Shown here: in pieces, positions 1 through 64,000 of the stretch | Layout of the letters: each line of letters starts with the position of its first letter | Numbering within the stretch: position 1 is the stretch's first letter | Assembly: GCA_014192425.1 (NCBI GenBank) | Contig: BJHK01000009.1 | Location: forward strand, 62,001 to 126,000 | Length of the DNA: 64,000 bases | Direction of reading: 5' to 3' | From: Planctomycetia bacterium | GTDB lineage: Bacteria; Planctomycetota; Planctomycetia; Pirellulales; UBA1268 | Position numbers and translations under genes: made by a program | The notes under the pieces: model-generated | Seen by the model: only the letters and a program-made list of their open reading frames with translations | Told to the model about the DNA's origin: nothing | The model's database searches: none

Positions 1-141
1 GACCTGCTTGTTGAGGCCGAAATCGACGATCAGCTCCTCGGGGGTGCCGGTGACGCGGCAGAAATTCGCATACGTCGCCATGATGTGCGACTCGTCGACG
101 GGCACCGGCATCGACTCGGCACGGGGCTGCTCTTCGGCCAT
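1..141 (-). CDS. DUF3467-type small protein, partial at window edge
   Basis: The 47 visible codons begin MAEEQPRAES and include an ATYANFCRVTGTPEELIVDFG-like stretch, the pattern of DUF3467 proteins, which are small, of unknown function and common in planctomycetes. The C-terminus lies outside the window. The start is fixed by a GAGGAG ribosome binding site at 148-153, six bases before the ATG at 141. A promoter-like -10 box (181-186) lies just upstream and overlaps the stop codon of the preceding gene, so this gene may be transcribed independently. Family assignment is by motif memory only. Confidence 0.75.
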   Translation of the reverse strand, partial: MAEEQPRAESMPVPVDESHIMATYANFCRVTGTPEELIVDFGLNKQV

Positions 142-180
142 GAAATACTCCTCGAAACGTGGAAACGACACGAAACCAAG

Positions 181-209
181 ATTCTACCCCCCTTCCCCAC
201 CCCGGTCCA
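181..209 (-). promoter_or_regulatory. Sigma70-like promoter before the DUF3467 gene
   Basis: On the minus strand TGGACC (204-209, four of six matches to TTGACA) is followed after 17 bases by TAGAAT (181-186). The expected start lies near 174, about 30 bases before the ATG at 141. It overlaps the stop codon of the upstream co-directional gene. Sequence match only. Confidence 0.45.
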
Positions 210-1104
210 CTTCACGGACACCGCAGCCGTGCCGCGCCAGCCAGGCGGTGCTGACGAACCGGCGGGCAAGCGCCCGGAAGGCCCGGTCCGCGTCGTGCTG
301 CCATTCGGCTTCGTTCTCGGCAGCGGCCCCGCGCAGCCCGCGAAACGACAGCCGGCAGGGCCAGCCGCGCTGGGCTGCGATCAGGTCAAACCGCTCCGCG
401 ATCCGCAGCGCCCAGGCGGCACCGAACGTCTCGCGAAGCGCCACGAAGGCGGCGTCGATTCCGGCCCCGGGCCGCGCCGGCGGCCGGGCCCGCGCGAATC
501 CGGCGACCGCCGACTGGAGCAGCGCGAGGACCGCTCCGGCGGCCACGAGTCCGGCGGCGACGCAGTCACTACCGGGCTGCTCCACGTCGGCGCTCGAGCC
601 GGGCAGGAACGGGCGGGCCAGCAGCACCTGCCCGGCCGCTACCAGCGTGGCCGCGACGCCGCGCCGCGTGGCCGCAAAGTTCAGCCAGCCGACGACCAGC
701 AGGAGCAGGATGAACCAGCGTTCGAGCAGGTGCACGTCCGGCAGGGAACCGGGGCGCACGAGGATCGCCGACAGCGCCGGCCACGCGAGCATGACGCCAA
801 GCGCGAAAACGATGAACTGCCAGACGCCGTGCTGCGGCCGCTTGGCACCGAGGAGCGACATCGCCGGACAGATCGCGAGGGCGACGACGACCAGCCGCAC
901 GGCAGCCGCGCCGGCCGGACCGTCGAGCCAGCCGGCCCGCCTGCCGGCAGCCTCCATCCCGAACGCGGCCGCGGCGGCGACGGCCCAGCACGCGGCCGGC
1001 ACGGCCGTCGATCCCCGGACGACCAGGCAGCCCACCGCGGCGGCCACGGCGGTCAGGGCCGCGAGAAGGCCGGCGATGACGACGAGACTGTCGGGGGGAG
1101 GCAC
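184..1104 (-). CDS. Multi-pass membrane protein of unknown function
   Basis: 306 residues. The first two thirds are a series of hydrophobic segments (about residues 8-30, 35-52, 68-85, 93-115, 128-145 and 150-168, then one near 185-205), followed by a soluble tail of about 100 residues rich in Arg and Ala that ends DRGGEGG. No catalytic motif was recognised. The tail contains an EAEWQHDADRAFRALARRF stretch that looks helical and exposed. It is followed by the DUF3467 gene on the same strand and is divergent from the secreted protein at 1269. I do not recognise the family; probably a planctomycete-specific conserved membrane protein. Confidence 0.6.
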   Translation of the reverse strand: MPPPDSLVVIAGLLAALTAVAAAVGCLVVRGSTAVPAACWAVAAAAAFGMEAAGRRAGWLDGPAGAAAVRLVVVALAICPAMSLLGAKRPQHGVWQFIVFALGVMLAWPALSAILVRPGSLPDVHLLERWFILLLLVVGWLNFAATRRGVAATLVAAGQVLLARPFLPGSSADVEQPGSDCVAAGLVAAGAVLALLQSAVAGFARARPPARPGAGIDAAFVALRETFGAAWALRIAERFDLIAAQRGWPCRLSFRGLRGAAAENEAEWQHDADRAFRALARRFVSTAWLARHGCGVREVDRGGEGG

Positions 1105-1268
1105 GATCCGTGGATCCTCGACCGCGGGGCTCGTCCGCCGGCAGCGCTGCCAGCGGCGCCGATCATGACGGCTGGGCTGGACCGCGGCCGCGGCGTGCAG
1201 GATTCCGGTCCGCCCGACGATGTTCTAGCAGGTTTGTCTTCGTCCGATCCCCGGGAGTTGCGATCCGC

Positions 1269-1703
1269 ATGCATCACGGCAGGTCATCCGGCGGTCCGCG
1301 GTGTCGGCTCGCCGTCATCCTGCTCGGCGGCCTCCTCGTCGGCAGCGCCGCGGAGACCCGCGCCATCGAGATGTTTACCTTCTTCGGCGATGGCAGCCGG
1401 ATCGGCCTGCCGAGCCTCGAGGTGCCGGTCGAGGCCTACCCAGGCATCCCGCTGCGGAGCGACCGGATCCGGGCCCGGCGCCGCGGCATGCGGCAGCCGC
1501 CGGCGCGGTCTGGCCAACTGCCGGCCGGGGTCACGATCCGTTCCATGCCAACCGCTCAGCCAACACCGCCGCCGCGTCAGGCTCCCGCCGCGGTGCGGCC
1601 CGTGGCCCCGCGAGGCCGGCCCGTGGCATCCCGCCCGACGACGGCCGCTCCGATCGCCCCCCTGCCCGAGGACGTGATGCCGCCCCGCGGCGAGGCGGAG
1701 TGA
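1269..1703 (+). CDS. Small secreted proline-rich protein, unknown function
   Basis: 144 residues. The N-terminus MHHGRSSGGPRCR followed by LAVILLGGLLVGSAAETRA is a clear Sec signal peptide with predicted cleavage after an AxA-like site near residue 32. The mature part begins IEMFTFFGDGSRIGLPSLEVP and then becomes rich in Pro, Arg and Ala without a recognisable fold. The ATG at 1269 was chosen over an in-frame upstream start because it puts the signal peptide at the N-terminus. Divergent from the membrane protein at 184-1104. Function unknown; likely envelope-associated. Confidence 0.55.
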   Translation: MHHGRSSGGPRCRLAVILLGGLLVGSAAETRAIEMFTFFGDGSRIGLPSLEVPVEAYPGIPLRSDRIRARRRGMRQPPARSGQLPAGVTIRSMPTAQPTPPPRQAPAAVRPVAPRGRPVASRPTTAAPIAPLPEDVMPPRGEAE

Positions 1704-1743
1704 CGCTCACGGGCTCCGCGCCGCAGCGCCGGCACGGAGGGCT

Positions 1744-3129
1744 TCATTTGCCGCCGGGTTCGCGCTTCAGCTGCGTCTGCAGATCGACCGCGTCGGGCCG
1801 CGTGGCGAACATCGGCTCGGAGGCGAGCACGTCGTCGAGGATCTTTCGGGCCTTGTCCCGCTCTCCCCGATCCGCGAGCAGTTTGGCGACGTAGTAGGCA
1901 CCGTCGCTCGTCAGAGCATTGCTGCGGGCGATCTGGTCGAGGATCCTGCCGGCATCCTCCTGCCGGCCGAGTTTGTAGAACACCCAGGCCAGTGTCGTCA
2001 GGGCGGGCACCTGGTTGGGGGAGTTTTCCCGGTTATTCATGGCCACGTTCACTTCCGCCATCTCCAGGGCCCGCTGCCGCGATTCCTTGTCGTCGGACTC
2101 GACGAGCACGAGAGCCAGCGAATTGCTGGCGCCGAAGTTGCCCGGCGACTGGACGTGGGCGTCGTTGAAGTACTTCTCGGCCGTCTTGTAGTCGCGGGCC
2201 AGCCGGGCGACCACGCCGCGCAGGATCTTGCCGTCGAGATTCTTGGCATCGAGCTTGAGCACGCTCTCGATCGTCGCCCGGGCCGTCTCCATGTCGTTCT
2301 GCTGGATGTACCACTGCGCCGAGGCGAGGAGCACGCCCGGATCGCTCGGAGCCGCCTTGACCGCGGCGTCGATCCACTTCTTGGCGACGTCCCGCTTCTT
2401 CGCCTCGTCGTAGAGCCGGGCCAGGGCAATCTCTGGCTGCGGCGACTTGTCGTCGAGCTTCTTGGCCTCGCGGAACTGGCCCAGCGATTCGCTCTCCTTG
2501 CCAAGATGGAACTGGGCAATCCCCATCCGCTGGTGGGCCCCGACGCTGTCCGGGTCGAGCTCCAGCCAGGCCGTGAGATGCTTGTGCGCTGTCTCCCATT
2601 GCCGGCGGGCCTCGGCGACGGCCGCGTTGCCCGCATTGCAGCGGATGGTGAAGTCTCGCTTCCGCTTGGCATTCTCCGCGAACGTGCCGGTGAGCGTCGT
2701 GGCCTTGTCGAAGAGCACGGCCGCGTCGCTGAGCCGGCGCTCCTGGAAGCCGATGTCGGCGAGCATCAGGTAGGCCTCGGGGTCGGTGGCGTGCTTCACG
2801 AGGGCATCCTCGAGCTCGCCCCGCGCCGGGCCGAGTTGGTTCACGCTCAGCCAGAGCGTCGCCATCATCACGCCCACCGGGGGCACCTTGGGATTGTTGG
2901 CCCGGACCCGTTCGAGGATCGCGCGGCAGCCGTCGATGTCGCGGTTCTTGAACCGCTCGATGGCGTTCTCGATGTCCTTGTCATTTGCGTCGTCGGAGAC
3001 GGCGCGGCCGATCAGCGTGCGGGCGGTCACCTGGGCCCGGCCGACCGTCGGCAGCATCGACACCAGGCCGCAGCCGAGAACGATGCTGAGAGCGACGCGG
3101 GCGGCGGGCTGACGGCAGATGGTCCGCAT
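1744..3129 (-). CDS. Exported tetratricopeptide repeat protein
   Basis: 461 residues. The start at 3129 gives a signal peptide (MRTICRQPAARVALSIVLGCGLVSML ending GRA-Q). The mature part is all-helical with TPR-like units throughout, for example WLELDPDSVGAHQRMGIAQFH, PEIALARLYDEAKKRDVAKKW and AEKYFNDAHVQSPGNFGASN. TPR arrays are protein-binding scaffolds. A long in-frame extension upstream is rejected because it is the antisense of the gene at 3236. It is divergent from that ABC-2 membrane protein with a gap of about 100 bases. The partner is unknown; by localisation it should act in the periplasm. Confidence 0.8.
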   Translation of the reverse strand: MRTICRQPAARVALSIVLGCGLVSMLPTVGRAQVTARTLIGRAVSDDANDKDIENAIERFKNRDIDGCRAILERVRANNPKVPPVGVMMATLWLSVNQLGPARGELEDALVKHATDPEAYLMLADIGFQERRLSDAAVLFDKATTLTGTFAENAKRKRDFTIRCNAGNAAVAEARRQWETAHKHLTAWLELDPDSVGAHQRMGIAQFHLGKESESLGQFREAKKLDDKSPQPEIALARLYDEAKKRDVAKKWIDAAVKAAPSDPGVLLASAQWYIQQNDMETARATIESVLKLDAKNLDGKILRGVVARLARDYKTAEKYFNDAHVQSPGNFGASNSLALVLVESDDKESRQRALEMAEVNVAMNNRENSPNQVPALTTLAWVFYKLGRQEDAGRILDQIARSNALTSDGAYYVAKLLADRGERDKARKILDDVLASEPMFATRPDAVDLQTQLKREPGGK

Positions 3130-3235
3130 GGGATGACGCTCCTGAAACAGGCGTAGAAGGCCGAGCCCCTCGAAAACCGCTATTCTAGCAGAGGTCCGAC
3201 TCGATCGCGAGCCGGCCACGAAACTCAGTGAAATC

Positions 3236-4891
3236 ATGCTTGGAGCGGTCTTCGAACGCGAGGCGATGGTGACCCCCCGGACGCGACGATTCTTCGTCGG
3301 CCGGGCCGTCGCCGCCGGGCTGTTGCTCGCGATCGTGGCCACCTGCTGGCTGCTGGTGACCGGCTCGCACGCAGTCGCCACCGTCGGCGACACGGCCCGC
3401 TTCGCCGCCACGCTGTTCCGGATCCTCGCCCCGCTGCAGCTGGTGCTGGCGATGCTGGCCGCCGCGCTGACCGGGGTCGTCGTCGTCAGCCTGGAGAAGG
3501 ACCGGCGCACCCTGGAACTGCTGCTCGTCAGTCGGCTCTCCGACGCCCAGCTCGTGGTCGGGAAATTTCTCGGCAGCGTGCTGCGCGTGCTGCTGATGCT
3601 GCTGGCGGCGGTTCCCGTGTTCGCCATCGCCGGCCTGTATGGGGGCATCGAGCCGGTGCAGATGGCCCGCGTGTTCCTCGTCACGGCGCTGGCGGCGCTG
3701 GCGACCGCAGGCCTGGCCAACGCCGTCGCCTTCTGGCGCGACACGTCGTTCCAGGCGCTGGCGATCACCGCGGCGCTGCTCGTCGGCTGGTCCGCCGCGG
3801 GCGAGGCCGTGGCCCTGGCCCGGGGTCCGGCGGCCGGCGCCATGATCTCGCCGGCCCGCGCCGTGTTCGCCGCCCTGGCGCCCGCGGCCGCCGCCCCCGT
3901 CTGGCCCTTCGCCTCCGTCTGTCTGGCCGCGATCATCGCCGCCACCGGCACGGCCGCGACCCTCGTGCGCCGCTGGAACATCGCCCGCGACCGCAGGGCG
4001 CCGGCGCCGGTGGCGGGCCGCGCGGCGGTCCGCCCCGCGCGGCGGATCTGGCGCAACCCCGTCCTGTGGCGCGAGCTCTGCACGCAGGCCCATGGCCGGA
4101 CGATGACGGCCGTGCGGGTGGCCTGGCTCGTGCTCTTCTGCCTCGCCATCGTCGCCGTCGTCAACGCCTCCCGCGCGGAGCGGGCCGACCGTCTGGCGGT
4201 CGCCGTGGCCGTCGTGCCGGTGGCGCTGGCGAGCCTGCTTGCTGTCGCGGCCCTCGGGGTCACGAGCATCACCGGCGAGCGCGACCGGGGCTGCCTCGAC
4301 CTGCTCCTCGTCAGCGATCTCGAGCCGGGGGAATTCATCTGGGGCAAGCTCTGGGGCGTGCTCGGCGCCGCCCGCGAGATGGTGCTCCTGCCGCTCCTGC
4401 TCTGCGGCCTGCTCGTGCCCCTCGGGATCGCCACGGTCGAGCAGGGCTGCGCGCTTGCCGCGGGCCTGGCCGTGCTCCTGTTTTTCGCGGCCGTGCTCGG
4501 GATCTACTCCGGCCTGTCGCACACCGTGTCGCGGCAGGCGATCGCCGTGGCGCTGGGGACGGTGGCGTTCCTGTGCGTGGGCGTGGCGACGTCGATGCGG
4601 ATCATGGTCGCCTTCGCGTCGAGTTTCGAACTCCAGCTCGCCCCCTTCCTGGCGGTCATCGTCGGGGGGGCGATCGGCCTCTACGCGGCACTCTCGGCCC
4701 GCAACCCCTCGGCGGCGGTTGCCTGGGCAGCTGCCCTGCTCCCGGCAGTGACGTTCGTGGCGATCACCGACTTCCTCCAGGGGGGCACACTGCAGGTGCT
4801 CCTGATCGTCATCGGCGCCTACGGCTTCGCGATCCTCGCCCTGCTCGTGCCGGCGATCGGGGCCTTCGACCAGCTCACCGGCCGCAGCTGA
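3236..4891 (+). CDS. ABC-2 type transporter membrane protein
   Basis: 551 residues with roughly twelve hydrophobic segments in two halves. Each half carries the marker of this planctomycete permease family, a sentence like SLEKDRRTLELLLVSRLSD (about residue 83) and TGERDRGCLDLLLVSDLEP (about residue 345), each followed by GK(F/L)xG. The two-fold arrangement suggests an internal duplication. No ATPase gene is adjacent, so a partner must be encoded elsewhere or shared. Related to the permeases at 51843 and 55815. The cargo is unknown; in such clusters ABC-2 exporters often move lipids, polymers or proteins, which is inference here. Confidence 0.7.
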   Translation: MLGAVFEREAMVTPRTRRFFVGRAVAAGLLLAIVATCWLLVTGSHAVATVGDTARFAATLFRILAPLQLVLAMLAAALTGVVVVSLEKDRRTLELLLVSRLSDAQLVVGKFLGSVLRVLLMLLAAVPVFAIAGLYGGIEPVQMARVFLVTALAALATAGLANAVAFWRDTSFQALAITAALLVGWSAAGEAVALARGPAAGAMISPARAVFAALAPAAAAPVWPFASVCLAAIIAATGTAATLVRRWNIARDRRAPAPVAGRAAVRPARRIWRNPVLWRELCTQAHGRTMTAVRVAWLVLFCLAIVAVVNASRAERADRLAVAVAVVPVALASLLAVAALGVTSITGERDRGCLDLLLVSDLEPGEFIWGKLWGVLGAAREMVLLPLLLCGLLVPLGIATVEQGCALAAGLAVLLFFAAVLGIYSGLSHTVSRQAIAVALGTVAFLCVGVATSMRIMVAFASSFELQLAPFLAVIVGGAIGLYAALSARNPSAAVAWAAALLPAVTFVAITDFLQGGTLQVLLIVIGAYGFAILALLVPAIGAFDQLTGRS

Positions 4892-4901
4892 CCGGGCGCC
4901 G

Positions 4902-5729
4902 TCAGCGGCGCGGGGGGGCGTCCGGCGCCTCCGCCACCTGCGCACCGGGCTGCCGGCCCTCGAGCGCTGCCAGCCGGGCCCCGGCCTCGGCCGGGGCATC
5001 GCCGCGGGCGATGGCGCGACGGTAGCTCTCCACGGCGTCGGCCTCGCGGCCGAGCGACTCCTGGGCCATTCCCTCGAGCAGCAGGACCCGTCCCGGCACC
5101 TGGTTGGGGCCGTAGCTCTCCCCGAGGATCGCCAGCGTCGCCAGCGCCCGCTGCGGCCGGCCGAGCCGGCGGTAGGCCTCGGCGGTGTCGAGCAGCACGT
5201 CGCGATCACCGGGCTCGATCGCCAGCGCCCTGTGGAGGTCGGCCAGCGCCGCCTCGGCCTGGCCGCGGGCGAGGGCCAACTGGCCGCGCAGGTGCCAGGC
5301 GTCCGCCGATCGCGGCGCCAGGCGAACGGCCGTGCCGCTGAGCCGTTCGGCGTCGTCGAACAGCCCGAGCTCGAGGTACATCCGGCCGCCGGCGATGGCC
5401 AGACCGACGTCCTCAGGGGAGAGCCGCAGGGCCTGTGCGACCTGGGCCACAGCCTCCATCCGCTCGCCGCGCTTCCAGAGGACGTCGGCATAGTGCCGCC
5501 GGGCATCGACGTCGACGGGACAGTTTCTCACCGCCTGCTCGAAGAGCCCCTCGGCGCGGACGAGATCCCGCTGGTCCACGGCGGAAAGGCCCTCGTTGCA
5601 GAGCCGGCGCGTGGCGGCGAGTTCCGGCGGCGCCTGTCCGCGGCCGCGCACGAGCCGGCACCCGGAACAGCCGGCCGCGAGGAGCATCGCGACTAGTCCG
5701 CGAACGACGATCGGGCTCGGGCGGTGCAC
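4902..5729 (-). CDS. TPR lipoprotein
   Basis: 275 residues from a GTG start at 5727-5729. That start gives an Arg-containing n-region and a hydrophobic stretch LVAMLLAAGC with a lipobox-like AAGC, so a membrane-anchored lipoprotein is predicted. The next ATG (5687) would leave almost no n-region. The body holds about five TPR-like units, for example RAEGLFEQAVRNCPVDVDARRH and AALADLHRALAIEPGDRD. Convergent with the permease at 3236 and divergent from the sulfotransferase at 5959. It is probably an envelope protein-protein interaction scaffold; the partner is not evident. Confidence 0.7.
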   Translation of the reverse strand: MHRPSPIVVRGLVAMLLAAGCSGCRLVRGRGQAPPELAATRRLCNEGLSAVDQRDLVRAEGLFEQAVRNCPVDVDARRHYADVLWKRGERMEAVAQVAQALRLSPEDVGLAIAGGRMYLELGLFDDAERLSGTAVRLAPRSADAWHLRGQLALARGQAEAALADLHRALAIEPGDRDVLLDTAEAYRRLGRPQRALATLAILGESYGPNQVPGRVLLLEGMAQESLGREADAVESYRRAIARGDAPAEAGARLAALEGRQPGAQVAEAPDAPPRR

Positions 5730-5958
5730 GGTGTGGGCGGCTGCCGGGGCGAACGGGGCCGGGACGATAGCGGCCCGCGCGGATTCGCGACAGGCTGGTT
5801 GGCGGGCGCTGATCTGCGCGACACCGGCCCCGTCGCGCCAGTCCGCCGCCCTTGCCGGGATCGCCACGCCCGCCATCCGCGGCCGCGGCCGATCGGCTAC
5901 CATCTGGCGGAAATCAGCGCCCGCCGGGAACGGCCGCGGTTTCCCGGAACCCCAGCCC

Positions 5959-7113
5959 ATGCCCCCAGCCGCCACTGCCGACCAGCCCCGGGATCGTGCC
6001 TTCCATCCCTATCCGTGGTGGAGCCCGCGATTCTGGCACGGCATGCCGCTGGGCGTCTGGCTGCCGCTGGTGGCCGAGCACCGGGCGCGGGCCTCGCTCT
6101 CCAAATGGGGACTCATGGCCACGGTGTCGCTGGCCGCCGGCTTCAATTCGCTCGGCGGCGTGCTCTCAGAGGCCCGGTTCCGCGGCCGTCTCCGCCACCG
6201 GCCCGACACGCCCGCGCCGTTGTTCATCATCGGCCACTGGCGCAGCGGAACCACGCTGCTCCATGAACTGGCGATGCTCGACGACCGGTTCTGCTGCCCC
6301 AACACCTACCAGTGCCTCGCCCCCGGTCACTTCCTCCTCACCGAGGACACGCTGACGTCGGCGCTGTCCTGGATCATGCCCGCCAAGCGGCCCATGGACG
6401 ACGTCGCCGCGGGCTTCGATCGTCCGCAGGAGGACGAGTTCGCCCTCATGAACATGGGCGCGCCGTCCCCCTACCGACGCATGGCGTTTCCCCTCACGAG
6501 TCGCGACGCGCCCGAGTCGCTCGACCTGACCCTGCTGCCCGCGGCCGAACGCGAACGCTGGCAGGGCTGCCTGCGCCGGTTCCTCGACATGCTGGCGCTG
6601 CGCGACCCGCGCCGACCGGTGCTCAAGAGCCCGCCGCACACGGCCCGCGTCGGCGTGCTCGCCGGGATGTTTCCCGAGGCCCGCTTCCTGCACGTCGTCC
6701 GCGATCCGTTCGTCGTCGTCCCCTCGACGCTGCGGCTCTGGCGGTCGCTCCACGAGGTCCAGGGCCTGCAGGTCGACCGGGGCGAGGCGCTGGAACGCTA
6801 TGTGTTCGCGGCGTTCGCCGAAATGTACGACGCCTTCGAGCGGGACCGGCCGGCGCTCGCTGCCGGCCGGCTGCACGAACTGCGGTACGAGGACCTCGTT
6901 GCCGATCCGGTGGAGAACCTCCGCCTGGCCTACGAGCGACTCGACCTCGGGGACTTCGCCCGCGTCCGGCCGGCCGTCGAGCGCCAGGCCGCCGCCATGA
7001 AGCGCTACCGCACCAACACCTACCGCCACGATCCACGGCTGGTCGCCGAGATCACCGACCGGCTCCGCCCGTTCATCGACCGCTACCGCTATTCCGTGCC
7101 GGAGGCCGGCTGA
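5959..7113 (+). CDS. Sulfotransferase family protein
   Basis: 384 residues. The 5'-phosphosulfate-binding motif of PAPS sulfotransferases is seen as IIGHWRSGTTLLHE near residue 91, and the 3'-phosphate motif as FLHVVRDPFVVVPSTLRL near residue 245. A conserved HELRYEDLVADP follows near 310, also typical of the family. The enzyme would transfer sulfate from PAPS to an unknown acceptor, possibly a glycan or lipid. An N-terminal segment of about 90 residues (PYPWWSPRFWHGM...) precedes the catalytic domain and is hydrophobic enough to be membrane-associated. The ATG at 5959 was preferred because the upstream in-frame region is antisense to the TPR lipoprotein. The 3' end overlaps the FlhB-like gene by 41 bases. 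Confidence 0.85.
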   Translation: MPPAATADQPRDRAFHPYPWWSPRFWHGMPLGVWLPLVAEHRARASLSKWGLMATVSLAAGFNSLGGVLSEARFRGRLRHRPDTPAPLFIIGHWRSGTTLLHELAMLDDRFCCPNTYQCLAPGHFLLTEDTLTSALSWIMPAKRPMDDVAAGFDRPQEDEFALMNMGAPSPYRRMAFPLTSRDAPESLDLTLLPAAERERWQGCLRRFLDMLALRDPRRPVLKSPPHTARVGVLAGMFPEARFLHVVRDPFVVVPSTLRLWRSLHEVQGLQVDRGEALERYVFAAFAEMYDAFERDRPALAAGRLHELRYEDLVADPVENLRLAYERLDLGDFARVRPAVERQAAAMKRYRTNTYRHDPRLVAEITDRLRPFIDRYRYSVPEAG

Positions 7114-7834
7114 CCGCGGCCGCACGGCGCTGGAGGAGGAGCCGCACGCGGGGATCGGACTGGGAGGTCCGCGCCTCGGCGGCGAACTCCTCGGGAGTCA
7201 TGCGAATCGCCTTCTCGAACCGCAGTCGGGCGAGGGCCCACTGGCAGCCAGCGATGACCGCGGCCGCCGCGGCGACGGCGGCCACGCCGCGCCGGGCCGC
7301 CTCCCAGGCCAGTCCCTCCGCGGGCGCGGACTCCGCGGCGGAGAGGATCGAGAGCAGCGGGCCCGCCGCGAGCCCAGCAGCGCTGACCAGCAGCGCGAGC
7401 CCGAGGCCGTGCCCCGCGATCGCGTTGAGCGTGGCCCGGGAAAAGATTCGCCCCAGGCCGGCCCGGGGGTCGATCCGGCGCAGGTCGGGCGCGATGCGGC
7501 CCGGCCGCAGGGCGAACCCGTCGAGCAGAAACCGCACCGCCAGTCCCGCCGCCGCCCCGGCGGCCACGAGCACGGCAGTCGGGCTCCAGACCGCCACCGG
7601 TGGCAGCCCGAACAGATCGGCAGTCCCCAGGCCGCTGGCCGCGACGATCGCCTCGCGCATCATCTCGCTGGTGGCGGCGAGCGTCGTCCGTGCCCACCAG
7701 GGGAGGAGGAGGATCGCGACGACCGCGGAGGCCACCCAGGCGGGCAGCGCCGCAGTCGGCATCGCCCCCTGGCGACGGGCGGCCTCGCGGCGGCGCGGTG
7801 TTGCCGGCAGGCGCCGGTCGCTGGCTGCTGACAT
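7073..7834 (-). CDS. flhB: FlhB/YscU-like export gate protein lacking the autocleavage domain
   Basis: 253 residues, about 100 shorter than usual FlhB. The N-terminus MSAASDRRLPATPRRREAARRQG matches the start of FlhB (xTPRKxxEAREKG), and four hydrophobic segments follow. The linker is recognisable: GRIAPDLRRIDPRAGLGRIFS, then MTPEEFAAEARTSQSDPRVR. The protein then ends RAAAVSRPPARNSGSGR, so the cytoplasmic domain with the NPTH self-cleavage site that switches substrate class is absent. Its 3' end lies inside the sulfotransferase coding region on the other strand, and no downstream frame restores the domain. Last gene of the FliF-O-P-Q-R-FlhB run. Either a minimal export gate or a decayed gene; the clean reading frame argues against recent decay. 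Confidence 0.8.
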   Translation of the reverse strand: MSAASDRRLPATPRRREAARRQGAMPTAALPAWVASAVVAILLLPWWARTTLAATSEMMREAIVAASGLGTADLFGLPPVAVWSPTAVLVAAGAAAGLAVRFLLDGFALRPGRIAPDLRRIDPRAGLGRIFSRATLNAIAGHGLGLALLVSAAGLAAGPLLSILSAAESAPAEGLAWEAARRGVAAVAAAAAVIAGCQWALARLRFEKAIRMTPEEFAAEARTSQSDPRVRLLLQRRAAAVSRPPARNSGSGR

Positions 7835-7901
7835 GGACGTGACCTCGATGGACTGAACGAAAACCGCGGACGAACGGGAGAGGCGAACGTGGGACGAGCG
7901 T

Positions 7902-8696
7902 TCAGTGACTGGAGACGGCGGGCGGGTCGAAGCAGCGCTCGACGCGGGCCGTGGCGGCCTGGCCGAAGCCGCGCGTCCAGCCCTCGGCGCCGAGCAACAG
8001 GCAGCCGACGAGCACCAGGGCGGCGACCGCCTGTGGAATCCCCTGCCCCGGCTCGAAGCGGATCGTGCGCATGCAGAGAGCACCCACCGCGTGGGCGGCG
8101 ACGACGGCGGCCAGCGCCGGCACGGCGAGCGTGATCGCAACCGCGAACGCGTCCGCGAGCGTGCTGGCCAAGGACGTGGCGAGGTCGGCCCGCGCGGCGG
8201 CCGCACCGAGGCCGAGGCCGACCGGCACCGTGCGGACACTGTCGACGAACCCGGCGACGACGGCGAGGTGTCCGCCGGCCGCGAGAAAGCCACCCAGGCC
8301 CAGCCACCAGGCCAGCCGGGCCATGCCCGCCTCCTCGCTCCCCGCCTGCGGATCGAAATCACCGGCCCAGGCCAGCCCGGAGATGCTCCCTAGCAGGCCA
8401 CCCGCCCAGGACGCCGCAGCCAGCACGGCGGCGACCGCCAGGCCGAGGCCGAGGCCGACGAGCGCCTCACCGGCGACGACGACCGCGAGCGTCGAGGGTG
8501 CGTCGAGTCCGGCGCGGGCCGCCGCCGGCAGCGCCGCGCCGGTGAGGAGCAGGCCGAGCGCCCCGCGCAGCCGCCAGGGAACACCGGGAAAGACCGGCAT
8601 CAGCCCCACCGACACCGCGACGAGCATCCGCGCCGCCACCGCGCAGACGAGCCGCGGATCGAGAAGCGGGACGATTTCGCCAACGCCGAGCTGCAT
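7902..8696 (-). CDS. fliR: FliR-type export apparatus protein
   Basis: 264 residues with five to six hydrophobic segments. The order and sequence are FliR-like: a first helix containing ARMLVAVSVGLMPVF, then WRLRGALGLLLTGAALP, GEALVGLGLGLAVAAVLAA, and a loop LLGSISGLAWAGDFDPQAGSE at the position of the conserved FliR D/P-rich loop. FliR joins FliP and FliQ in the inner-membrane pore that exports flagellar or type III substrates. It lies 33 bases downstream of fliQ and 67 bases upstream of the shortened flhB, all one strand. Ala and Gly content is high, as in its neighbours. Confidence 0.88.
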   Translation of the reverse strand: MQLGVGEIVPLLDPRLVCAVAARMLVAVSVGLMPVFPGVPWRLRGALGLLLTGAALPAAARAGLDAPSTLAVVVAGEALVGLGLGLAVAAVLAAASWAGGLLGSISGLAWAGDFDPQAGSEEAGMARLAWWLGLGGFLAAGGHLAVVAGFVDSVRTVPVGLGLGAAAARADLATSLASTLADAFAVAITLAVPALAAVVAAHAVGALCMRTIRFEPGQGIPQAVAALVLVGCLLLGAEGWTRGFGQAATARVERCFDPPAVSSH

Positions 8697-8729
8697 CGCT
8701 TCGCCCCGCGCGGGGCCTCCGCGGCCCCT

Positions 8730-8999
8730 TCAGGACCCGCCGGCCGACTGCCGCAGGAACTCGACGAGCCGTTCCACCATCCACGGAAGCGTGACCAGCA
8801 GCGTGGCCGCCATCGCCACCACCCGGGGCACGAAGCCGAGGATCGCCTCGTGCACGCCGGTGGCGGCCTGCACCAGGCCGGTCAGCGTGCCGACGACGAA
8901 CCCCACGACGAGGACCGGGGCCGCCACCACCAGGCCGGTGACGACCGCCTGGCGCACGAGTTCCGCGAGTTCGGTTTCCATGATCGGTTCGTGATCCAC
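8730..8999 (-). CDS. fliQ: FliQ-type export apparatus protein
   Basis: 89 residues, the normal FliQ size, with two transmembrane helices (about residues 17-42 and 55-78). The sequence LVRQAVVTGLVVAAPVLVVGF then TGLVQAATGVHEAILGFVPR matches the FliQ core, in which Q-A-x-T and the FVP(K/R) element are hallmarks. An alternative start (METELAELV, codon at 8979-8981) would remove six residues and give a more standard N-terminus. It is part of the export pore with FliP and FliR. Immediately downstream of fliP. Confidence 0.9.
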   Translation of the reverse strand: MDHEPIMETELAELVRQAVVTGLVVAAPVLVVGFVVGTLTGLVQAATGVHEAILGFVPRVVAMAATLLVTLPWMVERLVEFLRQSAGGS

Positions 9000-9020
9000 C
9001 GGGTGCCGGGTCGCGATGCC

Positions 9021-9917
9021 TCAGGGGCTCGTGCCGCCGAAGCCGTCGAGCAGCGCGCGGATGACGAGCGTCCAGCCGTCGGCCACGACGAACACCAGCA
9101 GTTTGAGCGGCAGGGAGACGAGCGACGGAGGGAGCATCACGAGGCCGGAGGAGACGACGAGCGTCGCCACGAGGATGTCGAGGACGAGGAACGGCACGAG
9201 CAGACGGAGCCCGATCGCGAACGCGGTCTCCAGCTCGCTGACGAGAAACGCCGGCAGCAGCGCCTCGATCGGGACTTCGTCGTAGGTCTTCACCTGCCGC
9301 GGCCCGGACGGATGCCGGGCGAGGAACAAGAGCATCGTGTCGCGGTTGCCGGACCGCTCGATCTGCGTGGCCATCCAGCGGCGCAGCGGCAGCGAGCCGC
9401 GGTCGAATGCCTCCGTCGCGGCGAGCGTGCCCTGCTGGTAGGGCTCCACGCCCTCCCGCCAGGCCTCGGTCCAGACCGGCCACATCACGAGGCCCGAGAG
9501 GAAGATCGCCAGCGAGCCGACGATCTGGTTCGAGGGGATCTGCGGGGCGCCGATGCCGTGCCTGACGAGCGTCAGCACGACCGACATGCGCACGAAGCAG
9601 GTCGTCATGAGGAACACGGCCGGCGCGATGCTCATCACGCCAAACATCAACAGCGACGGAAGGGCGGCGTCGAAGGGCCGGGCGCCGAGCGACCGCCACA
9701 GGCCGTCGGCCGACGCGGTCGCCCCCGGGGTCGGCGTGCGCCGGCCCACCCCCTCGACCGCCCCGGGCCCGATCGGCAGGCTCCGGTCGCCGGCCGGGGG
9801 TGCATCGGTCGCGACGCCGGCGGCTGGGTCTTCCGCGCGGCCCGGCAGCGACGGCGCGGCCGACAGCGCCAGCACGACCGTGAAAACACATGCCCGCCGG
9901 AAGGACGAAAAATTCAT
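9021..9917 (-). CDS. fliP: FliP-type export apparatus protein
   Basis: 298 residues. A signal peptide (MNFSSFRRACVFTVVLALSAAPSLPGRAE) and a Pro/Ala-rich linker precede the conserved FliP body: MSIAPAVFLMTTCFVRMSVV, then HGIGAPQIPSNQIVGSLAIFL, then LLPAFLVSELETAFAIGLRL and LVSLPLKLLVFVVADGW. These are the diagnostic FliP helices, and FliP subunits form the core of the export pore. The start ATG overlaps the stop of the FliO-like gene by four bases (ATGA), so the two are probably translationally coupled. The linker between signal peptide and body is longer than in standard FliP. Confidence 0.93.
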   Translation of the reverse strand: MNFSSFRRACVFTVVLALSAAPSLPGRAEDPAAGVATDAPPAGDRSLPIGPGAVEGVGRRTPTPGATASADGLWRSLGARPFDAALPSLLMFGVMSIAPAVFLMTTCFVRMSVVLTLVRHGIGAPQIPSNQIVGSLAIFLSGLVMWPVWTEAWREGVEPYQQGTLAATEAFDRGSLPLRRWMATQIERSGNRDTMLLFLARHPSGPRQVKTYDEVPIEALLPAFLVSELETAFAIGLRLLVPFLVLDILVATLVVSSGLVMLPPSLVSLPLKLLVFVVADGWTLVIRALLDGFGGTSP

Positions 9918-10534
9918 GCGGCCTCCCCCGCCCGGGGCGGCGCCGGCGCGGGCCGCTGACTGGCCGGGGGCTTTTGCCGCTCGAGGCTGCGGCCCGCCAG
10001 ACGGGCGCCGCGGCAGGCGGCGACGATGCACTCAGTGGCCTGCGCATCGCCGACTTCGGCGAGCGTCCGGGCTCCGGATGAGGACAGCCCGACGAGCAGC
10101 GTCTTCGGGCCGAAGCGGATGACGCGGGCGGACTGCCCGTTGCCGAGGGCCGCCTCGCCGAGGACCTCGAACACGTCGGCGGGGAGCCGGGCCCGGCCGC
10201 GGCCGGCCCGCGTTCTGACGACCGCCAGCACGGCGAACGCCCCCCCGATCGCTGCCAGCAGCCGCCAATCGGGCAACGGCTGCCGCGTCGTCCGCGTGCC
10301 CGTGGGCTCAGCCGCACGGGACGGTTCGACAGACGTGTCGGTGGTCAGCGGCAGGCCGCCGCTCCGCGGCAGCGCCGGGGCAAGGAAGGTCGCCGGCTGC
10401 ACCGGCGCCGCATCGGGGCTGGGGGCCACCGGCGGTTCCGGTTCGGCCGCCAGCAGGCCGACGACCGGTCCGGCGAAGAGGCCGACGACGCCGGCGATCA
10501 CCACCATGCGCAGGGTCTGCGAGCGAATGCTCAT
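9914..10534 (-). CDS. fliO: FliO-like protein
   Basis: 206 residues. An N-terminal signal-like segment (MVVIAGVVGLFAGPVVGLLA) is followed by a Pro-rich periplasmic stretch, one transmembrane helix near residues 90-105 (WRLLAAIGGAFAVLAVV), and a cytoplasmic domain with VFEVLGEAALGNGQSARVIRFGPKTLLVGLSSSGARTLAEV. That last pattern (xLGxGxxxxVVRVGxxxLLLGV) is the FliO signature. FliO assists assembly of the FliP ring. It is coupled by ATGA overlaps to both FliF (upstream) and FliP (downstream). FliO is usually associated with flagella rather than injectisomes, which favours a flagellar origin for the cluster. Confidence 0.82.
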   Translation of the reverse strand: MSIRSQTLRMVVIAGVVGLFAGPVVGLLAAEPEPPVAPSPDAAPVQPATFLAPALPRSGGLPLTTDTSVEPSRAAEPTGTRTTRQPLPDWRLLAAIGGAFAVLAVVRTRAGRGRARLPADVFEVLGEAALGNGQSARVIRFGPKTLLVGLSSSGARTLAEVGDAQATECIVAACRGARLAGRSLERQKPPASQRPAPAPPRAGEAA

Positions 10535-12048
10535 GCGGCGCTCCTCGTCGGGTACTCGCCGGTGCCGACCTCGTCCGTCCCCGGCCGGCCGGCATCGATC
10601 CGTGACCAGTCGATCCGCGCCGCGTGCCGGCGGGTCCTCTCGCCGCGCCGTGGCTGCGCGGGCCGATCGCCGGCCCGCAGCACGAGCCAGGCGAGGAGCG
10701 TGGCGCAGAGGCCGATCGCCACCAGCCAGACCTCCCGGGGCACGTTGCCGGGTCGGCCGCCGGCGACGGCGATCCAGGCGGCGTCGATGAATTCACCGGG
10801 CGTCTGCGGGTCGGCGGCCGGCGGCCGCGGCGTCACGGCCGACGTGGCCGGCGGCTCGCGTCGGCCCGCCGGACCGGCGCCGACGGGAATCCGCGTGACG
10901 GCGATCCGGCAGCGGTCGACGGGCAGTTCGGCAGGAAGCAGCGGGCGCACGACCCCGCGGATGCGGTCCTCGGCCTGCCGGTCGCAGGCAGCGAGGTCGG
11001 CCCGTGGATCGTGGGCCAGCGCGGCCCGCAGTTCGTCCTGAAAGTGCCCCTCCGGGATGGCGATCGCGACCACGACCGAGTGCGGTGCGCCGGGCACGGT
11101 CGCCACGGCCGCCGGCGGCGCCTCGACGGGCCCCGACCTGCCCACCTCGGCCGGCGCGTTCGCCGCCGCCGACTGCTGGCGGACCGGAGGAGCGGCAGAC
11201 GCCGGGGGAGCCGCGGGCGCAGCGAAGCCGACGGTCACGTTGACGATCGCCCCTTTCACGAACCCGATGCCGTGCCTGACCTTCGCGGCGAGATGCTTCT
11301 CGTGGGCGATGCGGCGGGCGAGTTCGGGGTCCGCGGCCGCGATGTCGGCCGCCGCGGCGGAGACCGGCCCGCTGTGGTGCTGGCCGGTCCGCAGGTCGAT
11401 GACGGCGACGCGGTCGGCGGACAGGCCGGCGATCGCGGCCGCCACGGAGACACGGATCGCCTGCACACGCTGCGGCTCGAGTTCCGCATCCAGCCTCGTG
11501 CGGACGTTCACGCTGGCGGTCCGCACCACGGTCGACGCGACGCCCCCTTCGAGACCCGTCCGCTGCTCCTCGTCGTAGAGCACCGACGCGTCCTCGATGC
11601 CCGGCATCGCGCAGATCACCTGCTTGAGCTCGTCCTGGATGGCGACACGGTACGCCTGCTGCTGCGACTTCGTGCTCTGCCAGGGGCTGTTCTTCTCCAG
11701 CACCCGGTGCAGGCTGCTGCCGAACCGCTGCGGCAGCGCCTGGGCCTCGACGAGGGCCCGTTGGTAGGTGCCGTGCCGCGACCGGGGAACCCAGATCCGG
11801 CCGTCGTCGGTGCGGTGGTCGGTGAGCTGCGCCTTGTCGAGCGCCGCTTCGACGACGGCCATCTCCGTGTAGGGAAGCACGGTGCCGGGCAGCAGTTCGA
11901 CCTCGTCGCTCAAGGGGCGGTCGCGAAGCAGCCAGAACGACCAGCCGATCGAGGCGGCGACGATGCCGCAGGCGATGACCTGCGCGGGGGACACCCGGGC
12001 CAGGATCCCGGCTGCCTGTCCGCTCGGATGCGAGGGTTCACTGGGCAT
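10531..12048 (-). CDS. fliF: FliF-like MS-ring protein
   Basis: 505 residues. Transmembrane helix 1 (about 20-40) is followed by the YscJ/FliF ring-building region: LLPGTVLPYTEMAVVEAALD, then RALVEAQALPQRFGSSLHR, FQ-like KSQQQAYRVAIQDELKQVI and ASVNVRTRLDAELEPQRVQAIR. A Pro/Ala-rich linker precedes a second helix near 435-455 (VWLVAIGLCATLLAWLVLR). The cytoplasmic tail (HAARIDWSRIDAGRPGTDE) does not show an obvious FliG-binding helix. FliF forms the membrane ring that houses the export gate. First gene of the export run; the stop overlaps the FliO start (ATGA). Confidence 0.85.
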   Translation of the reverse strand: MPSEPSHPSGQAAGILARVSPAQVIACGIVAASIGWSFWLLRDRPLSDEVELLPGTVLPYTEMAVVEAALDKAQLTDHRTDDGRIWVPRSRHGTYQRALVEAQALPQRFGSSLHRVLEKNSPWQSTKSQQQAYRVAIQDELKQVICAMPGIEDASVLYDEEQRTGLEGGVASTVVRTASVNVRTRLDAELEPQRVQAIRVSVAAAIAGLSADRVAVIDLRTGQHHSGPVSAAAADIAAADPELARRIAHEKHLAAKVRHGIGFVKGAIVNVTVGFAAPAAPPASAAPPVRQQSAAANAPAEVGRSGPVEAPPAAVATVPGAPHSVVVAIAIPEGHFQDELRAALAHDPRADLAACDRQAEDRIRGVVRPLLPAELPVDRCRIAVTRIPVGAGPAGRREPPATSAVTPRPPAADPQTPGEFIDAAWIAVAGGRPGNVPREVWLVAIGLCATLLAWLVLRAGDRPAQPRRGERTRRHAARIDWSRIDAGRPGTDEVGTGEYPTRSAA

Positions 12049-12113
12049 GGCGGCTCGTTGGTGCGGGGGTGGTGATGCGTGCGGATGGTGAGGCGATGGC
12101 GGTCGGCCGCAGG

Positions 12114-12578
12114 TCAGGCCGCCCGGCTGCTCGCGCGCCGCCGGGGAAAGACAAGCGTGACCGCCGTGCCCCCTTCAGGGCAGCGGGCCGCGGCGACCGT
12201 GGCACCCGCGCGGTCCGCGAGGACGCGGAGTTCGCCGGCGATGTCGGGCTCGAAGGCGTCCCCCGAGTCGGCGACCTCGATCTCCACCCGGTCGGTGCAG
12301 GTCAGCGCGGTGACGACGACCTCGGCGCATCCCGGTCGACGCCGGTCACGGCAGCCGCTGGCCGCGAACGCGGCCTCGACCAGCGGGGCGAGGACGCCGC
12401 GGAGGTGCCGCGGATCGCCCGGCACGTCGAGGCCGGCGTCGACGTCGAGCGTCGCGGTCACCGGCAGACCGTCCCGGTCCCGCTGCCGCCGGTCCGCCGC
12501 GGCCACGAGCTCCGTCAGCAGGGCGTGCAGGCCATCGGGGCGGTGGAGGGGAAGAATGTGTCGCAGGCTGACTGTCAT
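12114..12578 (-). CDS. HATPase-domain protein without a kinase H-box
   Basis: 154 residues. The C-terminal part has the GHKL ATP-binding boxes: VEIEVADSGDAFEPDIAGEL resembles the G1 box (DxG), and CPEGGTAVTLVFPRR resembles the G2 box. The N-terminal region (HRPDGLHALLTELVAAADRRQRD) is helical, but I see no histidine phosphoacceptor motif and no sensor or membrane segment. It may be an anti-sigma-factor-like or partner-swapping kinase, or a degenerate sensor fragment. It lies 65 bases upstream of fliF and 33 bases downstream of the esterase-like gene, all on one strand, so it could be co-transcribed with the export genes. Confidence 0.6.
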   Translation of the reverse strand: MTVSLRHILPLHRPDGLHALLTELVAAADRRQRDRDGLPVTATLDVDAGLDVPGDPRHLRGVLAPLVEAAFAASGCRDRRRPGCAEVVVTALTCTDRVEIEVADSGDAFEPDIAGELRVLADRAGATVAAARCPEGGTAVTLVFPRRRASSRAA

Positions 12579-12611
12579 GGGAATCCTTTCCCGGCAAGCG
12601 TGGGAGGGGAA

Positions 12612-13280
12612 TCAGGTCGCCAGTGGGGAGCGGACGCGTTCCGGCGGGCCGCAGACCTCGCCCATGATCCAGCGATTCACGTCGCCAAGCATCGCCCGCG
12701 AAAGGCCGCGGCCCTGCGGGTAGATCCGCACGGCCAACGCGCCGCCCGCGGCATGAAACAGCCGCAGCGTGCGATCGATCTGGCAGGCGTCGGCCGGCGC
12801 GGCGCTGGCACGGCAGCAGAGCAGCATCGGCAGCCGGCGCACCGCGTCGAGCCGGGCGAACAGCGACTCGTCGAGGGGGAACCGTCCGGCGAGCGAGACC
12901 ACGCCCGCGAACCGGCGCGGATCGCGGCAGCCGATCCGAAACGCCTCGGAACCGGCCGCCCCACGGCCGACGAGGAAGATCCGGCCGGCATGGATGCTGA
13001 GCCGGCCGCGGACCGCGTCGATGGCCCGCCACACGGCCGCCTCGCCGCTGCCGCCTGGCTGCACGGCGACGAAGTTCCGCAGGCTCACCCGGGCCATGGC
13101 CCGGTCGAAGTCGAAGGCCGCGCCCCGGTCCGCCAGCCAGACGACGAGCGGGTAGTCGTAGCCGGGCTCGTATCCCTGCGGGATGAACAGCCGGCCGCCG
13201 GCGGGGAGCCCGGCCGCCGTCAGCCCGGGCTCGGAAACAACGGCCCCATTCCGTTTGCAGATGGTCCGGCTGGCTCGCAT
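12612..13280 (-). CDS. Alpha/beta-hydrolase-like protein with altered nucleophile site
   Basis: 222 residues from ATG 13280. LFIPQGYEPGYDYPLVVWLAD matches the first strand region of the esterase D / PHB depolymerase-like fold, and SIHAGRIFLVGRGAAGSEAFRIG sits where the GxSxG nucleophile elbow is expected. Here the elbow reads GRGAAG, so the catalytic serine appears to be replaced by alanine. The C-terminal GGALAVRIYPQGRGLSRAMLGDVNRWIM has no evident catalytic histidine; the equivalent of the usual H is not obvious. It may be a pseudo-enzyme. It is co-directional with the HATPase gene and the export cluster, 33 bases apart from the former. Confidence 0.55.
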   Translation of the reverse strand: MRASRTICKRNGAVVSEPGLTAAGLPAGGRLFIPQGYEPGYDYPLVVWLADRGAAFDFDRAMARVSLRNFVAVQPGGSGEAAVWRAIDAVRGRLSIHAGRIFLVGRGAAGSEAFRIGCRDPRRFAGVVSLAGRFPLDESLFARLDAVRRLPMLLCCRASAAPADACQIDRTLRLFHAAGGALAVRIYPQGRGLSRAMLGDVNRWIMGEVCGPPERVRSPLAT

Positions 13281-13464
13281 GGATGGCCTCGGTGCTGGGG
13301 CGGAACGCGGCTCTTGCGGCCGCGAAACGGGCCGAAGGCCGGCGGGTTGTAGCCTCCCGTCCGACGCCGGGCAACGCCAGCGCGACCGACCGATCGGCCG
13401 GTCCCCCACGCGGCCCGCCCCACGTCAAGCAGGGCAATCCAGGCAAGCGCCGTGGTCGTCCGGG

Positions 13465-14547
<1,083 letters not shown>

Positions 14548-15933
14548 TCAGCGGCGGTCGTCGGGCAGTTCCACCCTGTCGGGGAGGCGGGCCCGGTCGC
14601 GGGCCTCGGCCTGCTTGGCATCGCGGGTCATCCTCCAGGCGCCGAAGGCGAGCACGAGGCCCACGGCGGCGGCGAGGACCGCGAAGATCGTCGACAGCCC
14701 GCGGCCATCGACCGGGGGCGTGGCCACGATCCACTCCGGCGTGCCCCCCACGATGAGCGCGGTCTCCATGCGCTGGCCGCGTCGCTCCTTGTCGCCCTGC
14801 GACGACGAGATGTCGAGGTCGGGAAGCGGGTAGCCGTACCGCTTGAGGGCGAACCCCGTCACGCTCACCCGCTCGCCGATCCGATCGCCGCTGGGAAAGC
14901 CCACGGGCAGGCTGCGGACGCAGCACACGAACGGGTAGTCATCCTGCACGCGATCGTTGACCCTGAGGAGCGGCGTGTCGGCGAACACGAACAGCTCCCA
15001 GTAATGGTCGGCCCCCACCTGCCGGCGCCGCACAGGCTCGTCGATCACGACGCGGGTCGCCTTGCGGGCGATGCCCGTGAGCGTGACCGCGTCGCCGCGG
15101 TGGCCGGCGAACCACTTCTCGCGCGGGTCGATGAGCGGGAGGATGCGGTCGGTCGTCAGCTGGAGGCCGCGGACGGCCGCTGCCTCGGGCCGTCCGGCCG
15201 CGGCGAGGAGAGCGAAGAGCGCGGGGTTATCCCCCGGCTCGATCCGGCCGCCATCCTTGACGGTGTCGAGGAGGGCGTAGTCCATGCCGAGCCGCCCAAG
15301 CGGTGTGTCCGGATGCCAGGCGACCGCGTCGGCGGCGAGCAGCAGGGCGGCCGGCTGGGCAGGCCATCCGGTCGGAGCGGGCCGCGCTCCCCCTGCGCTG
15401 GACAGGGGCAGGCCGACCACCTCCGCAGGTTCGTCGATCGGCTTCGCACGCGGCCAGGCCCGCGGCGCCCGGCGCGTGGCCACGTCCACCGTGACTCCGT
15501 CCGCCGCCACGATCCGCACGACGTCGATCGGCTTGCCGCCGGCGAGCAGCGCCTGCTCGTCGGTCAACGGCAGCCGGTCCACGAACGTGGCCCGACCCCG
15601 GACCCGCACGAGGCCGTCCGCAACCGCGGCGGGCGGGACCTTCAGGTCGTCGGCCTGCTCCTTCCAGGGCAGCATCAGCGGTGCCGGCACGTCGAGGGCG
15701 GCGAGGACGCGGATCAGCATGCTCGTCTTGTCATTTCCCCAGTCCCCCGGCTCCTCGAGGACGCGGCGCTGCTCGCGGTCGAGCTTGGCATCGGCGAGGA
15801 ACGAGGCCACGTCGCGGGGCTCCGCCCGGCCGACGGAAACGGCACCGACCGCGGCGAGCAGCAGGACGACGCCGGCGGCGGCACGACGGGTGCGGGAAGC
15901 GTAGGCGGAAAGTATGGGCATCGCTGACCTCAT
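14548..15933 (-). CDS. Exported membrane-anchored protein, unknown, in oxidase locus
   Basis: 461 residues. Signal peptide: SRTRRAAAGVVLLLAAVGAVSVGRAE (about residues 11-36). The large extracytoplasmic part contains two similar beta-rich stretches, ADGLVRVRGRATFVDRLPL and GDAVTLTGIARKATRV, which look like OB-fold strands, then HYWELFVFADTPLLRVND. A C-terminal helix (LSTIFAVLAAAVGLVLAFGAW) anchors it with a short charged cytoplasmic tail. Its start codon overlaps the upstream gene by ATGA, so the pair is coupled. It shares the GxxVxxxGxxR pattern with that neighbour. Function unknown; position suggests a role in assembly or stability of the cytochrome oxidase. Confidence 0.6.
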   Translation of the reverse strand: MRSAMPILSAYASRTRRAAAGVVLLLAAVGAVSVGRAEPRDVASFLADAKLDREQRRVLEEPGDWGNDKTSMLIRVLAALDVPAPLMLPWKEQADDLKVPPAAVADGLVRVRGRATFVDRLPLTDEQALLAGGKPIDVVRIVAADGVTVDVATRRAPRAWPRAKPIDEPAEVVGLPLSSAGGARPAPTGWPAQPAALLLAADAVAWHPDTPLGRLGMDYALLDTVKDGGRIEPGDNPALFALLAAAGRPEAAAVRGLQLTTDRILPLIDPREKWFAGHRGDAVTLTGIARKATRVVIDEPVRRRQVGADHYWELFVFADTPLLRVNDRVQDDYPFVCCVRSLPVGFPSGDRIGERVSVTGFALKRYGYPLPDLDISSSQGDKERRGQRMETALIVGGTPEWIVATPPVDGRGLSTIFAVLAAAVGLVLAFGAWRMTRDAKQAEARDRARLPDRVELPDDRR

Positions 15934-16991
15934 GAGGACGGTGATCGGACCTCGGCAGACTGCTCCGCGGCGGCAGCACGATGGTCCACCTCCAGTCGGC
16001 GCAGCGCCTCGGCCGGCGAGATGATGTCGGCAGCGGCGAGCGTCGCCTCCAGGTCGGCTGGCCCCTCGACCCGTCGCCGGCCATCCGTGGGACCGATGAG
16101 GCCGAGGCCGAAGCCGACCACGGCCGCCACCGTCGCCACGACCACGGCCAGCAGCGTGTACCCGAGCAGGTGGCCCCCATGGTACACCAGCGCCGCGACC
16201 GGTTCGGGCGGCCGGCGCCGCAGCGTGGCCGCGAGCACGAGCGGGGCCCGGCGCAGCTGGTGATCCCGGGCCAGATAGGCGAAGTTCTTGAAGAAGTAGC
16301 CGTCGACGTCCACCGAGCCGAGGCTGCCAGCGGGCTCGATTTCCGAGGGCACGTCCAGGGCATGGACGACAATCGGCGCCGACGTGCCATCCGCCGGTTC
16401 GACCCACGCCTCGTGGTAGTGGGCGATGCCGTAGTCATTGGCCGGGGCCGTCCGTCGCTCCAGGCTGCGGACCTTGCCGCTGAACCGCACGGGACGGCCG
16501 CGGAACGACCTCGGCTGGCCAAACAGTTCACCGAACCCGACCGGCTGCGTGGCCGCCCGCAGTCCCTGCGGATCGGACGAGCGCAGGGTGAGCATGGTCT
16601 GGATCCAGGCCGGCACCTCTTCTTTGCGGTGGAAGGTCTCGTCCTTGATCAGGGCCAGCAGCTCGGACGGCGCCGAGAGCGTCTCGGCCGAGCGGACGAC
16701 CGACTCCGACACCGGCTCCGGCTCCGGCTCCGGCGGCTGCTCGACCTGCACGTCGCCGGGCCCGAGCACCGGCTGTCCGGCCCCGGCCAGCAGCGTGTCG
16801 ACACGGACCGCCGGGGACGGTTTCCATGACCGCTCCAGCCAGCCGAGGAGGAGCACGGCGGCCACGGCCGGCGGCATGACCCACCAGAACAGTCGGCGGC
16901 GCTCCCGCCGGGCAAGAAAATTCCGCGGCCCGTGCGTCGGCCTGTCGGCCGCGGGCTGCTCCCGATCATCCCCGTCTGCGGCGGCATGCAT
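15930..16991 (-). CDS. Membrane protein with OB-like domain, unknown, in oxidase locus
   Basis: 353 residues from ATG 16991. One N-terminal helix (about residues 38-55, LFWWVMPPAVAAVLLLGWL) and one near 290-312 (LLGYTLLAVVVATVAAVVGFGLGLIG) flank an external domain. That domain contains a Pro/Glu-repeat linker (PPEPEPEPVSE) and FRGRPVRFSGKVRSLERRTAP, an OB-fold-like strand pattern also seen in the next gene. The C-terminal cytoplasmic region, LEATLAAADIISPAEALRRLEVDH, may bind a partner. It is translationally coupled to the gene at 14548. I do not recognise the family; the pair looks like an ancient duplication specialised for the oxidase cluster. Confidence 0.6.
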   Translation of the reverse strand: MHAAADGDDREQPAADRPTHGPRNFLARRERRRLFWWVMPPAVAAVLLLGWLERSWKPSPAVRVDTLLAGAGQPVLGPGDVQVEQPPEPEPEPVSESVVRSAETLSAPSELLALIKDETFHRKEEVPAWIQTMLTLRSSDPQGLRAATQPVGFGELFGQPRSFRGRPVRFSGKVRSLERRTAPANDYGIAHYHEAWVEPADGTSAPIVVHALDVPSEIEPAGSLGSVDVDGYFFKNFAYLARDHQLRRAPLVLAATLRRRPPEPVAALVYHGGHLLGYTLLAVVVATVAAVVGFGLGLIGPTDGRRRVEGPADLEATLAAADIISPAEALRRLEVDHRAAAAEQSAEVRSPSS

Positions 16992-17023
16992 GTCGTTACC
17001 CTGATCGCCGCCGCGGGCCGGAC

Positions 17024-17272
17024 TTATTCCCCCCCGGCCCGGTTCCGCTCCTGCCGGCGCATCTCCCGCCACACGTAGCAGCCGAAGCTGCCGACGAGCG
17101 TGAACGGCATCGCGAGCATGAGGAGGATGCTGTAGAAGTAGCCGCGGGCCATGTTCAGCCCGTCGGGATCGGAGGTGTTGACCGCATCCTTGCAGTTCGG
17201 GCAGCCGAGGGCGTCGGCCGCCACGAGGGCGACGACGGTGACCACGACGGCGGCGAGGCGGAGGTATCTCAT
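17024..17272 (-). CDS. Small membrane protein with CxxC motif
   Basis: 82 residues. A cleavable-looking signal (MRYLRLAAVVVTVVALVAADALG) is followed by CPNCKDAVNTSDPDG and then a transmembrane helix (SILLMLAMPFTLVGSFGCYVW) ending in a charged tail. The CPNC motif just after the signal would lie outside the inner membrane, where it could bind metal or act in thiol exchange. It sits between the DUF420 gene and the two OB-like proteins in the oxidase locus. A TATAAT box lies seven bases from its start, so it may have its own leaderless transcript. Possible role in copper or heme handling, by context only. Confidence 0.6.
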   Translation of the reverse strand: MRYLRLAAVVVTVVALVAADALGCPNCKDAVNTSDPDGLNMARGYFYSILLMLAMPFTLVGSFGCYVWREMRRQERNRAGGE

Positions 17273-17278
17273 ATCCCG

Positions 17279-17284
17279 ATTATA
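17279..17284 (-). promoter_or_regulatory. TATAAT box immediately before an ATG (possible leaderless start)
   Basis: The minus strand reads TATAAT at 17284-17279, and the ATG of the small CxxC protein begins at 17272, so transcription would start at or next to the start codon. No good -35 element was found at the usual spacing. It lies directly at the end of the DUF420 gene. Confidence 0.35.
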
Positions 17285-17735
17285 GCGCGGCGCCGGGAAA
17301 GAGCACGTACAGCATCAGGTAGATCACCACGCCCGTGACCGAGACGTACAGCCAGATCGGAAGCGTGATCCGCCCCAGCCGGCGGTGGGCGTCGAATCGG
17401 CCCTTCCAGGCCAGGAAGAACATCCGCAGGGCCAGGACGGGCACCAGTGCCGCCAGCGGAACGTGGGTGAAGAGGATCGCCAGGTAGACAGGCTTCACCC
17501 CCTCCGGCCCGGCGAAGCGGTGCGTCCCCTCGGCGGCGTACCGGGTCAGGTAGGAGACGAGAAACACCGTCGAGACCACGAATGCCGCCGTCATCGCCTT
17601 GCGATGGCCGCGGACGTTGCCCCGGCGGATGAGCAGCCAGCCCGTCACGAGGAGCACCGCGGCCAGGGCGTTGAGGAGGGCGTTGAGCGTCGCCAACGGG
17701 TGCGCGGCCAACGGCAGGACGAGGGGCGTGGTCAT
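17280..17735 (-). CDS. DUF420 / CtaM-like oxidase assembly membrane protein
   Basis: 151 residues with four transmembrane helices. Recognisable DUF420 features are LNALLNALAAVLLVTGWLLIRRG, then HRKAMTAAFVVSTVFLVSYL, and HVPLAALVPVLALRMF followed by HRRLGRITLPIWLYVSVTG. The conserved His and Arg residues of this family are present. DUF420 proteins (YozB/CtaM in Firmicutes) are needed for maturation of heme-copper oxidases, probably in copper or heme delivery. It overlaps the SCO gene by ATGA, consistent with joint function. Confidence 0.85.
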   Translation of the reverse strand: MTTPLVLPLAAHPLATLNALLNALAAVLLVTGWLLIRRGNVRGHRKAMTAAFVVSTVFLVSYLTRYAAEGTHRFAGPEGVKPVYLAILFTHVPLAALVPVLALRMFFLAWKGRFDAHRRLGRITLPIWLYVSVTGVVIYLMLYVLFPGAAL

Positions 17736-18415
17736 GGCGTCGCTCCGACGGGCGGCGGGGATACAGCGGCGCCAGCGGCCGGCACGGCCGGGGCTGCATC
17801 CTTCTCGGCGAGCACGGTGCGGATCAGCTTCTTGAGCTTCGCCAGTTCCAGCGGATCGAGGAGGTGGTGGCCGCCGCGCAGCCGCCCCTGCCGGTCGAAG
17901 ACGACGCCGCGCTCGGAGTGCACGCCGACCTCGACCGTCAGACCGAACGTCTTCTGCCCCACGCGCCGGAGCACGTCGATGTCTCCGGTGAGGAATGTCC
18001 AGCGGTCCGTGTCGGCCGCGAACCGCTCCGCGTACCGCAGCAGTACGGCCGGCGTGTCGTTCTCCGGATCGCAGGTCAGGCTCACCGCCAGGAAGTCGGG
18101 ATCCTCGATCTCCGCGAGGATCTCGGCCACCGCCTGGTTCTCACGAAAGCAGGGGCCGGGGCAGTTGGCGAAGAAGATGCTCCCCATCCACACCTTGCCG
18201 GCGAGCCGGGCGGAGTCGAACTCCTTGCCGCGCTGGTCGACGAGCCGGAAGGGCGACTCGACGACGCTCACCAGGCCCGGCCCCTCCGGGACCGGCTTGC
18301 CGACCTGCACCTCGACCGGCCGCTGGATCGCGACCTCGCGCGGGCCGCAGCCGGCACCGACCAGCGCCACGAGCAGCACGGTGGTCGGCAGAAAGACGCG
18401 CGGAACCCGGATCAT
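17732..18415 (-). CDS. SCO1/SenC family copper chaperone lipoprotein
   Basis: 227 residues. Lipoprotein signal with VGAGC at residues 19-23. The thioredoxin-like fold has the copper-binding CxxxC as FFANCPGPCFRENQ (about residue 83), and the conserved distal His occurs in VGVHSERGVVFDRQG. SCO proteins deliver copper to the CuA site of oxidase subunit II and keep its cysteines reduced. A Pro/Ala-rich tail ends the protein. Located directly after the subunit IV gene and coupled to DUF420, as expected for an oxidase assembly module. Confidence 0.92.
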   Translation of the reverse strand: MIRVPRVFLPTTVLLVALVGAGCGPREVAIQRPVEVQVGKPVPEGPGLVSVVESPFRLVDQRGKEFDSARLAGKVWMGSIFFANCPGPCFRENQAVAEILAEIEDPDFLAVSLTCDPENDTPAVLLRYAERFAADTDRWTFLTGDIDVLRRVGQKTFGLTVEVGVHSERGVVFDRQGRLRGGHHLLDPLELAKLKKLIRTVLAEKDAAPAVPAAGAAVSPPPVGATP

Positions 18416-18430
18416 GTCGTTCCCTGCCGG

Positions 18431-18922
18431 TCAGTGGGCCGGCGACTCAACGCCGCGCTGCTCGCCGGCCCGTTCCAGGACCGAGACGTCGGCCGGCCGG
18501 GCCATGTGAACCGCCCGCTCCTGGGAGATCATCCGGTTCCGCATGCCGATGTCGGGGATGAGCATGATCGCCAGGAACACCGCCATCATCGCCGCCGGAA
18601 TCGTGAGCACGTACTTCCAGTTCGCCTCCCAGAGGACGTGCATGAAGAACAGGATCACGAGCATCGCCTTCGTGCATGACACCGCCATCATGAACGCCCA
18701 GCCGACCTGCGGCTGGTCGCGCCACGGCCAGTAGGAGGTGAACGTCAGGAACGACATGCTCGTCAGGAAGCAGAGGGCGAGAAACACGGCGAGGTAGGTG
18801 CCGAGCCCGCCGTGGTGCTCCTCGTGGCCGCCATGAGAATGCTCGAGGTCGTGGCCCGGGTCGTCGGCCGTGCCGCCCGGACGGGTGATCGGGCCGTGCT
18901 CGTGATGGTCGTGGTGACTCAT
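18431..18922 (-). CDS. Cytochrome c oxidase subunit IV (prokaryotic type)
   Basis: 163 residues from ATG 18922. A His-rich cytoplasmic N-terminus (MSHHDHHEHGP, then HSHGGHEEHHGG) is followed by three transmembrane helices: LAVFLALCFLTSMSFLTF, VGWAFMMAVSCTKAMLVILFFMHV and VLTIPAAMMAVFLAIMLIP. The helical layout with SxTKAxLVxxFFMHL is the marker of prokaryotic subunit IV (CyoD/CtaF-like). It stabilises the oxidase. Starts 13 bases after the subunit III stop. The His-rich segment may bind metal; subunit III has a similar one. Confidence 0.88.
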   Translation of the reverse strand: MSHHDHHEHGPITRPGGTADDPGHDLEHSHGGHEEHHGGLGTYLAVFLALCFLTSMSFLTFTSYWPWRDQPQVGWAFMMAVSCTKAMLVILFFMHVLWEANWKYVLTIPAAMMAVFLAIMLIPDIGMRNRMISQERAVHMARPADVSVLERAGEQRGVESPAH

Positions 18923-18935
18923 GTCTCGCGTTGCT

Positions 18936-20048
18936 TCAGAAGAGGTACAGGAGAGGGAACAGGAAGATCCAGACGAGATCGACGAAGTGCCAGTACAGGC
19001 CGGCATTTTCGATCATCGCCGCGTTCTTGGGGCCGAGCGTGTAGCCGAGCAGGATCGCGAACACGACGAGCCCGACGAGCACGTGAACGGCGTGAAAACC
19101 GGTGAGCAGGAAATAGGTGCTGGCCCACATGTTGCCGCCGGGGATGACGATCGGCAGCCGCAGCCAGGGGAACGTGTCGTTGAGGCCGACGGCGTGCCCG
19201 CCATGGCCGCCCCCGTGGTCGCCGCCGGCATGGGCCGTCGGCAGCGGCATGATCTGGTCGGCGACCACCGCCATGTCGTAGGACCCCTGCTCCCGGTCGG
19301 CGAGCATCTTCTGCACCTGCTGGAGGCCCGTGCGGGCTGACAACTCGGCGGCGGAGAGTTTGTCCGCGGGCAGGTCGTCGAGACGCTTGAGGAGATCGCG
19401 TTTGGGCTCCGGAAGCGGCGACCACTTTCCTTCGGGCGACGTCGTTCCCTTCTTCCAGTCGTCGTCGCCGGGCAACCGCAGCACCGCCGGCACGCGCCCG
19501 TCGGGAATGTCGCGCAGTTCCGCCAGCCGGGTGCGGACGGCCGAGCCGTACGGCAGATCGGGCCGCTCGTAAATCAGTCCGCGCGGGGATGCCGGATAGA
19601 TGCCGTGGTCGAACTTCGCCTTGTACTCGTAGGCCTTGATGCCGAGGAACAGGGAACCGAGGACGAGCGTGAGGAGCATCCAGAACTTCGCCCGGCCGGT
19701 CTTCGCGGCCCGCGCCGCCTCCAGCGCCAAGACGATCGTCACGCTGGAGCAGATGAGGACGAACGTGTTGAAGGCCCCGATCGGCTCGGAGAGATGGACG
19801 TGGTGCGGCTTGGGCCAGACCGCGGCGCCGAAGCGGAGCACGACATAACTTCCGAGCAGGGCCGCGAAGAACATGATCTCCGTCGACAGGAAGAGCCACA
19901 TGATCAGCTTGCCGCGGGACAGGGGCAGGCCCGGCTGATACTGGAGCGTGAGATGGCCATGGTGCCCGTGGCCATCCCCGTGCCCGTCGCCGTGGGCGTG
20001 ACCGTGGTCGGACTGGCCGTGGTGGATCGAAGCGGCGGAGGAGTGCAT
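18936..20048 (-). CDS. ctaE: Cytochrome c oxidase subunit III with large insertion
   Basis: 370 residues; a normal bacterial subunit III of this type is about 200. The N-terminus is a His/Gly-rich run ([18 protein letters not shown]) and is followed by [22 protein letters not shown]. The subunit III helices continue to about residue 145, then an insertion of about 130 residues ([15 protein letters not shown]... to ...[12 protein letters not shown]) occurs before the last two helices, [20 protein letters not shown] and [20 protein letters not shown], which are canonical. The inserted segment is charged and helical and contains a second His-rich patch ([11 protein letters not shown]). It should be outside the membrane. 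Start chosen at the first Met of the His-rich tail. Confidence 0.93.
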
Positions 20049-20070
20049 GGGCGATGGTCCGAAACGAGGG

Positions 20071-21030
20071 TCAGACGGGCCGGCCCCAGGCGACGGCCGC
20101 GATCAGCAGGCCGAGCAGGGACCCCAGGGACGTGAAGAGCAGCATGCGGGCCGAGGCGTCGTCGCGGCGGACGGCGAACCGGGCTGCGGCCAGAGCATAG
20201 ACGATCGAGGCCGCCGCTGCCGCCAGGAACAAGCGAATGCTGGCCGATGGCACGGCCAGGGCGAGGCTCGCCGGGATCATCGCCAGAGCGGCGGCCAGCG
20301 ACTGCCCGGCCGCCCGCAGGCCGGATGGATCGACGACGGTGAGCATTTTCATGCCGGCCGCGGCGTAGTGCCGCCGGTACAGCCAGGCGATCGCCATGAA
20401 GTGGGGAAACTGCCAGAGGTAAAGGACGGCACCGAGGGCCGCCGCGGCCACCGCGCCCCGCGGGTCCCCGGCGGCCAGCCGGGCCGGGCCGTCGGCGGCC
20501 AGCCAGCCGATCGCCACCGGCAGGGCCCCGGCGACCGCGCCGACGGCGGTGTTGAGGGGCGTGACGAGCTTGAGTGGCGTGTAGGCGACGACATACAGCA
20601 GCCAGGTGGCCACGGCCGCCGCGGCCGCCTGCCAGCCGCCAGAGAGAATGCAGATCAGTGCTCCGCCGACGAGCAGGAGCAGCGTCACGATCCATGCTGC
20701 CCCCACGCCCAGCCGCCCCGCGGCCAGCGGCCGCTCGGCGGTGCGCGGCATGAGCCGGTCGGCATGCCGCTCGAGGATCTGGTTGGCGATGCTCGAACTG
20801 GCGGCGACGAGCGCGGTGCCGGTGAGCAGCCAGAGCAGCCCGGCGGCGGTCGCGGGACGACCGGCCGTCAGCCAGTAGGCAGACGCCACGGTGGCGAGCA
20901 CGAGCAGCGCGATCCGCGGCCGCACGAGTTTGGTCACGTCTTCGGCGACGAGGGCCCAAGGACCGCGGCCGACCTCGACCGAGCCAGCGCCGACCGGCAC
21001 GGCCACGGCGACCTGCTGCGGGCGCGTCAT
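20071..21030 (-). CDS. ctaB: Protoheme IX farnesyltransferase (heme O synthase)
   Basis: 319 residues with about eight helices. [16 protein letters not shown] begins the UbiA-type prenyltransferase core; the first aspartate-rich motif is seen as [20 protein letters not shown] near residue 100, in which one position usually Asp is His. [21 protein letters not shown] carries the second conserved region. It attaches a farnesyl group to heme B, giving heme O, the first step towards heme A for the oxidase encoded alongside. Its start overlaps the ctaA stop by ATGA; upstream in-frame extensions are antisense-like and were rejected. Confidence 0.92.
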
Positions 21031-22079
21031 GCGAACACCCCCCGCGGCCGGCGCGAGCCGGCGACCCGCGTGGACGGCGCGTCTCGCAGCCCGCCGCCGA
21101 CGATCCAGAGCACGACCGCGCCGCCGAGGATCAGCATGCCGAGGACAACATGGCCGGTGACGACCGCGGCCGCGGCTGGGCTCCGCGCCCGCAGCGACTC
21201 GGAGAGCCGCCACGCATCGGGGAGCAGGCCCGAGGGCAGCCCCCACGACACGACCCACGCCCCGCAGCCGAGCAGGATCTGGCAGACGACGAGGCCGGCG
21301 ATCAGCCACGCCCAGCGGCGGGCGGCGGACGGCCTGCCGCCGTTGGCCCAGGCGAGCAGGGCGGCAAGCAGCGTCACGACGACGGCCCCGGCGACGTGGA
21401 AGCCGACGAGCCAGCGGAACGTGAGCGGATCGACCCCCGCGTCGAGGTGCCGAAGTTGGGCCCCCGCCACGAGCTGCACGTAGGCGGCGACGACGAGGGC
21501 GACCGCGCCGACGGCGGCGGCCACGGCCCGCGGCTGCGGAGGCTGCACGGCCGGCTGCCGTGACGACACCGCGCTGCAGACGACCGACCGCCGCGTCAGC
21601 GCGGCGATCGCCGTGGCCACGGCGAAGAACAGCGGGCCGGTGCAGGCGTGGACCTTGGCCACGGTCTTGTCGTCCAGCAGCACGCGGGCCCCGCCGAGCA
21701 CGCCCTGGGCGATGACGAGGATCACGGCCGCCACGGCCAGCGACCGCACGGCCGGGCTCTGCCCGCTCCGCCACACGACCGTGGCGAGGACGAGCGACAA
21801 CAGACCCACGACCGCACCGAGCAGCCGGTGGCCATGCTCGAGGAACAGGTCCCAGGGACCGCCGAGCCAGTCGGCGAGCGGGAACAGGAACATGTTGTGG
21901 CCGTAGGTGGCCGGCCAGTCGGGCACGGCCATCGCGGCCTCGTAGGTCGTGACCAGCGCCCCGAAGCAGAGCAGCACGGCCGTCACCGCCACGAGCAGGC
22001 AGGCGATCCAGTGCGTCCAGTTGAGGCGGCGGGTGAACATGCTGGGGAGACGGACGAATCGCATTCCATTCCGCTGCAT
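21027..22079 (-). CDS. ctaA: Heme A synthase
   Basis: 350 residues with eight transmembrane helices. LVTTYEAAMAVPDWPATYGHNM has the family's first conserved loop, FLEHGHRLLGAVVGLL supplies a heme-ligating His pair, VHACTGPLFFAVATA supplies another, and FHVAGAVVVTLLAALLAW and GHVVLGMLILGGAVV complete the four-helix repeat. The loop Cys pair of some CtaA proteins is not evident. CtaA oxidises the heme O methyl to make heme A. Coupled to ctaB by ATGA. An internal Met (MRFVRLP, 15 bases downstream) is an alternative start. Confidence 0.9.
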   Translation of the reverse strand: MQRNGMRFVRLPSMFTRRLNWTHWIACLLVAVTAVLLCFGALVTTYEAAMAVPDWPATYGHNMFLFPLADWLGGPWDLFLEHGHRLLGAVVGLLSLVLATVVWRSGQSPAVRSLAVAAVILVIAQGVLGGARVLLDDKTVAKVHACTGPLFFAVATAIAALTRRSVVCSAVSSRQPAVQPPQPRAVAAAVGAVALVVAAYVQLVAGAQLRHLDAGVDPLTFRWLVGFHVAGAVVVTLLAALLAWANGGRPSAARRWAWLIAGLVVCQILLGCGAWVVSWGLPSGLLPDAWRLSESLRARSPAAAAVVTGHVVLGMLILGGAVVLWIVGGGLRDAPSTRVAGSRRPRGVFA

Positions 22080-22247
22080 CGATGCGGACGGCGTTGTGAC
22101 TGTCTGCCTTTCGATTCGGGAGCCGGGGGGTCGGGGGAAGTCGAGGCGAGTTGGCGTATCCTCGCCTCCGAAGCCGAGGCTTTCACCGCCCCCCGGCGGC
22201 TTGGGCTCTTCGACTTTGAGCAGCGACGAAGACGACGTGTGAACGGG

Positions 22248-24059
<1,812 letters not shown>

Positions 24060-24129
24060 GACACCTGCCTCCTCGATAGCCGTTGTCGTTCCACCCGTGT
24101 TTCGCAGCGAACTCCGCTCCCCTGCCCCG

Positions 24130-24930
24130 TCACTCCTCGGCGGCCGTGGCCGCGGCCACTGGCAGCGCCTGGGTCGCCTCCTGCTCGGCGTACTTCCGCT
24201 CCAGCCAGGCCTCGTACTCCGCCCGCGGCTCCACCGTCAGCCGCCCCTTCATGGCGTAGTGCCGGGCCCCGCAGTGCTCCATGCAGACGATCTCGTACTG
24301 CCCGGGCTTGATGGCCTTGAACCAGACCGGGATCTTCATGCCGGGCACGGCGTCCTGCTTGATCCGCAGTTCCGGGAGCGCGAAGCTGTGGAGCACGTCC
24401 ATCGACTTGAGTTGCACGAGCACGTCCTCGTCCATCGGCACGTGCACGTCGTTGGAACCGAACAGGTCGTCGGCCGTGCCGAGCTTGCCGTCGCGGCCCG
24501 GATAGCGGAATCGCCATTCCCATTGCCGGGCGATCACCTCGACGGTCGGGTCCATGAGCGGCCGGCGCATCTTCACGTCGGCCCAGGCGTTCATCTGGTA
24601 GATCGCGAGGAACAGGAGCGTGGCCGCGGGGATGATCGTCCAGACAACTTCGAGCGTGTGGCTTCCCTGGACGTAGGACGCGGGCCCCCGCGCGTTCGCC
24701 CGGTCGTACTTCCACATGAACCAGAACAGCAGCGCCTCGGTCGCCACGAACACAACGCCGGTGAGGGCGAGGATGAAGTAGAAGAGCCGGTCGATCTCGA
24801 CGCCGTGGGTCGAGACGTCCTGCGGCAGCCAGTGGCCCCGGACCTGCGGGTAGACCACGAACGTTGCCACGCCGAGCACCGGCACGGCGAGGAAGAGGAG
24901 GGCCCAGAACATTCCCGAGATGCGGCTCAC
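24130..24930 (-). CDS. ctaC: Cytochrome c oxidase subunit II
   Basis: 266 residues. Two N-terminal helices (MFWALLFLAVPVLGVATFVV and LFYFILALTGVVFVATEALLFWFMW) precede the cupredoxin domain. The binuclear CuA site is complete: MDVLHSFALPELRIKQDAVPG supplies His, and CMEHCGARHYAM supplies two Cys, His and Met. There is no fused C-terminal cytochrome c, unlike caa3 oxidases; the diheme cytochrome encoded immediately upstream may take that role. The protein ends with an Ala-rich tail. It accepts electrons from cytochrome c. Confidence 0.95.
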   Translation of the reverse strand: MSRISGMFWALLFLAVPVLGVATFVVYPQVRGHWLPQDVSTHGVEIDRLFYFILALTGVVFVATEALLFWFMWKYDRANARGPASYVQGSHTLEVVWTIIPAATLLFLAIYQMNAWADVKMRRPLMDPTVEVIARQWEWRFRYPGRDGKLGTADDLFGSNDVHVPMDEDVLVQLKSMDVLHSFALPELRIKQDAVPGMKIPVWFKAIKPGQYEIVCMEHCGARHYAMKGRLTVEPRAEYEAWLERKYAEQEATQALPVAAATAAEE

Positions 24931-24979
24931 TGCGTTGCTCCCGACTGGATGGCTCGTGCTCGTTGCTCAGGGTGCGAAA

Positions 24980-26197
24980 TCAAAACCGGTCGCGGGCCGC
25001 GAGGGGACGTTCGCCGGGGGGCGCCGTCTCCGTCTCGTAGGGAAGCGACTTGATGTAGTTGACGATGTGCCAGATGTCCTCGGGCGTTACGGTGCCCTTG
25101 GCGGCCGGCATCGGTGCATGGTTGATGCCGGCGTGGATCCGGTAGTAGAGGTCGAGGGGCCGGCGGCCGCCGCGGTAGATGCCCTGCCGCAGGTTCCGCG
25201 GCACGATCGGCCGCGGCTTGAGGGCGTCGCCGGCGAGCACCTGCCGGGCCCGTGCCAGGGAAGCGGCATCAGACACCTCGGCAAGCTTCTTTTCCAGGTC
25301 CATCGGCCCCTGCTTGGTCCAATCGTCGTAGTCGTTCACGACGCCGTCTCCGAGGGCGGTGATGCCGTGGCACTTCACGCAGTTGGCCCGCTCGCCGAAG
25401 AACAGATCCTTCCCCTTGGCGATCGACGCGGCGAGCGCCGCCGGCTCCGACACGTCCGGGGCCTCGGGCACGGGGATCGACTCGCCGGCCGCGGCCTGCC
25501 ACTTGCCGGCGATCGCCGAGAGCGTCTCGTCGACGAGAAACTCGCGGCTCTCGGGGAGCTTGCCCTGGGCGTCGTCGTCGAGGTCAAAGAAGGCCCGCGT
25601 CAGCGCGATCTCCGTCTCACCGCGGATGCTCAGATATTTGACGTACTCCGCCAAAGCGTCCAACTGCACGTCGGAGAGCAGCGTGAACGACGGCATGGAA
25701 CTCCCGGGAATGCCGTTCCGGAGGATGCGCACGAGGTCGTCGTGGGTCGGCCGCGCTCCCCGCTCGGTGCTCTTGAACTTGAACTGTCCGGGACGGTAGT
25801 CCCGCGGATAGGGATTGAGAAACGCCGCCGAGGCTCCCATGCCATCGCCGGAGATGCCATGGCAGTGGGCACAGTGCTCGCGATACAGGCCGTTCTTGCG
25901 GCCGACAATGTCGCTGCGGACGGGCCCGGCCGCGAGCCGCAGTTTCGCGGCGTCGAGCCCCGACTCGGGCAGGGCCATCGGGGCGTCGGGCGTGCCGAAC
26001 ATCGCCTCGAGGATCGTGGCCACCTGCCGCTCCTGCTCCGTGGTGAGCTGCGCCTTCGTCGACTCGACGAGATTCGCCCGGAACGAGGCCGGCGGATTGG
26101 CACCGCAGCCGACGGTCGAGACGAGGCCGGAGGCCGCGAAGAGCAAGCACAGCGAGCGGATGCCGCTGGACGCATGGTTCCGGGAAGCATGTTTCAT
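24980..26197 (-). CDS. Diheme cytochrome c lipoprotein
   Basis: 405 residues. Lipoprotein-type signal ending STVGC at residues 27-31. Two heme attachment sites are seen: CAHCHGISGDGMGASAA near residue 108 and CVKCHGITALGDGVV near residue 265. Each is followed by a region with a methionine candidate for the sixth ligand (SSMPSFTLLSD and HAPMPAAKGT). The CxxCHGxxGxGxG pattern with downstream RxIHxGxxxxPMP is that of class I cytochromes in bacterial respiratory loci. It lies just upstream of ctaC and probably carries electrons to CuA. Confidence 0.9.
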   Translation of the reverse strand: MKHASRNHASSGIRSLCLLFAASGLVSTVGCGANPPASFRANLVESTKAQLTTEQERQVATILEAMFGTPDAPMALPESGLDAAKLRLAAGPVRSDIVGRKNGLYREHCAHCHGISGDGMGASAAFLNPYPRDYRPGQFKFKSTERGARPTHDDLVRILRNGIPGSSMPSFTLLSDVQLDALAEYVKYLSIRGETEIALTRAFFDLDDDAQGKLPESREFLVDETLSAIAGKWQAAAGESIPVPEAPDVSEPAALAASIAKGKDLFFGERANCVKCHGITALGDGVVNDYDDWTKQGPMDLEKKLAEVSDAASLARARQVLAGDALKPRPIVPRNLRQGIYRGGRRPLDLYYRIHAGINHAPMPAAKGTVTPEDIWHIVNYIKSLPYETETAPPGERPLAARDRF

Positions 26198-26234
26198 GGT
26201 CGTGATCCGTGTCGATCCGGGACAAAGGTCGGCA

Positions 26235-27134
26235 TCACTCGCCGACCGCCGTGCCGGGCACCTCGATCGTCCCCAGGTCCTTCACCTCGTCGGCCTCGAG
26301 CCGCACCTGGAAGCGGCCCTTGGGTGTCCACTTGAGTTCCGGCTTCTGCAGGCTGAGCACGTTCCCTGCCGACTTGGCTCGCTCGTGCCAGACCTGCAAT
26401 TCGATCGTTTCCCCGGCCGGCAGGTCGGGAATCTGGAACGAGCCATCGGCCGCCGAGACGGACACATAGCCGTCCTTGCGGAAGATGCCGTAGGCCTTCA
26501 TCCACGGGTGGATGTTGCAGGTGATCTTCTTCGGCATCCCGAATTCGACCTCCGGGGCGTAGGCAGCGCCCGAGCCGGCGGGGATCAACTGGTTAAAGCT
26601 CGTCCCCTCGATGTTCGTGTTGTGGCCGATCGGGTCGCTGTTGCGGATGTCGACCGGCTGGCCGACACGGGCCGCGAACACGGGGGCGATGAACTCGCAG
26701 TGCTTCTGGTCGAAGGTCAATTTCGCAGCGGTCGAAGCCTCCTTCACCCGCGACGTCTTGCGGGCGAAGATCACGACGTTGGCCAGCCCCTTCGTCGCTG
26801 GATCGACGATCAACGACCTGTCGACGAGGTCCTTGCCGTCCTTCGAGCAGACGTTCTTCTCGGCGACTCCCTTGAGCGGCTGTGGTTCGCCGGGCGTGCC
26901 CGTGAAGATGAACCGGCCCTTGAGCGTGGCCCAGCCGGTGCCGGTGGGAGCGGCTTCGGTGGCACTGTCGGCCGCAGGCGTGGCCGCGGAGCCGAGCACG
27001 CCGCGGAGCCGATCGACTGCGGCGAGGTCGGCGACGGGCGTGGCGACCCGCTGCTGGCCGCAGCCGGTGAGACTGACGGCAGCAAGCACGAGACCGCAGC
27101 ACAGGATGGCGCCGAGAAGGTTCCGCATGGCCAC
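26235..27134 (-). CDS. Cupredoxin-like lipoprotein
   Basis: 299 residues. Signal with lipobox LTGCG near residue 25. The C-terminal 200 residues resemble plastocyanin-like proteins found with bc-type complexes: ARVGQPVDIRNSDPIGHNTNIEG gives the N-terminal copper-binding His, and ITCNIHPWMKAYGIFRKDGYVSV gives the Cys, His and Met cluster. The last domain (GSFQIPDLPAGETIELQVWHE) resembles a carboxypeptidase-regulatory-like beta-sandwich. Next to a paralog at 27134, with the two genes sharing one base pair at their junction. Likely a soluble or lipid-anchored electron carrier between the bc-type complex and the oxidase. Confidence 0.75.
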   Translation of the reverse strand: MAMRNLLGAILCCGLVLAAVSLTGCGQQRVATPVADLAAVDRLRGVLGSAATPAADSATEAAPTGTGWATLKGRFIFTGTPGEPQPLKGVAEKNVCSKDGKDLVDRSLIVDPATKGLANVVIFARKTSRVKEASTAAKLTFDQKHCEFIAPVFAARVGQPVDIRNSDPIGHNTNIEGTSFNQLIPAGSGAAYAPEVEFGMPKKITCNIHPWMKAYGIFRKDGYVSVSAADGSFQIPDLPAGETIELQVWHERAKSAGNVLSLQKPELKWTPKGRFQVRLEADEVKDLGTIEVPGTAVGE

Positions 27135-27892
27135 TACTTCTTCTCCATCTCCACGACGACGTCGCCGAGGTCGGTGCCGGCGGTCGCGACCTTCACCTGC
27201 CTCTTTCCCTTGGACAGCGTCTCTTCCTTCCCGTTGATCGTGACCTTCTTGAGGAACCCGGCCTTCTCATGCCAGAAGGCGAGTTCCAATTCACCGGCCG
27301 GCAGGTTCGTGAGCTCGAACGAGCCGTCGGGCTTGGAAACGGCCGAGTACGGATTCCCGCGCACGACGACGTAGGCCTTCATCCACGGGTGGACGTTGCA
27401 GGCCACCGGCACGGGCACCGACTCCTCCGCGGTGAACTTGAGCGTGGACTTGCCCCCGGCCGGGATCAGGTTGTTCGACGGGTCGTTCTTGAGCGGCGTC
27501 ACGTTGCTGTTGTGGCCGCACTTGTCGGAGTTTTGGATCTCCAATTCCTGGCCGGTCTGCACGGCGACGACATGCGGCTCGAACCGCAGCCCCTTGTTGT
27601 CGAGCATCACCGGCTTCTTCGCCGCCGCGGCGACGTCGGGGTGGACCTTGACGTCCTTGCTGCGCACGAAGACGACGACGTTGGCGATGCCGCCGTCGGC
27701 GCCGACCACCAGTTCCTCGCTGCTGAGCTTTGGGTTCCCACAGATCGGGTCGTTCGCATTGAGCTGCACGGGCGTCGGTGGGGTCCCCTTGAACTTGAAC
27801 TTCCCCTTCACCGTGCCCCATTCCTCGGCGATCGCGGGCGCGGCCACCAGGAACATGATCAACGCAAGCACGGCACGGGGCAGGCGGGTCAT
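27134..27892 (-). CDS. Cupredoxin-like exported protein
   Basis: 252 residues from ATG 27892, which gives signal peptide MTRLPRAVLALIMFLVAAPAIAEE. The same architecture as the neighbouring gene: VQTGQELEIQNSDKCGHNSNVTP with the first copper His, VACNVHPWMKAYVVVRG with the Cys/His/Met cluster, and a terminal beta-sandwich (GSFELTNLPAGELELAFWHE). Without a lipobox it should be soluble in the periplasm, whereas its paralog is lipid-anchored. It is probably a second copper electron carrier in the respiratory chain; the copper assignment is by motif. Confidence 0.75.
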   Translation of the reverse strand: MTRLPRAVLALIMFLVAAPAIAEEWGTVKGKFKFKGTPPTPVQLNANDPICGNPKLSSEELVVGADGGIANVVVFVRSKDVKVHPDVAAAAKKPVMLDNKGLRFEPHVVAVQTGQELEIQNSDKCGHNSNVTPLKNDPSNNLIPAGGKSTLKFTAEESVPVPVACNVHPWMKAYVVVRGNPYSAVSKPDGSFELTNLPAGELELAFWHEKAGFLKKVTINGKEETLSKGKRQVKVATAGTDLGDVVVEMEKK

Positions 27893-27945
27893 GGCGAAAC
27901 TCCGGAAGGGTGGGAAAAAACGGACCGGCGGATACTCAACCATGG

Positions 27946-30900
27946 TCATTGTAGTGCCACCCGTGACGCGGACGACCGTTCGGCAGGCTCGAGGCTCGCC
28001 GCCGGCCGGTTTTCCGAATCGGGTCTGGACTCCAGCGGCGGAGATTCCGCAGCCGGTGCCTGCGACTGCGCCGGCGGCGATACCGGCCGCGCCGGCTCAC
28101 GCCGGCCGGCGAGTTTCCGCTTGGCGAACTCGTCGTAGTGCATGAGCAGGTCGGTCAGCGCCTCGACCTGCTGCTCGCTCGTCCCCTGGTACAGCTCCTG
28201 GCTCACCGGCTGGTCGAACGGGATGTTGACCGGCATGCCCGTGTAGGGCAGGAACCGCTTGGGGTTGGCGATCCAGTTGTGCACGTAGTCGGGCCGGAGC
28301 CGCTCGTGGACGTTGGCCAATTGCGGCGCCAGCGCCTTGATGCTCGCCCCCACCGGCATCTTGTCACCGAGCAGATGGCACTTGATGCAGTAGTTGTTGT
28401 TGCGAACGATCTTCAGGGCGTCGTCGAGATGCCGGGGGTGCCTGCGCTCCGTTTCGGCCAGCGAGCCGACGTCGAGCCGCGGGTCGTAGACGTACGATTC
28501 GGCCCCGTCGACCGCGGCGAAGTAGTTGACCAGCGCCGCCGCCTCCGACGAGTGGAAGTTGAACTTCGGCATCCGCAGCACGGCCGGCGGCCGGATCGGG
28601 TGCGGGTTGAGGAGGAACTTGTGCAGCCACGCCGACTGCACTTTCCGCCCCTCGCCCACGAGCGGCGGCGGCAGCCAGCCCCAGGCGTCGTCCCCCTTGA
28701 CCGCCGGGTTGTTCAGCTTTTCGTCGGCGATCACCACCGGGAACAGCAACCGGGCGAGGTCGCCACCCTTGCCGGGATAGTGCCGCCCGGCCTGGACCGC
28801 GTCGTCCGGCACGGCCATGTTGCGACTGCCCACCGGCCATGGTTTGCCGTCGACGATCGCGTCGCGCCAGAGCATGAACGGACGGAAGACCTTCGACTCC
28901 CTGTCGTCCGGCTCGATCGCCTGCCCATCCTCGTCGACCTCCTGCGGACGTCCCGTCTTCTCGTCGAGCATCGGCATGCCGACGAGCGTCGCCCGGCGGC
29001 GGCCGGCGCGATCGGTCGTCAGTGCCCCATGCAGCTGCGGCTCCGTGAAGTGGGGCGCCAGGAACGGATACCCCGTGATCGCCGGGGTCTCGCCGAGCGT
29101 ACCCGGCTTGTAGCGGACGTCCCAGCGGTCCATCTCCAGGGCATGGCAGCCGCCGCAGTTGTACTGCTCGGCGACAACGAGCCCTTGCAGCCGGGCCTCC
29201 TCGCGCGGCGACGGCCGGTGGACGTACTTGGGCGCCGGCGGCTCTGCGACGAGCCCGAGCACGAACGTCATCACCGCCTCACGCTGCTGCGCGTCGAAGG
29301 GGAACTGCGGCATCCGGTAGCGCTCGTTGTACTTCTTGTTCTCCGCCTTCTTGTAGTCGTAACTCCGCGGCGCCCGCAGCTTCTGCCAGAGGAAGCCCTC
29401 GCGCTCGTGGCCGAGCAGTTTCTGTACGAAGAAGCCGGTGTCGGCGTCGACCGCCTCCGGGTCGAAGTGCGGGGCGTCGCCCGCACGGCCATAGGGAAGT
29501 TCGGGGTTGAGATCGGCGTCGCCGTTCACGTGCCCCGTGCCCTGGTCCCCGGCTCCGTGGTGACCGCCGCCGTGGCCGTGGTGCCCGCCAAGCTGATTGA
29601 CGACATGGTGAGCCACCTGCTCGAAGGCGATCCGGGAAGGATCCTTACGGCCCCAGTCGGCGAGTGCGGCACCGGCCGGCTTCGCGTCCTCGAATCCGGG
29701 GATGTCATGGCAGGAGTAGCAGGCCAGTTTGGCGACCGTCTTCTTGCCGACGTAGTTGAGCAGCGTGGCGTCGCGGCCAGCGCCGTCGAGACCGACGAGC
29801 ATCCGCTCGTCCCCCTGCAGGTTCGACATCTCGGCGGACAGCCCGCGCTGGAGCACCGCGGCCGCCTTGACAGACGGGAACCGCTCCTCCAGGTACATCA
29901 GCGCCAGTTCGTCGAGCGCCTTCCGCTCGTCGGCCGTGAGCGAACCGGCCGCCGGAACGTTCTCCGGCTTCCAACCCTCCGTGGACGTCATCAGGTACGC
30001 CACGGCGTCGGCGGCCGGGTCGCTGACGCTGCCGTCGGCGAGCGTGACCGGCTCCAGGATGACGTTCGGCATCAGCGTCCGCGGGTGATACGTGGCCGGC
30101 TCGCGCAGCCAGCTGTACAGCCACTCCTTGCCGCGCGGGTGGCCGGCGATCTTGGCGCCGATCCGCGACAGGTTCGGACCGTGGGTGCTCGTCGCCTCCG
30201 GGAAGTCGGCGTGCTGATGGCAGGCGAGGCAGCCGCGCAGCTGGAACACCTTCTTGCCGCGGTCGACGTCGGCGGCAGCCGTGATCCCGGCGTGCGGCGG
30301 GACGTACTCGAACGGGGCGCTGGCAGCGGCGATGTAATGGATCATCGAGCGGATCTCGAGCGGCTCGTATCGCTTCGACTCCTCCAACCCCTTGCCTTCG
30401 AGATGATCCCAGAGCCCGAAGAACCGGGGCATCTTCGTCGACGGCCGGAAGTCCTGCGGATTCCGCAGCCAGGAGTAGGTCCAGTCGAAGCCGAGCTTGC
30501 TGGCGGCATGCCGCAGGGAGGGCCCGACCTTGGGAAACGTGCCCGGTGTCTCCGGATCCTTGAGCAGCGACACGAGCTGGTGCGACCGCGGCGAGAGCTT
30601 GGCCTCGCCACCGGCGCCGGCGTCGCGCTCGAGCACGTCGCGGAGCCGCTCGCGGGCCGCACGGCCGTCGGGACTCGACCGCATCTCCTCGACCCAGCGC
30701 TCAACCGTGCTGCCGAGCGCCGCCAGCCCCTTGTCGGCGAGCAGGGATTCGGCCACTTCGTGGAAGTTGGGCTGGAGCCGCATGTCGGGGCCGATCCGCT
30801 TCTCCGGCCCTGCCCAGCCGTTGATCTCGTGGCAGCCGTAGCAGCCGTACTGGCGAATCAGGTGATAGCCCTCGACGAGCTTCGGCGCCGGCGGCTCGGG

Positions 30901-32535
30901 GAACTTCTCGCTCGGCTCGAGGTCGACCACCTGGTGGTGGCACTTCAGGCAGCTCGACTCCTCGAACCGCTGCGGCAGCATCGGCAGGATCCAGTGGTGG
31001 TTGTTGAACCAGCCGTACTCGTCGTGCCACTCATGGGCCTGCTTGGGCGAATTCGGCGTGTGCGACACCCACTTGAACGCCGTCGCACTCCCCTGCCCCT
31101 GGTGGCAGATCGTGCAGCCGAACGACTTCATCGGATGGGGACTGGAATCGCCGACGAACAGGTCGAGCCGAGGATGCGTCGCGTAGGGCTGCGGCACGCC
31201 GCGCCGCACCTGAACGGCCAGCGGCTTGCCCCAGGCCGGCGTCTCGACGAGGCCGGCGACGGCGATCTGCCGGGCCGGGGTCCCTCCGCCGGCGACCGCT
31301 TCGATGACGTCCCCCACCTGGATGCCGGCCTCCGCAGCCGGCGATTGCGGCACGACGACCGCCACCGTCGGGTCGTCGGCGTTCAACAGCCCCTGCGGCG
31401 CGAGCCGGAAGCCGTACAGCGACTCGAGCTGGTCGTTGCCGTCGCCGACGACGTCACGCTGCTCCGGCGGCGCGGCGGGCGTGGGGAGCGTGATGGCAAC
31501 CTCGTGTGCGGCCGGATAGGCGGGGTCGGTCGGCGCCCCGGGGACCGTCTTGTCCATGCCCCGATGGCAGGTGCCGCAGCGGTCGAACCGGGCCACCTCG
31601 CGGAAGTTGTTGTTGAGCGTCAGTTCCGGGAGCCAGATCTGGTCGGGCCTGAGCGGCCCGTTGAAGGCGTCGAGCACCGGCATCTCGAGCAGCGACTTGC
31701 CCGCGGTCGACCGCCGCTGGTCGAGCGTCTTCTGCAGCTGCACGAGCTTGCCACGATGGTCATCGACGCCCTTGGCCGCGGCGTCCTCGGCAGCCGTGAT
31801 CCGCCGCAGCGCGCCGTCGAGCACGAGCCGGTGGGTGTTCGCCTCCTGAAACTTGCCCGTGGCCACGGCCACATCGGCCCGCTTGGCATCGGTGATGGCA
31901 AGCAGCGCCTGCTGCCGGTCGGTCGGGGCCTCGTCGGCGATCGCCAGCTCGTAGTCCGCCCGGTTCTTGTCGAGCTGCGCCTTCTCGAGCTTCAGGGCGC
32001 CCGCCAGTTGGTCCTCGCGAAACTTTGCCCGCTTGGCGATGTCGCGGAGCCGGACCAGCAGGTCTCCCCGGGCGGCGAACACGGCACTCCACAGTTCATC
32101 GGCAGTGCCGGACTCCGCGGCAGCATTGACCTTGGCCGGGTCGACCTCGGCCTGCGGGGGCAGCGCCTTCACACTCGCGACCACCTTGGCGAGGGCGGCC
32201 TCGGCATCGGCCGCGGCCTCGGCATCTTCCGGCACCGTGCGCACGGCCGTCAGCATCTGCTCGACGAGGGCCGGATCGAGCATCCGCCGCGCCTTGGCCA
32301 GGGCATCCGCGAGCTCGCGGCCGCGGGCCTCGTAGGCCTTCGACTCCTGTTCCTGCACGCGGGCCTTCGCCGACCACGTCTCCAACTCGCGGAAGCCGCG
32401 GGCATATTTTTTCCACGGGCGATCGTGGTCGGCGGTCAGCATCAGGACCGTCGCCACAAGAAGCAGGATCGCCGCCACGGCGAAGACGACGTGGAGGACC
32501 TTGAGGTTATGCCAGGTCTGTTCGTTTGCAGGCAT
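27946..32535 (-). CDS. Giant octaheme cytochrome c with PDZ-like domain
   Basis: 1529 residues. One N-terminal helix (LKVLHVVFAVAAILLLVATVLML, about residues 9-31) anchors it and is followed by a long coiled-coil-like region to about residue 310. Eight CxxCH heme sites are visible in order: CGTCH, CTICH, CLKCH, CYGCH, CLACH, CYSCH, CGGCH, CIKCH. Between the first two is a PDZ-like domain (VVVPQSPAAEAGIQVGDVIEAV). Linkers between hemes contain repeated PxxxxMPxF-like elements that may give Met ligands. It lies next to the cytochrome b and Rieske genes, so it is the likely cytochrome c1-equivalent of the complex. Confidence 0.9.
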   Translation of the reverse strand: MPANEQTWHNLKVLHVVFAVAAILLLVATVLMLTADHDRPWKKYARGFRELETWSAKARVQEQESKAYEARGRELADALAKARRMLDPALVEQMLTAVRTVPEDAEAAADAEAALAKVVASVKALPPQAEVDPAKVNAAAESGTADELWSAVFAARGDLLVRLRDIAKRAKFREDQLAGALKLEKAQLDKNRADYELAIADEAPTDRQQALLAITDAKRADVAVATGKFQEANTHRLVLDGALRRITAAEDAAAKGVDDHRGKLVQLQKTLDQRRSTAGKSLLEMPVLDAFNGPLRPDQIWLPELTLNNNFREVARFDRCGTCHRGMDKTVPGAPTDPAYPAAHEVAITLPTPAAPPEQRDVVGDGNDQLESLYGFRLAPQGLLNADDPTVAVVVPQSPAAEAGIQVGDVIEAVAGGGTPARQIAVAGLVETPAWGKPLAVQVRRGVPQPYATHPRLDLFVGDSSPHPMKSFGCTICHQGQGSATAFKWVSHTPNSPKQAHEWHDEYGWFNNHHWILPMLPQRFEESSCLKCHHQVVDLEPSEKFPEPPAPKLVEGYHLIRQYGCYGCHEINGWAGPEKRIGPDMRLQPNFHEVAESLLADKGLAALGSTVERWVEEMRSSPDGRAARERLRDVLERDAGAGGEAKLSPRSHQLVSLLKDPETPGTFPKVGPSLRHAASKLGFDWTYSWLRNPQDFRPSTKMPRFFGLWDHLEGKGLEESKRYEPLEIRSMIHYIAAASAPFEYVPPHAGITAAADVDRGKKVFQLRGCLACHQHADFPEATSTHGPNLSRIGAKIAGHPRGKEWLYSWLREPATYHPRTLMPNVILEPVTLADGSVSDPAADAVAYLMTSTEGWKPENVPAAGSLTADERKALDELALMYLEERFPSVKAAAVLQRGLSAEMSNLQGDERMLVGLDGAGRDATLLNYVGKKTVAKLACYSCHDIPGFEDAKPAGAALADWGRKDPSRIAFEQVAHHVVNQLGGHHGHGGGHHGAGDQGTGHVNGDADLNPELPYGRAGDAPHFDPEAVDADTGFFVQKLLGHEREGFLWQKLRAPRSYDYKKAENKKYNERYRMPQFPFDAQQREAVMTFVLGLVAEPPAPKYVHRPSPREEARLQGLVVAEQYNCGGCHALEMDRWDVRYKPGTLGETPAITGYPFLAPHFTEPQLHGALTTDRAGRRRATLVGMPMLDEKTGRPQEVDEDGQAIEPDDRESKVFRPFMLWRDAIVDGKPWPVGSRNMAVPDDAVQAGRHYPGKGGDLARLLFPVVIADEKLNNPAVKGDDAWGWLPPPLVGEGRKVQSAWLHKFLLNPHPIRPPAVLRMPKFNFHSSEAAALVNYFAAVDGAESYVYDPRLDVGSLAETERRHPRHLDDALKIVRNNNYCIKCHLLGDKMPVGASIKALAPQLANVHERLRPDYVHNWIANPKRFLPYTGMPVNIPFDQPVSQELYQGTSEQQVEALTDLLMHYDEFAKRKLAGRREPARPVSPPAQSQAPAAESPPLESRPDSENRPAASLEPAERSSASRVALQ

Positions 32536-32611
32536 TGGTTCGAGCGAAAGCCGTGGGCTTTACGAGTGTGGATTCTTCGGATCGAGCCGGGCGCGTAGCC
32601 GAAGCCCGGCG

Positions 32612-33934
32612 CTAAAAGTTGAGCGAGAACTCCGGAATGCTGACGATGTACTTCAGGTTGAATGTCCAGCGCAGGATCATCTTGATCGGCAGCGAAAGCA
32701 TGAGCAGCATCAAGTTCGCCATGATCATGTAGCGAATGAAGCCCATCTTGGCGAAGTAGCCGCGAAACACCGTTACGGCGAGCAGCGGCGGCAGGACGAG
32801 CAGATAGATCCCGACCGCGATCAGGCCCGGCAACTCTCGATACAGCACGTACCCGGCCTGGGTCAGCTGGCCGGCTCCCTGCGGCGCCCGCGGCAGCGGT
32901 TGGTTGAGCAACTGCACCCAGAACATCTGCGGCAGGTCGACGTTGTTGAGCACCTCGACCTTGTACGGCGTCCAGAACTCGAAGGGGCCGAAGAAGTTCC
33001 AGTTCGGCCCGCGCAGGAAGGTGCCGAGGATGATGAGCGTGATCCACAGTTCGAGGAAGCCGAACTGAAACGTCAGGTAGGCGAACTTCCGCTCGGCGAT
33101 CGAATAGTAGCCGTTGCCCTTCTTGTTGAAGTCGAGGTACGGCATCGCCATCAGGCCGAAGATCACGAGGCTGGGGAGGACCACGCCGGCGTACCAGGGA
33201 TCGAAGTACACGAGCATTTCCTGGAGCCCGAGGAAGTACCACGGGGCCTTCGACGGGTTGGGCGTCTTGACGCTCGACGCCGGCTCCTCCAGGGGCGCCG
33301 GCAGGGCGATCGCCCAGAACAGCAGCAGCGCCGAAACGGCCACCATGCAGATCAACTCGGTGTAGACGAGATCGGGCCAGACCAGCACCTTCTCGTCATT
33401 TTCCTTCTCCATCGGTGGCAGCCCCTGGGCGATCCGGTCGTCGTTGACGACCGCCTGCTTCGTCGCCACCCATGTGAAGAAGGCGAGCAGAAAGATCAGC
33501 CCCACGATCGGCACGTTGTCGGGCTTCATGACGATGGCGGCGAAGTTCTCGTCGGCCATGGCCAGACCCATGACGAGCAGCGACGCGTTGAACAACGTCC
33601 AGGCCACCATTGGCTGCACGAAGAACCGACGGAAGACAAAGAGCACGACGAGCAGCCCCATCGTGCCGAGCGTGTAGGCCACCGGCCCCGACAGGGCATT
33701 GACGAGGCCGCGGACGGCGGCCGGCAGCGCGGGCACGAGCGCCTCCGACCGGGACAGCGCCAGGCTGGAGAGGATCATCATCACGCCGGCGAACGCCGCC
33801 CAGACCACGCCCCAGGCCGTCTGCCCCTTCTTCTGCCAGAGAACGAGTGCCGCGACGCCGTTCATCGCCGCCAGGACGGCGTAATAGCCCCCCAGGAAGC
33901 CGCCGACGTCCTCGAGAAAGAATGGATTGTGCAT
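32612..33934 (-). CDS. Cytochrome b C-terminal domain (subunit IV-like) with extra helices
   Basis: 440 residues. The first half has about five helices that I do not recognise (FFLEDVGGFLGGYYAVLAAM, and so on). The second half matches the C-terminal domain of cytochrome b or subunit IV: WPDLVYTELICMVAVSALLLFW, then NPSKAPWYFLGLQEMLVYFDPW and VLPSLVIFGLMAMPYLDFN. The Qo-site PEWY motif of classical cytochrome b reads APWY here, so the usual glutamate is replaced. Two final helices follow near residues 365-420. Together with the gene at 33955 it should form the quinol-oxidising membrane core. Confidence 0.88.
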   Translation of the reverse strand: MHNPFFLEDVGGFLGGYYAVLAAMNGVAALVLWQKKGQTAWGVVWAAFAGVMMILSSLALSRSEALVPALPAAVRGLVNALSGPVAYTLGTMGLLVVLFVFRRFFVQPMVAWTLFNASLLVMGLAMADENFAAIVMKPDNVPIVGLIFLLAFFTWVATKQAVVNDDRIAQGLPPMEKENDEKVLVWPDLVYTELICMVAVSALLLFWAIALPAPLEEPASSVKTPNPSKAPWYFLGLQEMLVYFDPWYAGVVLPSLVIFGLMAMPYLDFNKKGNGYYSIAERKFAYLTFQFGFLELWITLIILGTFLRGPNWNFFGPFEFWTPYKVEVLNNVDLPQMFWVQLLNQPLPRAPQGAGQLTQAGYVLYRELPGLIAVGIYLLVLPPLLAVTVFRGYFAKMGFIRYMIMANLMLLMLSLPIKMILRWTFNLKYIVSIPEFSLNF

Positions 33935-33954
33935 GGGTTCGTGTCAGTCCCGGT

Positions 33955-34728
33955 TCAGAGCGGCCCGCTGATGCCACCGTCCTTGCGGACCCGCCAGAAG
34001 TGGATCGCCAGGAGCAGGGCCACCGCCAGCGGAATGGCGATGCAGTGAAGCACGTAGAACCGGTTCAGCGTCTCCTCGCCGACGAAGCGGGCGCCGAGCA
34101 GGCCGAAGCGGGCATCGGATGCGTCGGTGATCATGTCGATCCCCGCGACGGTGAGCAACTGCTGTCCCGGCCCCTCATAGCCGAGAAAGGGCGTCGCCCG
34201 GGCCATGTTGGAGCCGACCGTGATCGCCCAGATCGCCAACTGGTCCCAAGGGAGCAGATAGCCGGTGAACGAGAGCAGCAGCGTGAGCAGCAGCAGGATC
34301 ACGCCGACGACCCAGTTGAACTCCCGCGGCGGTTTGTAACTGCCGGTGAGGAACACGCGATACATGTGCAGCCAGGTGGTGATCACCATCGCGTGCGCCC
34401 CCCAGCGGTGCAACTCGCGCAGGATGCCGAGGCTGGTCACGTCCCGCAGGGCGAGGATGTCGTTGTAGGCCCACTCGAGCGTGGGGCGATAGTAGAACAT
34501 CAAGAGCACGCCCGTGACCGTCTCCACCAGGAACAGGAAGAAGGTCACGCCCCCCATGCACCAGGTGAAGGACAGCGCGATGCCCTGCTTCTTGATCGAC
34601 ACCGGATGAAGGTGGAGGAAGAAGTTGGTGAGCATGACCACGATCCGATTCCGCCGGTCGAGCGGCATCGGATGGCGGAAGATGCTCTTCCAGATCTGGG
34701 AGTTGCGGATGGTTTCGCCGATGGCCAT
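33955..34728 (-). CDS. petB: Cytochrome b6-type subunit
   Basis: 257 residues with four transmembrane helices, like PetB of b6f-type complexes rather than full-length cytochrome b. Heme ligands: LHRWGAHAM (His107) and [13 protein letters not shown] (His121), 14 apart, and [21 protein letters not shown] with two His 15 apart, all at b6 spacing. [17 protein letters not shown] places Cys57 at the position that in b6 covalently binds heme c_n. The C-terminal DGGISGPL also matches b6. It oxidises quinol with the Rieske protein. It starts 33 bases after the Rieske stop. Confidence 0.93.
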
Positions 34729-34761
34729 GGTGCGAACGCGGTCCTTCCTGTCGAAATCGGC

Positions 34762-35844
34762 CTACACGATGACGAACGATTCGGGATCGGCCCACTGCCC
34801 CAGTTCTTCCTGGAACGTGCGGCTCTTGTCGATCTCGACCTGGCCGTCGTCGGCGATGCGGATCGCATACCGCTCCAACGGCCGGGGCGCCGGTCCCTCG
34901 AAGTTGATGCCGTCCTTGTAGAACCCGCTGCCGTGGCAGGGGCACTTGAACTTCTGCTCAGCCTCGAGCCAGCTGGGAGTGCAGCCGAGGTGAGTGCAGA
35001 CGGTCTTCAAGGCGTAGAGTTGCGGCTGGCCGTTGAAGTCTCCGTTCACCACCCAGACGCCGTACTGCGGGACGTACTTCGTCTCGACCTTGCCGGCCGG
35101 GAAGCCGTCCTTGAAGCCGACCTTGAACTTGCTCGGAGGCTCGGCCAGGACGTTGGGGAACAGGTACCGGGCGAGACCAAGCGTGGCGAGACCGCCGGTC
35201 ACGGACAGGGCGGTAAAGCCGACCGCCATGAACGATCCGAGCGCGATCTCGAGGAACCCGCGGCGATCCTCCTCCTCGGCAGCCTTCTTCGCCTTCAGTT
35301 CGGGCTTGACGGGACGCGCCGGCAGGACCGCCGGCGGCGCCACGGGCTTCTCGACCGTGGGCTTCACCCGCGGGGCGGTCCGGGCGGGCGCCTCCGCCTT
35401 GCTCACCGGCCCAGGCTTGGCCCCGGACCGCGCGGCGGCCAGGATGCTCGCTGTGTCCCGCTGGACGCCAGTCTTCGGCCCCCCTTTGGCGATGGTCGGC
35501 TTCTCGATGGCAGGCTTCGCGGCTGCGGGTTTCGCGGCCGGCTTGGCCACCGTCGCCTTCGGAGCGGCGGGGGACTCCGCTGCGGCTTCCTTCTTCGCCC
35601 TTGCCATGGCGAGAATGTCGGACACGCTCGGACGGCTGCCGTCGCCGGATTTCGGCGACGAAGACGAACCAGCGCCGCCCGGCTTCGGCACCGACGGTCG
35701 AACGGCCGCCGGCTTCTCCGCCACGGGCTCGGCTGCCTCAGCGGCTCCTTCCTCGGCCGGCGCAGCCGGTTTCCCGGCTCCTTTTGCCTCCGCACGGGCC
35801 GCCGCGAGGATTTCGGCCACGGACATCTTCTTTTTTTCAGCCAT
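34762..35844 (-). CDS. petA: Rieske iron-sulfur protein with long repeated N-terminus
   Basis: 360 residues; the classical Rieske core is the last 150. The cluster-binding motifs are CTHLGCTP and CPCHGSGF. A membrane helix (GSFMAVGFTALSVTGGLATLGLARYLF) precedes it. The N-terminal extension of about 190 residues is Ala, Pro and Lys-rich and contains three copies of a short helix, VAEILAAAR (residue 9), VSDILAMAR (74) and TASILAAAR (131). The extension is before the membrane helix, so it should be cytoplasmic. First gene of the respiratory locus; start supported by promoter position upstream. Confidence 0.9.
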   Translation of the reverse strand: MAEKKKMSVAEILAAARAEAKGAGKPAAPAEEGAAEAAEPVAEKPAAVRPSVPKPGGAGSSSSPKSGDGSRPSVSDILAMARAKKEAAAESPAAPKATVAKPAAKPAAAKPAIEKPTIAKGGPKTGVQRDTASILAAARSGAKPGPVSKAEAPARTAPRVKPTVEKPVAPPAVLPARPVKPELKAKKAAEEEDRRGFLEIALGSFMAVGFTALSVTGGLATLGLARYLFPNVLAEPPSKFKVGFKDGFPAGKVETKYVPQYGVWVVNGDFNGQPQLYALKTVCTHLGCTPSWLEAEQKFKCPCHGSGFYKDGINFEGPAPRPLERYAIRIADDGQVEIDKSRTFQEELGQWADPESFVIV

Positions 35845-36166
35845 TGAATCCCCTGCGGGGCGGACGCGCTCCCGAAGTCAACGCTGCCAGGAAGGACGAA
35901 ACCTTTCCGGTCAAAAACCTATTTTCGGCCGCGAATTTCAGAGTTCGTGATTTTTTTCACGAACTCCATACCTTAATTTATCCGCACGCCCGAAAGTGTC
36001 AACGTCGGCTGACGCGATCCATGTTCCGGCGGGCGGAAACCAGTTTCCGGCTGCTACAACACCTCGCCGGAACGCCCCGTCCGGTTGGCTCCCCGTCTCC
36101 ATCACGCTGTCAGTCCCTTTGCTGTCAGTACCCTAAGCCTTCATTTCCCTTTCCTTCACTATCAGC
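35845..36166. other. Divergent intergenic region between petA and purD
   Basis: A 322-base region separating the Rieske gene (minus) and purD (plus), distinctly more AT-rich than the surroundings. It holds the promoter and inverted repeat of the respiratory locus. Nearer purD are two direct copies of GCTGTCAGT at 36106-36114 and 36121-36129, 15 bases apart; these could be a regulator site for purD. No clear promoter for purD was recognised. Confidence 0.6.
35941..36002 (-). promoter_or_regulatory. Sigma70-like promoter with perfect inverted repeat before the respiratory locus
   Basis: On the minus strand TTGACA (35997-36002) is followed after 16 bases by TAAATT (35975-35980), an excellent match for a promoter. 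The predicted start is near 35968. Immediately downstream a perfect 10-base inverted repeat, GAGTTCGTGA and TCACGAACTC, occupies 35941-35950 and 35957-35966 with six bases between (T on the plus strand, A in the transcript). It would be either a repressor operator at +1 or a 5' hairpin in the mRNA leader. The leader to the Rieske ATG is about 120 bases. Confidence 0.7.
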
Positions 36167-37561
36167 ATGACAACTGCGACTCGATCCCGCCGCGTCCTCG
36201 TGGTGGGCAGTGGGGGGCGGGAACACGCCATCGCCTGGAAACTTGCGCTTGATGGCGCCGAGGTGCTCGTCGCCCCCGGAAATGCCGGCACGGCGGCCGT
36301 GGGGGAGAACGTGCCGGTGCCGGCGACCGACATCCCGGCGCTCGTCGACCTCGCCCGACGGCGGCAGGTCGATCTGACCGTGGTCGGTCCGGAGGCGCCG
36401 CTGGTGGCCGGCATCGTCGATGCATTCCAGGCGGCGGGGCTGCGAGTCTTCGGCCCCACGCAGTCCGCGGCCCGCATCGAGGGGAGCAAGATCTTCTGCA
36501 AGCAGATCCTCCACCGCGGCGACGTGCCCACGGCGATGTATCGCGAGTTCCGCACGGCGGCCCGGGCCCGCGAGTACATCGAGGCCCGCGAGGACGTGCC
36601 GGTGGTCGTCAAGGCCGACGGCCTCGCCGCCGGCAAGGGCGTGTTCGTCTGCCGGACGAAGGCCGCGGCCCTCGAGGCCGTGGCAACGCTCGGCAGCGAC
36701 CCGCAGTTCGCCGCCGCGGCGTCGGGCATCCTCGTCGAGGAGATGCTCGACGGCGTCGAGGTGAGCGTGCTGGCCATCACCGACGGCCGGACCGTCGTCA
36801 CGCTGCCGCCGGTGCAGGACCACAAGGCCGCGCACGACGGCGACGAAGGGCCCAACACCGGCGGCATGGGTGCGTACACGCCGACGCCGTTCGTCGATGC
36901 CGCGATCCTCGCCGAGATCGAGTCCCGGATCCTCGTGCCCACCGTCCACACCATGCGCCGGGCGAAGGCTCCCTTTCAGGGCGTCCTGTTCGCCGGCTTG
37001 ATGCTCACCGCACAGGGGCCGAAGGTGCTCGAATTCAACGCCCGGTTCGGCGATCCCGAGTGCGAGGCCCTGCTCGTCCGGCTGGAGTCGAGCCTCCTCG
37101 ACCTCATCGATGCCGCCGTCGACCGCCGCCTCGACACGCTCGAGCCGCCGACGTGGCGGCCCGGTGCGAGCGTCACGGTGGTGATGGCGTCGGAGGGCTA
37201 TCCCGGCGAGATTCGCAAGGGCTTTCCGATCCGCGGCCTCGACGCCGCCCGGCGCGTGGAGGGGGTGCAGGTCTTCGAGGCGGCGACCCGGGCCCACGAC
37301 GGCGGCGTCGTCAACGACGGCGGCCGCGTGCTTGCCGTGACCGCCGCCGCGCCGTCGCTCGGCCGCGCCAAGCTCCAGGCCTACACCGCCGTCAAGGAGA
37401 TCCGCTGGCAGGGCGCCTGGTGCCGGAAGGACATCGCCGACAAGGGGCTGCTCCGCGAGCGCGAGTTGGCGGCCGCCGCACCCGAAGCCGACGCGACGGC
37501 GCCCGGCGGCGATGCCCCCGGCGCCGCGGTGACGGCGGCTGGCGGGGAGGCCGACACATGA
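36167..37561 (+). CDS. purD: Phosphoribosylamine-glycine ligase
   Basis: 464 residues, slightly longer than usual because of an Ala/Gly-rich tail (AAAAPEADATAPGGDAPG...). RRVLVVGSGGREHAIAWKL is the typical N-terminal glycine-rich loop; VVGPEAPLVAGIVDAF, GPTQSAARIEGSKIF and VVVKADGLAAGKGV form the ATP-grasp core; FNARFGDPECEALL is the metal-binding end. It catalyses the second step of de novo purine synthesis. Its stop overlaps the start of the oxidoreductase gene (ATGA), making an operon with 37558-40019. Confidence 0.96.
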   Translation: MTTATRSRRVLVVGSGGREHAIAWKLALDGAEVLVAPGNAGTAAVGENVPVPATDIPALVDLARRRQVDLTVVGPEAPLVAGIVDAFQAAGLRVFGPTQSAARIEGSKIFCKQILHRGDVPTAMYREFRTAARAREYIEAREDVPVVVKADGLAAGKGVFVCRTKAAALEAVATLGSDPQFAAAASGILVEEMLDGVEVSVLAITDGRTVVTLPPVQDHKAAHDGDEGPNTGGMGAYTPTPFVDAAILAEIESRILVPTVHTMRRAKAPFQGVLFAGLMLTAQGPKVLEFNARFGDPECEALLVRLESSLLDLIDAAVDRRLDTLEPPTWRPGASVTVVMASEGYPGEIRKGFPIRGLDAARRVEGVQVFEAATRAHDGGVVNDGGRVLAVTAAAPSLGRAKLQAYTAVKEIRWQGAWCRKDIADKGLLRERELAAAAPEADATAPGGDAPGAAVTAAGGEADT

Positions 37562-38607
37562 AGCTCCGCGTCGGCATCGTCGGTCTCGGCAGCCAGTGGG
37601 ACACGCGGTACCTCCCCGCGCTCCGGGCGCTCGCCGACCGATTCGAGGTCCGCGGCATCTGCGAGCAGGTCGCGCATCGCGCGGCGCGGGCCGCCGCCGA
37701 GCTCGGCACCGTCGCCGTCGACGGCTTTCGCGCCCTTACGGCCCGCGACGACGTGGACGCGATCCTGTACCTCGCCGACCAGTGGTATGGCCCGACGCCG
37801 ATCCTCGCCGCCTGCGACCATGGCAAGGCGGTCTACTCCGCGATCTCGCTGCCCTGCGACACCGCGGAGGCCCGGCTGCTCCGCCAGCGGGTCGACGAGT
37901 CAGGGATCGCCTTCGTCGCCGAGCTTCCGCGCCGCCACGCCCCGGCCACCGTCCGGCTCAAGGAATTGATCGCCACCCGGCTCGGCCGGCCGCGGATGCT
38001 CTTCTGCCACCGGCGCGTGCCCAGCGCCGCGGCCTCCGCGACGGCCCCGGCCCGCGACCGCACCAGCGAAGCCCGCGACCTGATGGAGCTCGTCGACTGG
38101 TGTCGCTACGTGGCCGGCGTCGAGCCGACGAGCGTCGTGGCGGTGCGGCATGCCGAGGCCCCCGGTGGCGCCGCCGACGACTACCAGATGATGAGCCTCG
38201 ACTTCTCCCCCACCGATCGTCCCGGCGACGGCGTGCTCGCCCAGATCAGCTGCGGCTACTACATGCCGCGCTGCTGGGAGGAGGCCGTCAACTTCCGTCC
38301 CCCGGCCGCGCTCCAGGCCGCCTGCGAGCAGGGCATCGCCTTCATCGACCTGCCCGCGAACCTGGTCTGGTTCGACACCGCCGGCCGCCACCAGGAGACG
38401 CTCGACAGCGAGCGGCCGATCGAGGAGCAGATGCTGCTCCAGTTTCACCGCAAGGTCACGAGCCTCGTGCGGCAGGTGAGCGGCCTCGACGACACGCTCT
38501 GCGCCCTGCGGGTCGTGCAGGCCGCCGCCGCGAGCCAGGCGGAGGGGCGCCGGATCAGGCTCGACGCCGTCGGTTGCGGAACGGTCGGCGAGCGCGGTCT
38601 CCCATGA
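37558..38607 (+). CDS. Gfo/Idh/MocA family oxidoreductase
   Basis: 349 residues. The NAD-binding loop is VGIVGLGSQWDTRYLPAL, followed by ARDDVDAILYLADQWYGPTPI and YSAISLPCDTAEARLLRQ, the usual positions for the second half of the Rossmann domain. The family's EKP motif is not clear; the equivalent region reads SAISLPCDT, so the cofactor-site lysine may be missing. The C-terminal domain has CGYYMPRCWEEAVNF. The substrate is unknown, probably a sugar or inositol derivative. Coupled by ATGA to purD before and to the SUMF1-type gene after it. Confidence 0.8.
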   Translation: MKLRVGIVGLGSQWDTRYLPALRALADRFEVRGICEQVAHRAARAAAELGTVAVDGFRALTARDDVDAILYLADQWYGPTPILAACDHGKAVYSAISLPCDTAEARLLRQRVDESGIAFVAELPRRHAPATVRLKELIATRLGRPRMLFCHRRVPSAAASATAPARDRTSEARDLMELVDWCRYVAGVEPTSVVAVRHAEAPGGAADDYQMMSLDFSPTDRPGDGVLAQISCGYYMPRCWEEAVNFRPPAALQAACEQGIAFIDLPANLVWFDTAGRHQETLDSERPIEEQMLLQFHRKVTSLVRQVSGLDDTLCALRVVQAAAASQAEGRRIRLDAVGCGTVGERGLP

Positions 38608-40019
38608 ACGGGGTTCGATCAGCCATGTCAGCGATGGAGGCGAGGACCATGGGCAGGAAAATCAGGGTGCGGAACGCCGGCTGGCATTCGAAGTCCGGCC
38701 GCGCATCCGGCATCTCGGCCGCACTCGTGATGATCTCGATCGCCTGGGCTGTCGGCGCCGCCCGCAGTCACGGCGGGGCGGCGGACCACCCGAGCACGCT
38801 CCGCGTGGAGAACGTCCGCTTCACGCCCCGCGACGCCACGACCGCGACGATCACGTTCGACATCGGCTGGGAGCATTCCTGGCGGCACGAGTCGAACCAC
38901 GATGCGGCCTGGGTGTTCTTCAAGGTCCGGCCGGAAGGGGCGGCGGAGTGGCGGCACGTCCGGCTGGCGGCCGACCGGGTGCTGAACCCGACCGGCTACG
39001 GCCAGGCCGCCGACGGAACGCGGCTCGACCTCATCGTGCCCGACGGTGCCGACGGCTTCACGGGCCTGCTCGCGCGTCGCGCTGCCTACGGTCTCGGCAG
39101 GGTGACGGCGAAGGACGTGACCGCCGTCTGCGACCGCGGCTCCGTCCCGGGATTCACTCCCGACACGAAGGTCGAGATCCGCGGCTTCGGGATCGACATG
39201 GTGTTCGTCCCCGCCGGACCCTTCGAACTCGGCGGCGGCACGTCACCGAACCGTTTCTATCGTGTCAACGACACGGCCGATTCGAGCCAGCCCTTTCGGG
39301 TCACCGGGCCCGGCGCGATTCCAACCGGGCAACAGCCGGGCCGGCTCTGGGCGCGACGCGGCTGTCAGCCGGAGGATGGCGGCGAGATTCCGGCTGCCTT
39401 TCCCAACGGCTACGCGGCCATCTACTGCATGAAGAAGTGCATCACGGGGTTCCAATACGCCGGCCTGCTCAACACGCTCCCCCCGGCCCGGGCGGAGGCG
39501 CGCTCTCCCCCCGATGCCCAGCGGATGGCCCGCTCCGAAACGGGCGGCAACGTGACGTACCGCGCCACCTCCGACGGCGACGGCCACATCAACCTCTCCG
39601 GCCTGTCCTGGGCCGACGGTGCCACGTTCGCGGCCTGGGCCGGCCTGCGACCGATGACCGAACTGGAGTACGAGAAGATCACCCGCGGCCCGATCGCCAC
39701 CGGCTGGGACACCGGTGACTCGCTCGATCATCCCTCGTTCTGGGGCGTGACCAACATGAACGGCTGGCGGTCTCCGGTCGAGCGGCCGGTGACGGTCGCC
39801 AACGCCACCGGGCGGCGCTTCCAGGGGACGCACGGCCTCGGCACGACGACGCTGCCGGCCGACTGGCCGCAGGAGGATGCCGTCGGCACCGGGTTCCGCG
39901 GCGGTCACGGCGAGAGTGGTAATCCCTCCTACCGCCGGCGGGCCGACACGGTGGCGACGGACAGGCAGGGGAACTATTGGCGCGGCGTGCGCACGGCGCC
40001 GTCAGGTGTCGGACTCTGA
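38604..40019 (+). CDS. Exported SUMF1/formylglycine-generating-enzyme-like protein
   Basis: 471 residues. Signal-like segment near residues 35-55 (ISAALVMISIAWAVGAARS). An immunoglobulin-like beta domain follows (LRVENVRFTPRDATTATITFDI), then the SUMF1-type domain: MVFVPAGPFELGG, AAIYCMKKCITGFQYAGLLNTL, LSGLSWADGATFAAWAGLRPM and a C-terminal NYWRGVRTAP. This planctomycete-type pattern is common in predicted secreted proteins. The catalytic Cys pair of true sulfatase-modifying enzymes was not seen, so the role may be binding or scaffold. Its ATG overlaps the preceding stop. A shorter start (MGRKIRV) is possible. Confidence 0.75.
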   Translation: MNGVRSAMSAMEARTMGRKIRVRNAGWHSKSGRASGISAALVMISIAWAVGAARSHGGAADHPSTLRVENVRFTPRDATTATITFDIGWEHSWRHESNHDAAWVFFKVRPEGAAEWRHVRLAADRVLNPTGYGQAADGTRLDLIVPDGADGFTGLLARRAAYGLGRVTAKDVTAVCDRGSVPGFTPDTKVEIRGFGIDMVFVPAGPFELGGGTSPNRFYRVNDTADSSQPFRVTGPGAIPTGQQPGRLWARRGCQPEDGGEIPAAFPNGYAAIYCMKKCITGFQYAGLLNTLPPARAEARSPPDAQRMARSETGGNVTYRATSDGDGHINLSGLSWADGATFAAWAGLRPMTELEYEKITRGPIATGWDTGDSLDHPSFWGVTNMNGWRSPVERPVTVANATGRRFQGTHGLGTTTLPADWPQEDAVGTGFRGGHGESGNPSYRRRADTVATDRQGNYWRGVRTAPSGVGL

Positions 40020-40107
40020 CCGCAATCAGCCTGCCGAGGACGACCAGCCTGTCAGCAGGCGCACTCTGGGCGACCTGGGCATGATGCAATCCGTCCCGAC
40101 CGGACAC

Positions 40108-40170
40108 GCGGCTGGTGAAGCCGCGGCGACTCTGCCGATAGGAGCGAAAGCGGGCCGACGCACGCGGCCC
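40108..40170 (+). terminator. Two GC-rich hairpins between the purD operon and methyltransferase
   Basis: GCGGCT and AGCCGC (40108-40113 and 40119-40124) form a 6-bp stem with a 5-base loop. GGGCCG and CGGCCC (40152-40157 and 40165-40170) form a second 6-bp stem, followed by CCTTT. They may end the purD operon, but neither has a proper T-run. Weak evidence. Confidence 0.3.
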
Positions 40171-40196
40171 CCTTTCCCTCCAGAGGCCCGGCGACG

Positions 40197-41099
40197 ATGC
40201 GCACTTTGCGGACCTGTCCCCTGCTCGACCGTCCATCCGCCTCCATCGGACTCGATGCCGCCCCGGCCCCGTGGGACCTGCGACGCTGCGCGGAGACGGG
40301 GTTCGTGTACCTCGCCAACCCGCCCGATCAGCACCTGTTTCGCGACGAGTTCGCCTGGGAGGTGACGCACGAGCGCGAGGCGAACCGGCGCCGCCGGCGC
40401 GAGCCCCTGCTCCACGCGCTGAGCGTCTGGACGAAGACGGTCCGCCACCGGCTGCTGCGCCGCGACAAGGTCGCGGTGCTGGCCGCCGATCTCCTGCGCA
40501 CGGCGGCCCGCGATGTGCCCGGACCGCTGCGGTTGGTGGACGTGGGCTGCGGCGAGGGAACGTTGGCGCTGCGCGTCGCCGACCGGCTCGCGCCGGCCGT
40601 GGCCGAACGTCTGGAGCCGGTCGGCATCGAACTCTCGAACGTTCTCGCGCACCGTGCCGATCGCAAGCTCCGCACCCACGGCGGCCGCTGCATCCATGCC
40701 ACCGGCATCGAGGGGCTCACCGACCTCGAACGTTCCAGCGTGCAGGTGATCGTGCTGTCGTGCATCCTCGAACACGAGATCGCGCCGCTCCCGTTGCTGC
40801 GCAACTGCCGCGCCTGCCTCGCCGCCGACGGCCGGATGATCGTCAAGGTGCCGAACTACGCCTGCCTTGCCCGCCACGTGCGCGGCCGACGCTGGTGCGG
40901 CTATCGCTGGCCGGACCACGTCAACTACTTCACGCCCGCCACGCTCGCCGCGACGGCCCGGGCGGCAGGCCTGCGGGTCGTCCGCATGAGCCTCATGGAC
41001 CGCAATCCGATCAGTGACTCGCTCTACGCCGTGCTCGGCCGCGACCCGGCGGCAGTCATAGCCGACAAGGAGCCGTGGGCACTGCGACTGGCGGCCTGA
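40197..41099 (+). CDS. Class I SAM-dependent methyltransferase
   Basis: 300 residues. VDVGCGEGTLALRVADRL is motif I of the SAM-binding fold (near residue 114), GIELSNVLAHRADRKL fits the acidic loop at the end of strand two, and VIVLSCILEHEIAPLPLLRN and DGRMIVKVPNYACLARH fit the later strands of Methyltransf_23-type enzymes. NYFTPATLAATARAAGLRVV is the typical late conserved stretch. The N-terminal portion is basic and may bind the substrate, which is unknown. Probably a small-molecule or glycan methyltransferase. Confidence 0.82.
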   Translation: MRTLRTCPLLDRPSASIGLDAAPAPWDLRRCAETGFVYLANPPDQHLFRDEFAWEVTHEREANRRRRREPLLHALSVWTKTVRHRLLRRDKVAVLAADLLRTAARDVPGPLRLVDVGCGEGTLALRVADRLAPAVAERLEPVGIELSNVLAHRADRKLRTHGGRCIHATGIEGLTDLERSSVQVIVLSCILEHEIAPLPLLRNCRACLAADGRMIVKVPNYACLARHVRGRRWCGYRWPDHVNYFTPATLAATARAAGLRVVRMSLMDRNPISDSLYAVLGRDPAAVIADKEPWALRLAA

Positions 41100-41500
41100 C
41101 GAGGCGTGCCAAGCGGTACGCCGATTGCTCCCCTTCACTTCCCGGGATGCCTCCGTCACGCGGCCGCGGCCGCGGTGCAGCGGGCCTGTCCCGGGAGAAA
41201 CCTGCCATGCACTCCCGACGGTTCAGGCTGCCGTTCACCCGGCAGCCCGCCGCCGGGCCGAGTGGGACGGCAGCGGCACGGTCTCGTTCGGCTTCGACGC
41301 CTGCACCGTCGCGACCGGCAGGACGGCCGCCCAGGCGGCTGGCCGCGGCCTTCGCCTCGGTCGAGACCTTCAACCGCACCGTCCGGCAGCGCCGCGGTGT
41401 ATGATCGAAACGGGTCGACGGACCGCGGACCACGGGCAGTCGGAACCGATCGCACGGCGGCCCGTACGCCGCCAGCACCTGCACCGCGGAGGCTCCCAGC
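41100..41500. other. Intergenic stretch, no gene seen
   Basis: About 400 bases between the methyltransferase and the coiled-coil protein. The reading frames here lack a recognisable protein motif, and the base composition is like the rest of the window. A TATGAT hexamer at 41400-41405 could be a -10 element for the downstream gene, but no -35 box was seen. No RNA gene recognised. Confidence 0.4.
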
Positions 41501-42874
41501 ATGGCATTCGACCGGTCATCCTGGCCCGCGCAGTCCGGCGGTCGGCGCGACGCGATCGCCGCCGAGATCGACGCCGAGGCGGCCTCCTTTTGGCAGGCCG
41601 CCGTCACCCGGCTGGCCCGCGAGATCAACCTCGGCTGGTGGCTCGCCGGCTGGCTCCCCTGGGCGGTCGCCGTCGGGCTCGTCGGCACGTTCGCCATGCT
41701 CTACACGCGGCTCCGCGGCGGTCACCCCGGCCTCGTCTGGACGGGCATCGCCCTCGCGCTCGCCGCCGGCGCGATCGTCGCCTGGCGGCGCAGCCGTGAT
41801 CGGTTCGAGACCGCGGCCTCGGCCCGCGTCCGGCTGGAGGAGGCGCTCGGCCTCAAGGCGCGGCTCACCGCGGCGAGCGCCGGCGTCGGCTCGTGGCCCG
41901 ATCGCCCCGCGCCGGACGGCCTCGTCTGGCCGGTCCGCTGGCGCTGGCAGCGGCCCGCCGCCTGGGCGGCCGTCGTCGCAGCGCTCCTCGTGATCGCGGC
42001 CCGCCTGCCGGTCGCCGACGCGCGATCCGCCCGCAGGCACGCCATCGAGCGGCCGACCGACGCCCGGGTCGTCGATTCCTGGCTCGACGAACTTGCCCGC
42101 GAGCAGGCGGTGGACGAGCGGTCGATCGAGCGGGTCCGGCAGCGAATCGCCGAACTGATGGAGCGACCCGACGACAAGTGGTACGAGCATGCGAGCCTGG
42201 AGGCCGCCGGCACGCTCAAGGAGCAGACCGCGGCCGACCTGCGCGAGCTCGCCGAAAACCTCGCCAAGGCGGAGCAGGCCGCCGCGAAGCTCCGCGAGAT
42301 GACCGACGCCGTGCCGCAGAAGCTCCGCGAGGCGCTCGCCAAGGATCTGAAGCTGGCGGCGCTGGCCCTCGAACTGGGTGACTTCAGGCCGCCGGCCGAC
42401 CTCGCGGAAATGCTCCGCGGCATCCAGGGCCGCGACCTCGGCCGTCTGACGCCGGGTGAATGCCGCGGCCTGTGCAAGAAACTCAAGGAAAACCGCGAGT
42501 CGCTCCGCAAGGCGCTGGCCGAGTCGCCCGAGTTCGCCCTCGACGGTGTCGCGATGCTCGGCGAGGACGGTGTCGCGATGCCCGGCGAGGGGGGCGTCCA
42601 GCGCGGCCGCGGCGACGCCGAACTCACGCTCGGTGCAGAGAACGACCTCGGCACGAAACGCAAGGAGCGGGTCACGCAGCCGCTCGATCCGGAGCGGGCC
42701 GCCCCCGACGAGCTGCTGGCGGTGGTCGAAGGGGAACACGAGATCGACAAGGAGGCCTACACCGGACCGCAGGCGGGAGGCACGGCAAAGAAGGGAGACG
42801 GCGGCAGCGCGGTGCAGGTGGACAATCTCTTGCCGGGCGAGCAGGCCGCCGTCCGCCGATTCTTCACGGAGTGA
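41501..42874 (+). CDS. Membrane protein with coiled-coil domain, unknown
   Basis: 457 residues. Three hydrophobic segments (about 47-67, 75-90 and 150-165) are followed by a long helical region with many Glu, Lys, Arg and Ala (RELAENLAKAEQAAAKLREM, and so on), a probable coiled coil. A short tandem repeat, DGVAMLGE then DGVAMPGE, occurs near residue 350. It ends LPGEQAAVRRFFTE. Such proteins are seen near MoxR and VWA clusters in planctomycetes, an inference from context. Seven bases before the next gene, so probably one transcript. Confidence 0.65.
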   Translation: MAFDRSSWPAQSGGRRDAIAAEIDAEAASFWQAAVTRLAREINLGWWLAGWLPWAVAVGLVGTFAMLYTRLRGGHPGLVWTGIALALAAGAIVAWRRSRDRFETAASARVRLEEALGLKARLTAASAGVGSWPDRPAPDGLVWPVRWRWQRPAAWAAVVAALLVIAARLPVADARSARRHAIERPTDARVVDSWLDELAREQAVDERSIERVRQRIAELMERPDDKWYEHASLEAAGTLKEQTAADLRELAENLAKAEQAAAKLREMTDAVPQKLREALAKDLKLAALALELGDFRPPADLAEMLRGIQGRDLGRLTPGECRGLCKKLKENRESLRKALAESPEFALDGVAMLGEDGVAMPGEGGVQRGRGDAELTLGAENDLGTKRKERVTQPLDPERAAPDELLAVVEGEHEIDKEAYTGPQAGGTAKKGDGGSAVQVDNLLPGEQAAVRRFFTE

Positions 42875-42881
42875 TCGATCC

Positions 42882-44582
42882 ATGAAGGGGATGACCGACG
42901 CCGATCCCACCCGCAGCCGGGCCATGTCGCGCCGGCTGTACTGGATCGCCGCCGGCGTGTTTGCCGTGCTGGTGGCGACGCTCCTCTGGGGCCTGTTCGG
43001 CCCTGAGCCGCCGATCCGGGTTGCCCGCGAGACGACGTACCTCACCGCGCCCCTCGCCGCTGACGGCCTGCCCGACTACGAGGCCGCCTGGCTCGCCACG
43101 CTCGGCCCCGCGCCGCCCCCCGAGGAAAACGCCGCGGTCCTCCTCCTGCAAACCTGCTGGCCGTTGCTCGAGAACGGTGCGACCGACCTGCCCGCGGTCT
43201 GCAAGGCGCTCGGCATCCCGGACGTGCCGCCGGCCGAATCGCTCGTGCTCTATCCGCCGCGGGATCCTGCGTCCGGAGTGACCGACGCGATGCTGGAGAC
43301 GGCCGAGCAGTGGCCCTGGACGACGGAAGAGGTGCCGGTCGTCGCGGCCTGGCTCGCGAAGAACGAACGACTCATCGGCCGGCTCGTCGAGGCCGCGGAC
43401 CGGCCGCGGTACTGGCTGCCGAGTCCGAGCTTTCTCGACGGCACGCCGGATCCGCTATGGACCATCACGCTGCCCGACATCCAAGCGCATCGTGGGGTGG
43501 CACGGGTCCTCGGCTATCGGGCCCGGTGGCACCTCGGCGAAAACCGGCCCGCGGCGGCGTGGCGCGACGTCCGCGCGATCCACCGTCTCTCCCGGCTGCT
43601 CGCGCCGCCGGGCCGCGGGCCGCAGTGCGTGATGACGCAGCTGGTCGCCATCGCCGTCGATGCGAACGCCAACGATGCGACGCGGCTGGTGCTCGCGACG
43701 CCCGACCTGCCGGCGGACCTGCTCGCGACGATCCGTCGGGATATGGAATCGCTCGGGCCGACCGTCGCGGTCAGCGACGGCATGGCCGGCGAGCGGCTCC
43801 TTGGTGTCGATATGGTGGTTGGGGCGGCCCGCCGCACGGCTGGTGGCCGCACCGGCCGTGCGAAGCTGTTCGCCGATCTCACCGGCGTTCGGATCACCTC
43901 GACCTCGGGCATCAGCCGAATCGGCGGCGGAGAACCGGTCCTGCTGACGAGCCTCGATTGGAACCTCGTCCTCGAACGGTTCAATCTCTTCCACGACGAC
44001 GCGGAGGCCGCCTGTCGGCTGCCGACCCACCAGGACCGCAAGGCGGCCGCCGACAAGGTGACCGCCGACCTCAGGAGTCGCACGGCGGCTCGAAGCGGCT
44101 GGACGTGGGCTGCGATCGGCGACGGGTTTTTGAGTGTGTGCAGCCGCGGGCACCGCAGCGAGCGGCTCGCCGACCGGTTTTTGGCCCTGCTGGCGGCGAG
44201 GAACTTAACGTGGATGGACGCGTCAACCCACGGCGACGCCCAGTTCGCGCTCACGAAGACCGCCGCGGCCCTCGCCGCCTGGCACGCCGACCGCGGGCCC
44301 GACAGCCCCCCCTACCCCGAGCGGCTCGACGACCTCGTCCCCCGGTATCTCGCCGCGGTGCCGGTCGATCCGTTTACGGACAAGCCGTTCATCTACGAGC
44401 GCCGGGGAGACGGCTACCTCGTGGCGAGCGTGGGCATGAACGGCGTCTACGACGGCGGCGACGACATGTCGGGGTGGATCGTGCGCGGCGAGTGGCAGGA
44501 GCGGAAGCAGGATGTGGACCACCGATCCGCGGACGTCGTCGTGCGGATGCCGATCCCGCCACGGAAGCCGGCCGATCGCTGA
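42882..44582 (+). CDS. Membrane-anchored protein, paralog family member 1
   Basis: 566 residues. An N-terminal helix (YWIAAGVFAVLVATLLWGLFG, about residues 20-40) is followed by FGPEPPIRVARETTYLTAPLA and a large helical domain. The C-terminal 80 residues, YPERLDDLVPRYLAAVPVDPF to SVGMNGVYDGGDD, resemble the C-terminal segment of GspG-like pseudopilin-related planctomycete proteins. The function is unknown; it is exported and anchored by one helix. Paralogous to the gene at 46044, which shares the first 80 residues almost word for word, and to the decayed copy at 44651. Confidence 0.65.
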   Translation: MKGMTDADPTRSRAMSRRLYWIAAGVFAVLVATLLWGLFGPEPPIRVARETTYLTAPLAADGLPDYEAAWLATLGPAPPPEENAAVLLLQTCWPLLENGATDLPAVCKALGIPDVPPAESLVLYPPRDPASGVTDAMLETAEQWPWTTEEVPVVAAWLAKNERLIGRLVEAADRPRYWLPSPSFLDGTPDPLWTITLPDIQAHRGVARVLGYRARWHLGENRPAAAWRDVRAIHRLSRLLAPPGRGPQCVMTQLVAIAVDANANDATRLVLATPDLPADLLATIRRDMESLGPTVAVSDGMAGERLLGVDMVVGAARRTAGGRTGRAKLFADLTGVRITSTSGISRIGGGEPVLLTSLDWNLVLERFNLFHDDAEAACRLPTHQDRKAAADKVTADLRSRTAARSGWTWAAIGDGFLSVCSRGHRSERLADRFLALLAARNLTWMDASTHGDAQFALTKTAAALAAWHADRGPDSPPYPERLDDLVPRYLAAVPVDPFTDKPFIYERRGDGYLVASVGMNGVYDGGDDMSGWIVRGEWQERKQDVDHRSADVVVRMPIPPRKPADR

Positions 44583-44650
44583 CCCGGGCCCCGATCGGCC
44601 CGCCGACGCCCCGCCCGAACGCTGCCCCGGCGATCGGGGAAGAGTTGCCT

Positions 44651-45269
44651 TGACTGCCGACGCTCGCGCCTCCGACCGCGGCCGGAGGCGATCCCAGCGC
44701 AGGAGCGCCGTCGGCGCCGCCACGCTTCACTGACACACGGCTCGGCTCCTCCACGCGCGCCGGCGACGACAGGGATGGCATGATCATCAGCGGCGAGTGG
44801 CAGGAGCGACACGATACTCGGGACATGCAGCCGGCAGTACCGCAGTGCCCTGATCGCCGACACGGTTGAGTCGCTTCTGCTTCCCGGAATGCGGGGTGTC
44901 GACGACGCCACGACACGGTGCCGCGCAGTGACGACCCTCACCCGCACCGCCGCGGCGCTGGCCGCCTGGCGGGCCGATCAGCCGGCCGGTTCGCCCGCCT
45001 ACCCCGAACGCTTCGACGACCTCGTGCCCCGGTATCTGCCGGCCGTGCCCGTCGATCCCTTCGCCGACACGCCGCTGATCTACGAGCGTCGCGGCGACGG
45101 CTACCTACTGGCGAGCGTCGGCCAGAATGGCGTCTACGACGGCGGCGACGACATGACCGGCGACATCATCGGCGGCGAGTGGCAGGAACAGACCCGAAAC
45201 ATGCCGGAGGAAAAATACGACCTCCTCGTCCGCATGCCGGTTCCTGCCCGCAAGGCCGCCGACCGCTGA
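44651..45269 (+). pseudogene. Decayed paralog of 42882/46044
   Basis: Three remnants occur in order. First, an N-terminal piece near 44651 (ACTGCCGACGCTCGCG... with a TTG where the start should be) aligns to the start of the 46044 gene. Second, a scrap near 44764-44806 encodes the C-terminal GEWQER motif. Third, 44807-45244 is almost identical to 47231-47668 of the 46044 gene. The join from the GEWQER scrap into the internal segment shifts frame and meets a stop (TGA at 44866-44868). An intact frame of 126 codons at 44889-45269 remains, ending with the family's C-terminus. Confidence 0.8.
44807..45244 (+). repeat. Long direct repeat, copy 1 (copy 2 at 47231-47668)
   Basis: 438 bases in the pseudogene match positions 47231-47668 with a constant offset of 2424 and no gap. 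I count only three substitutions in the first 190 or so positions, with more differences towards the 3' end. This indicates a recent duplication or gene conversion. Copy 2 lies inside the intact gene at 46044. Confidence 0.85.
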
Positions 45270-45350
45270 CGCCGGAAAAAAACCGGCCCGCATTGCTTCG
45301 CCTGTCGCTGGCCCGCCCTCATGCTCGAGAAGGGAGTGCGGTTCGCCGGG

Positions 45351-45356
45351 TATACT
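45351..45356 (+). promoter_or_regulatory. TATACT box just before the PIN toxin gene
   Basis: TATACT (45351-45356) ends seven bases before the ATG at 45364, so a transcript would begin at the start codon and be leaderless. No ribosome binding site is present between them. No convincing -35 element at 17 bases. Confidence 0.4.
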
Positions 45357-45363
45357 TTCGCCC

Positions 45364-45801
45364 ATGCTTCTGTATCTCGACATGTGCTGCCTCAAACGCC
45401 CGCTCGACGATCAGTCGCAGCCACGGGTGCGGCTGGAATCCGAGGCCGTGCTGGGGCTGCTCGCCGCCGAGTCCGCGGACCTGCGATTCGTGCGGTCCCA
45501 GGCGCTGTGGCTGGAAAACTCGCAAAATCCGCTGCCGTCGCGGGCCGCCCGAGTGGCCCGCTGGCTGGGAACACCCGCGCCGATTCCCGATGCCGCGGCG
45601 CTCGCGGCCCGCACCGCGCGCCTGATCGCTGCGGGGTTCGGCAATTTCGACGCGCTGCATATCGCCAGTGCCGAGGCCGCCGGTGCCGACTGCCTGGCAA
45701 CGTGTGACGACAGGCTCAACGCCGCCGCGCGGCGGGCCGGCACCGACGTTCGCGTGCGTGTCGCGAATGTGGTCGATGTGGCCAGGGGGATGATGCCGTG
45801 A
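45364..45801 (+). CDS. PIN-domain protein, probable toxin
   Basis: 145 residues. MLLYLDMCCLKRPLDD has the first acidic residue of the PIN active site (Asp6), RLESEAV has a conserved Glu (near 25), and FDALHIASAEAAGADCLATCDDRL has the later acidic residues and the ALHIASA stretch typical of this PIN subfamily. PIN proteins are metal-dependent RNases and commonly toxins of toxin-antitoxin pairs. It is followed by a coupled small gene (ATGA overlap), consistent with an antitoxin, though the toxin-first order is less common. The pair sits between the decayed paralog and the intact copy. Confidence 0.8.
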   Translation: MLLYLDMCCLKRPLDDQSQPRVRLESEAVLGLLAAESADLRFVRSQALWLENSQNPLPSRAARVARWLGTPAPIPDAAALAARTARLIAAGFGNFDALHIASAEAAGADCLATCDDRLNAAARRAGTDVRVRVANVVDVARGMMP

Positions 45802-46019
45802 ACCACGAACTGCTCGCCCCGGCGGAACTTCGGCTGCGGGGCTTCGATGCCCTGGTCGATGCCCTGGGCTGGGTGAACGCCGTTCGCTTCGTGCAGCAGT
45901 ACGAAACGAGCCGGCTCGACTACACGGCCGAACGCGACCGGATTCTCCCGCCGTGGGATGCGGCGGAACTCGTGCGGCGGCTCGAGGAACGGCCCGCCGA
46001 CGCATCGCCCGACCGCTGA
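45798..46019 (+). CDS. Small protein coupled to the PIN gene, probable antitoxin
   Basis: 73 residues. MNHELLAPAELRLRGFDALV is followed by ALGWVNAVRFVQQYETSRLDYTAERDRIL, a helical segment recurrent in small proteins paired with this PIN subfamily, and a short acidic tail. Its start overlaps the toxin stop (ATGA), so the two are translationally coupled. I infer an antitoxin role from the arrangement. No known DNA-binding motif was clear. Confidence 0.65.
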   Translation: MNHELLAPAELRLRGFDALVDALGWVNAVRFVQQYETSRLDYTAERDRILPPWDAAELVRRLEERPADASPDR

Positions 46020-46043
46020 CGCGACGATCACGGAACAGGTGCC

Positions 46044-47711
46044 ATGCCTGCCGACGCTCGAGACAGCAGCCGCGACTGGCGGCGATCCCTGCGGCGGATC
46101 GCCGTCGGCGTCGTCGTCCTCTTCGTCGCCACGCTCCTCTGGGGCCTGTTCGGCCCCGAGCCGCCGATCCGGGTCGCCCGTGAGACGACGTTCCTCACCG
46201 CGCCGCTCGCCACCGACGGCCTCCCCGACTACGAGGCCGGGCTGCTCGCCATGGCCGGGCCAGCCCCGGCACCCGAAGACAATGCCGCGGTCGAACTGCT
46301 TCAGGTGATGTGGCCACTGGGGATCGACGCCACAGACCTGCCGGCCGTCTGCAAGGCGCTCGGGATACCCGACACCCCGCCGGCCGATCCGCTCGTCGCG
46401 CCGACCGACGATCCCGCCGGCAAAGTCTCCGACGACGTCTTCACCGCGACGTACACCAATCCCTGGACGACCGCCGAACATCCCGACATGGCGGCCTGGC
46501 TCATGCGGCACGAGGGGGCGATCGATCGCCTCGTCGCGGCGGCCGACCGGCCCCGGTTCTGGCTGCCGATCTCGTCGCTGCTCGATGGCAGGCCCGCGAT
46601 GCTCTTCGAGATGACACTGGAGCCGCTACAGCACCTCCGGTGGCTGTCACAGTTCGTGCACGCCCGCGCGCTGTTGCACGTGGGCGAAGGCCGGCATGCC
46701 GCGGCCTGGCGGGACATCCGCGCCGTGCATCGGCTCGGCCGGCTGAGCGTGGCGCGCGAGTCGGGCCCGCAGCCGTTCATGGGGCAGCTCGTCGCGATCG
46801 CCCTCATGGCGCACGCGGAGAAGATCACGACCAGGCACCTGCTCGGCTCCCCCACGCTGCCCCCCGACGTCCTGGCAGCCATCCGCCATGAACTCGATGC
46901 GGGGCCGACGCTGCCAGAATCTGCCGATGCGCTCGTTTACGAGCGGCTCCACTGCGTGGACGCCGTCATCTGGATCGCCAGCCGCGTGCCCGGTGGTCGC
47001 CTGGCGCGCGCTCGAGCGACCAATGACGCGAGCGGTTCGACCGTATTGTCCCTGGTGTCCGCAACGGGCATCGACTGGAATCTCGTGCTCCAGCGGCTCA
47101 ACACGTCCTACGACGATGTCGAGGCCGCCCTGAGGCTGCCGACCTATGCGGAGCAGCGGGCCGCTTTGGGTCGCCTCACGCCGCCAACCGCGTCCGCTCG
47201 TTCATCGTCATCTGGCTGGCGGGCCACCGGCGACACGATACTCGGGACATGTAGCCGGCAGTACCGCAGTGCCCTGATCGCCGACACGGTTGAGTCGCTT
47301 CTGCTTCCCGGAATGCGGGGTGTCGACGACGCCACGACACGGTGCCGCGCAGTGACGACCCTCACCCGCACCGCCGCGGCGCTGGCCGCCTGGCGGGCCG
47401 ACCAGCCGGCCGGTTTGCCCGCCTACCCCGAACGGCTCGACGAACTCGTGCCCCGTTACCTGCCGGCCGTCCCAATCGATCCCTTCGCCGACACGCCGCT
47501 GATCTACGAGCGTCGCGGCGACGGCTACCTACTGGCGAGCGTCGGCCAGAATGGCGTCTACGACGGCGGCGACGACATGACCGGCGACATCGGCGGCGGC
47601 GAGTGGCAGGAGCAGACACGCGAGGTGCCGCGGGAAAAGTCCGACCTCGTCGTCCGCATGCCGGTCCCCCAACGACCCGCACCACAGCCTCCGGCCGAAC
47701 CGGCCCCGTAG
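46044..47711 (+). CDS. Membrane-anchored protein, paralog family member 2
   Basis: 555 residues. Its N-terminus has the same helix and GPEPPIRVARETTFLTAP sequence as 42882, with a large helical domain, then YPERLDELVPRYLPAVPIDPF and ASVGQNGVYDGGDDMTG. The C-terminal tail is Pro/Ala-rich and differs from 42882. A segment of 438 bases is nearly identical to the pseudogene at 44807, so the family has recently exchanged sequence. It follows the antitoxin gene by 24 bases and may be co-transcribed with it. Function unknown. Confidence 0.65.
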   Translation: MPADARDSSRDWRRSLRRIAVGVVVLFVATLLWGLFGPEPPIRVARETTFLTAPLATDGLPDYEAGLLAMAGPAPAPEDNAAVELLQVMWPLGIDATDLPAVCKALGIPDTPPADPLVAPTDDPAGKVSDDVFTATYTNPWTTAEHPDMAAWLMRHEGAIDRLVAAADRPRFWLPISSLLDGRPAMLFEMTLEPLQHLRWLSQFVHARALLHVGEGRHAAAWRDIRAVHRLGRLSVARESGPQPFMGQLVAIALMAHAEKITTRHLLGSPTLPPDVLAAIRHELDAGPTLPESADALVYERLHCVDAVIWIASRVPGGRLARARATNDASGSTVLSLVSATGIDWNLVLQRLNTSYDDVEAALRLPTYAEQRAALGRLTPPTASARSSSSGWRATGDTILGTCSRQYRSALIADTVESLLLPGMRGVDDATTRCRAVTTLTRTAAALAAWRADQPAGLPAYPERLDELVPRYLPAVPIDPFADTPLIYERRGDGYLLASVGQNGVYDGGDDMTGDIGGGEWQEQTREVPREKSDLVVRMPVPQRPAPQPPAEPAP

Positions 47712-47712
47712 G

Positions 47713-47740
47713 TTGTCGGCCGCGGGCCGGGTGGTATTCT
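47713..47740 (+). promoter_or_regulatory. Possible promoter before the MoxR gene
   Basis: TTGTCG (47713-47718) is followed after 16 bases by TATTCT (47735-47740), giving a start near 47747 and a leader of about 43 bases before the MoxR ATG at 47790. The first hexamer is a four-of-six match to TTGACA. Moderate evidence that the MoxR cluster has its own promoter. Confidence 0.4.
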
Positions 47741-47789
47741 GCCCCTGTCTCACGGCCTCTGCCCTGCCCCGCCTCCCCCGAGCCGCCCG

Positions 47790-48821
47790 ATGACGCTGCC
47801 CGCCTCCGGCCTCACCCCGATCACCGAGCAGCAGGCCGGGTTCGCCGCCGAGGCGATCGACGGCCTCGCCAAGGCGCTCGGCAAGGTGCTCTTCGGCCAG
47901 GACCAGCTCATCGAGATGGTGATCGTCGGCCTGCTGGCCCGCGGCCACATCCTCCTCGAGGGGCTTCCGGGGCTCGGCAAGACGGAGCTCGTCAAGGGGC
48001 TTTCAAAAGCCCTCGCGCTGACGAGCAAGCGGGTGCAGTTCACCCCGGACCTGCTCCCCGGCGACATCACCGGCAACCCGGTGCTCGAGGAGGTGGACGG
48101 CCGGCGGAAGTTCGTCTTCCAGCCCGGGCCGGTGTTCGCCAACATCCTCCTTGCCGACGAGATCAACCGGGCGAGCCCCAAGACGCAGTCGGCGATGCTG
48201 GAGGCGATGCAGGAGCGCAGGGTGACCGTGATGGGGCAGACCCACCCGCTCCCCGCGCCGTTCTTCGTCCTCGCCACGCAGAACCCGATCGAGCTCGAGG
48301 GCACCTACCCGCTCCCCGAGGCCCAGCTCGACCGGTTTCTCTTCAAGCTCGACGTCCGCACGAACGACGTCGCCACGCTCGAACAGATCGTGCTCAACCG
48401 CGAGATCGGCGTCGAGCCTCACGTGCCGACCGTGATGGACGCCGCGACCCTGGACAAACTCCTCGACCAGGTCCGCCGGGTCTACATGCCTCCCACCGTG
48501 GCCAACTTCATCGCCCGGCTCGTGCAGGCGACGCACCCGGGTGGGCCGCATGCCGCGGGCGTCAAGTTCGGGGCCTCGCCGCGGGCGGCGCTGGCCCTGG
48601 CGGCGGCCGCCAAGGCCCGGGCGCTCCGCGACCGGCGGATCAACGCCGCCTACGAGGACGTCCGGGCCATCGCCGCGCCGGTCCTGCGGCACCGCGTCGT
48701 CCTCGACTACGGCGCGAAACTGGAGGGGCTGACCACCGACGCGCTCGTGGCCCGGCTGCTGGCCGAGGTGCCGGCCCAGGACAAGGCCCTCCCCTCGAGC
48801 CTCGCAGCCGCCAAGGTCTGA
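47790..48821 (+). CDS. MoxR-family AAA ATPase
   Basis: 343 residues. The Walker A loop is GLPGLGKTELVKG near residue 55, Walker B is the ILLADEINRASPKTQSAMLEAM region, and LATQNPIELEGTYPLPEAQLDRF has the sensor 1 and arginine finger region of MoxR proteins. MoxR ATPases act as chaperones, often with a VWA partner, and the VWA genes of this cluster (58181, 60114) are obvious partners. First gene of a cluster that runs to 62681. Confidence 0.92.
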   Translation: MTLPASGLTPITEQQAGFAAEAIDGLAKALGKVLFGQDQLIEMVIVGLLARGHILLEGLPGLGKTELVKGLSKALALTSKRVQFTPDLLPGDITGNPVLEEVDGRRKFVFQPGPVFANILLADEINRASPKTQSAMLEAMQERRVTVMGQTHPLPAPFFVLATQNPIELEGTYPLPEAQLDRFLFKLDVRTNDVATLEQIVLNREIGVEPHVPTVMDAATLDKLLDQVRRVYMPPTVANFIARLVQATHPGGPHAAGVKFGASPRAALALAAAAKARALRDRRINAAYEDVRAIAAPVLRHRVVLDYGAKLEGLTTDALVARLLAEVPAQDKALPSSLAAAKV

Positions 48822-48823
48822 AC

Positions 48824-50629
48824 ATGCACGTGCATCCGGAAGGACGATTCGGCCCGCAGCGGCGACCGATCCTTGCGGCCATCCTCGTGGCGGCGGCGGC
48901 CTGCGGCCCGGCGACAGGCCGCGCCGAGATCGAGACCATCGCCACCGAGCCCGGCAGCCGCATTTCGATCGAGGTCGAGGGCTGGACCGGCCTGCGGTCG
49001 GCGGTCGGCGGCCGCGACGTCGGCCTGCTCCCCATCACAGTCACGATCGGCAACGGCAGTGATTCCGATCACGTCTGGACCATCGCGGCGACGGGCGACA
49101 TGGGGGATCGCGGGTTCCTCCCCCGGACGCGGATCGCCGTCCCAGCCGGAGCGAAGGGGAAGACGACGCTCCACGTCGGCACGCAGCCGGGCTTGGCGCC
49201 GTACACCTCGTTCGCGGTGTCCGGACCGGGCGTCTCCAGCGGGCAATTCTACGTGGACGGACGGACCGCGCAGGCAAGCGGCGGGGGTGGCACGAATCCC
49301 CTGACGTGCGGACTCAGCAAGGGCGTGCAGGCCGCGGCGGGCGATCCGTTCAAGAAGTACGGCCCACCGGGGCAGCCGCTCGACATGGCGACAGCCCCCG
49401 AGGACTGGCGCGGCTGGTCGGCGTTTCGCAATGTCATGCTCACCGAGGCGGAATGGCGAACGCTCCCCGGCGCCGCCAGGAAGGCGCTGCTCGACTGGGC
49501 CAGCACCGGCGGGCGGGCCGGCGTGCTCGCCGCCAAGGGGGAGAAGCCGTGGCTCGACGACCTGCCTCCGCCGGGCCCCGACGGGCGGCGCCGGACCGGT
49601 GCCGGTGAGATCGTCGTCATCGAATGGGATGGCAAGACCATCGCGGCGGCCGCCGTGGACAGGTTCCTCGCCGACACGACCGGCACGACGATCGAAAAAC
49701 TGACCGCGGACTACGCTCCCGGTTCGTCCGGCACGCCGTACGCCATGCGCGGCCGTGCCGCCACCGGCGGCGCCGCCGGATGGGAGGTCGGCTTCGGCAG
49801 GCTGGCGGGCATCTTCGGCCCGCGGTCGCTGCCGGTGGGCTGGATCCTCGGGTTCCTCAGCGTCTTCGCGATCGTCGCCGGTCCCGTCAACGTGCTCGTG
49901 CTGGCGCGAGACCGCCGATCGCGGATGTTCTGGACGACGCCCGCCATCTCCCTCGTCGCCACGGCGTTCCTCCTCGGGCTGATGTTCCTCCGCGACGGCG
50001 TCGGCGGCGTCGGTGCGCGGCGGGTCCTCTGCCTGCTCGCGCCCCACCACAAGGGGCTGGCCCTGATCCAGGAGCAGTTCAGCCGCACCGGCGTGCTCCT
50101 CGGCTCGTCGTTCCCGATCGCCGAGCCGTCCTGGCTGCTCCCCCTCGATGACGGCGGCGCCGGCCGACTTCTCGAGGTGGACGAGCAGGTGCGTCAAGGC
50201 GACTGGTTCCGCAGCCGGTCCGACCAGGCGTTCCTGGCCACCGCCGTCCGTCCCTCGCGGGCCCGGATCGAACTGGCCGACGTGAACGGCAAGCCGGCGG
50301 TCATCTCCAGCGTCGACGTGCCGCTCGACACACTGTTCGTGATCGACGACGAGGGGCGGCACTGGATGGCGACGGACGTCGGCACGGGGGAGAAAAAACC
50401 GCTCACGCCGAGCGACGCCGACGCCTTCCAGAAGTTCTTCACGTCGCTCCGCGAGGATGCCGGCCCGGTGCGGCGCACGGCGATCGAACGCCTCAAGGAC
50501 CTCCGCGGCTATGCCTACGCCTCGACCCGCGGCGGCCTGGGCAAACTTCCCGTGCAGACGCTCCCCGCGATCCGCTGGACCGACGAGCGGGCCGACTTCA
50601 TCGGCCCGCTGACGAGGACCGCGCCATGA
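48824..50629 (+). CDS. Exported membrane-anchored protein in MoxR cluster
   Basis: 601 residues. Signal peptide-like N-terminus (LAAILVAAAACGPATGRAE), then a beta-rich extracytoplasmic domain (GLRSAVGGRDVGLLPITVTIGN, and so on), then two helices near 345-365 and 375-395 (VGWILGFLSVFAIVAGPVNVLVLA, ISLVATAFLLGLMFL), then a soluble domain with VDVPLDTLFVIDDEGRHWMATDVG. Function unknown. Its stop overlaps the start of the ABC ATPase (ATGA), so it should be part of the same transport complex. Confidence 0.65.
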   Translation: MHVHPEGRFGPQRRPILAAILVAAAACGPATGRAEIETIATEPGSRISIEVEGWTGLRSAVGGRDVGLLPITVTIGNGSDSDHVWTIAATGDMGDRGFLPRTRIAVPAGAKGKTTLHVGTQPGLAPYTSFAVSGPGVSSGQFYVDGRTAQASGGGGTNPLTCGLSKGVQAAAGDPFKKYGPPGQPLDMATAPEDWRGWSAFRNVMLTEAEWRTLPGAARKALLDWASTGGRAGVLAAKGEKPWLDDLPPPGPDGRRRTGAGEIVVIEWDGKTIAAAAVDRFLADTTGTTIEKLTADYAPGSSGTPYAMRGRAATGGAAGWEVGFGRLAGIFGPRSLPVGWILGFLSVFAIVAGPVNVLVLARDRRSRMFWTTPAISLVATAFLLGLMFLRDGVGGVGARRVLCLLAPHHKGLALIQEQFSRTGVLLGSSFPIAEPSWLLPLDDGGAGRLLEVDEQVRQGDWFRSRSDQAFLATAVRPSRARIELADVNGKPAVISSVDVPLDTLFVIDDEGRHWMATDVGTGEKKPLTPSDADAFQKFFTSLREDAGPVRRTAIERLKDLRGYAYASTRGGLGKLPVQTLPAIRWTDERADFIGPLTRTAP

Positions 50630-51627
50630 GCGACGCCGCGTCCCCCGCCGCCGCGCCGCCGCCCCTGCCCCCCGCAGCAGACACCCTCGTCGAGGTCACC
50701 GGGCTCAACCGCGTCTTCGACAGCGTGCATGCCGTGCAGGACCTGTCGTTCTCGATCCGCCGTGGGGCCGTGGTCGGCTTCATCGGCGCCAACGGCGCCG
50801 GCAAGACGACGACGATGCGGATCATGGCCACGCTCGACGAGCCGACGTCGGGGTCGGTCGTCGTGGACGGCCTCGACGTCGTCGAGGAGCCGGCCCGGGT
50901 CCGCCGGCTCGTCGGCTGGATGCCCGACGCCTTCGGCACCTACCCGAACATGACCGTCTTCGAATATCTCGACTTCTTCGCCCGCTCCTACGGATTCTCG
51001 CGGCAGGAGCGGCGCAGCCGGGTCGAGGAGGTGATGGACTTCGCCGACCTGACGCCGCTCGCCGACCGGCAGATGGGAAAACTCAGCAAGGGGATGGGGC
51101 AGCGGCTCTGCTTCGGGCGGATGCTCATCCCCGACCCGGCGTTCATGATCCTCGACGAGCCGGCGGCCGGCCTCGACCCCAAGGCGCGGCTGGAGTTCAA
51201 GAACCTCGTCCGGCTCCTCGCCGCCCGCGGCAAGACGCTCTTCATCTCCAGCCACATCCTCAGCGAGCTGGGGGAGATGTGCGACTCGCTCCTGTTCATC
51301 GACGGCGGCCGGCTCGTGTTCCACGGCGACGCCGACGACCTCAAGCACGGTACGACCGACGCCGGCCAGGGGGAGGAGATGGCGGTGCTCGTCACCGTCG
51401 CCGGCCCGACCGGTCCGCTCCTCGAGTGGGCCGAGATGACGCAGGGCTGGCGGGTGGTCGAGGAGCGCCGCGACGGCGCCCGGCTGGCCTGCACGGGGAG
51501 CGACGCCGCCCTGCTCGCCGACGGCCTGCGCCGGCTGGTGGCCGCGGGCGTGCAGGTCGTCGAGTTCCACCGCGAGCAGCGCCGACTGGAAGAAGCATTC
51601 GTTGACATGGTGAAGGAACGGCGCTAG
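50626..51627 (+). CDS. ABC transporter ATP-binding protein
   Basis: 333 residues. Walker A FIGANGAGKTTTMR, signature LSKGMGQRL and Walker B FMILDEPAAGLDPK are complete, with the H-loop in LFISSHILSEL. The C-terminal 90 residues (GEEMAVLVTVAGPTGPLLEW...) form an extra domain. The ATPase should energise the fused permease at 51843. It overlaps the preceding gene by ATGA. Confidence 0.93.
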   Translation: MSDAASPAAAPPPLPPAADTLVEVTGLNRVFDSVHAVQDLSFSIRRGAVVGFIGANGAGKTTTMRIMATLDEPTSGSVVVDGLDVVEEPARVRRLVGWMPDAFGTYPNMTVFEYLDFFARSYGFSRQERRSRVEEVMDFADLTPLADRQMGKLSKGMGQRLCFGRMLIPDPAFMILDEPAAGLDPKARLEFKNLVRLLAARGKTLFISSHILSELGEMCDSLLFIDGGRLVFHGDADDLKHGTTDAGQGEEMAVLVTVAGPTGPLLEWAEMTQGWRVVEERRDGARLACTGSDAALLADGLRRLVAAGVQVVEFHREQRRLEEAFVDMVKERR

Positions 51628-51842
51628 CCGACGGCTCTCATGGCGGGACCACGGAATTGCGCGCGATCGCCATGAACGACTCTTTCCCCATGGTCCGGCT
51701 GCGGGGCGGCATGAGTTCGCTCGCTGACACGCTCGCGATCCTCACGCCGACCCCTCCGCCTCGCTCGAAGGCCGCCACGCAATGCACTCGCCAGGTCGCG
51801 GGTGGCCGTCGGCTGTAGTTCTGCAGGGGTGGAGTGAGAGGC

Positions 51843-54800
51843 ATGGCAGGGGTGATGGGCATGTCGAGCGCCGAAACGAACGTCCGGTTCCCGCCGCGCG
51901 AAACGACGTGGCCGGGCGACGACTTTCCCACCTGGCTGCCGCCGATGCTCGTCAAGGAACTCCGCCAGGGAGTCCAGTCCGGGGTCTTCTTCTGGACGTT
52001 CCTGATCCTCCAGGGGGCGATGTTCCTGCTGTGTTCGGTGTTCGTTCTGAACGGCGCCGAGGGACGCGATGAACAGGCGGCATTCGCGTTTTTCTTCTGG
52101 ACGGCCGCGGTGGCGACGATCGCGGTGGTCGTGCCGCTCCGCGGCCTGGGCGGAATCGCGGGCGAGCGACGTGGCAACGGGCTCGACCTGCTCCAGGTCA
52201 CCCGGCTCTCGGCCACGCGGATCGTGACGGGCAAGTGGTTGGCGATCATCGCCCAGTCGGCCCTCATCGCCGTGACGCTCCTGCCCTACGTCGTCCTGCG
52301 CTACTTTTTCGGCGGCGTGGACGTGCTCGAGCAGATCGAGATCCTCGGCTGGATCGTCGTGATCGGAGCCGTGGTCGCCGCGGCGGCGCTCGCCCTCTCC
52401 ACCCTGCCGCTCTGGCTGCGGATCGGGATCGTGGTCCTCGTCGGAGGCATGCTGCTGCCGGTGATCGCCGCAATCATCGATGACGGAATCCCGCGATGGT
52501 TCGGCAGACTCGTGCTGTCCCCGGCGACGAAAGGGGCCATCCTCGCGATCCTCGCGGTGCATGCCCTCGCCTTCCTCGAATTCGCCGCCTCCCGGATCGC
52601 GCCGCCCGCCGAGAACCATGCCGGGCGGAAGCGGCTCCTCGCCCTCGCCGTGGCCGCGGCCTGGCCGATCACGGGCTGGCTCGGCACGCAGCAGGCGGCG
52701 CTGGGCACGTTCCTCGCGACCGCGCCCCTGCTCATCTGCTACGCCGTCGGCACGATCGTCGACGTGCCGAGCCGCGTGCCCACGCTGTTCGCGCCGTTTC
52801 GCCGCCTCGGTCGGGCCGGCCGGTTGGCCGCCGCCACGTTCACCCCGGGCTGGGCGACGGGGATTCCTTTTCTTGCGCTCCTCGCCACGACATGCCTGGC
52901 TGGCTGGCTCGGCTTCGTGCACCGCTTCCTGCCGGCGCGGGCCGAGCCGCCGGCGCTGGCCGCGGCGGTCCTCGTCATCGCCACCGTCGTCTACCCGCTG
53001 CCGTTCGTGGTCTGCTTGAGCCGGCTCGGTCAGCGTTTGCTGGTCGTCCTGCTCGTGCAGCTCGTCTGCTTCCTGAGCTTCATTCTTGCCAACGTGGCGA
53101 AGCCGTTCGGCACGCCGTGGCCCGACTACTCGTGGGGCTGGTTCGCCACGCTCCCCTTCCCGCTCGGGGCGGCATGCAGCCTCGCGGCCATCGCGGAGCG
53201 GACGTCGTCGCCGACGCGGCTGGCCGACATCGCCCCGACGTTCGCCCAGGCCGGGCTGGCCGTGCTCTGCGTGGCACTCGCGGCCGTGGTCCGCCCCTGG
53301 CTGCGCGAAATCGGCATCGGCGGTGATCTCGTGCGCGGCAGACGTCGCGACGGCCGGCCGCTCGAGACGGCCTTGGCTGACGCCTCCCTGCCCCGCGTCA
53401 TGCGTGAGCGGCCGGCCGCCCCGGCCAGGCCGTGGCGCTGGTCGGGAGACGACTTCCCCGGCTGGCTGCCGGCGATGCTCGTCCGCGAACTCCGCCAGGG
53501 CGTGCAGTCGGGCTTCTTCATCTGGACGTTCATCGGCATCCAGGCAGCGATGTTCGTCCTCATGGCCTGGGCCGCGAGCGTCCTCGGCCCCGGATCGAAC
53601 CGGGTCGTCGCCACCGACATTGTCCGCTGGTTCTGGGTGACGATGGCGGGAGTCATCGGCATCGTGCTCCCGCTGCGCGGCCTGGCGGCCGTGAGCAGCG
53701 AGCGGGCGGGCAACAACCTCGACCTCGTCCGCCTCAGCCGGCTGTCGGCCACGCGGATCATCGTCGGCAAGTGGCTGGCGATCGCCGCCCAGGGTCTGCT
53801 CGTGGCCACGGCGCTCCTCCCCTACCTCGTGCTTCGCTACTTCTTCGGCGGCGTGAACGTGCTCGGTGAACTGGGGGCCTTCGGCTGGATCGTGATCGTG
53901 TCGCTCGCGGTGGCGGCCGCGGCGCTCGCGGTCTCGACCCTGCCGGGGTGGGTGCGAATCGGCATCGGCGTGCTCCTGGCGGTCGTCGGGTTCGTGCCTG
54001 CCGTGGCAATCTTCAATGACGTATCCCGGACCGGCGGCACCGGCATGCCGAACCTGGACACGGCCGAGCAGCTCGGTGTCATCGCGATCCTCGCGGCCTA
54101 CACGCTGGCCCTCCTCGAGTACGCCGCCGCCCGGATCGCGGCCCCCGCCGAGAACCACGCCGGCCGCAAGCGGCTCCTCGCCCTCGTCATCGCCGCGGCG
54201 TGGGTCGTGATGGGCTGCCTGGGCTCGTCTGGGGGCTTCGGCTGGACGGCCGCCACGACCGGCCCGCTGCTCCTCTGCTTCGCGATCGGGGCGCTGGTCG
54301 AGCCGCCGCTGCCAATCGCCGCGCTCCATCACCCGTTCGGCCGGTTCGGGGCGTTCGGCCGCCTCGCGGCCGCCCTGTTCACGCCTGGTTGGGCGACGGG
54401 GCTCCCGTTCGTGGCGATTCTCGCCGGGCTGTGCATGACGGGCTGGCTGACGTTCTTCGCGCGGATGATCGCCGGCGGGGTTCCCGGTTTTCGCGACGAG
54501 GATTTCACGGACGCCCTCACGCTCGGCCTTCTCGTCGTCGCGACGATCCTCTACCCGCTGCCGTTTCTCGTCCGGCTGCCGGCGTTGGTGACGAGGGGTG
54601 ACGGCCGCAGCATCGCGCAGATCGCCGGCCGCGGCGGCAGCCTCATCATCTACGGACTCGTGCAACTGGCCTGCCTGCTCGTCTTCGTCTACGCGATGGC
54701 CGTGAACGGCTGGACGGATCGCATGGGCTGGCTGTTCACGCTCCCGTTCCCGCTGGCGGCCCTGTGCGCCTATCCGGGGGTCTTCGAGCGTCACTCCAGG

Positions 54801-54962
54801 CTCGGCACGCTCACGCGCTTCGACCCTTCCTGGGCGTTCATCGCCGCCGCCGTTCTCACCACGCTCGTCGGCCTGCTCGTCGTCGCCGCCCCGTGGTGCC
54901 GCGCGATGCGGGCGACCCAGCGGCTGTCGAGAGCGGCCAGACGCCTACCGTCCAACCGGTGA
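51843..54962 (+). CDS. Fused double ABC-2 permease
   Basis: 1039 residues formed of two similar halves. The first begins WPGDDFPTWLPPMLVKELRQ near residue 24 and the second WSGDDFPGWLPAMLVRELRQ near residue 535. Each half continues with LRGLxxxxxERxGNxLDLxxxxRLSATRI, the marker for this family, and about ten helices. A single-copy relative lies at 55815. The start at 51843 is supported by GGAG at 51831-51834, eight bases upstream; GTG 51834 would be an alternative. Probably the transmembrane partner of the ATPase at 50626. Cargo unknown. Confidence 0.85.
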   Translation: MAGVMGMSSAETNVRFPPRETTWPGDDFPTWLPPMLVKELRQGVQSGVFFWTFLILQGAMFLLCSVFVLNGAEGRDEQAAFAFFFWTAAVATIAVVVPLRGLGGIAGERRGNGLDLLQVTRLSATRIVTGKWLAIIAQSALIAVTLLPYVVLRYFFGGVDVLEQIEILGWIVVIGAVVAAAALALSTLPLWLRIGIVVLVGGMLLPVIAAIIDDGIPRWFGRLVLSPATKGAILAILAVHALAFLEFAASRIAPPAENHAGRKRLLALAVAAAWPITGWLGTQQAALGTFLATAPLLICYAVGTIVDVPSRVPTLFAPFRRLGRAGRLAAATFTPGWATGIPFLALLATTCLAGWLGFVHRFLPARAEPPALAAAVLVIATVVYPLPFVVCLSRLGQRLLVVLLVQLVCFLSFILANVAKPFGTPWPDYSWGWFATLPFPLGAACSLAAIAERTSSPTRLADIAPTFAQAGLAVLCVALAAVVRPWLREIGIGGDLVRGRRRDGRPLETALADASLPRVMRERPAAPARPWRWSGDDFPGWLPAMLVRELRQGVQSGFFIWTFIGIQAAMFVLMAWAASVLGPGSNRVVATDIVRWFWVTMAGVIGIVLPLRGLAAVSSERAGNNLDLVRLSRLSATRIIVGKWLAIAAQGLLVATALLPYLVLRYFFGGVNVLGELGAFGWIVIVSLAVAAAALAVSTLPGWVRIGIGVLLAVVGFVPAVAIFNDVSRTGGTGMPNLDTAEQLGVIAILAAYTLALLEYAAARIAAPAENHAGRKRLLALVIAAAWVVMGCLGSSGGFGWTAATTGPLLLCFAIGALVEPPLPIAALHHPFGRFGAFGRLAAALFTPGWATGLPFVAILAGLCMTGWLTFFARMIAGGVPGFRDEDFTDALTLGLLVVATILYPLPFLVRLPALVTRGDGRSIAQIAGRGGSLIIYGLVQLACLLVFVYAMAVNGWTDRMGWLFTLPFPLAALCAYPGVFERHSRLGTLTRFDPSWAFIAAAVLTTLVGLLVVAAPWCRAMRATQRLSRAARRLPSNR

Positions 54963-54967
54963 CACAG

Positions 54968-55165
54968 TCATGGCTTCTCGGCCACAACCTTTCCATCTCG
55001 CCAGACATACACCGGCGTCCCGTGCATGCGGGCAATTCGTCGGGCGGTTCGCGCCGCGCGCCGCAACGCTCGGCCGACCGCTGCCGCAAATTCAGCAGAT
55101 GTCTGCGGAGAAGACCGGGCGACCGACCGCGTCGCCGCCGCCGTCTTTTTTCGCGCTTTTTTCAC
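54968..55165 (-). CDS. Small basic protein coupled to the zeta-like kinase
   Basis: 65 residues from a GTG start at 55163-55165 that overlaps the stop of the kinase gene (GTGA), so the two are coupled. It is rich in Arg, Lys and Ala (MKKARKKTAAATRSVARSS) and ends HGTPVYVWRDGKVVAEKP. Small proteins with this ending occur next to zeta-like kinases and probably serve as antitoxins. The family is inferred from arrangement, not proven. It ends six bases from the convergent permease gene. Confidence 0.65.
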   Translation of the reverse strand: MKKARKKTAAATRSVARSSPQTSAEFAAAVGRALRRAARTARRIARMHGTPVYVWRDGKVVAEKP

Positions 55166-55689
55166 GGCGATTGCTCCAGCAACCGGGGAGCCGATCCGGA
55201 ATTATCGTACACCGCCCACGCATCCATGAGCGGCCGATACGCCGTTTGAAAATGTGCCCACCCGCGGGCGAACCGGCGGCGGACGGCAGCGGCCGGCACG
55301 TCGTGTCCCCCCTGCCGGACCCGGGCTGCTATGCGACGCAGCGCCACGCCAGGCGACGACAGCCGCAAAAAGATCATCTCCAGCCGGTATCCGGCGGCTT
55401 TCCACCGGCGCAGGCGGGCCAGATGCATCCGACCGCTGAGCGTCGTCTCGAAAGCGAACTCTGTGCCTTGGGCGGCCAGCCTTTCGATTTCATTCACGAA
55501 CAATCGGCCCGCCGCCACGGCCGCTGCCGCAGGTTGCAAGGGGGAAAGACCTGCCGCGAGCAGATCCGCATTGACGAAGTGCAGGACGCCGGCATCGGCT
55601 GGAAGATACTCGCGGGCAAAGGTGGTCTTTCCGGCACCATTGGGGCCGGCAATGACGATGCAACGCGGAGCATAGCGACGGTGATTCAT
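55162..55689 (-). CDS. Zeta toxin-like nucleotide kinase
   Basis: 175 residues from ATG 55689 (a longer start at 55710 is possible). RCIVIAGPNGAGKTTFAREYL is the Walker A loop, VLHFVNADLLAAGLSP the next conserved stretch of zeta-toxin/AAA kinases, then EFAFETTLSGRMHLARL and GYRLEMIFLRLSSPGVALRRIAARV. Zeta toxins phosphorylate UDP-N-acetylglucosamine precursors; related kinases may use other substrates. On the opposite strand to the ABC-2 cluster, with its promoter region next to the 55815 gene. With 54968 it forms a probable toxin-antitoxin module. Confidence 0.8.
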   Translation of the reverse strand: MNHRRYAPRCIVIAGPNGAGKTTFAREYLPADAGVLHFVNADLLAAGLSPLQPAAAAVAAGRLFVNEIERLAAQGTEFAFETTLSGRMHLARLRRWKAAGYRLEMIFLRLSSPGVALRRIAARVRQGGHDVPAAAVRRRFARGWAHFQTAYRPLMDAWAVYDNSGSAPRLLEQSP

Positions 55690-55814
55690 GATGGACTCAT
55701 GATCATACATCGGCGCCATGCATCCGCGCGTCCGACGGCCGGTTTCCCCTACCATGGTTCTTTCAACACGGTCGCCGGCCGAGAGAGCCTGCGGACGCCA
55801 CCACGAGTCACGAC

Positions 55815-57263
55815 ATGAGCACGACGGCGACGCTGCAGGCTTCGGCCGACCAGTCCTGGCGCGGCGACGATTTTCCGCACTGGCTGCCGCCGATGCTCGT
55901 CCGCGAGCTGCGTCAGGGCATCCAATCGGGCGTGTTCTTCTGGACGTTCCTCATCCTCCAGTTCGCCCTGCTGCTGTTCGCGCTCTTCGCCCTCCTCGTC
56001 CAGGCGGGGACGCCCGATCTCGACGCCGTCCGCGGCTTCGACGGGCTCTTCTGGGGGATCCTCGCGATCGGCCTCGGACTGGTGATGCCGCTCCGCGGCC
56101 TGACGGCCGTGGCATCCGAACGCACGGGCAACAACCTCGACCTCGTCCGGCTGACGAAGCTCTCCGCCACGCGGATCGTCATCGGCAAGTGGCTGGCCCT
56201 CGTGGCGCAGGTGCTGCTCGTGGCCTCGGCCGTGCTTCCCTACCTCACGGTCCGCTACTTCTTCGGCGGCGTGAACGTCGTCGGCGACCTCGCGACACTC
56301 GGCTGGCTGCTCGTCTGGTCGGCCGTCCTCGCCGCCGTCGCCGTCTACTACTCGACGCGGCCGCAGCGGGAGCGGGTCGGTGTCCTGCTGCTGCTCGGCT
56401 TCCTCGGTCTCGGCTCGCTGGGCGGCGTGGCCGCGGCGCCGAGGGGTGGCGGCACTGCCTCGCTCTCGTCGGGCACCGGCTGGCTCATGCTCACCATCGC
56501 GTCTCTGTACGCGGCCCTGTTCCTCGAGGCCGCCGCGGCGAGCATCGCGCCGCCGGCCGAGAACCACGCCCTGCCCAAGCGGCTTCTCGGCCTCGGCTGC
56601 GCGGCGATCATCGCCGGCGTCGGCCTGTGGGGCTCTGCGGCCTGGTTCTGGTCGCTGCTCGGCGTGCTCGGACTGCCCGTGGTGTTCATCACCGTGGCCG
56701 CGCTCTGCGAACGGCCCGTCCGGGTGCGGCGCATGCACACGCCGTTCGCCCGCGGCGGCCTGGCCGGCCGGCTCGCCGCGGCGGCGTTCACGCCCGGCTG
56801 GGCGACCGGCCTGGTGTTTTTTGTCCTCGCCTTCGCGCTGGTCGCGACGGGCCTGCTCGCCAGGGCGGCGGCCGACAACGCCATGGACAAGACCCTCCCC
56901 TTCGTGAGCCTCTCGGCCGCGGCAATCCTGCTTCCGCTGCCGCTGCTGCTGCTCGTACCCCGGCTCAACGCCCGCGGATCGCTGTACGCGGCGGTGCAGT
57001 TCCTGTGCATCATCCCCTGGGGCGTGGACCTTGCGGTTCGGGAACTGCCCGGCTTCCGCTCCGAGGGCCTGCTTCCCCTCGTCGCCCTGTTTCCACTGGC
57101 CGGCATCCTCCGGCTCCTGCAGCGGGCCCCCGACGGCACACGGCAGACCCTGTTCTACGTCGGCTGCGGGATCACGGTGATCGTCCTCCAGATCGTCCTC
57201 CGCCGCTGGCTCAGCGCGATGCGCGAGACGCAGCGGCTCGTTGGCGGGAGACCGCCGGCATGA
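55815..57263 (+). CDS. Single-copy ABC-2 permease
   Basis: 482 residues. Begins MSTTATLQASADQSW followed by RGDDFPHWLPPMLVRELRQG, the same leader as each half of the fused permease at 51843, and contains RGLTAVASERTGNNLDLVRL with LTKLSATRIVIGKWLALVAQ. About eleven helices. It ends SAMRETQRLVGGRPPA. It is separated from the fused copy by the inserted zeta-like module. Its stop overlaps the DUF58 start (ATGA), so transport and DUF58 are coupled here. Confidence 0.82.
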   Translation: MSTTATLQASADQSWRGDDFPHWLPPMLVRELRQGIQSGVFFWTFLILQFALLLFALFALLVQAGTPDLDAVRGFDGLFWGILAIGLGLVMPLRGLTAVASERTGNNLDLVRLTKLSATRIVIGKWLALVAQVLLVASAVLPYLTVRYFFGGVNVVGDLATLGWLLVWSAVLAAVAVYYSTRPQRERVGVLLLLGFLGLGSLGGVAAAPRGGGTASLSSGTGWLMLTIASLYAALFLEAAAASIAPPAENHALPKRLLGLGCAAIIAGVGLWGSAAWFWSLLGVLGLPVVFITVAALCERPVRVRRMHTPFARGGLAGRLAAAAFTPGWATGLVFFVLAFALVATGLLARAAADNAMDKTLPFVSLSAAAILLPLPLLLLVPRLNARGSLYAAVQFLCIIPWGVDLAVRELPGFRSEGLLPLVALFPLAGILRLLQRAPDGTRQTLFYVGCGITVIVLQIVLRRWLSAMRETQRLVGGRPPA

Positions 57264-58159
57264 ACCTCCGCGAGATCCACGCCCGGGCCAAGGCGGCGGC
57301 GACGGTCGCCCGGCTGCCGCTGCGCAGCGGCCGGTGGGCGGGCACGGCCGGCAACGTCCTCGGCAAGGGGACGGGCAGCTCGATCGACTTCCAGGACCAC
57401 CGGCAGTACGTGCCCGGCGACGACCCGCGGCACATGAACTGGCAGGCCTACGCCCGCACCGGCCACTACACGATGAAGCTCTACCGCGAGGAGGTGACGC
57501 CGCGGATCGACCTCGTCTTCGACACCAGCAGCTCGATGTTTCTCGACGCCGCCAAGGCCGAGCGGGTCTGGGAACTGTTTTATTTTTGCCTGGAGAGCGG
57601 CCTGCGGCTCGGCGGCCACCTCAAGCTCTTCCTGCTCGGCCGCGAGACGGGGGACGTGCCCGAAGAGCTCCCGGTGGAGCGGGCGCTGGCCGACGGTTGG
57701 CCGGCCGGCTGCGTCGCCGCCGCCCGCGGGGCGAGGCCGGCGACCGTGGCCGAGCCGGCGGGACTTGCCGACCAGCTCGACCGCGTGCCGCTGCGGGCGG
57801 GTTCGCTGCGGGTGCTCGTCAGCGACCTCCTCGACCCGTCCGCGCCCAGCCGGGCGACCGCCCGGCTCGCCGAGTCGCGCAGCCGTGGCATCGTCCTCGC
57901 GCCGTTTGCCATGGCCGAACGCGAGCCCGACTGGGACGGCAACGTCGAGTTCGAGGACGCGGAACGCGGGACGCGTTCGCGGCAGCGGGTCGAGGCCGAC
58001 ATGCTCGACCGCTACCGACTTGCCTACGCCCGGCACTTCACCGCCTGGCGCGAGGAGTGCGCCCGGCGCGGCCTCGGATTCGCCCGCGTCGCCGACGCCG
58101 GCGACCTGCTCGGCGCGCTCCGCGGTGAGGCGGTGCCGGCCGGCGTGATCGACATCTGA
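57260..58159 (+). CDS. DUF58 family protein
   Basis: 299 residues. The DUF58 core is FQDHRQYVPGDDPRHMNWQA near residue 45, followed by VTPRIDLVFDTSSSMFLDAAK, a VWA-like strand with the metal-binding DxSxS motif. DUF58 proteins accompany MoxR ATPases and VWA proteins in bacteria, where they probably act as adaptors in membrane-complex assembly. It starts within the preceding stop (ATGA) and is 21 bases before the BatA-like gene. Confidence 0.92.
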   Translation: MNLREIHARAKAAATVARLPLRSGRWAGTAGNVLGKGTGSSIDFQDHRQYVPGDDPRHMNWQAYARTGHYTMKLYREEVTPRIDLVFDTSSSMFLDAAKAERVWELFYFCLESGLRLGGHLKLFLLGRETGDVPEELPVERALADGWPAGCVAAARGARPATVAEPAGLADQLDRVPLRAGSLRVLVSDLLDPSAPSRATARLAESRSRGIVLAPFAMAEREPDWDGNVEFEDAERGTRSRQRVEADMLDRYRLAYARHFTAWREECARRGLGFARVADAGDLLGALRGEAVPAGVIDI

Positions 58160-58180
58160 GCCCCGGAGAGGTGACGCACC

Positions 58181-60094
58181 ATGATCCCGGGAATGTTCTT
58201 CGCCAATCCGTGGGGGCTCCTCGCCCTCGCCGCCCTGCCGGTGATCGTCGGCATCCACTGCCTCCAGGAAAAGTCGCGCCGCGTCCGGGCGAGCACGCTC
58301 TTTCTCCTCGAACGGGCGGCGCCGCTGCCGAGCGGGGGCATCCGCCTGGAAAAATTCCGCAACTCGCTCCCCTTCTGGATGCAGCTCCTCGCCGCCGCGG
58401 CGCTCGCCTGGCTGCTCGCCGATCCGCGCTGGATCCGCAGCGACTCGCGGCAGACCGTGGCCGTGGTCCTCGACAGCTCGGCCTCGATGCAGGCCGGCCG
58501 CGCGGCCACGCTCGACCTCCTCGCCCGGCGGCTCGCCGCCTGGGACGCGGTGGCGGCCCGCACCGACTGGCACCTCCTCGAGACCGGGCCGGGCCGACCG
58601 CCGCTGTACGCGGGCAGGAATCTCGGCGAACTGCTGGCCGCGGCGAAGGACTGGCGGCCGACGCTTGGCACCCACGACTTTTCTGCCGCGCTCGGCATCG
58701 CGACGAACCTCGTCCCCCCTGCCGCCGGCGTTGTGATCCTCGTCACCGACCGGCCCGTGGACGTCCCCGGTGGCGTGGCGGTGCTCGCGGCCGGCACGTC
58801 GTTCGACAACGTCGGCTTCTCCGGCGGCGACGTCGGCCGGCGCGGCGCCGAGACCGGCTGGCGGGTTCTCGTCACCAATCATGGCACCGCCCCGCAACGC
58901 CGCGACGTCTCGGTGCGAACCCTCGGCACGGGCACCGGCACGGCCGCCGGTCCGGCGCAATCGATCCGACTCGAACCCGGCCAAAGCCGCACGCTCGAGG
59001 GCCGCTGGCCCGACGGTGCGGAGCGGATCGTGATCGGCCTGTCCGGCGATCGATTCGCCTGGGACGACGCGCTGCCGCTCGTCCGGCCAGTCGACCGCAC
59101 CGTCAAGGTGGCGATCGGGATCGGCGGCCCCGTCGGCGAGTTGCTCGCGAAGATGATCCGGGCGGCCGACGGCGTGGAGATCGTGACCGACCCGGCAACC
59201 GCGGACCTCGTCGTCGGCCCCTTCACCGCCGACGCCACGACCGACTCGATCCAGATCGCCGTCGGCGATCTGCCGGCCGCAGACGCGAAGCCCCCGGCCG
59301 ACGGCGCGAAGTCCGCCGGGCAGGAAAAGCCGCCGGCTGCCGCAGCCGCCCCGATCGCCTTCGATCCCGCCTGGGTGGCGGCCGAGGATCATCCGCTCAC
59401 CCGCGATCTCGGCTGGGGCGGCCTCTTGTCGGGGCCGGCCGGAAACCTCGGCCTGACGGCGACGGACGAGGCGTTGCTCTGGAAGGGGGGCAGGCCGCTG
59501 GCCTTCGCCCGCTCGACCAGGCTCAGCGGCGGCCGGATCGTCCGCAGCCTGGTTCTCAACTTCGACCTCGCGGGCTCGACCGCGGCCCGCACGCCGGCGC
59601 TCGTCGTGCTCGTGCAACGGTTCATCGACCGCATCCGGTCGCGGATCCCGCGGCCGTGGGCCGACAACTTCGAGACCGGCCAGACGCTCGACCTGCCCGA
59701 AGCGGTCCGCGACGGCGCGGTGGACCGGACCACGATCGAGTCGGTCGGTCGCGACGGCGGGCCCGCCGTCACGGCGCCGTTCCGGGGCCGGGCTCCCGAG
59801 GAGCCGGGCTTCTTCACCGTGACCGCGGTCCGCGGAACGCCGCCGGCCACGGTCGGCATCGTGGCGGGCGCCGCCCAGTTCGCCGACTCGCGGGAGTGCG
59901 ACTTCCGCGCCGCCGCGGCCATCGACACGCTCGAGGCCGTCCGCATGGAGCGGGCGCTCAAGCAGTCGATCGAGGACCCGTGGGCGCCGCTCTGGCTGGG
60001 ACTCGCGATCGCCGCCCTGCTCGTCGCCTGGGGATGGCGGGCGGCCGGGGAGCGGCCGGCCCCGGTCCTGGCATACACTCGCACCGCACCCTGA
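58181..60094 (+). CDS. BatA-like membrane protein with VWA domain
   Basis: 637 residues. The N-terminal FFANPWGLLALAALPVIVGIHCLQ with an adjacent helix (LPFWMQLLAAAALAWLLADP) is the BatA/aerotolerance N-terminal domain. TVAVVLDSSASMQAGRAAT contains the DxSxS metal-binding motif of a VWA domain. A C-terminal helix (LWLGLAIAALLVAWGWRAAG) anchors it. The protein may form part of a MoxR-dependent complex in the inner membrane. 19 bases before the next VWA gene. Confidence 0.8.
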   Translation: MIPGMFFANPWGLLALAALPVIVGIHCLQEKSRRVRASTLFLLERAAPLPSGGIRLEKFRNSLPFWMQLLAAAALAWLLADPRWIRSDSRQTVAVVLDSSASMQAGRAATLDLLARRLAAWDAVAARTDWHLLETGPGRPPLYAGRNLGELLAAAKDWRPTLGTHDFSAALGIATNLVPPAAGVVILVTDRPVDVPGGVAVLAAGTSFDNVGFSGGDVGRRGAETGWRVLVTNHGTAPQRRDVSVRTLGTGTGTAAGPAQSIRLEPGQSRTLEGRWPDGAERIVIGLSGDRFAWDDALPLVRPVDRTVKVAIGIGGPVGELLAKMIRAADGVEIVTDPATADLVVGPFTADATTDSIQIAVGDLPAADAKPPADGAKSAGQEKPPAAAAAPIAFDPAWVAAEDHPLTRDLGWGGLLSGPAGNLGLTATDEALLWKGGRPLAFARSTRLSGGRIVRSLVLNFDLAGSTAARTPALVVLVQRFIDRIRSRIPRPWADNFETGQTLDLPEAVRDGAVDRTTIESVGRDGGPAVTAPFRGRAPEEPGFFTVTAVRGTPPATVGIVAGAAQFADSRECDFRAAAAIDTLEAVRMERALKQSIEDPWAPLWLGLAIAALLVAWGWRAAGERPAPVLAYTRTAP

Positions 60095-60113
60095 GCGAAG
60101 AAGGAATGCGACC

Positions 60114-62681
60114 ATGGGATTCCCGGGGCTCCGGTTCGTCGCGCCGCACTGGTTTCTCCTCCTGCCCGCCCTGGCGGCGGCGGGCTGGTATTGGCGTGGA
60201 CTGCGTCTGGAGCGGCCGCTGCGGGCGGCCTGCCTGCTCCTCGCCGTGATCATGCTCGCCGAGCCGCGGGTCCGCCTGCAGGGGGACGGCCTCGACCTCT
60301 GGGTGCTCGTGGACCAGTCGGAATCGGGCTGGGACGATCTCGCGCCGCGACTCCAGGAAATGGAGACGATCCTGGAGAAGTCGCGGGGCGTGGACGACCG
60401 GATCATCCACGTCGATTTCGCCGACGAGTCGCAGCCCCGCGGGGCCCTGGTCCGCAGCGGGGCCGCCGCCACCGAGTACGCCGGCCGCAGGTCGGCCACG
60501 CGGCTCGCCTCGGCCATCTCCCATGTCCTCGGCCTGATGCCTGCCGACCGCGCGGCCCGGATCCTCGCCATCACCGACGGCTACTCGACCGAACCGCTCG
60601 ACCGGATCGCCGACAAGCTGCTCGCCAAGGGGGTGGCGCTCGACGTCCGCCTGCCGCCGCGGCGCGAGGTCGACGACTTCGCCGTCGCCGCGTTCCGCGC
60701 CCCGCGCCGCGTCCAGGCCCGCGAGGGACTGCTCGCCGAGGTCGTCGTGCGCGGCCGCGACGCCACCGTGCCGCTGGAGATCCTGCGCGATGGCAAGCCG
60801 ATCGGCACGCAGCAGGTCGAAATCCGCGCGGGAGTGGGCCGCGTCCGGTTCACCGACCGGCTCGCCGCCGCCGGCGCGCACCGCTACACGGTGCGGATCG
60901 ACCCCGACGGCGACGCGATCAAGGGGAACAACGCGGCCGAGCAGTGGGTCGAGGTCCAGGGGGGCGGCCGGATCGTCCTCGTCACCGCCTCCACCGATCC
61001 GCCACTCGCCACCGCCCTCCGCGACCAGGGCCTCGAGGTGGAGGTCGTCTCCGACCTCGCCGCGGTGCACGTCGGCCTCCTCTCCGGCGCCGAGGGGGTG
61101 ATCCTCGACAACGTCCCCGCCTACAAGCTCGATCCGGGGTTCGTGAAGGGGCTGGAGTTCTTCGTCACGGCCCAGGGGGGCGGGCTGGCGATGATAGGCG
61201 GCAAATTCTCTTTCGCCGCCGGCGGCTGGTTCGGCTCCGCGGTCGGCCCGCTGCTGCCGGTGAGCATGGAGCTCAAGCAGGAGCACCGCAAGCTCGCGGT
61301 GGCGATGGCGATCGTCATGGACCGCTCGGGGAGCATGTCGATGACGGCGCCGGGCACCACGCAGACGAAGATGGCCCTCGCCGACGAGGGGGCGGCCCGG
61401 GCCATCGAGCTCCTCGGCGACAACGACATGGTGGTCCTGATTCCCGTGGACAGCGCCGCCCATCCCCTCTCCGAAACGCCGGTGGCGGTTGGTCCGAACC
61501 GGGCCAAGCTCGTGGCCGCGGCCCGCAGCGTGCAGAGCACGGGCGGCGGGATCTTCTGCTACACCGGCCTCGCCGAGGCGTGGGCGAAACTCGAGAAGAC
61601 GCGGGTCGGCCAGCGGCACGTCATCCTCTTCGCCGACGCCGCAGACGCCGAGGAGCCGGGCGAGTACAAGGCCCTGCTCGACGAGATGGTGAAGGCGAAG
61701 TGCACGGTGAGCGTCATCGGCCTCGGGGCGGAGACCGATGGTGACGCCGAGTTTCTCAAGGACATCGCCAAGCGCGGTGGCGGGCGGATCTTCTTCAACG
61801 CCGATGCCAAGGAACTGCCGGCGCTGTTCGAGATGGAGACGGCGACGATCGCCCGGTCGGCGTTCATCGAAGAACCCGTCGGGCTCAAGGGCACGCCCGG
61901 CTGGGCGGAGATCGCCGCCGCCCCGATGGACTGGCTGCCGCAGGTCGACGGCTACAACCTCACCTACATCAAGCCGAGCGCCGCGCAGGCCGCCGTGTCG
62001 GCCGACGAATACGCCGCACCGCTGGTCGCCTTCTGGCGGCGCGGCACGGGGCGGGTGGCGACGGTCGCGTTTCCACTGGGGGGCGAATATTCGCAACTGA
62101 CGCGCGACTGGGACGGCTACGGCGGCTTCGTGCAGAGCCTGGCCCGCTGGCTGGCCGGGCCGCCGCTGCCCCCCGGTGTCGGCATGCAGGCCCGCGTCGA
62201 GGGGACGCGGGTCCGGCTCGACCTCGTCTACGACGACTCGTGGGCCGAGCGGGTCGCGGCCGACCCGCCGGAACTGACCGTGTCGCGCGGGCCCGGCGGC
62301 GCGGCGACGAAGCTTTCCTGGGAGCGGCTCGCCCCCGGCCACTTCACGGCCGGGCTCGACGCGGCTGACGTCGATTACGTCCGTGGTGCGGTGCGGCTTG
62401 GCGAGTCGGCGCTGGCGGTGGGCCCGCTGAACGTCACGGCCAACCCGGAGTGGGCCTTCGACCGAACGCGGCTCGAGGAACTGCGCGCCGTCAGCGGCCG
62501 CTCGGGGGGTGTGGAGCGGGTCGATCTCTCTGACGTCTGGCGGGCCCCGCGGCCGGTCGCCTGGCGGGGCCTGCGGCGTTGGCTCCTGCCGCTGCTCGTG
62601 CTGCTGGTTCTCCTCGAGGCCCTGGCGACGCAGGTCGGCTGGGCCTGGCCCCGACCCGCCCCCACGCCGATACCGGCCTGA
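60114..62681 (+). CDS. Large VWA domain membrane protein
   Basis: 855 residues. N-terminal helices (HWFLLLPALAAAGWYW and RAACLLLAVIMLAEPRV) are followed by a long external region; the VWA domain begins VAMAIVMDRSGSMSMTAPG near residue 400, with the complete DxSxS motif and GLGAETDGDAEFLKDIAKRGGG. A glutamine amidotransferase-like region (ILDNVPAYKLDPGFVKGLEFFV) precedes it. A C-terminal helix (WLLPLLVLLVLLEAL) ends the protein. It is the last gene of the MoxR cluster. Confidence 0.82.
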   Translation: MGFPGLRFVAPHWFLLLPALAAAGWYWRGLRLERPLRAACLLLAVIMLAEPRVRLQGDGLDLWVLVDQSESGWDDLAPRLQEMETILEKSRGVDDRIIHVDFADESQPRGALVRSGAAATEYAGRRSATRLASAISHVLGLMPADRAARILAITDGYSTEPLDRIADKLLAKGVALDVRLPPRREVDDFAVAAFRAPRRVQAREGLLAEVVVRGRDATVPLEILRDGKPIGTQQVEIRAGVGRVRFTDRLAAAGAHRYTVRIDPDGDAIKGNNAAEQWVEVQGGGRIVLVTASTDPPLATALRDQGLEVEVVSDLAAVHVGLLSGAEGVILDNVPAYKLDPGFVKGLEFFVTAQGGGLAMIGGKFSFAAGGWFGSAVGPLLPVSMELKQEHRKLAVAMAIVMDRSGSMSMTAPGTTQTKMALADEGAARAIELLGDNDMVVLIPVDSAAHPLSETPVAVGPNRAKLVAAARSVQSTGGGIFCYTGLAEAWAKLEKTRVGQRHVILFADAADAEEPGEYKALLDEMVKAKCTVSVIGLGAETDGDAEFLKDIAKRGGGRIFFNADAKELPALFEMETATIARSAFIEEPVGLKGTPGWAEIAAAPMDWLPQVDGYNLTYIKPSAAQAAVSADEYAAPLVAFWRRGTGRVATVAFPLGGEYSQLTRDWDGYGGFVQSLARWLAGPPLPPGVGMQARVEGTRVRLDLVYDDSWAERVAADPPELTVSRGPGGAATKLSWERLAPGHFTAGLDAADVDYVRGAVRLGESALAVGPLNVTANPEWAFDRTRLEELRAVSGRSGGVERVDLSDVWRAPRPVAWRGLRRWLLPLLVLLVLLEALATQVGWAWPRPAPTPIPA

Positions 62682-62993
62682 CCGCCGCCACGGGTGGCGT
62701 AATTTTCCGCCCCGGTCGTCGCCCATGGCACCACGTGGACGGGTCCTGGAAGAGCGGCCTGTGCTGGAGCGTGGTTCAGGTCCTGGTGTCGCTACCGGTC
62801 CTGTGGGTCGTGCAGCGGACCATCGGCCGCGACACGGCGTGTGCGTGAGGCGATCGAGTCCACCGAACGGATGTCCTGCGATCTCGTGCGCTGAGCGATG
62901 GACGACGAGCCAACACCAGGTCGACGCAAGGGTGGCGGCAGCCACAGCGACCGGGCATGATGATGGGCGTCGACACCAATCGGAGAACACGGC
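62682..62993. other. Intergenic stretch before the Toprim gene
   Basis: About 310 bases. Contains the weak terminator at its start and a GGAGAA ribosome binding site at its end, just before the Toprim gene. No other gene or RNA recognised. It may hold the promoter of the Toprim gene, but no consensus match was seen. Confidence 0.4.
62686..62706 (+). terminator. Weak hairpin after the MoxR cluster
   Basis: CGCCAC and GTGGCG (62686-62691 and 62694-62699) form an inverted repeat with a two-base centre, so the stem is likely to be four pairs with a six-base loop. TAATTTT follows. Position right after the last stop supports a terminator, but the stem is short. Confidence 0.35.
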
Positions 62994-63668
62994 ATGGCAC
63001 AACGCATTGGGCGGTTCGCCGGCGGTCTGCCGCAGCTCGAGCCCTGCGCGGTCGGCGGGCCCGGATCGGGCGCGGAACTCTTCGTCGTCGAGGGCGAGTC
63101 GGCCGCTGCGGCGGTGACACGAATCCGCGCTCCCGCGTTCCAGGCCGTCCTGCCGATGCGGGGGAAACCGCTCAACGCCTTCAAGGCCTCCCGGGAGCGG
63201 GTCGCGGGCCACGCCCAGTACCGGGCGCTTGCCGACGCCCTCGGCACGAGCATCGGAGCCGAGTTCGATGCTGGCAGGCTGCGGTTCGACCGGATCCTCC
63301 TGCTCATGGATCCCGATGCCGACGGCATCCACTGCGGCGTGCTCCTGCTGATGTTCTTTCACCGCTGGATGCGGCCACTCCTCGAGGCCGGCCGGGTGGA
63401 GGTTGTTCGGCCGCCGTGGGGCGAGGTGACACGCGCCGGCGAAGGCGGCTGCCGGCTCGCCTTCTCCGCAGAGGAACTGGCAGGCCTGGCGGCTGCGACG
63501 CCTGAACGCGCAGCCGGGACGAGCCGCCGGTATCGCGGCCTCGCCGCCCTCGATGCCCGCGTGCTCCACGCCAACTGCGTCGCACCCGCAACCCGGCGGA
63601 CCGAACCGGTGTCCCCGGCCCGGGTCGAGGCGCTGATGGCCATCATGCAGGATCTGTCGATCACCTGA
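62994..63668 (+). CDS. Stand-alone Toprim protein resembling the GyrB C-terminal half
   Basis: 224 residues. ELFVVEGESAAAAVTRI is the Toprim motif of type IIA topoisomerase B subunits (catalytic Glu33), VLPMRGKPLNAFKAS is the next GyrB element, and LLLMDPDADGIHCGVLLLMFFHRW holds all three acidic residues (Asp106, 108, 110). GyrB has these about 400 residues in, after an ATPase and a transducer domain, and both are absent here. The last 90 residues differ from GyrB. A strong GGAGAA site precedes the ATG, so this is a deliberate gene and not a fragment. Possible role: nuclease, regulator of gyrase, or partner of another subunit. Confidence 0.8.
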   Translation: MAQRIGRFAGGLPQLEPCAVGGPGSGAELFVVEGESAAAAVTRIRAPAFQAVLPMRGKPLNAFKASRERVAGHAQYRALADALGTSIGAEFDAGRLRFDRILLLMDPDADGIHCGVLLLMFFHRWMRPLLEAGRVEVVRPPWGEVTRAGEGGCRLAFSAEELAGLAAATPERAAGTSRRYRGLAALDARVLHANCVAPATRRTEPVSPARVEALMAIMQDLSIT

Positions 63669-64000
63669 TGGCGGCCTCCGCGGTCGGCGGATCGTCCGCG
63701 CACGGCAGTCCTGGCTGGAACCTCGGTTCGCCGGTCGTCGCATCCGGTTTCGGAATCGGCGCGACTCGGGACGATCGCGACGAGCCTGTACGGCGTCGCC
63801 GTGGACGCGAAAGTGGCGGTCTCGAAGCGGCTGGGCGTGGTGGGCGAACGTGGTTGCTACTACCGGGAGCCTCCAATGGTTGACAGAACGCTCCGCCGGT
63901 CACGGATTCCGCGACGATGCGTGTCAACAGGCCGTCGAGGCCTTGCTCGGCAGCCCCGCCCGGCGAAGCTCGCGCGGGTCGATTGTGAGCCGTATCAGAC
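63669..64000 (+). other. Window-edge stretch, no gene assigned
   Basis: A frame of 71 codons starts at 63668, overlapping the Toprim stop, but its Gly/Arg-rich translation has no recognisable motif. Another plus-strand frame stays open from about 63800 to the window end (translating to VVATTGSLQWLTERSAGHGF and beyond) without a convincing start. It may be the beginning or a fragment of a gene continuing past the edge. Confidence 0.3.

Follow-up and report, generated by a model that had tools for sequence, protein, structure and literature searches.

The retention of flagellar export genes in bacteria without flagella is already known from Lysobacter and Buchnera, with the Myxococcales as an older derivative. 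In Lysobacter enzymogenes, which has no flagella, these genes are kept and functional (PMC7277350), and in the basal bodies of Buchnera export genes were kept after the loss of flagellin and of the motor, with fliI often being shed (PMC8109811). In Myxococcus, a needleless type III system works together with a Tad pilus in predation (PMC12075869). Regarding the energy source, work in Salmonella has shown that export proceeds without FliHIJ when the proton motive force (PMF) or the amount of substrate is raised, that proton flux through FlhA nevertheless remains necessary, and that loss of the C-ring is bypassed by excess substrate (PMC4230889). Solved structures show that the membrane part of FlhB wraps around FliPQR and that the loop between its helices 2 and 3 is essential for secretion (PMC7064499). 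For planctomycetes, a freshwater survey reports flagellar genes as present or absent, and the part of it available mentions no residual gate (PMC6461901); we found no description of such a case in the open-licence literature.

The window analyzed here is a stretch of 64,000 nucleotides (C9:62001-126000) from a draft planctomycete genome (G000; 3.98 Mb, 95.9% complete). Gene calls and Pfam analysis of this 64-kb window recovered all six export-core genes that a preliminary description of the sequence had placed in one run: fliF, fliO, fliP, fliQ, fliR and flhB, closely spaced and in this order on the minus strand. The first, fliF (10531-12048, minus strand; Pfam YscJ_FliF, 8e-18), encodes a 505 amino acid MS-ring protein with two membrane helices, the ring-building domains and a short tail past the second helix, and its model resembles solved FliF MS-ring structures (Foldseek E-values down to 9e-17). 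As the preliminary description had remarked, no FliG-binding helix is recognizable in this tail: in an alignment of the Pirellulales family to which the genome belongs (hereafter, the family), the one feature that stays constant is an I-D/N-W motif. The genome yielded no FliG gene. Next come fliO (9914-10534, minus strand; Pfam FliO, 2e-5, above cut-off), encoding a gate-assembly protein of 206 amino acids, and fliP (9021-9917, minus strand; Pfam FliP, 1e-59), the start of which overlaps the stop of fliO in an ATGA. The product of fliP, an export-gate pore subunit of about 298 amino acids, scores 204 bits against the NCBIfam fliP model versus 140 bits against the injectisome model SctR. Two further export-gate subunits, of 89 and 264 amino acids, are encoded by fliQ (8730-8999, minus strand; Pfam Bac_export_3, 4e-21) and fliR (7902-8696, minus strand; Pfam Bac_export_1, 7e-26), and the run ends with flhB (7073-7834, minus strand; Pfam Bac_export_2, 3e-23), which encodes a 253 amino acid protein without the cytoplasmic self-cleaving domain.

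Directly upstream of fliF lies a gene (12114-12578, minus strand) for a 154 amino acid protein consisting only of a HATPase_c domain (Pfam, 9e-6), which occupies the same position at the loci of the family. In a flagellate relative (G115), the HATPase match falls within a 459 amino acid open frame upstream of fliF, and the gene in the window is probably what remains of the histidine kinase gene found upstream of the flagellar operon in this relative. Further upstream are a gene for an esterase-like alpha/beta-hydrolase of 265 amino acids (12612-13409, minus strand; weak PHB-depolymerase-esterase match), whose synteny is kept across the family, and a malate/lactate dehydrogenase gene (13465-14538, minus strand; identified by Pfam Ldh_1_N/C and synteny), which is a conserved neighbor outside the apparatus. 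At the other end, a sulfotransferase gene (5596-7113, plus strand; Pfam Sulfotransfer_3, 6e-29), the true start of which may be further in, converges on flhB with 3' ends overlapping by 41 bp, and is a convergent neighbor in many relatives.

The last protein encoded in the run, FlhB, covers positions 2-241 of the 335 positions of the Bac_export_2 profile and then ends, with a stop about 42 residues past the start of the MTPEEF motif, just after the linker, and no NPTH domain, exactly as first described from the window. Its layout comprises an N-terminal segment, four long helices, a conserved gate loop and a linker helix before the stop, and the region of the loop between helices 2 and 3 is among the well-conserved parts in the family. 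The AlphaFold model of FlhB (mean pLDDT 83) has as its nearest solved chain the Vibrio FlhB of the FliPQR-FlhB complex (6s3l_K), a weak match (E-value 0.5, probability 0.75), and adds little beyond suggesting that the helices are intact. The truncation extends throughout the family, of which we sampled 60 draft assemblies from 12 genera, 32 of them rated good. The same end was seen across all 12 genera, at profile position 220-250 approximately wherever visible, and 29 of the 32 good genomes carry the truncated form. In the genome of the window flhB is a single-copy gene, and no cytoplasmic domain with an NPT cleavage site was found; a search of the family for a stand-alone FlhB C-domain gave no match.

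The preliminary description had named two findings that would overturn its reading, namely a sequencing frameshift hiding the NPTH domain and a set of motor genes accompanied by a second, full-length flhB. Neither member of the latter pair was found in our searches. A frameshift or misassembly was rejected as the cause of the short protein, since FlhB ends at about the same place in all relatives read and the convergent sulfotransferase gene overlaps the 3' end of flhB. One family member (G058) does encode a full-length FlhB and FlhA; both lie on one shared contig and score far higher, a truncated copy is present elsewhere, and bin contamination amounts to 5%, and we take them to be contamination.

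The preliminary description had also stated that FlhA, FliG, FliM and FliI are not encoded in the window. This is correct for the window itself, but flhA is present in the genome, on the same contig at a distance of about 52 kb from the first position of the window (C9:9347-11455). Its product scores 601 bits against the flagellar model versus 432 bits against the injectisome model, has a complete C-domain (to position 655 of 657), and keeps the MDGAS segment, which holds the aspartate tied to proton use. FlhA was found in 54 of the 60 family genomes, including all 32 good ones. Adjoining flhA is a gene for a FliA/WhiG-type sigma factor (C9:8362-9270), followed by a gene for a 94 amino acid FlgM protein (C9:7752-8036). 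FlgM matches Pfam PF04316 above cut-off in the three members scanned (E-values 2e-6 to 2e-7), while scoring under the NCBIfam equivalog cut-off. All 18 family loci that extend far enough show the order flhA-sigma-flgM. This sigma28/FlgM pair and the conservation across the family were beyond the view that the window alone allowed.

Absences were assessed by profile searches of the draft genomes with FliG, FliM/FliN, rod/hook proteins, flagellin and FliI as targets, and matches in four flagellated reference genomes served as positive controls. Among the family genomes searched, FliG was found in none of 60, FliM/FliN in none of 30 and rod/hook proteins (PF00460) in none of 30, nor in the family genomes of an order-wide sample, which number about 20 and also gave no flagellin (PF00669). 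FliI was not found in the genome of the window: its four ATP-synt_ab matches comprise two strong F1-type proteins and two that are Rho by sequence, and since these two extra matches are Rho we take FliI to be absent. The pattern of ATPase matches is similar in relatives. The genome-wide searches for fliG, fliI and flagellin that had been suggested on the basis of the window thus found none of these genes, with positive controls. In draft assemblies such as these, an ATPase or C-ring protein could have gone unnoticed if strongly diverged. That the family builds a true flagellum, with its remaining parts too diverged or lost in assembly gaps, is a far more demanding proposition: draft genomes, including that of the window, leave some room for it, but FliG, FliM/FliN, rod/hook proteins and flagellin would have to be missed in every family genome searched, even though most relatives in the order give matches with the same profiles for FliG, rod/hook proteins and flagellin. 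We consider this explanation highly improbable.

Judged by its gene content, the family has lost the flagellum (motor, rod, filament and export ATPase) yet kept the gate in every genus sampled. All core gate parts are present, namely FliP, FliQ, FliR, the membrane domain of FlhB, and FlhA, and the order malate dehydrogenase-esterase-like-HATPase-fliF-fliO-fliP-fliQ-fliR-flhB recurs in the sampled genomes wherever the contig reaches. In two close pairs, each fli/flh gene of the operon has a dN/dS of 0.08-0.32 (0.15-0.17 for flhB), computed from the called reading frames, some of which have an extended start. FliO and the HATPase protein evolve rather fast. The bacteria of this family are aquatic and were sampled mostly from open water.

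To place this reduction in the order, we analyzed 118 Pirellulales genomes at least 85% complete, of which 76 encode rod/hook proteins and 74 flagellin. The 42 rod-less genomes comprise 20 from the family and 22 from other families, the latter picked by subtraction from the genome list. In 14 of these 22, FlhB stops after the linker, and in the other 8 it retains a C-domain in which the NPTE site is changed (NQAE, DAEG, NPAE, GPSG, NSAG, FGRQ, DGKG and NSSG). Across the 74 rows of the tree, an NPT[E/H] site is missing in 42 of 42 rod-less rows and present in 32 of 32 rod-bearing rows (Fisher's exact p = 1e-21, kinship ignored). Since these 32 were mostly the best-scoring genomes, 20 lower-scoring rod-bearing genomes were added, of which 19 have NPTE and one NPTQ. 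On the tree, about 8 trait changes are inferred, 3-4 of them well supported; three independent pairs have good support and all agree, a number too small for a sign test to reach significance. The cleanest pair falls within one genus, in which G090 has rods and NPTE and G076 has neither. One genome, G151, has a flagellar set in which the site is intact and, in addition, a second, truncated flhB. Truncated FlhB also occurs in other planctomycete families, according to a survey of FlhB across the phylum. Flagellum loss and loss of the FlhB switch coincide completely in the rows read, which makes the order a natural experiment on the purpose of FlhB self-cleavage: among the genomes read, those without a rod have always lost the cleavage site or the whole domain, and those with a rod have always kept it intact.

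The loci of the order fall into a series of stages. Flagellate loci (L185 and L186) have the arrangement fliF-G-H-I-J, flgE, motAB, fliN-O-P-Q-R-flhB. An intermediate arrangement, HATPase-fliF-G-H-I-J-N-O-P-Q-R-flhB without motAB or flgE, is found in several rod-less lineages, at L169, L170, L174, L176, L180, L187-L189, L193 and L194. The shortest, fliF-O-P-Q-R-flhB, is that of the family and of two loci of another family (L182 and L184), so that the family is the most reduced stage when compared with other rod-less relatives keeping fliGHIJN. Rod-less rows from two families (f17 and f18) are nested among flagellates in the gene tree and those from two others (f13 and f19) group nearby, so that descent from a flagellum is well supported. 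The family itself sits on a long branch whose exact placement is unsure, in a tree that was built quickly and carries long branches and warnings of compositional bias. Gene order and gene trees together support a tie between its gate and the flagellar genes of Pirellulales, and, with the genome-wide absences, they bear out the early view of the locus as flagellum-derived, non-motile and minimal.

Such a series is also what would be expected if the flagellum had been lost stepwise and idle gate genes were left over as a decaying relic, with fliGHIJN first kept and then lost, and with FlhB first carrying a ruined cleavage site and then no C-domain at all. The proteins also score under curated flagellar equivalog cut-offs, and the fast evolution of FliO and the HATPase protein would fit as well. 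However, nearly all good genomes, and all 12 genera, carry the genes intact and in a shared order, and the series halts at one fixed set family-wide instead of continuing to zero. The dN/dS values indicate purifying selection, which speaks against a relic and refutes it in part. We therefore regard a relic as unlikely.

We favor the interpretation that the gate is probably a flagellum-derived, PMF-driven inner-membrane exporter that dispenses with the ATPase, the C-ring and the specificity switch and has been retained for a job of its own. Of the secretion apparatus proposed in the preliminary description, the gate genes are directly observed, and secretion itself is what we infer from them. 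In this model, FliF would build an inner-membrane ring, FliO would aid the assembly of the FliP-FliQ-FliR pore, and the membrane part of FlhB would wrap around this pore, above the FlhA ring. Lacking FliI, the C-ring and the FlhB switch, a substrate would dock straight onto FlhA, at its cytoplasmic domain, and the PMF would push it through; with no rod, hook or filament, it would end in the periplasm. The switch domain may have been dropped because there is no hook left after which the substrate class must change. The bypass data from Salmonella, together with the intact MDGAS segment and C-domain of FlhA, make a PMF-driven, FlhA-loaded gate the simplest working model.

In flagellates, FlgM is an established substrate of the flagellar export gate. 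In the family it is the best substrate candidate, given that flhA, the FliA-type sigma factor and FlgM occur together in every locus with enough sequence, and no other linked protein belongs to a class known as gate cargo. Export of FlgM would free the sigma factor and so couple gene expression to the gate. We tentatively raise the possibility, less secure than export as such, that the gate acts as a secretion-coupled transcription switch in which PMF-driven export of FlgM lets the sigma factor read membrane energy or the state of the gate; if true, this would be a regulatory circuit outliving its flagellum, with the gate, sigma28 and FlgM as a minimal set. In FlgM, conservation is lower in the N-terminal half (majority fraction 0.62-0.71) than in the sigma-binding C-terminal half (0.82), a pattern expected of an ordinary anti-sigma factor, and FlgM could persist unexported. 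In three rod-less loci that are less reduced (L174, L175 and L180), a model derived solely from the family detected no FlgM-like gene beside fliA. Across 800 kb of family DNA, including the region upstream of flhA, E. coli-type sigma28 promoter motifs were no more frequent than in shuffled sequence.

Other uses of the gate deserve consideration. A role other than export, either as the CORE complex reported to underlie membrane nanotubes or as the hat-shaped inner-membrane structure tied to the export core, would accommodate the short FlhB, as the Campylobacter hat is normal-looking without the FlhB C-domain. We find this role improbable: FliF, the FliA-type sigma factor and FlgM are also kept and are not needed for CORE, and it has been argued that nanotubes are a sign of dying cells (PMC7532143, abstract). 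The hat, for its part, persists in H. pylori without FliF, FliO or FliQ and hence does not explain why these were kept. Equally hard to favor is an inner-membrane exporter of effector-like proteins that works with another surface system, as in Myxococcus. There are precedents for it, in that the T3SS-like apparatus of Myxococcus is functional without secretin, needle or translocon (PMC12075869) and flagellum-less Lysobacter exports flagellin through its retained flagellar export genes (PMC7277350). Both, however, keep the ATPase, and no linked effector or pilus gene was seen at the planctomycete loci, where flgM is the sole linked gene of substrate type.

Among known systems, the planctomycete gate is closest to the flagellar export apparatus (FliF-FliOPQR-FlhB-FlhA), with which it shares the same proteins and operon order, and its scores lie nearer to flagellar than to injectisome models; compared with that apparatus, it is devoid of the ATPase complex, C-ring, rod, hook, filament and the self-cleaving domain of FlhB. 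It does not belong to the injectisome class, defined by Sct-like proteins with SctN, as no SctN/FliI-type ATPase was found in the genome of the window. The NF-T3SS or needleless T3SS* of Myxococcales is likewise a type III apparatus; it lacks a secretin and a needle and is thought to be an inner-membrane translocator (PMC3459982, PMC12075869). Unlike the planctomycete gate, the Myxococcales system keeps an ATPase and a sorting platform, and the grouping of the planctomycete genes with Pirellulales flagellar genes points to a separate origin. Buchnera is an endosymbiont that keeps the rod, the ring and part of the hook, whereas the planctomycete family is rod-less and mostly from open water. 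In Lysobacter enzymogenes, fliI is present and working and flhB is needed for flagellin export, while the planctomycete gate is without FliI. The gene set of the CORE nanotube platform, whose link to nanotubes is mentioned in PMC9380563, is matched by the genes of the planctomycete gate, with the difference that the family also keeps FliF, the sigma factor and FlgM and has an FlhB without its C-domain. With several losses within one order that each left a gate, the case is relevant to the origin of other systems from flagella. The family also offers a natural way of asking whether proton-driven export needs no more than FlhA, FliPQR and the membrane part of FlhB. To our knowledge, this is the smallest flagellar export gate that has been kept naturally.

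Truncation of FlhB also occurs in other planctomycete families. In a search of the phylum, truncated forms were detected in families f33, f66, f67 and f70, and as second copies in family f21; stand-alone FlhB C-domains of ~75-90 residues were present in many genomes of other groups. The single-contig genome G151 encodes a flagellar set plus a second fliP-fliQ-fliR-flhB cluster with a truncated FlhB (C1:1237061-1237753; locus L178). Within the rod-less family, genome G058 carries the normal truncated copy on contig C80 and full-length flhA and flhB on contig C272, with scores far above those of other family members; this full-length pair is probably contamination.

The Pirellulales-type operon was also found in several MAGs whose records bear the name Candidatus Kuenenia stuttgartiensis and in two named Planctomicrobium piriforme (loci L125, L129, L132, L133, L139, L140, L144 and L147), and these titles therefore look misassigned.

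Outside the window, the draft genome encodes a FlgM anti-sigma factor (C9:7752-8036; locus L017), and the order flhA, FliA/WhiG sigma factor and FlgM was observed in all 18 of the 18 family loci with context. This genome also encodes two Rho termination factors (C9:159348-159971 and C1:304266-304880; loci L093 and L094). Most family members have two weak ATP-synt_ab matches, and the two-Rho pattern may be common to the whole family.

Flagellated Pirellulales members, such as G115 (locus L185), have two FliG-like genes, a weak-match gene within the fliF operon and a strong-match gene elsewhere; rod-less members with fliGHIJN mostly retain just the weak-match gene. Finally, an ORF preceding fliF (window positions 12114-12578, minus strand) encodes only a HATPase domain. 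In a flagellate relative, a histidine kinase gene lies upstream of fliF (locus L198, positions 4716-6095, minus strand), and the HATPase-only ORF appears to be what survives of that kinase, namely its ATPase portion.

Follow-up and report, generated by a model that had tools for sequence, protein, structure and literature searches.

Related systems

According to a published list, bSECIS-dependent bacterial selenoproteins comprise 119 families (PMC13188914). In Bradyrhizobium, TlpA acts as a reductant of ScoI and COX II (PMC6696091), and CtaM/DUF420 is an oxidase biogenesis factor (PMC9145763).

We analyzed three genes, here called A, B and C, at the end of an oxidase operon in a stretch of 64,000 nucleotides (the window) from a Planctomycetia bacterium. 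The A family resembles bSECIS selenoproteins in several ways: a TGA occurs at a Cys of its CxxC motif, Cys homologues exist, the same genomes have selenocysteine (Sec) machinery, and a hairpin with a GGU apical loop follows 17–21 nt after the TGA. However, judging by row names and domain ids in the accessible part of the list, none of the listed families is a small, single-TM protein of cox operons, and A also differs from them in that Sec can occupy one motif Cys or the other. Like TlpA, A is a putative membrane-anchored periplasmic CxxC protein with SCO/COX2 as proposed partner, but A has no thioredoxin domain, and just ~20 residues separate its motif from the TM segment. CtaM/DUF420 is likewise an oxidase-operon factor, and the DUF420 gene is directly upstream of A. 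However, DUF420 spans the membrane four or five times and has no sequence kinship with A.

We think it reasonably probable that A is a redox protein (CxxC, UxxC or CxxU) of the oxidase operon that contributes a reduction step to copper loading, and that B and C form a separate OB family whose members are neighbors of the oxidase in the window's family.

Genes at the end of the oxidase operon

On one strand of the window, COX1, COX3 and COX4 lie upstream and are followed by SCO, DUF420 and then A, B and C (Table 1). The original prediction saw three membrane-protein genes here, in line with SCO, DUF420 and oxidase subunits, and this held up: all three ORFs were verified on the minus strand by reading the window, the SCO and DUF420 genes on the same strand match PF02630 and PF04238, and the COX genes are upstream. 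Also as predicted, A has a CPNC directly behind a hydrophobic, signal-like N-terminus; its one hydrophobic stretch spans approximately residues 45–67. B and C, which had been described as coupled, overlap in an ATGA, and translational coupling is therefore likely. A genome-contig scan gave a single locus.

Table 1 Features of the oxidase locus in the window
Feature	Position	Strand	Basis
A: 82 aa, CPNC behind signal-like N-terminus, single TM segment; Cys-form family member, candidate Sec (TGA) forms elsewhere	17024..17272	-	ORF and family searches
CPNC motif of A, codons 24-27	17192..17203	-	Codon reading
B: 353 aa from ATG (start inferred); N-terminal TM, periplasmic part with one predicted OB-fold domain, C-terminal TM	15930..16991	-	ORF and predicted structure
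Predicted OB-fold domain of B, residues 145-251	16239..16559	-	Predicted structure
C: 461 aa; signal/TM, two OB-like modules (second B-like), C-terminal TM	14548..15933	-	ORF, homology to B; structure model poor
B-like module of C, residues 212-439	14617..15300	-	Profile-profile comparison
DUF420 (CtaM-type) gene	17280..17735	-	PF04238, 6.5e-45
SCO1/SenC gene	17732..18415	-	PF02630, 1.2e-17
COX4 (caa3-type subunit IV)	18431..18919	-	Family match
COX3	18936..20048	-	Family match
CtaB (UbiA family), start inferred; match inside ORF 20071-21774	20071..20973	-	Family match
CtaA	21027..22079	-	Family match
COX1 (CtaD)	22248..24059	-	Family match
Malate dehydrogenase (mdh), older neighbor of B-C	13465..14418	-	Family match and neighborhoods

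An Rfam scan of the window gave 0 matches. A, B and C have no above-noise match in Pfam or NCBIfam, B and C have none to PDB sequences, and a PHROGs search with all three proteins yielded no reliable match.

Association of A with the oxidase

All family searches were conducted within Planctomycetota, and the profiles against COX1 cover 244 genomes. With a cut-off of E ≤ 1e-4, A is found in 73 genomes, and a comparison of match tables places COX1 in 72 of these (A6 match). COX1 is present in 54/54 genomes with an A3 match, versus 153/190 without one. The usual position of A, across Planctomycetota, is within cox operons directly behind DUF420/SCO, and among the COX1 matches listed, at least 35 of 54 A places are within 12 kb of COX1. 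That A co-occurs with COX1 and is linked to it makes it a protein of oxidase operons in Planctomycetota. As exceptions, G142 carries a TGA-form A without a COX1 match, and in the hold-out no cox neighbor was seen within 2–4 kb at 7/15 TGA loci. The original prediction had proposed all three proteins as oxidase assembly or accessory candidates and suggested a profile against ctaD (COX1) as a check; A bears this out, but B and C, as described below, do not.

A could also be a small accessory oxidase subunit, i.e., a single helix beside subunit II whose CxxC/UxxC is a structural or regulatory disulfide, and not an assembly catalyst. This would suit a single-TM protein in the operon, and 8 of 41 A members have weak NCBIfam matches to QoxA (aa3 quinol oxidase subunit II), although the best of them (E 4.3e-5) falls far short of the curated cut-off. 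We regard this explanation as unlikely. The 41-row A alignment has just three invariant columns, and two of these are the Cys/Sec pair; moreover, the presence of Sec at either motif position points to redox chemistry. We also rejected A as a thioredoxin: the 41 members show no thioredoxin-family match or thioredoxin domain, and no Trx-like fold was found.

In-frame TGA codons in the A family

In 32 of the 73 A genomes, one Cys of the CxxC motif is replaced by an in-frame TGA, and the codon was read in every one of them. The TGA takes the place of the first Cys (UxxC) in 24 genes and of the second (CxxU) in eight; the stop is never TAA or TAG. The protein sequence downstream of the TGA is conserved. 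Hold-out genomes gave a similar picture, with TGA on CxxC in 15 of 16; in the exception (G347), the TGA adjoins a Cys, off CxxC. The copy of A in the window has TGC at the first Cys codon, which is where 24 of the 32 TGA relatives have TGA.

Just downstream of the TGA, these genes have a hairpin that covaries and whose loop is GGU. A hairpin of at least 5 bp in a common position is shared by 18 of 24 UxxC-TGA genes versus 0 of 41 Cys genes, a comparison set in which 21 rows come from the window's family (f1) and hence are not independent, and from which L173, a TGA gene, is excluded. Of 6 pairs, 5 show compensatory changes (21 cells versus 7.2 in shuffled data). These counts apply to the 24 UxxC genes; the eight CxxU hairpins were left out because MAFFT mis-registers all of them. 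Published bSECIS rules (loop 3–9 nt, stem 4–16 bp, G in the first two loop positions, 16–37 nt from the TGA, MFE ≤ -7.5) are passed by 21/32 TGA genes, 1/41 Cys genes and 148/1600 shuffles. The rule on uninterrupted stems is failed by 11/32 TGA genes. In the hold-out, 7/15 TGA genes pass the rules and 8/15 fail this one.

The cross-counts of TGA with the Sec machinery, and a count of 48 TGA genomes, come from a comparison of match tables. A selA gene is found in all 32 TGA genomes versus 18 of the 41 Cys genomes, and selB in 31 of 32 versus 17 of 41. A strong tRNA-Sec match (E<1e-12) occurs in 30 of the 32 TGA genomes; at E ≤ 0.001, the Rfam tRNA-Sec model matches 244/244 genomes and 14/14 controls, and is weak evidence alone. 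The genome in which selB was missed (G252) and the two in which strong tRNA-Sec was missed (G096 and G067) are all incomplete MAGs. In the genome of the window, selA has no match and selB none that passes the curated cut-off.

Based on the TGA at CxxC, the SECIS hairpin and the distribution of selA, the A family is a strong candidate for a selenoprotein family, and it is absent from the accessible part of the published family list. We did not find A described as a selenoprotein in the accessible parts of the literature, but Table S9 of PMC4807772, on planctomycete selenoprotein candidates, could include it. Since automated annotation usually terminates such genes at the TGA, Sec forms of A have probably been missed.

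The TGA codons could instead reflect sequencing errors, pseudogenes or a reassigned stop, and the genomes are indeed mostly MAGs. We consider this highly improbable, however, given that TGA, and no other stop, sits precisely on one or the other Cys of the motif (in 32/32 genes and 15/16 in the hold-out), that the downstream protein is conserved, that the hairpin covaries and that Sec machinery is present. General codon reassignment was rejected: the COX1 matches listed for TGA-form genomes have no inner TGA, and the only inner stop is one TAA in G246.

Possible role of A

In A, the aa3-type oxidase operon of Planctomycetota would encode a CxxC protein that is anchored in the membrane and faces the periplasm. 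Lineages able to decode Sec would carry it in place of one motif Cys (UxxC/CxxU) through a TGA and the bacterial SECIS hairpin downstream, and the window's lineage, for which neither selA nor selB has a match that passes the curated cut-off, would use the Cys form. The thiol or selenol of A would most likely supply a reduction step for copper loading by maintaining SCO (at its Cys pair) and/or COX2 (at its CuA Cys pair) in reduced form, in parallel with TlpA in Bradyrhizobium. The case for such a likely redox role at the SCO/COX2 copper sites comes from operon place, topology and Sec usage; against it, no Trx-like fold was found in A.

Sec is frequent in peroxide-reducing enzymes, and A might thus protect the oxidase from peroxide or oxygen as a thiol/selenol protein, and not be an assembly factor. 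Some TGA forms do occur outside cox operons: three of the 32 TGA loci (G169, G142 and G155) lack cox genes in the stretch examined. By contrast, no A member matches a peroxidase family, and the usual position of A is directly behind DUF420/SCO. A protective function therefore seems quite unlikely to us.

Returning to copper loading, we tentatively raise the possibility that A is the first selenoprotein family devoted to building heme-copper oxidases, that this tiny membrane-anchored protein prevents oxidation of the cysteines at the SCO/COX2 copper sites in Planctomycetota, and that the exchange of Sec and Cys tracks the Sec machinery, with Sec even shifting within the motif. If true, aerobic respiration in one of the major environmental phyla would depend on selenium supply through a selenoprotein of the terminal oxidase operon. 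With Sec at one Cys or the other, the motif would offer a natural experiment in CxxC chemistry, and Sec usage, in marking A as redox-active, could enable a direct test of an unassigned CuA/CuB assembly step.

The B and C proteins

B and C are paralogous membrane-anchored proteins: in a profile-profile comparison, residues 101–303 of B align with residues 212–439 of C (probability 99.9, E 5.5e-37). The GxxVxxxGxVR pattern that the original prediction attributed to both is exact in B (GRPVRFSGKVR) but only approximate in C (GDAVTLTGIAR), and the likeness is due to true homology. Its OB suggestion is supported for B. The periplasmic domain of B has a predicted OB fold with a five-strand barrel; residues 150–245 of its AF2 model mostly have pLDDT 64–83, and the best 50 VIA rows, with OB-fold domains such as those of MCM, AsnRS, Ten1/Stn1 and RPA, have Z 8.8–9.7. 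The AF2 model of C is poor (pLDDT 40), although C is homologous to B. Unlike these OB-fold proteins, B and C are membrane-anchored, with an OB domain predicted to be extracytoplasmic, and no sequence relation was found. OB proteins of the CcmE or NfeD type are not among the best 50 VIA rows for B, which is not evidence of difference.

The genomic context of B and C differs from that of A. COX1 is present in 68/80 genomes with B versus 139/164 without it (odds ratio 1.02, P 1.0, 244 genomes), and B-family matches occur in 12 genomes without detectable COX1, an observation that the original prediction itself had named as speaking against a tie to the oxidase. B and C are beside cox genes only in f1, and at 14 Pirellulales loci examined outside f1, no cox gene, SCO, DUF420 or A lies beside them. 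It is true that B-C is located behind A in all six f1 neighborhoods mapped, and that some f1 genomes have a B-C fusion beside A. Nonetheless, given the missing COX1 association, the loci without cox genes and the linkage to ExbB described next, a role of B and C in f1 as assembly or accessory subunits of the oxidase is very unlikely, and we rejected them as oxidase subunits.

Several lineages have B next to ExbB/ExbD (TolQ/TolR) genes. One run of ExbB-ExbD-ExbD-B occurs at four loci (L067, L157, L078 and L100), an ExbB-led run precedes B at two (L090 and L091), and TPR/ExbBD genes are near B-C at three (L036, L063 and L069). Among the ExbB matches listed, ExbB is within 10 kb of B in at least 6 of 26 chosen genomes with 36 B loci, versus 0.58 expected (P 1.7e-5, measuring from match starts and with statistics that ignore kinship); in G035, the distance from B to ExbB is just beyond 10 kb. 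By Pfam, B and C are not homologues of ExbB, ExbD or TonB. These neighborhoods suggest that B and C could be periplasmic OB-fold adaptors of an energized ExbB-ExbD-TPR envelope machine. We view this as possible but doubtful, because many lineages lack the linkage. Among them is f1, in which the ExbBD operon (L142) is on a contig other than that of B-C. The result moves the hypothesis on B and C from the oxidase to envelope energetics.

Overall, B and C would be inner-membrane-anchored paralogues with periplasmic OB-like domains, separate from the A family. By ancestry they would be linked with one another and with mdh, and several lineages would add a link with ExbB-ExbD-TPR operons; their place next to the oxidase operon would have been acquired in the window's family.

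The oxidase locus

The window spans positions 62001-126000 of contig C9 in a 3.98-Mb planctomycete MAG (G000) and contains an aa3-type oxidase operon on the minus strand, with the order COX2, COX1, CtaA, CtaB, COX3, COX4, SCO, DUF420, A, B, C and malate dehydrogenase. Family scans support the labels COX1, COX3, COX4, CtaA, CtaB, SCO, DUF420 and MDH, while COX2 and cytochrome c labels in our neighbourhood maps are by-eye readings of the sequence. The original prediction of three unknown proteins following SCO and DUF420 is confirmed by the open reading frames and gene order, and A (82 residues, with a CPNC motif), B and C have no match above noise in Pfam, NCBIfam or PHROGs. B and C are joined by an ATGA overlap.

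Features of the oxidase locus, in window positions
Feature	Position	Strand	Type
A	17024-17272	-	ORF
B	15930-16991	-	ORF
C	14548-15933	-	ORF
COX3	18936-20048	-	
Secreted protein 1	26235-27134	-	
Secreted protein 2	27134-27949	-	
1529-aa protein	27946-32535	-	

The 1529-aa protein heads the locus, has many CxxCH motifs by eye, is kept in the window's own family of Pirellulales (f1) and has partial matches in remoter cox loci. The adjoining secreted proteins look alike and have matches in cox loci phylum-wide. The Pfam match of COX3 is split in two by a long insert.

A is linked to the oxidase

A profile built from 17 f1 sequences found A in 54 of the 244 genomes (at least 85% complete) of our phylum survey. 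COX1 is present in all 54, versus 153 of the 190 genomes without an A match (P = 5.8e-5). A listed COX1 match is within 12 kb for 35 of the 54 A places and farther along the contig for 5; for 8, COX1 is listed solely on other contigs, and 6 have no listed COX1 match. The usual position in fetched neighbourhoods is directly 3′ of DUF420 and SCO. With a 41-row profile, A was found in 81 genomes at E ≤ 0.01 and in 73 at E ≤ 1e-4; COX1 occurs in 72 of these 73, the exception being G142. The proposal that A is oxidase-linked is thus borne out by its co-occurrence with COX1 and its usual place, and a role in the oxidase operon is very likely.

Probable selenocysteine forms of A

In 32 of the 73 genomes, a TGA codon breaks the A frame. 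It replaces the first Cys of the CxxC motif in 24 genes (UxxC) and the second in 8 (CxxU; G167, G110, G170, G169, G144, G142, G155 and G178), and neither TAA nor TAG occurs at these positions in the 32 genes. Residues 3′ of the TGA are conserved (e.g., UPNCKEAVAS), and among 41 aligned A proteins the Cys/Sec pair and one Met alone are invariant. No inner TGA was found in the listed COX1 matches of TGA-bearing genomes.

SelA exceeds its curated cut-off in all 32 TGA genomes versus 18 of the 41 genomes with Cys forms (P = 5.5e-8), and SelB does so in 31 versus 17 (P = 2.4e-7). A strong tRNA-Sec, by our own threshold of E below 1e-12, is present in 30 of the 32. The window's own genome has TGC in A, no SelA match and no SelB above the cut-off.

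In 18 of the 24 UxxC genes, a hairpin with a stem of 5 bp or more closes a 4-nt loop that lies 17 nt 3′ of the TGA; none of the 41 Cys genes has one at the corresponding position. The loop is GGTC in 19 UxxC and 10 Cys genes. When the 24 UxxC genes are aligned, 88.2% of cells are paired. Five of six pairs show compensatory changes (21 cells versus 7.2 ± 1.8 when shuffled), and the covariation score is 0.415 versus 0.132, or 0.018–0.115 after a shift of 1–3 columns. The published constraints on bacterial SECIS elements (PMC13188914), applied with an uninterrupted stem, are satisfied by 21 of the 32 TGA genes, against 1 of the 41 Cys genes and 148 of 1600 shuffled sequences. The passing genes include three of the eight CxxU genes (G167, G110, G155), whose loop lies 19–21 nt from the shifted TGA. 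Among the 11 that fail are G151, G107, G165, G067 and G119; two close relatives of G119 (G389, G416) pass via a different hairpin 32 nt away.

Among 392 genomes with a completeness of 50% or more, 110 have A and 48 of these read TGA; 16 of the 48 were new and unused in any model. In 15 of these 16 the TGA falls on the CxxC (9 UxxC, 6 CxxU); 7 of the 15 satisfy the SECIS rule, and 8 have a cox gene within the fetched 2–4 kb. In the sixteenth (G347:C214, L242), the TGA stands immediately after a Cys, KSC[TGA], off the CxxC. We consider it very probable that A is a family with selenoprotein forms.

By name and domain, a single-TM cox-operon protein is absent from the 119 selenoprotein families tabulated in a 2026 review (PMC13188914), and from the nine new families described in passages of a 2025 prediction study. 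Our literature search found no paper linking the two subjects; the planctomycete selenoprotein candidates tabulated in the supplement of PMC4807772 lie outside this comparison.

Some TGA-bearing A genes have other surroundings. In L150 (G051), two cox clusters flank a Sec-form A and DUF420, which are on the opposite strand from either cluster. In L217 and L219 (G169 and G142), a CxxU-form A adjoins a transporter-like gene, and cox genes were not found close by; in G142, COX1 itself has no match.

Possible function of A

The sequence data show the place of A in the operon, a signal-like N-terminus, the CxxC, a single TM segment, exchange of Sec and Cys, a SECIS hairpin and the Sec machinery. 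The motif would be periplasmic and redox-active, and A would act on SCO or COX2. Models for such a mechanism are TlpA, which reduces ScoI and COX II (PMC6696091), and DUF420/CtaM, which is needed late in oxidase assembly (PMC9145763). We regard a redox role at the copper site as a serious but tentative possibility. The main alternative is that A is structural, lying beside subunit II, because a weak resemblance to QoxA is seen in 8 of the 41 A proteins. A was rejected as a thioredoxin.

B and C are not tied to the oxidase

B was found in 36 of 40 relatives, and the order of A, B, C and cox genes is constant in the six f1 neighbourhoods mapped (20 kb each). By contrast, none of 14 mapped Pirellulales loci outside f1 has a cox gene, SCO, DUF420 or A beside B-C. 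The gene mdh adjoins the pair in two of them (L038, L039) and in L063. B has a match in 80 of the 244 genomes, with a model whose matches include some C-like relatives. COX1 occurs in 68 of these 80 versus 139 of the 164 others (odds ratio 1.02, P = 1.0), and the 12 genomes with B and no COX1 match are 85–97% complete, so gaps may explain some absences. This profile and the non-f1 neighbourhoods argue against B/C as a COX1-following pair, and the suggestion that they are oxidase assembly or accessory proteins is not upheld.

Clustering the neighbours of 56 loci brought out ExbB, ExbD and a large TPR-like protein, named by eye; the ExbB identity was confirmed by PF01618. ExbB-ExbD-ExbD-B runs occur in L067, L078, L100 and L157, and ExbB-led runs precede B in L090 and L091. 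Among 26 genomes, 6 have a listed ExbB match within 10 kb of a B locus, versus 0.58 expected (P = 1.7e-5, uncorrected for kinship). The window's own genome has an operon of this type on another contig (L142). In one further set of lineages, B adjoins genes resembling, by eye, peptidase C26, aroB, dprA or folC. We interpret B-C as an old envelope pair that came to lie beside cox in f1.

Profiles from alignments of 17 B and 16 C sequences spanning up to 16 families match each other over B 101-303 and C 212-439 (E = 5.5e-37); by this sequence comparison the two are paralogues. They share one open frame in L012, L013, L016 and L017 (f1) and in L034 (another family, f8), which supports joint action. 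The AlphaFold2 model of B, for which four sequences were used (B of the window and of L031, and the second halves of both C proteins), is poor overall (pLDDT 53), with residues 150-245 mostly at 64-83. In VIA-align, the best 50 matches to this domain (Z 9.7 to 8.8) are all OB-fold proteins by name. They include MCM N-domains, AsnRS, Ten1/Stn1, RPA and HIN domains, which we take to be OB folds. B is therefore predicted to carry an OB domain, as originally suggested. C modelled alone gave no useful structure. In L040 (G027), a lone B is followed by a same-strand gene that resembles, by eye, a DtxR/MntR-type regulator.
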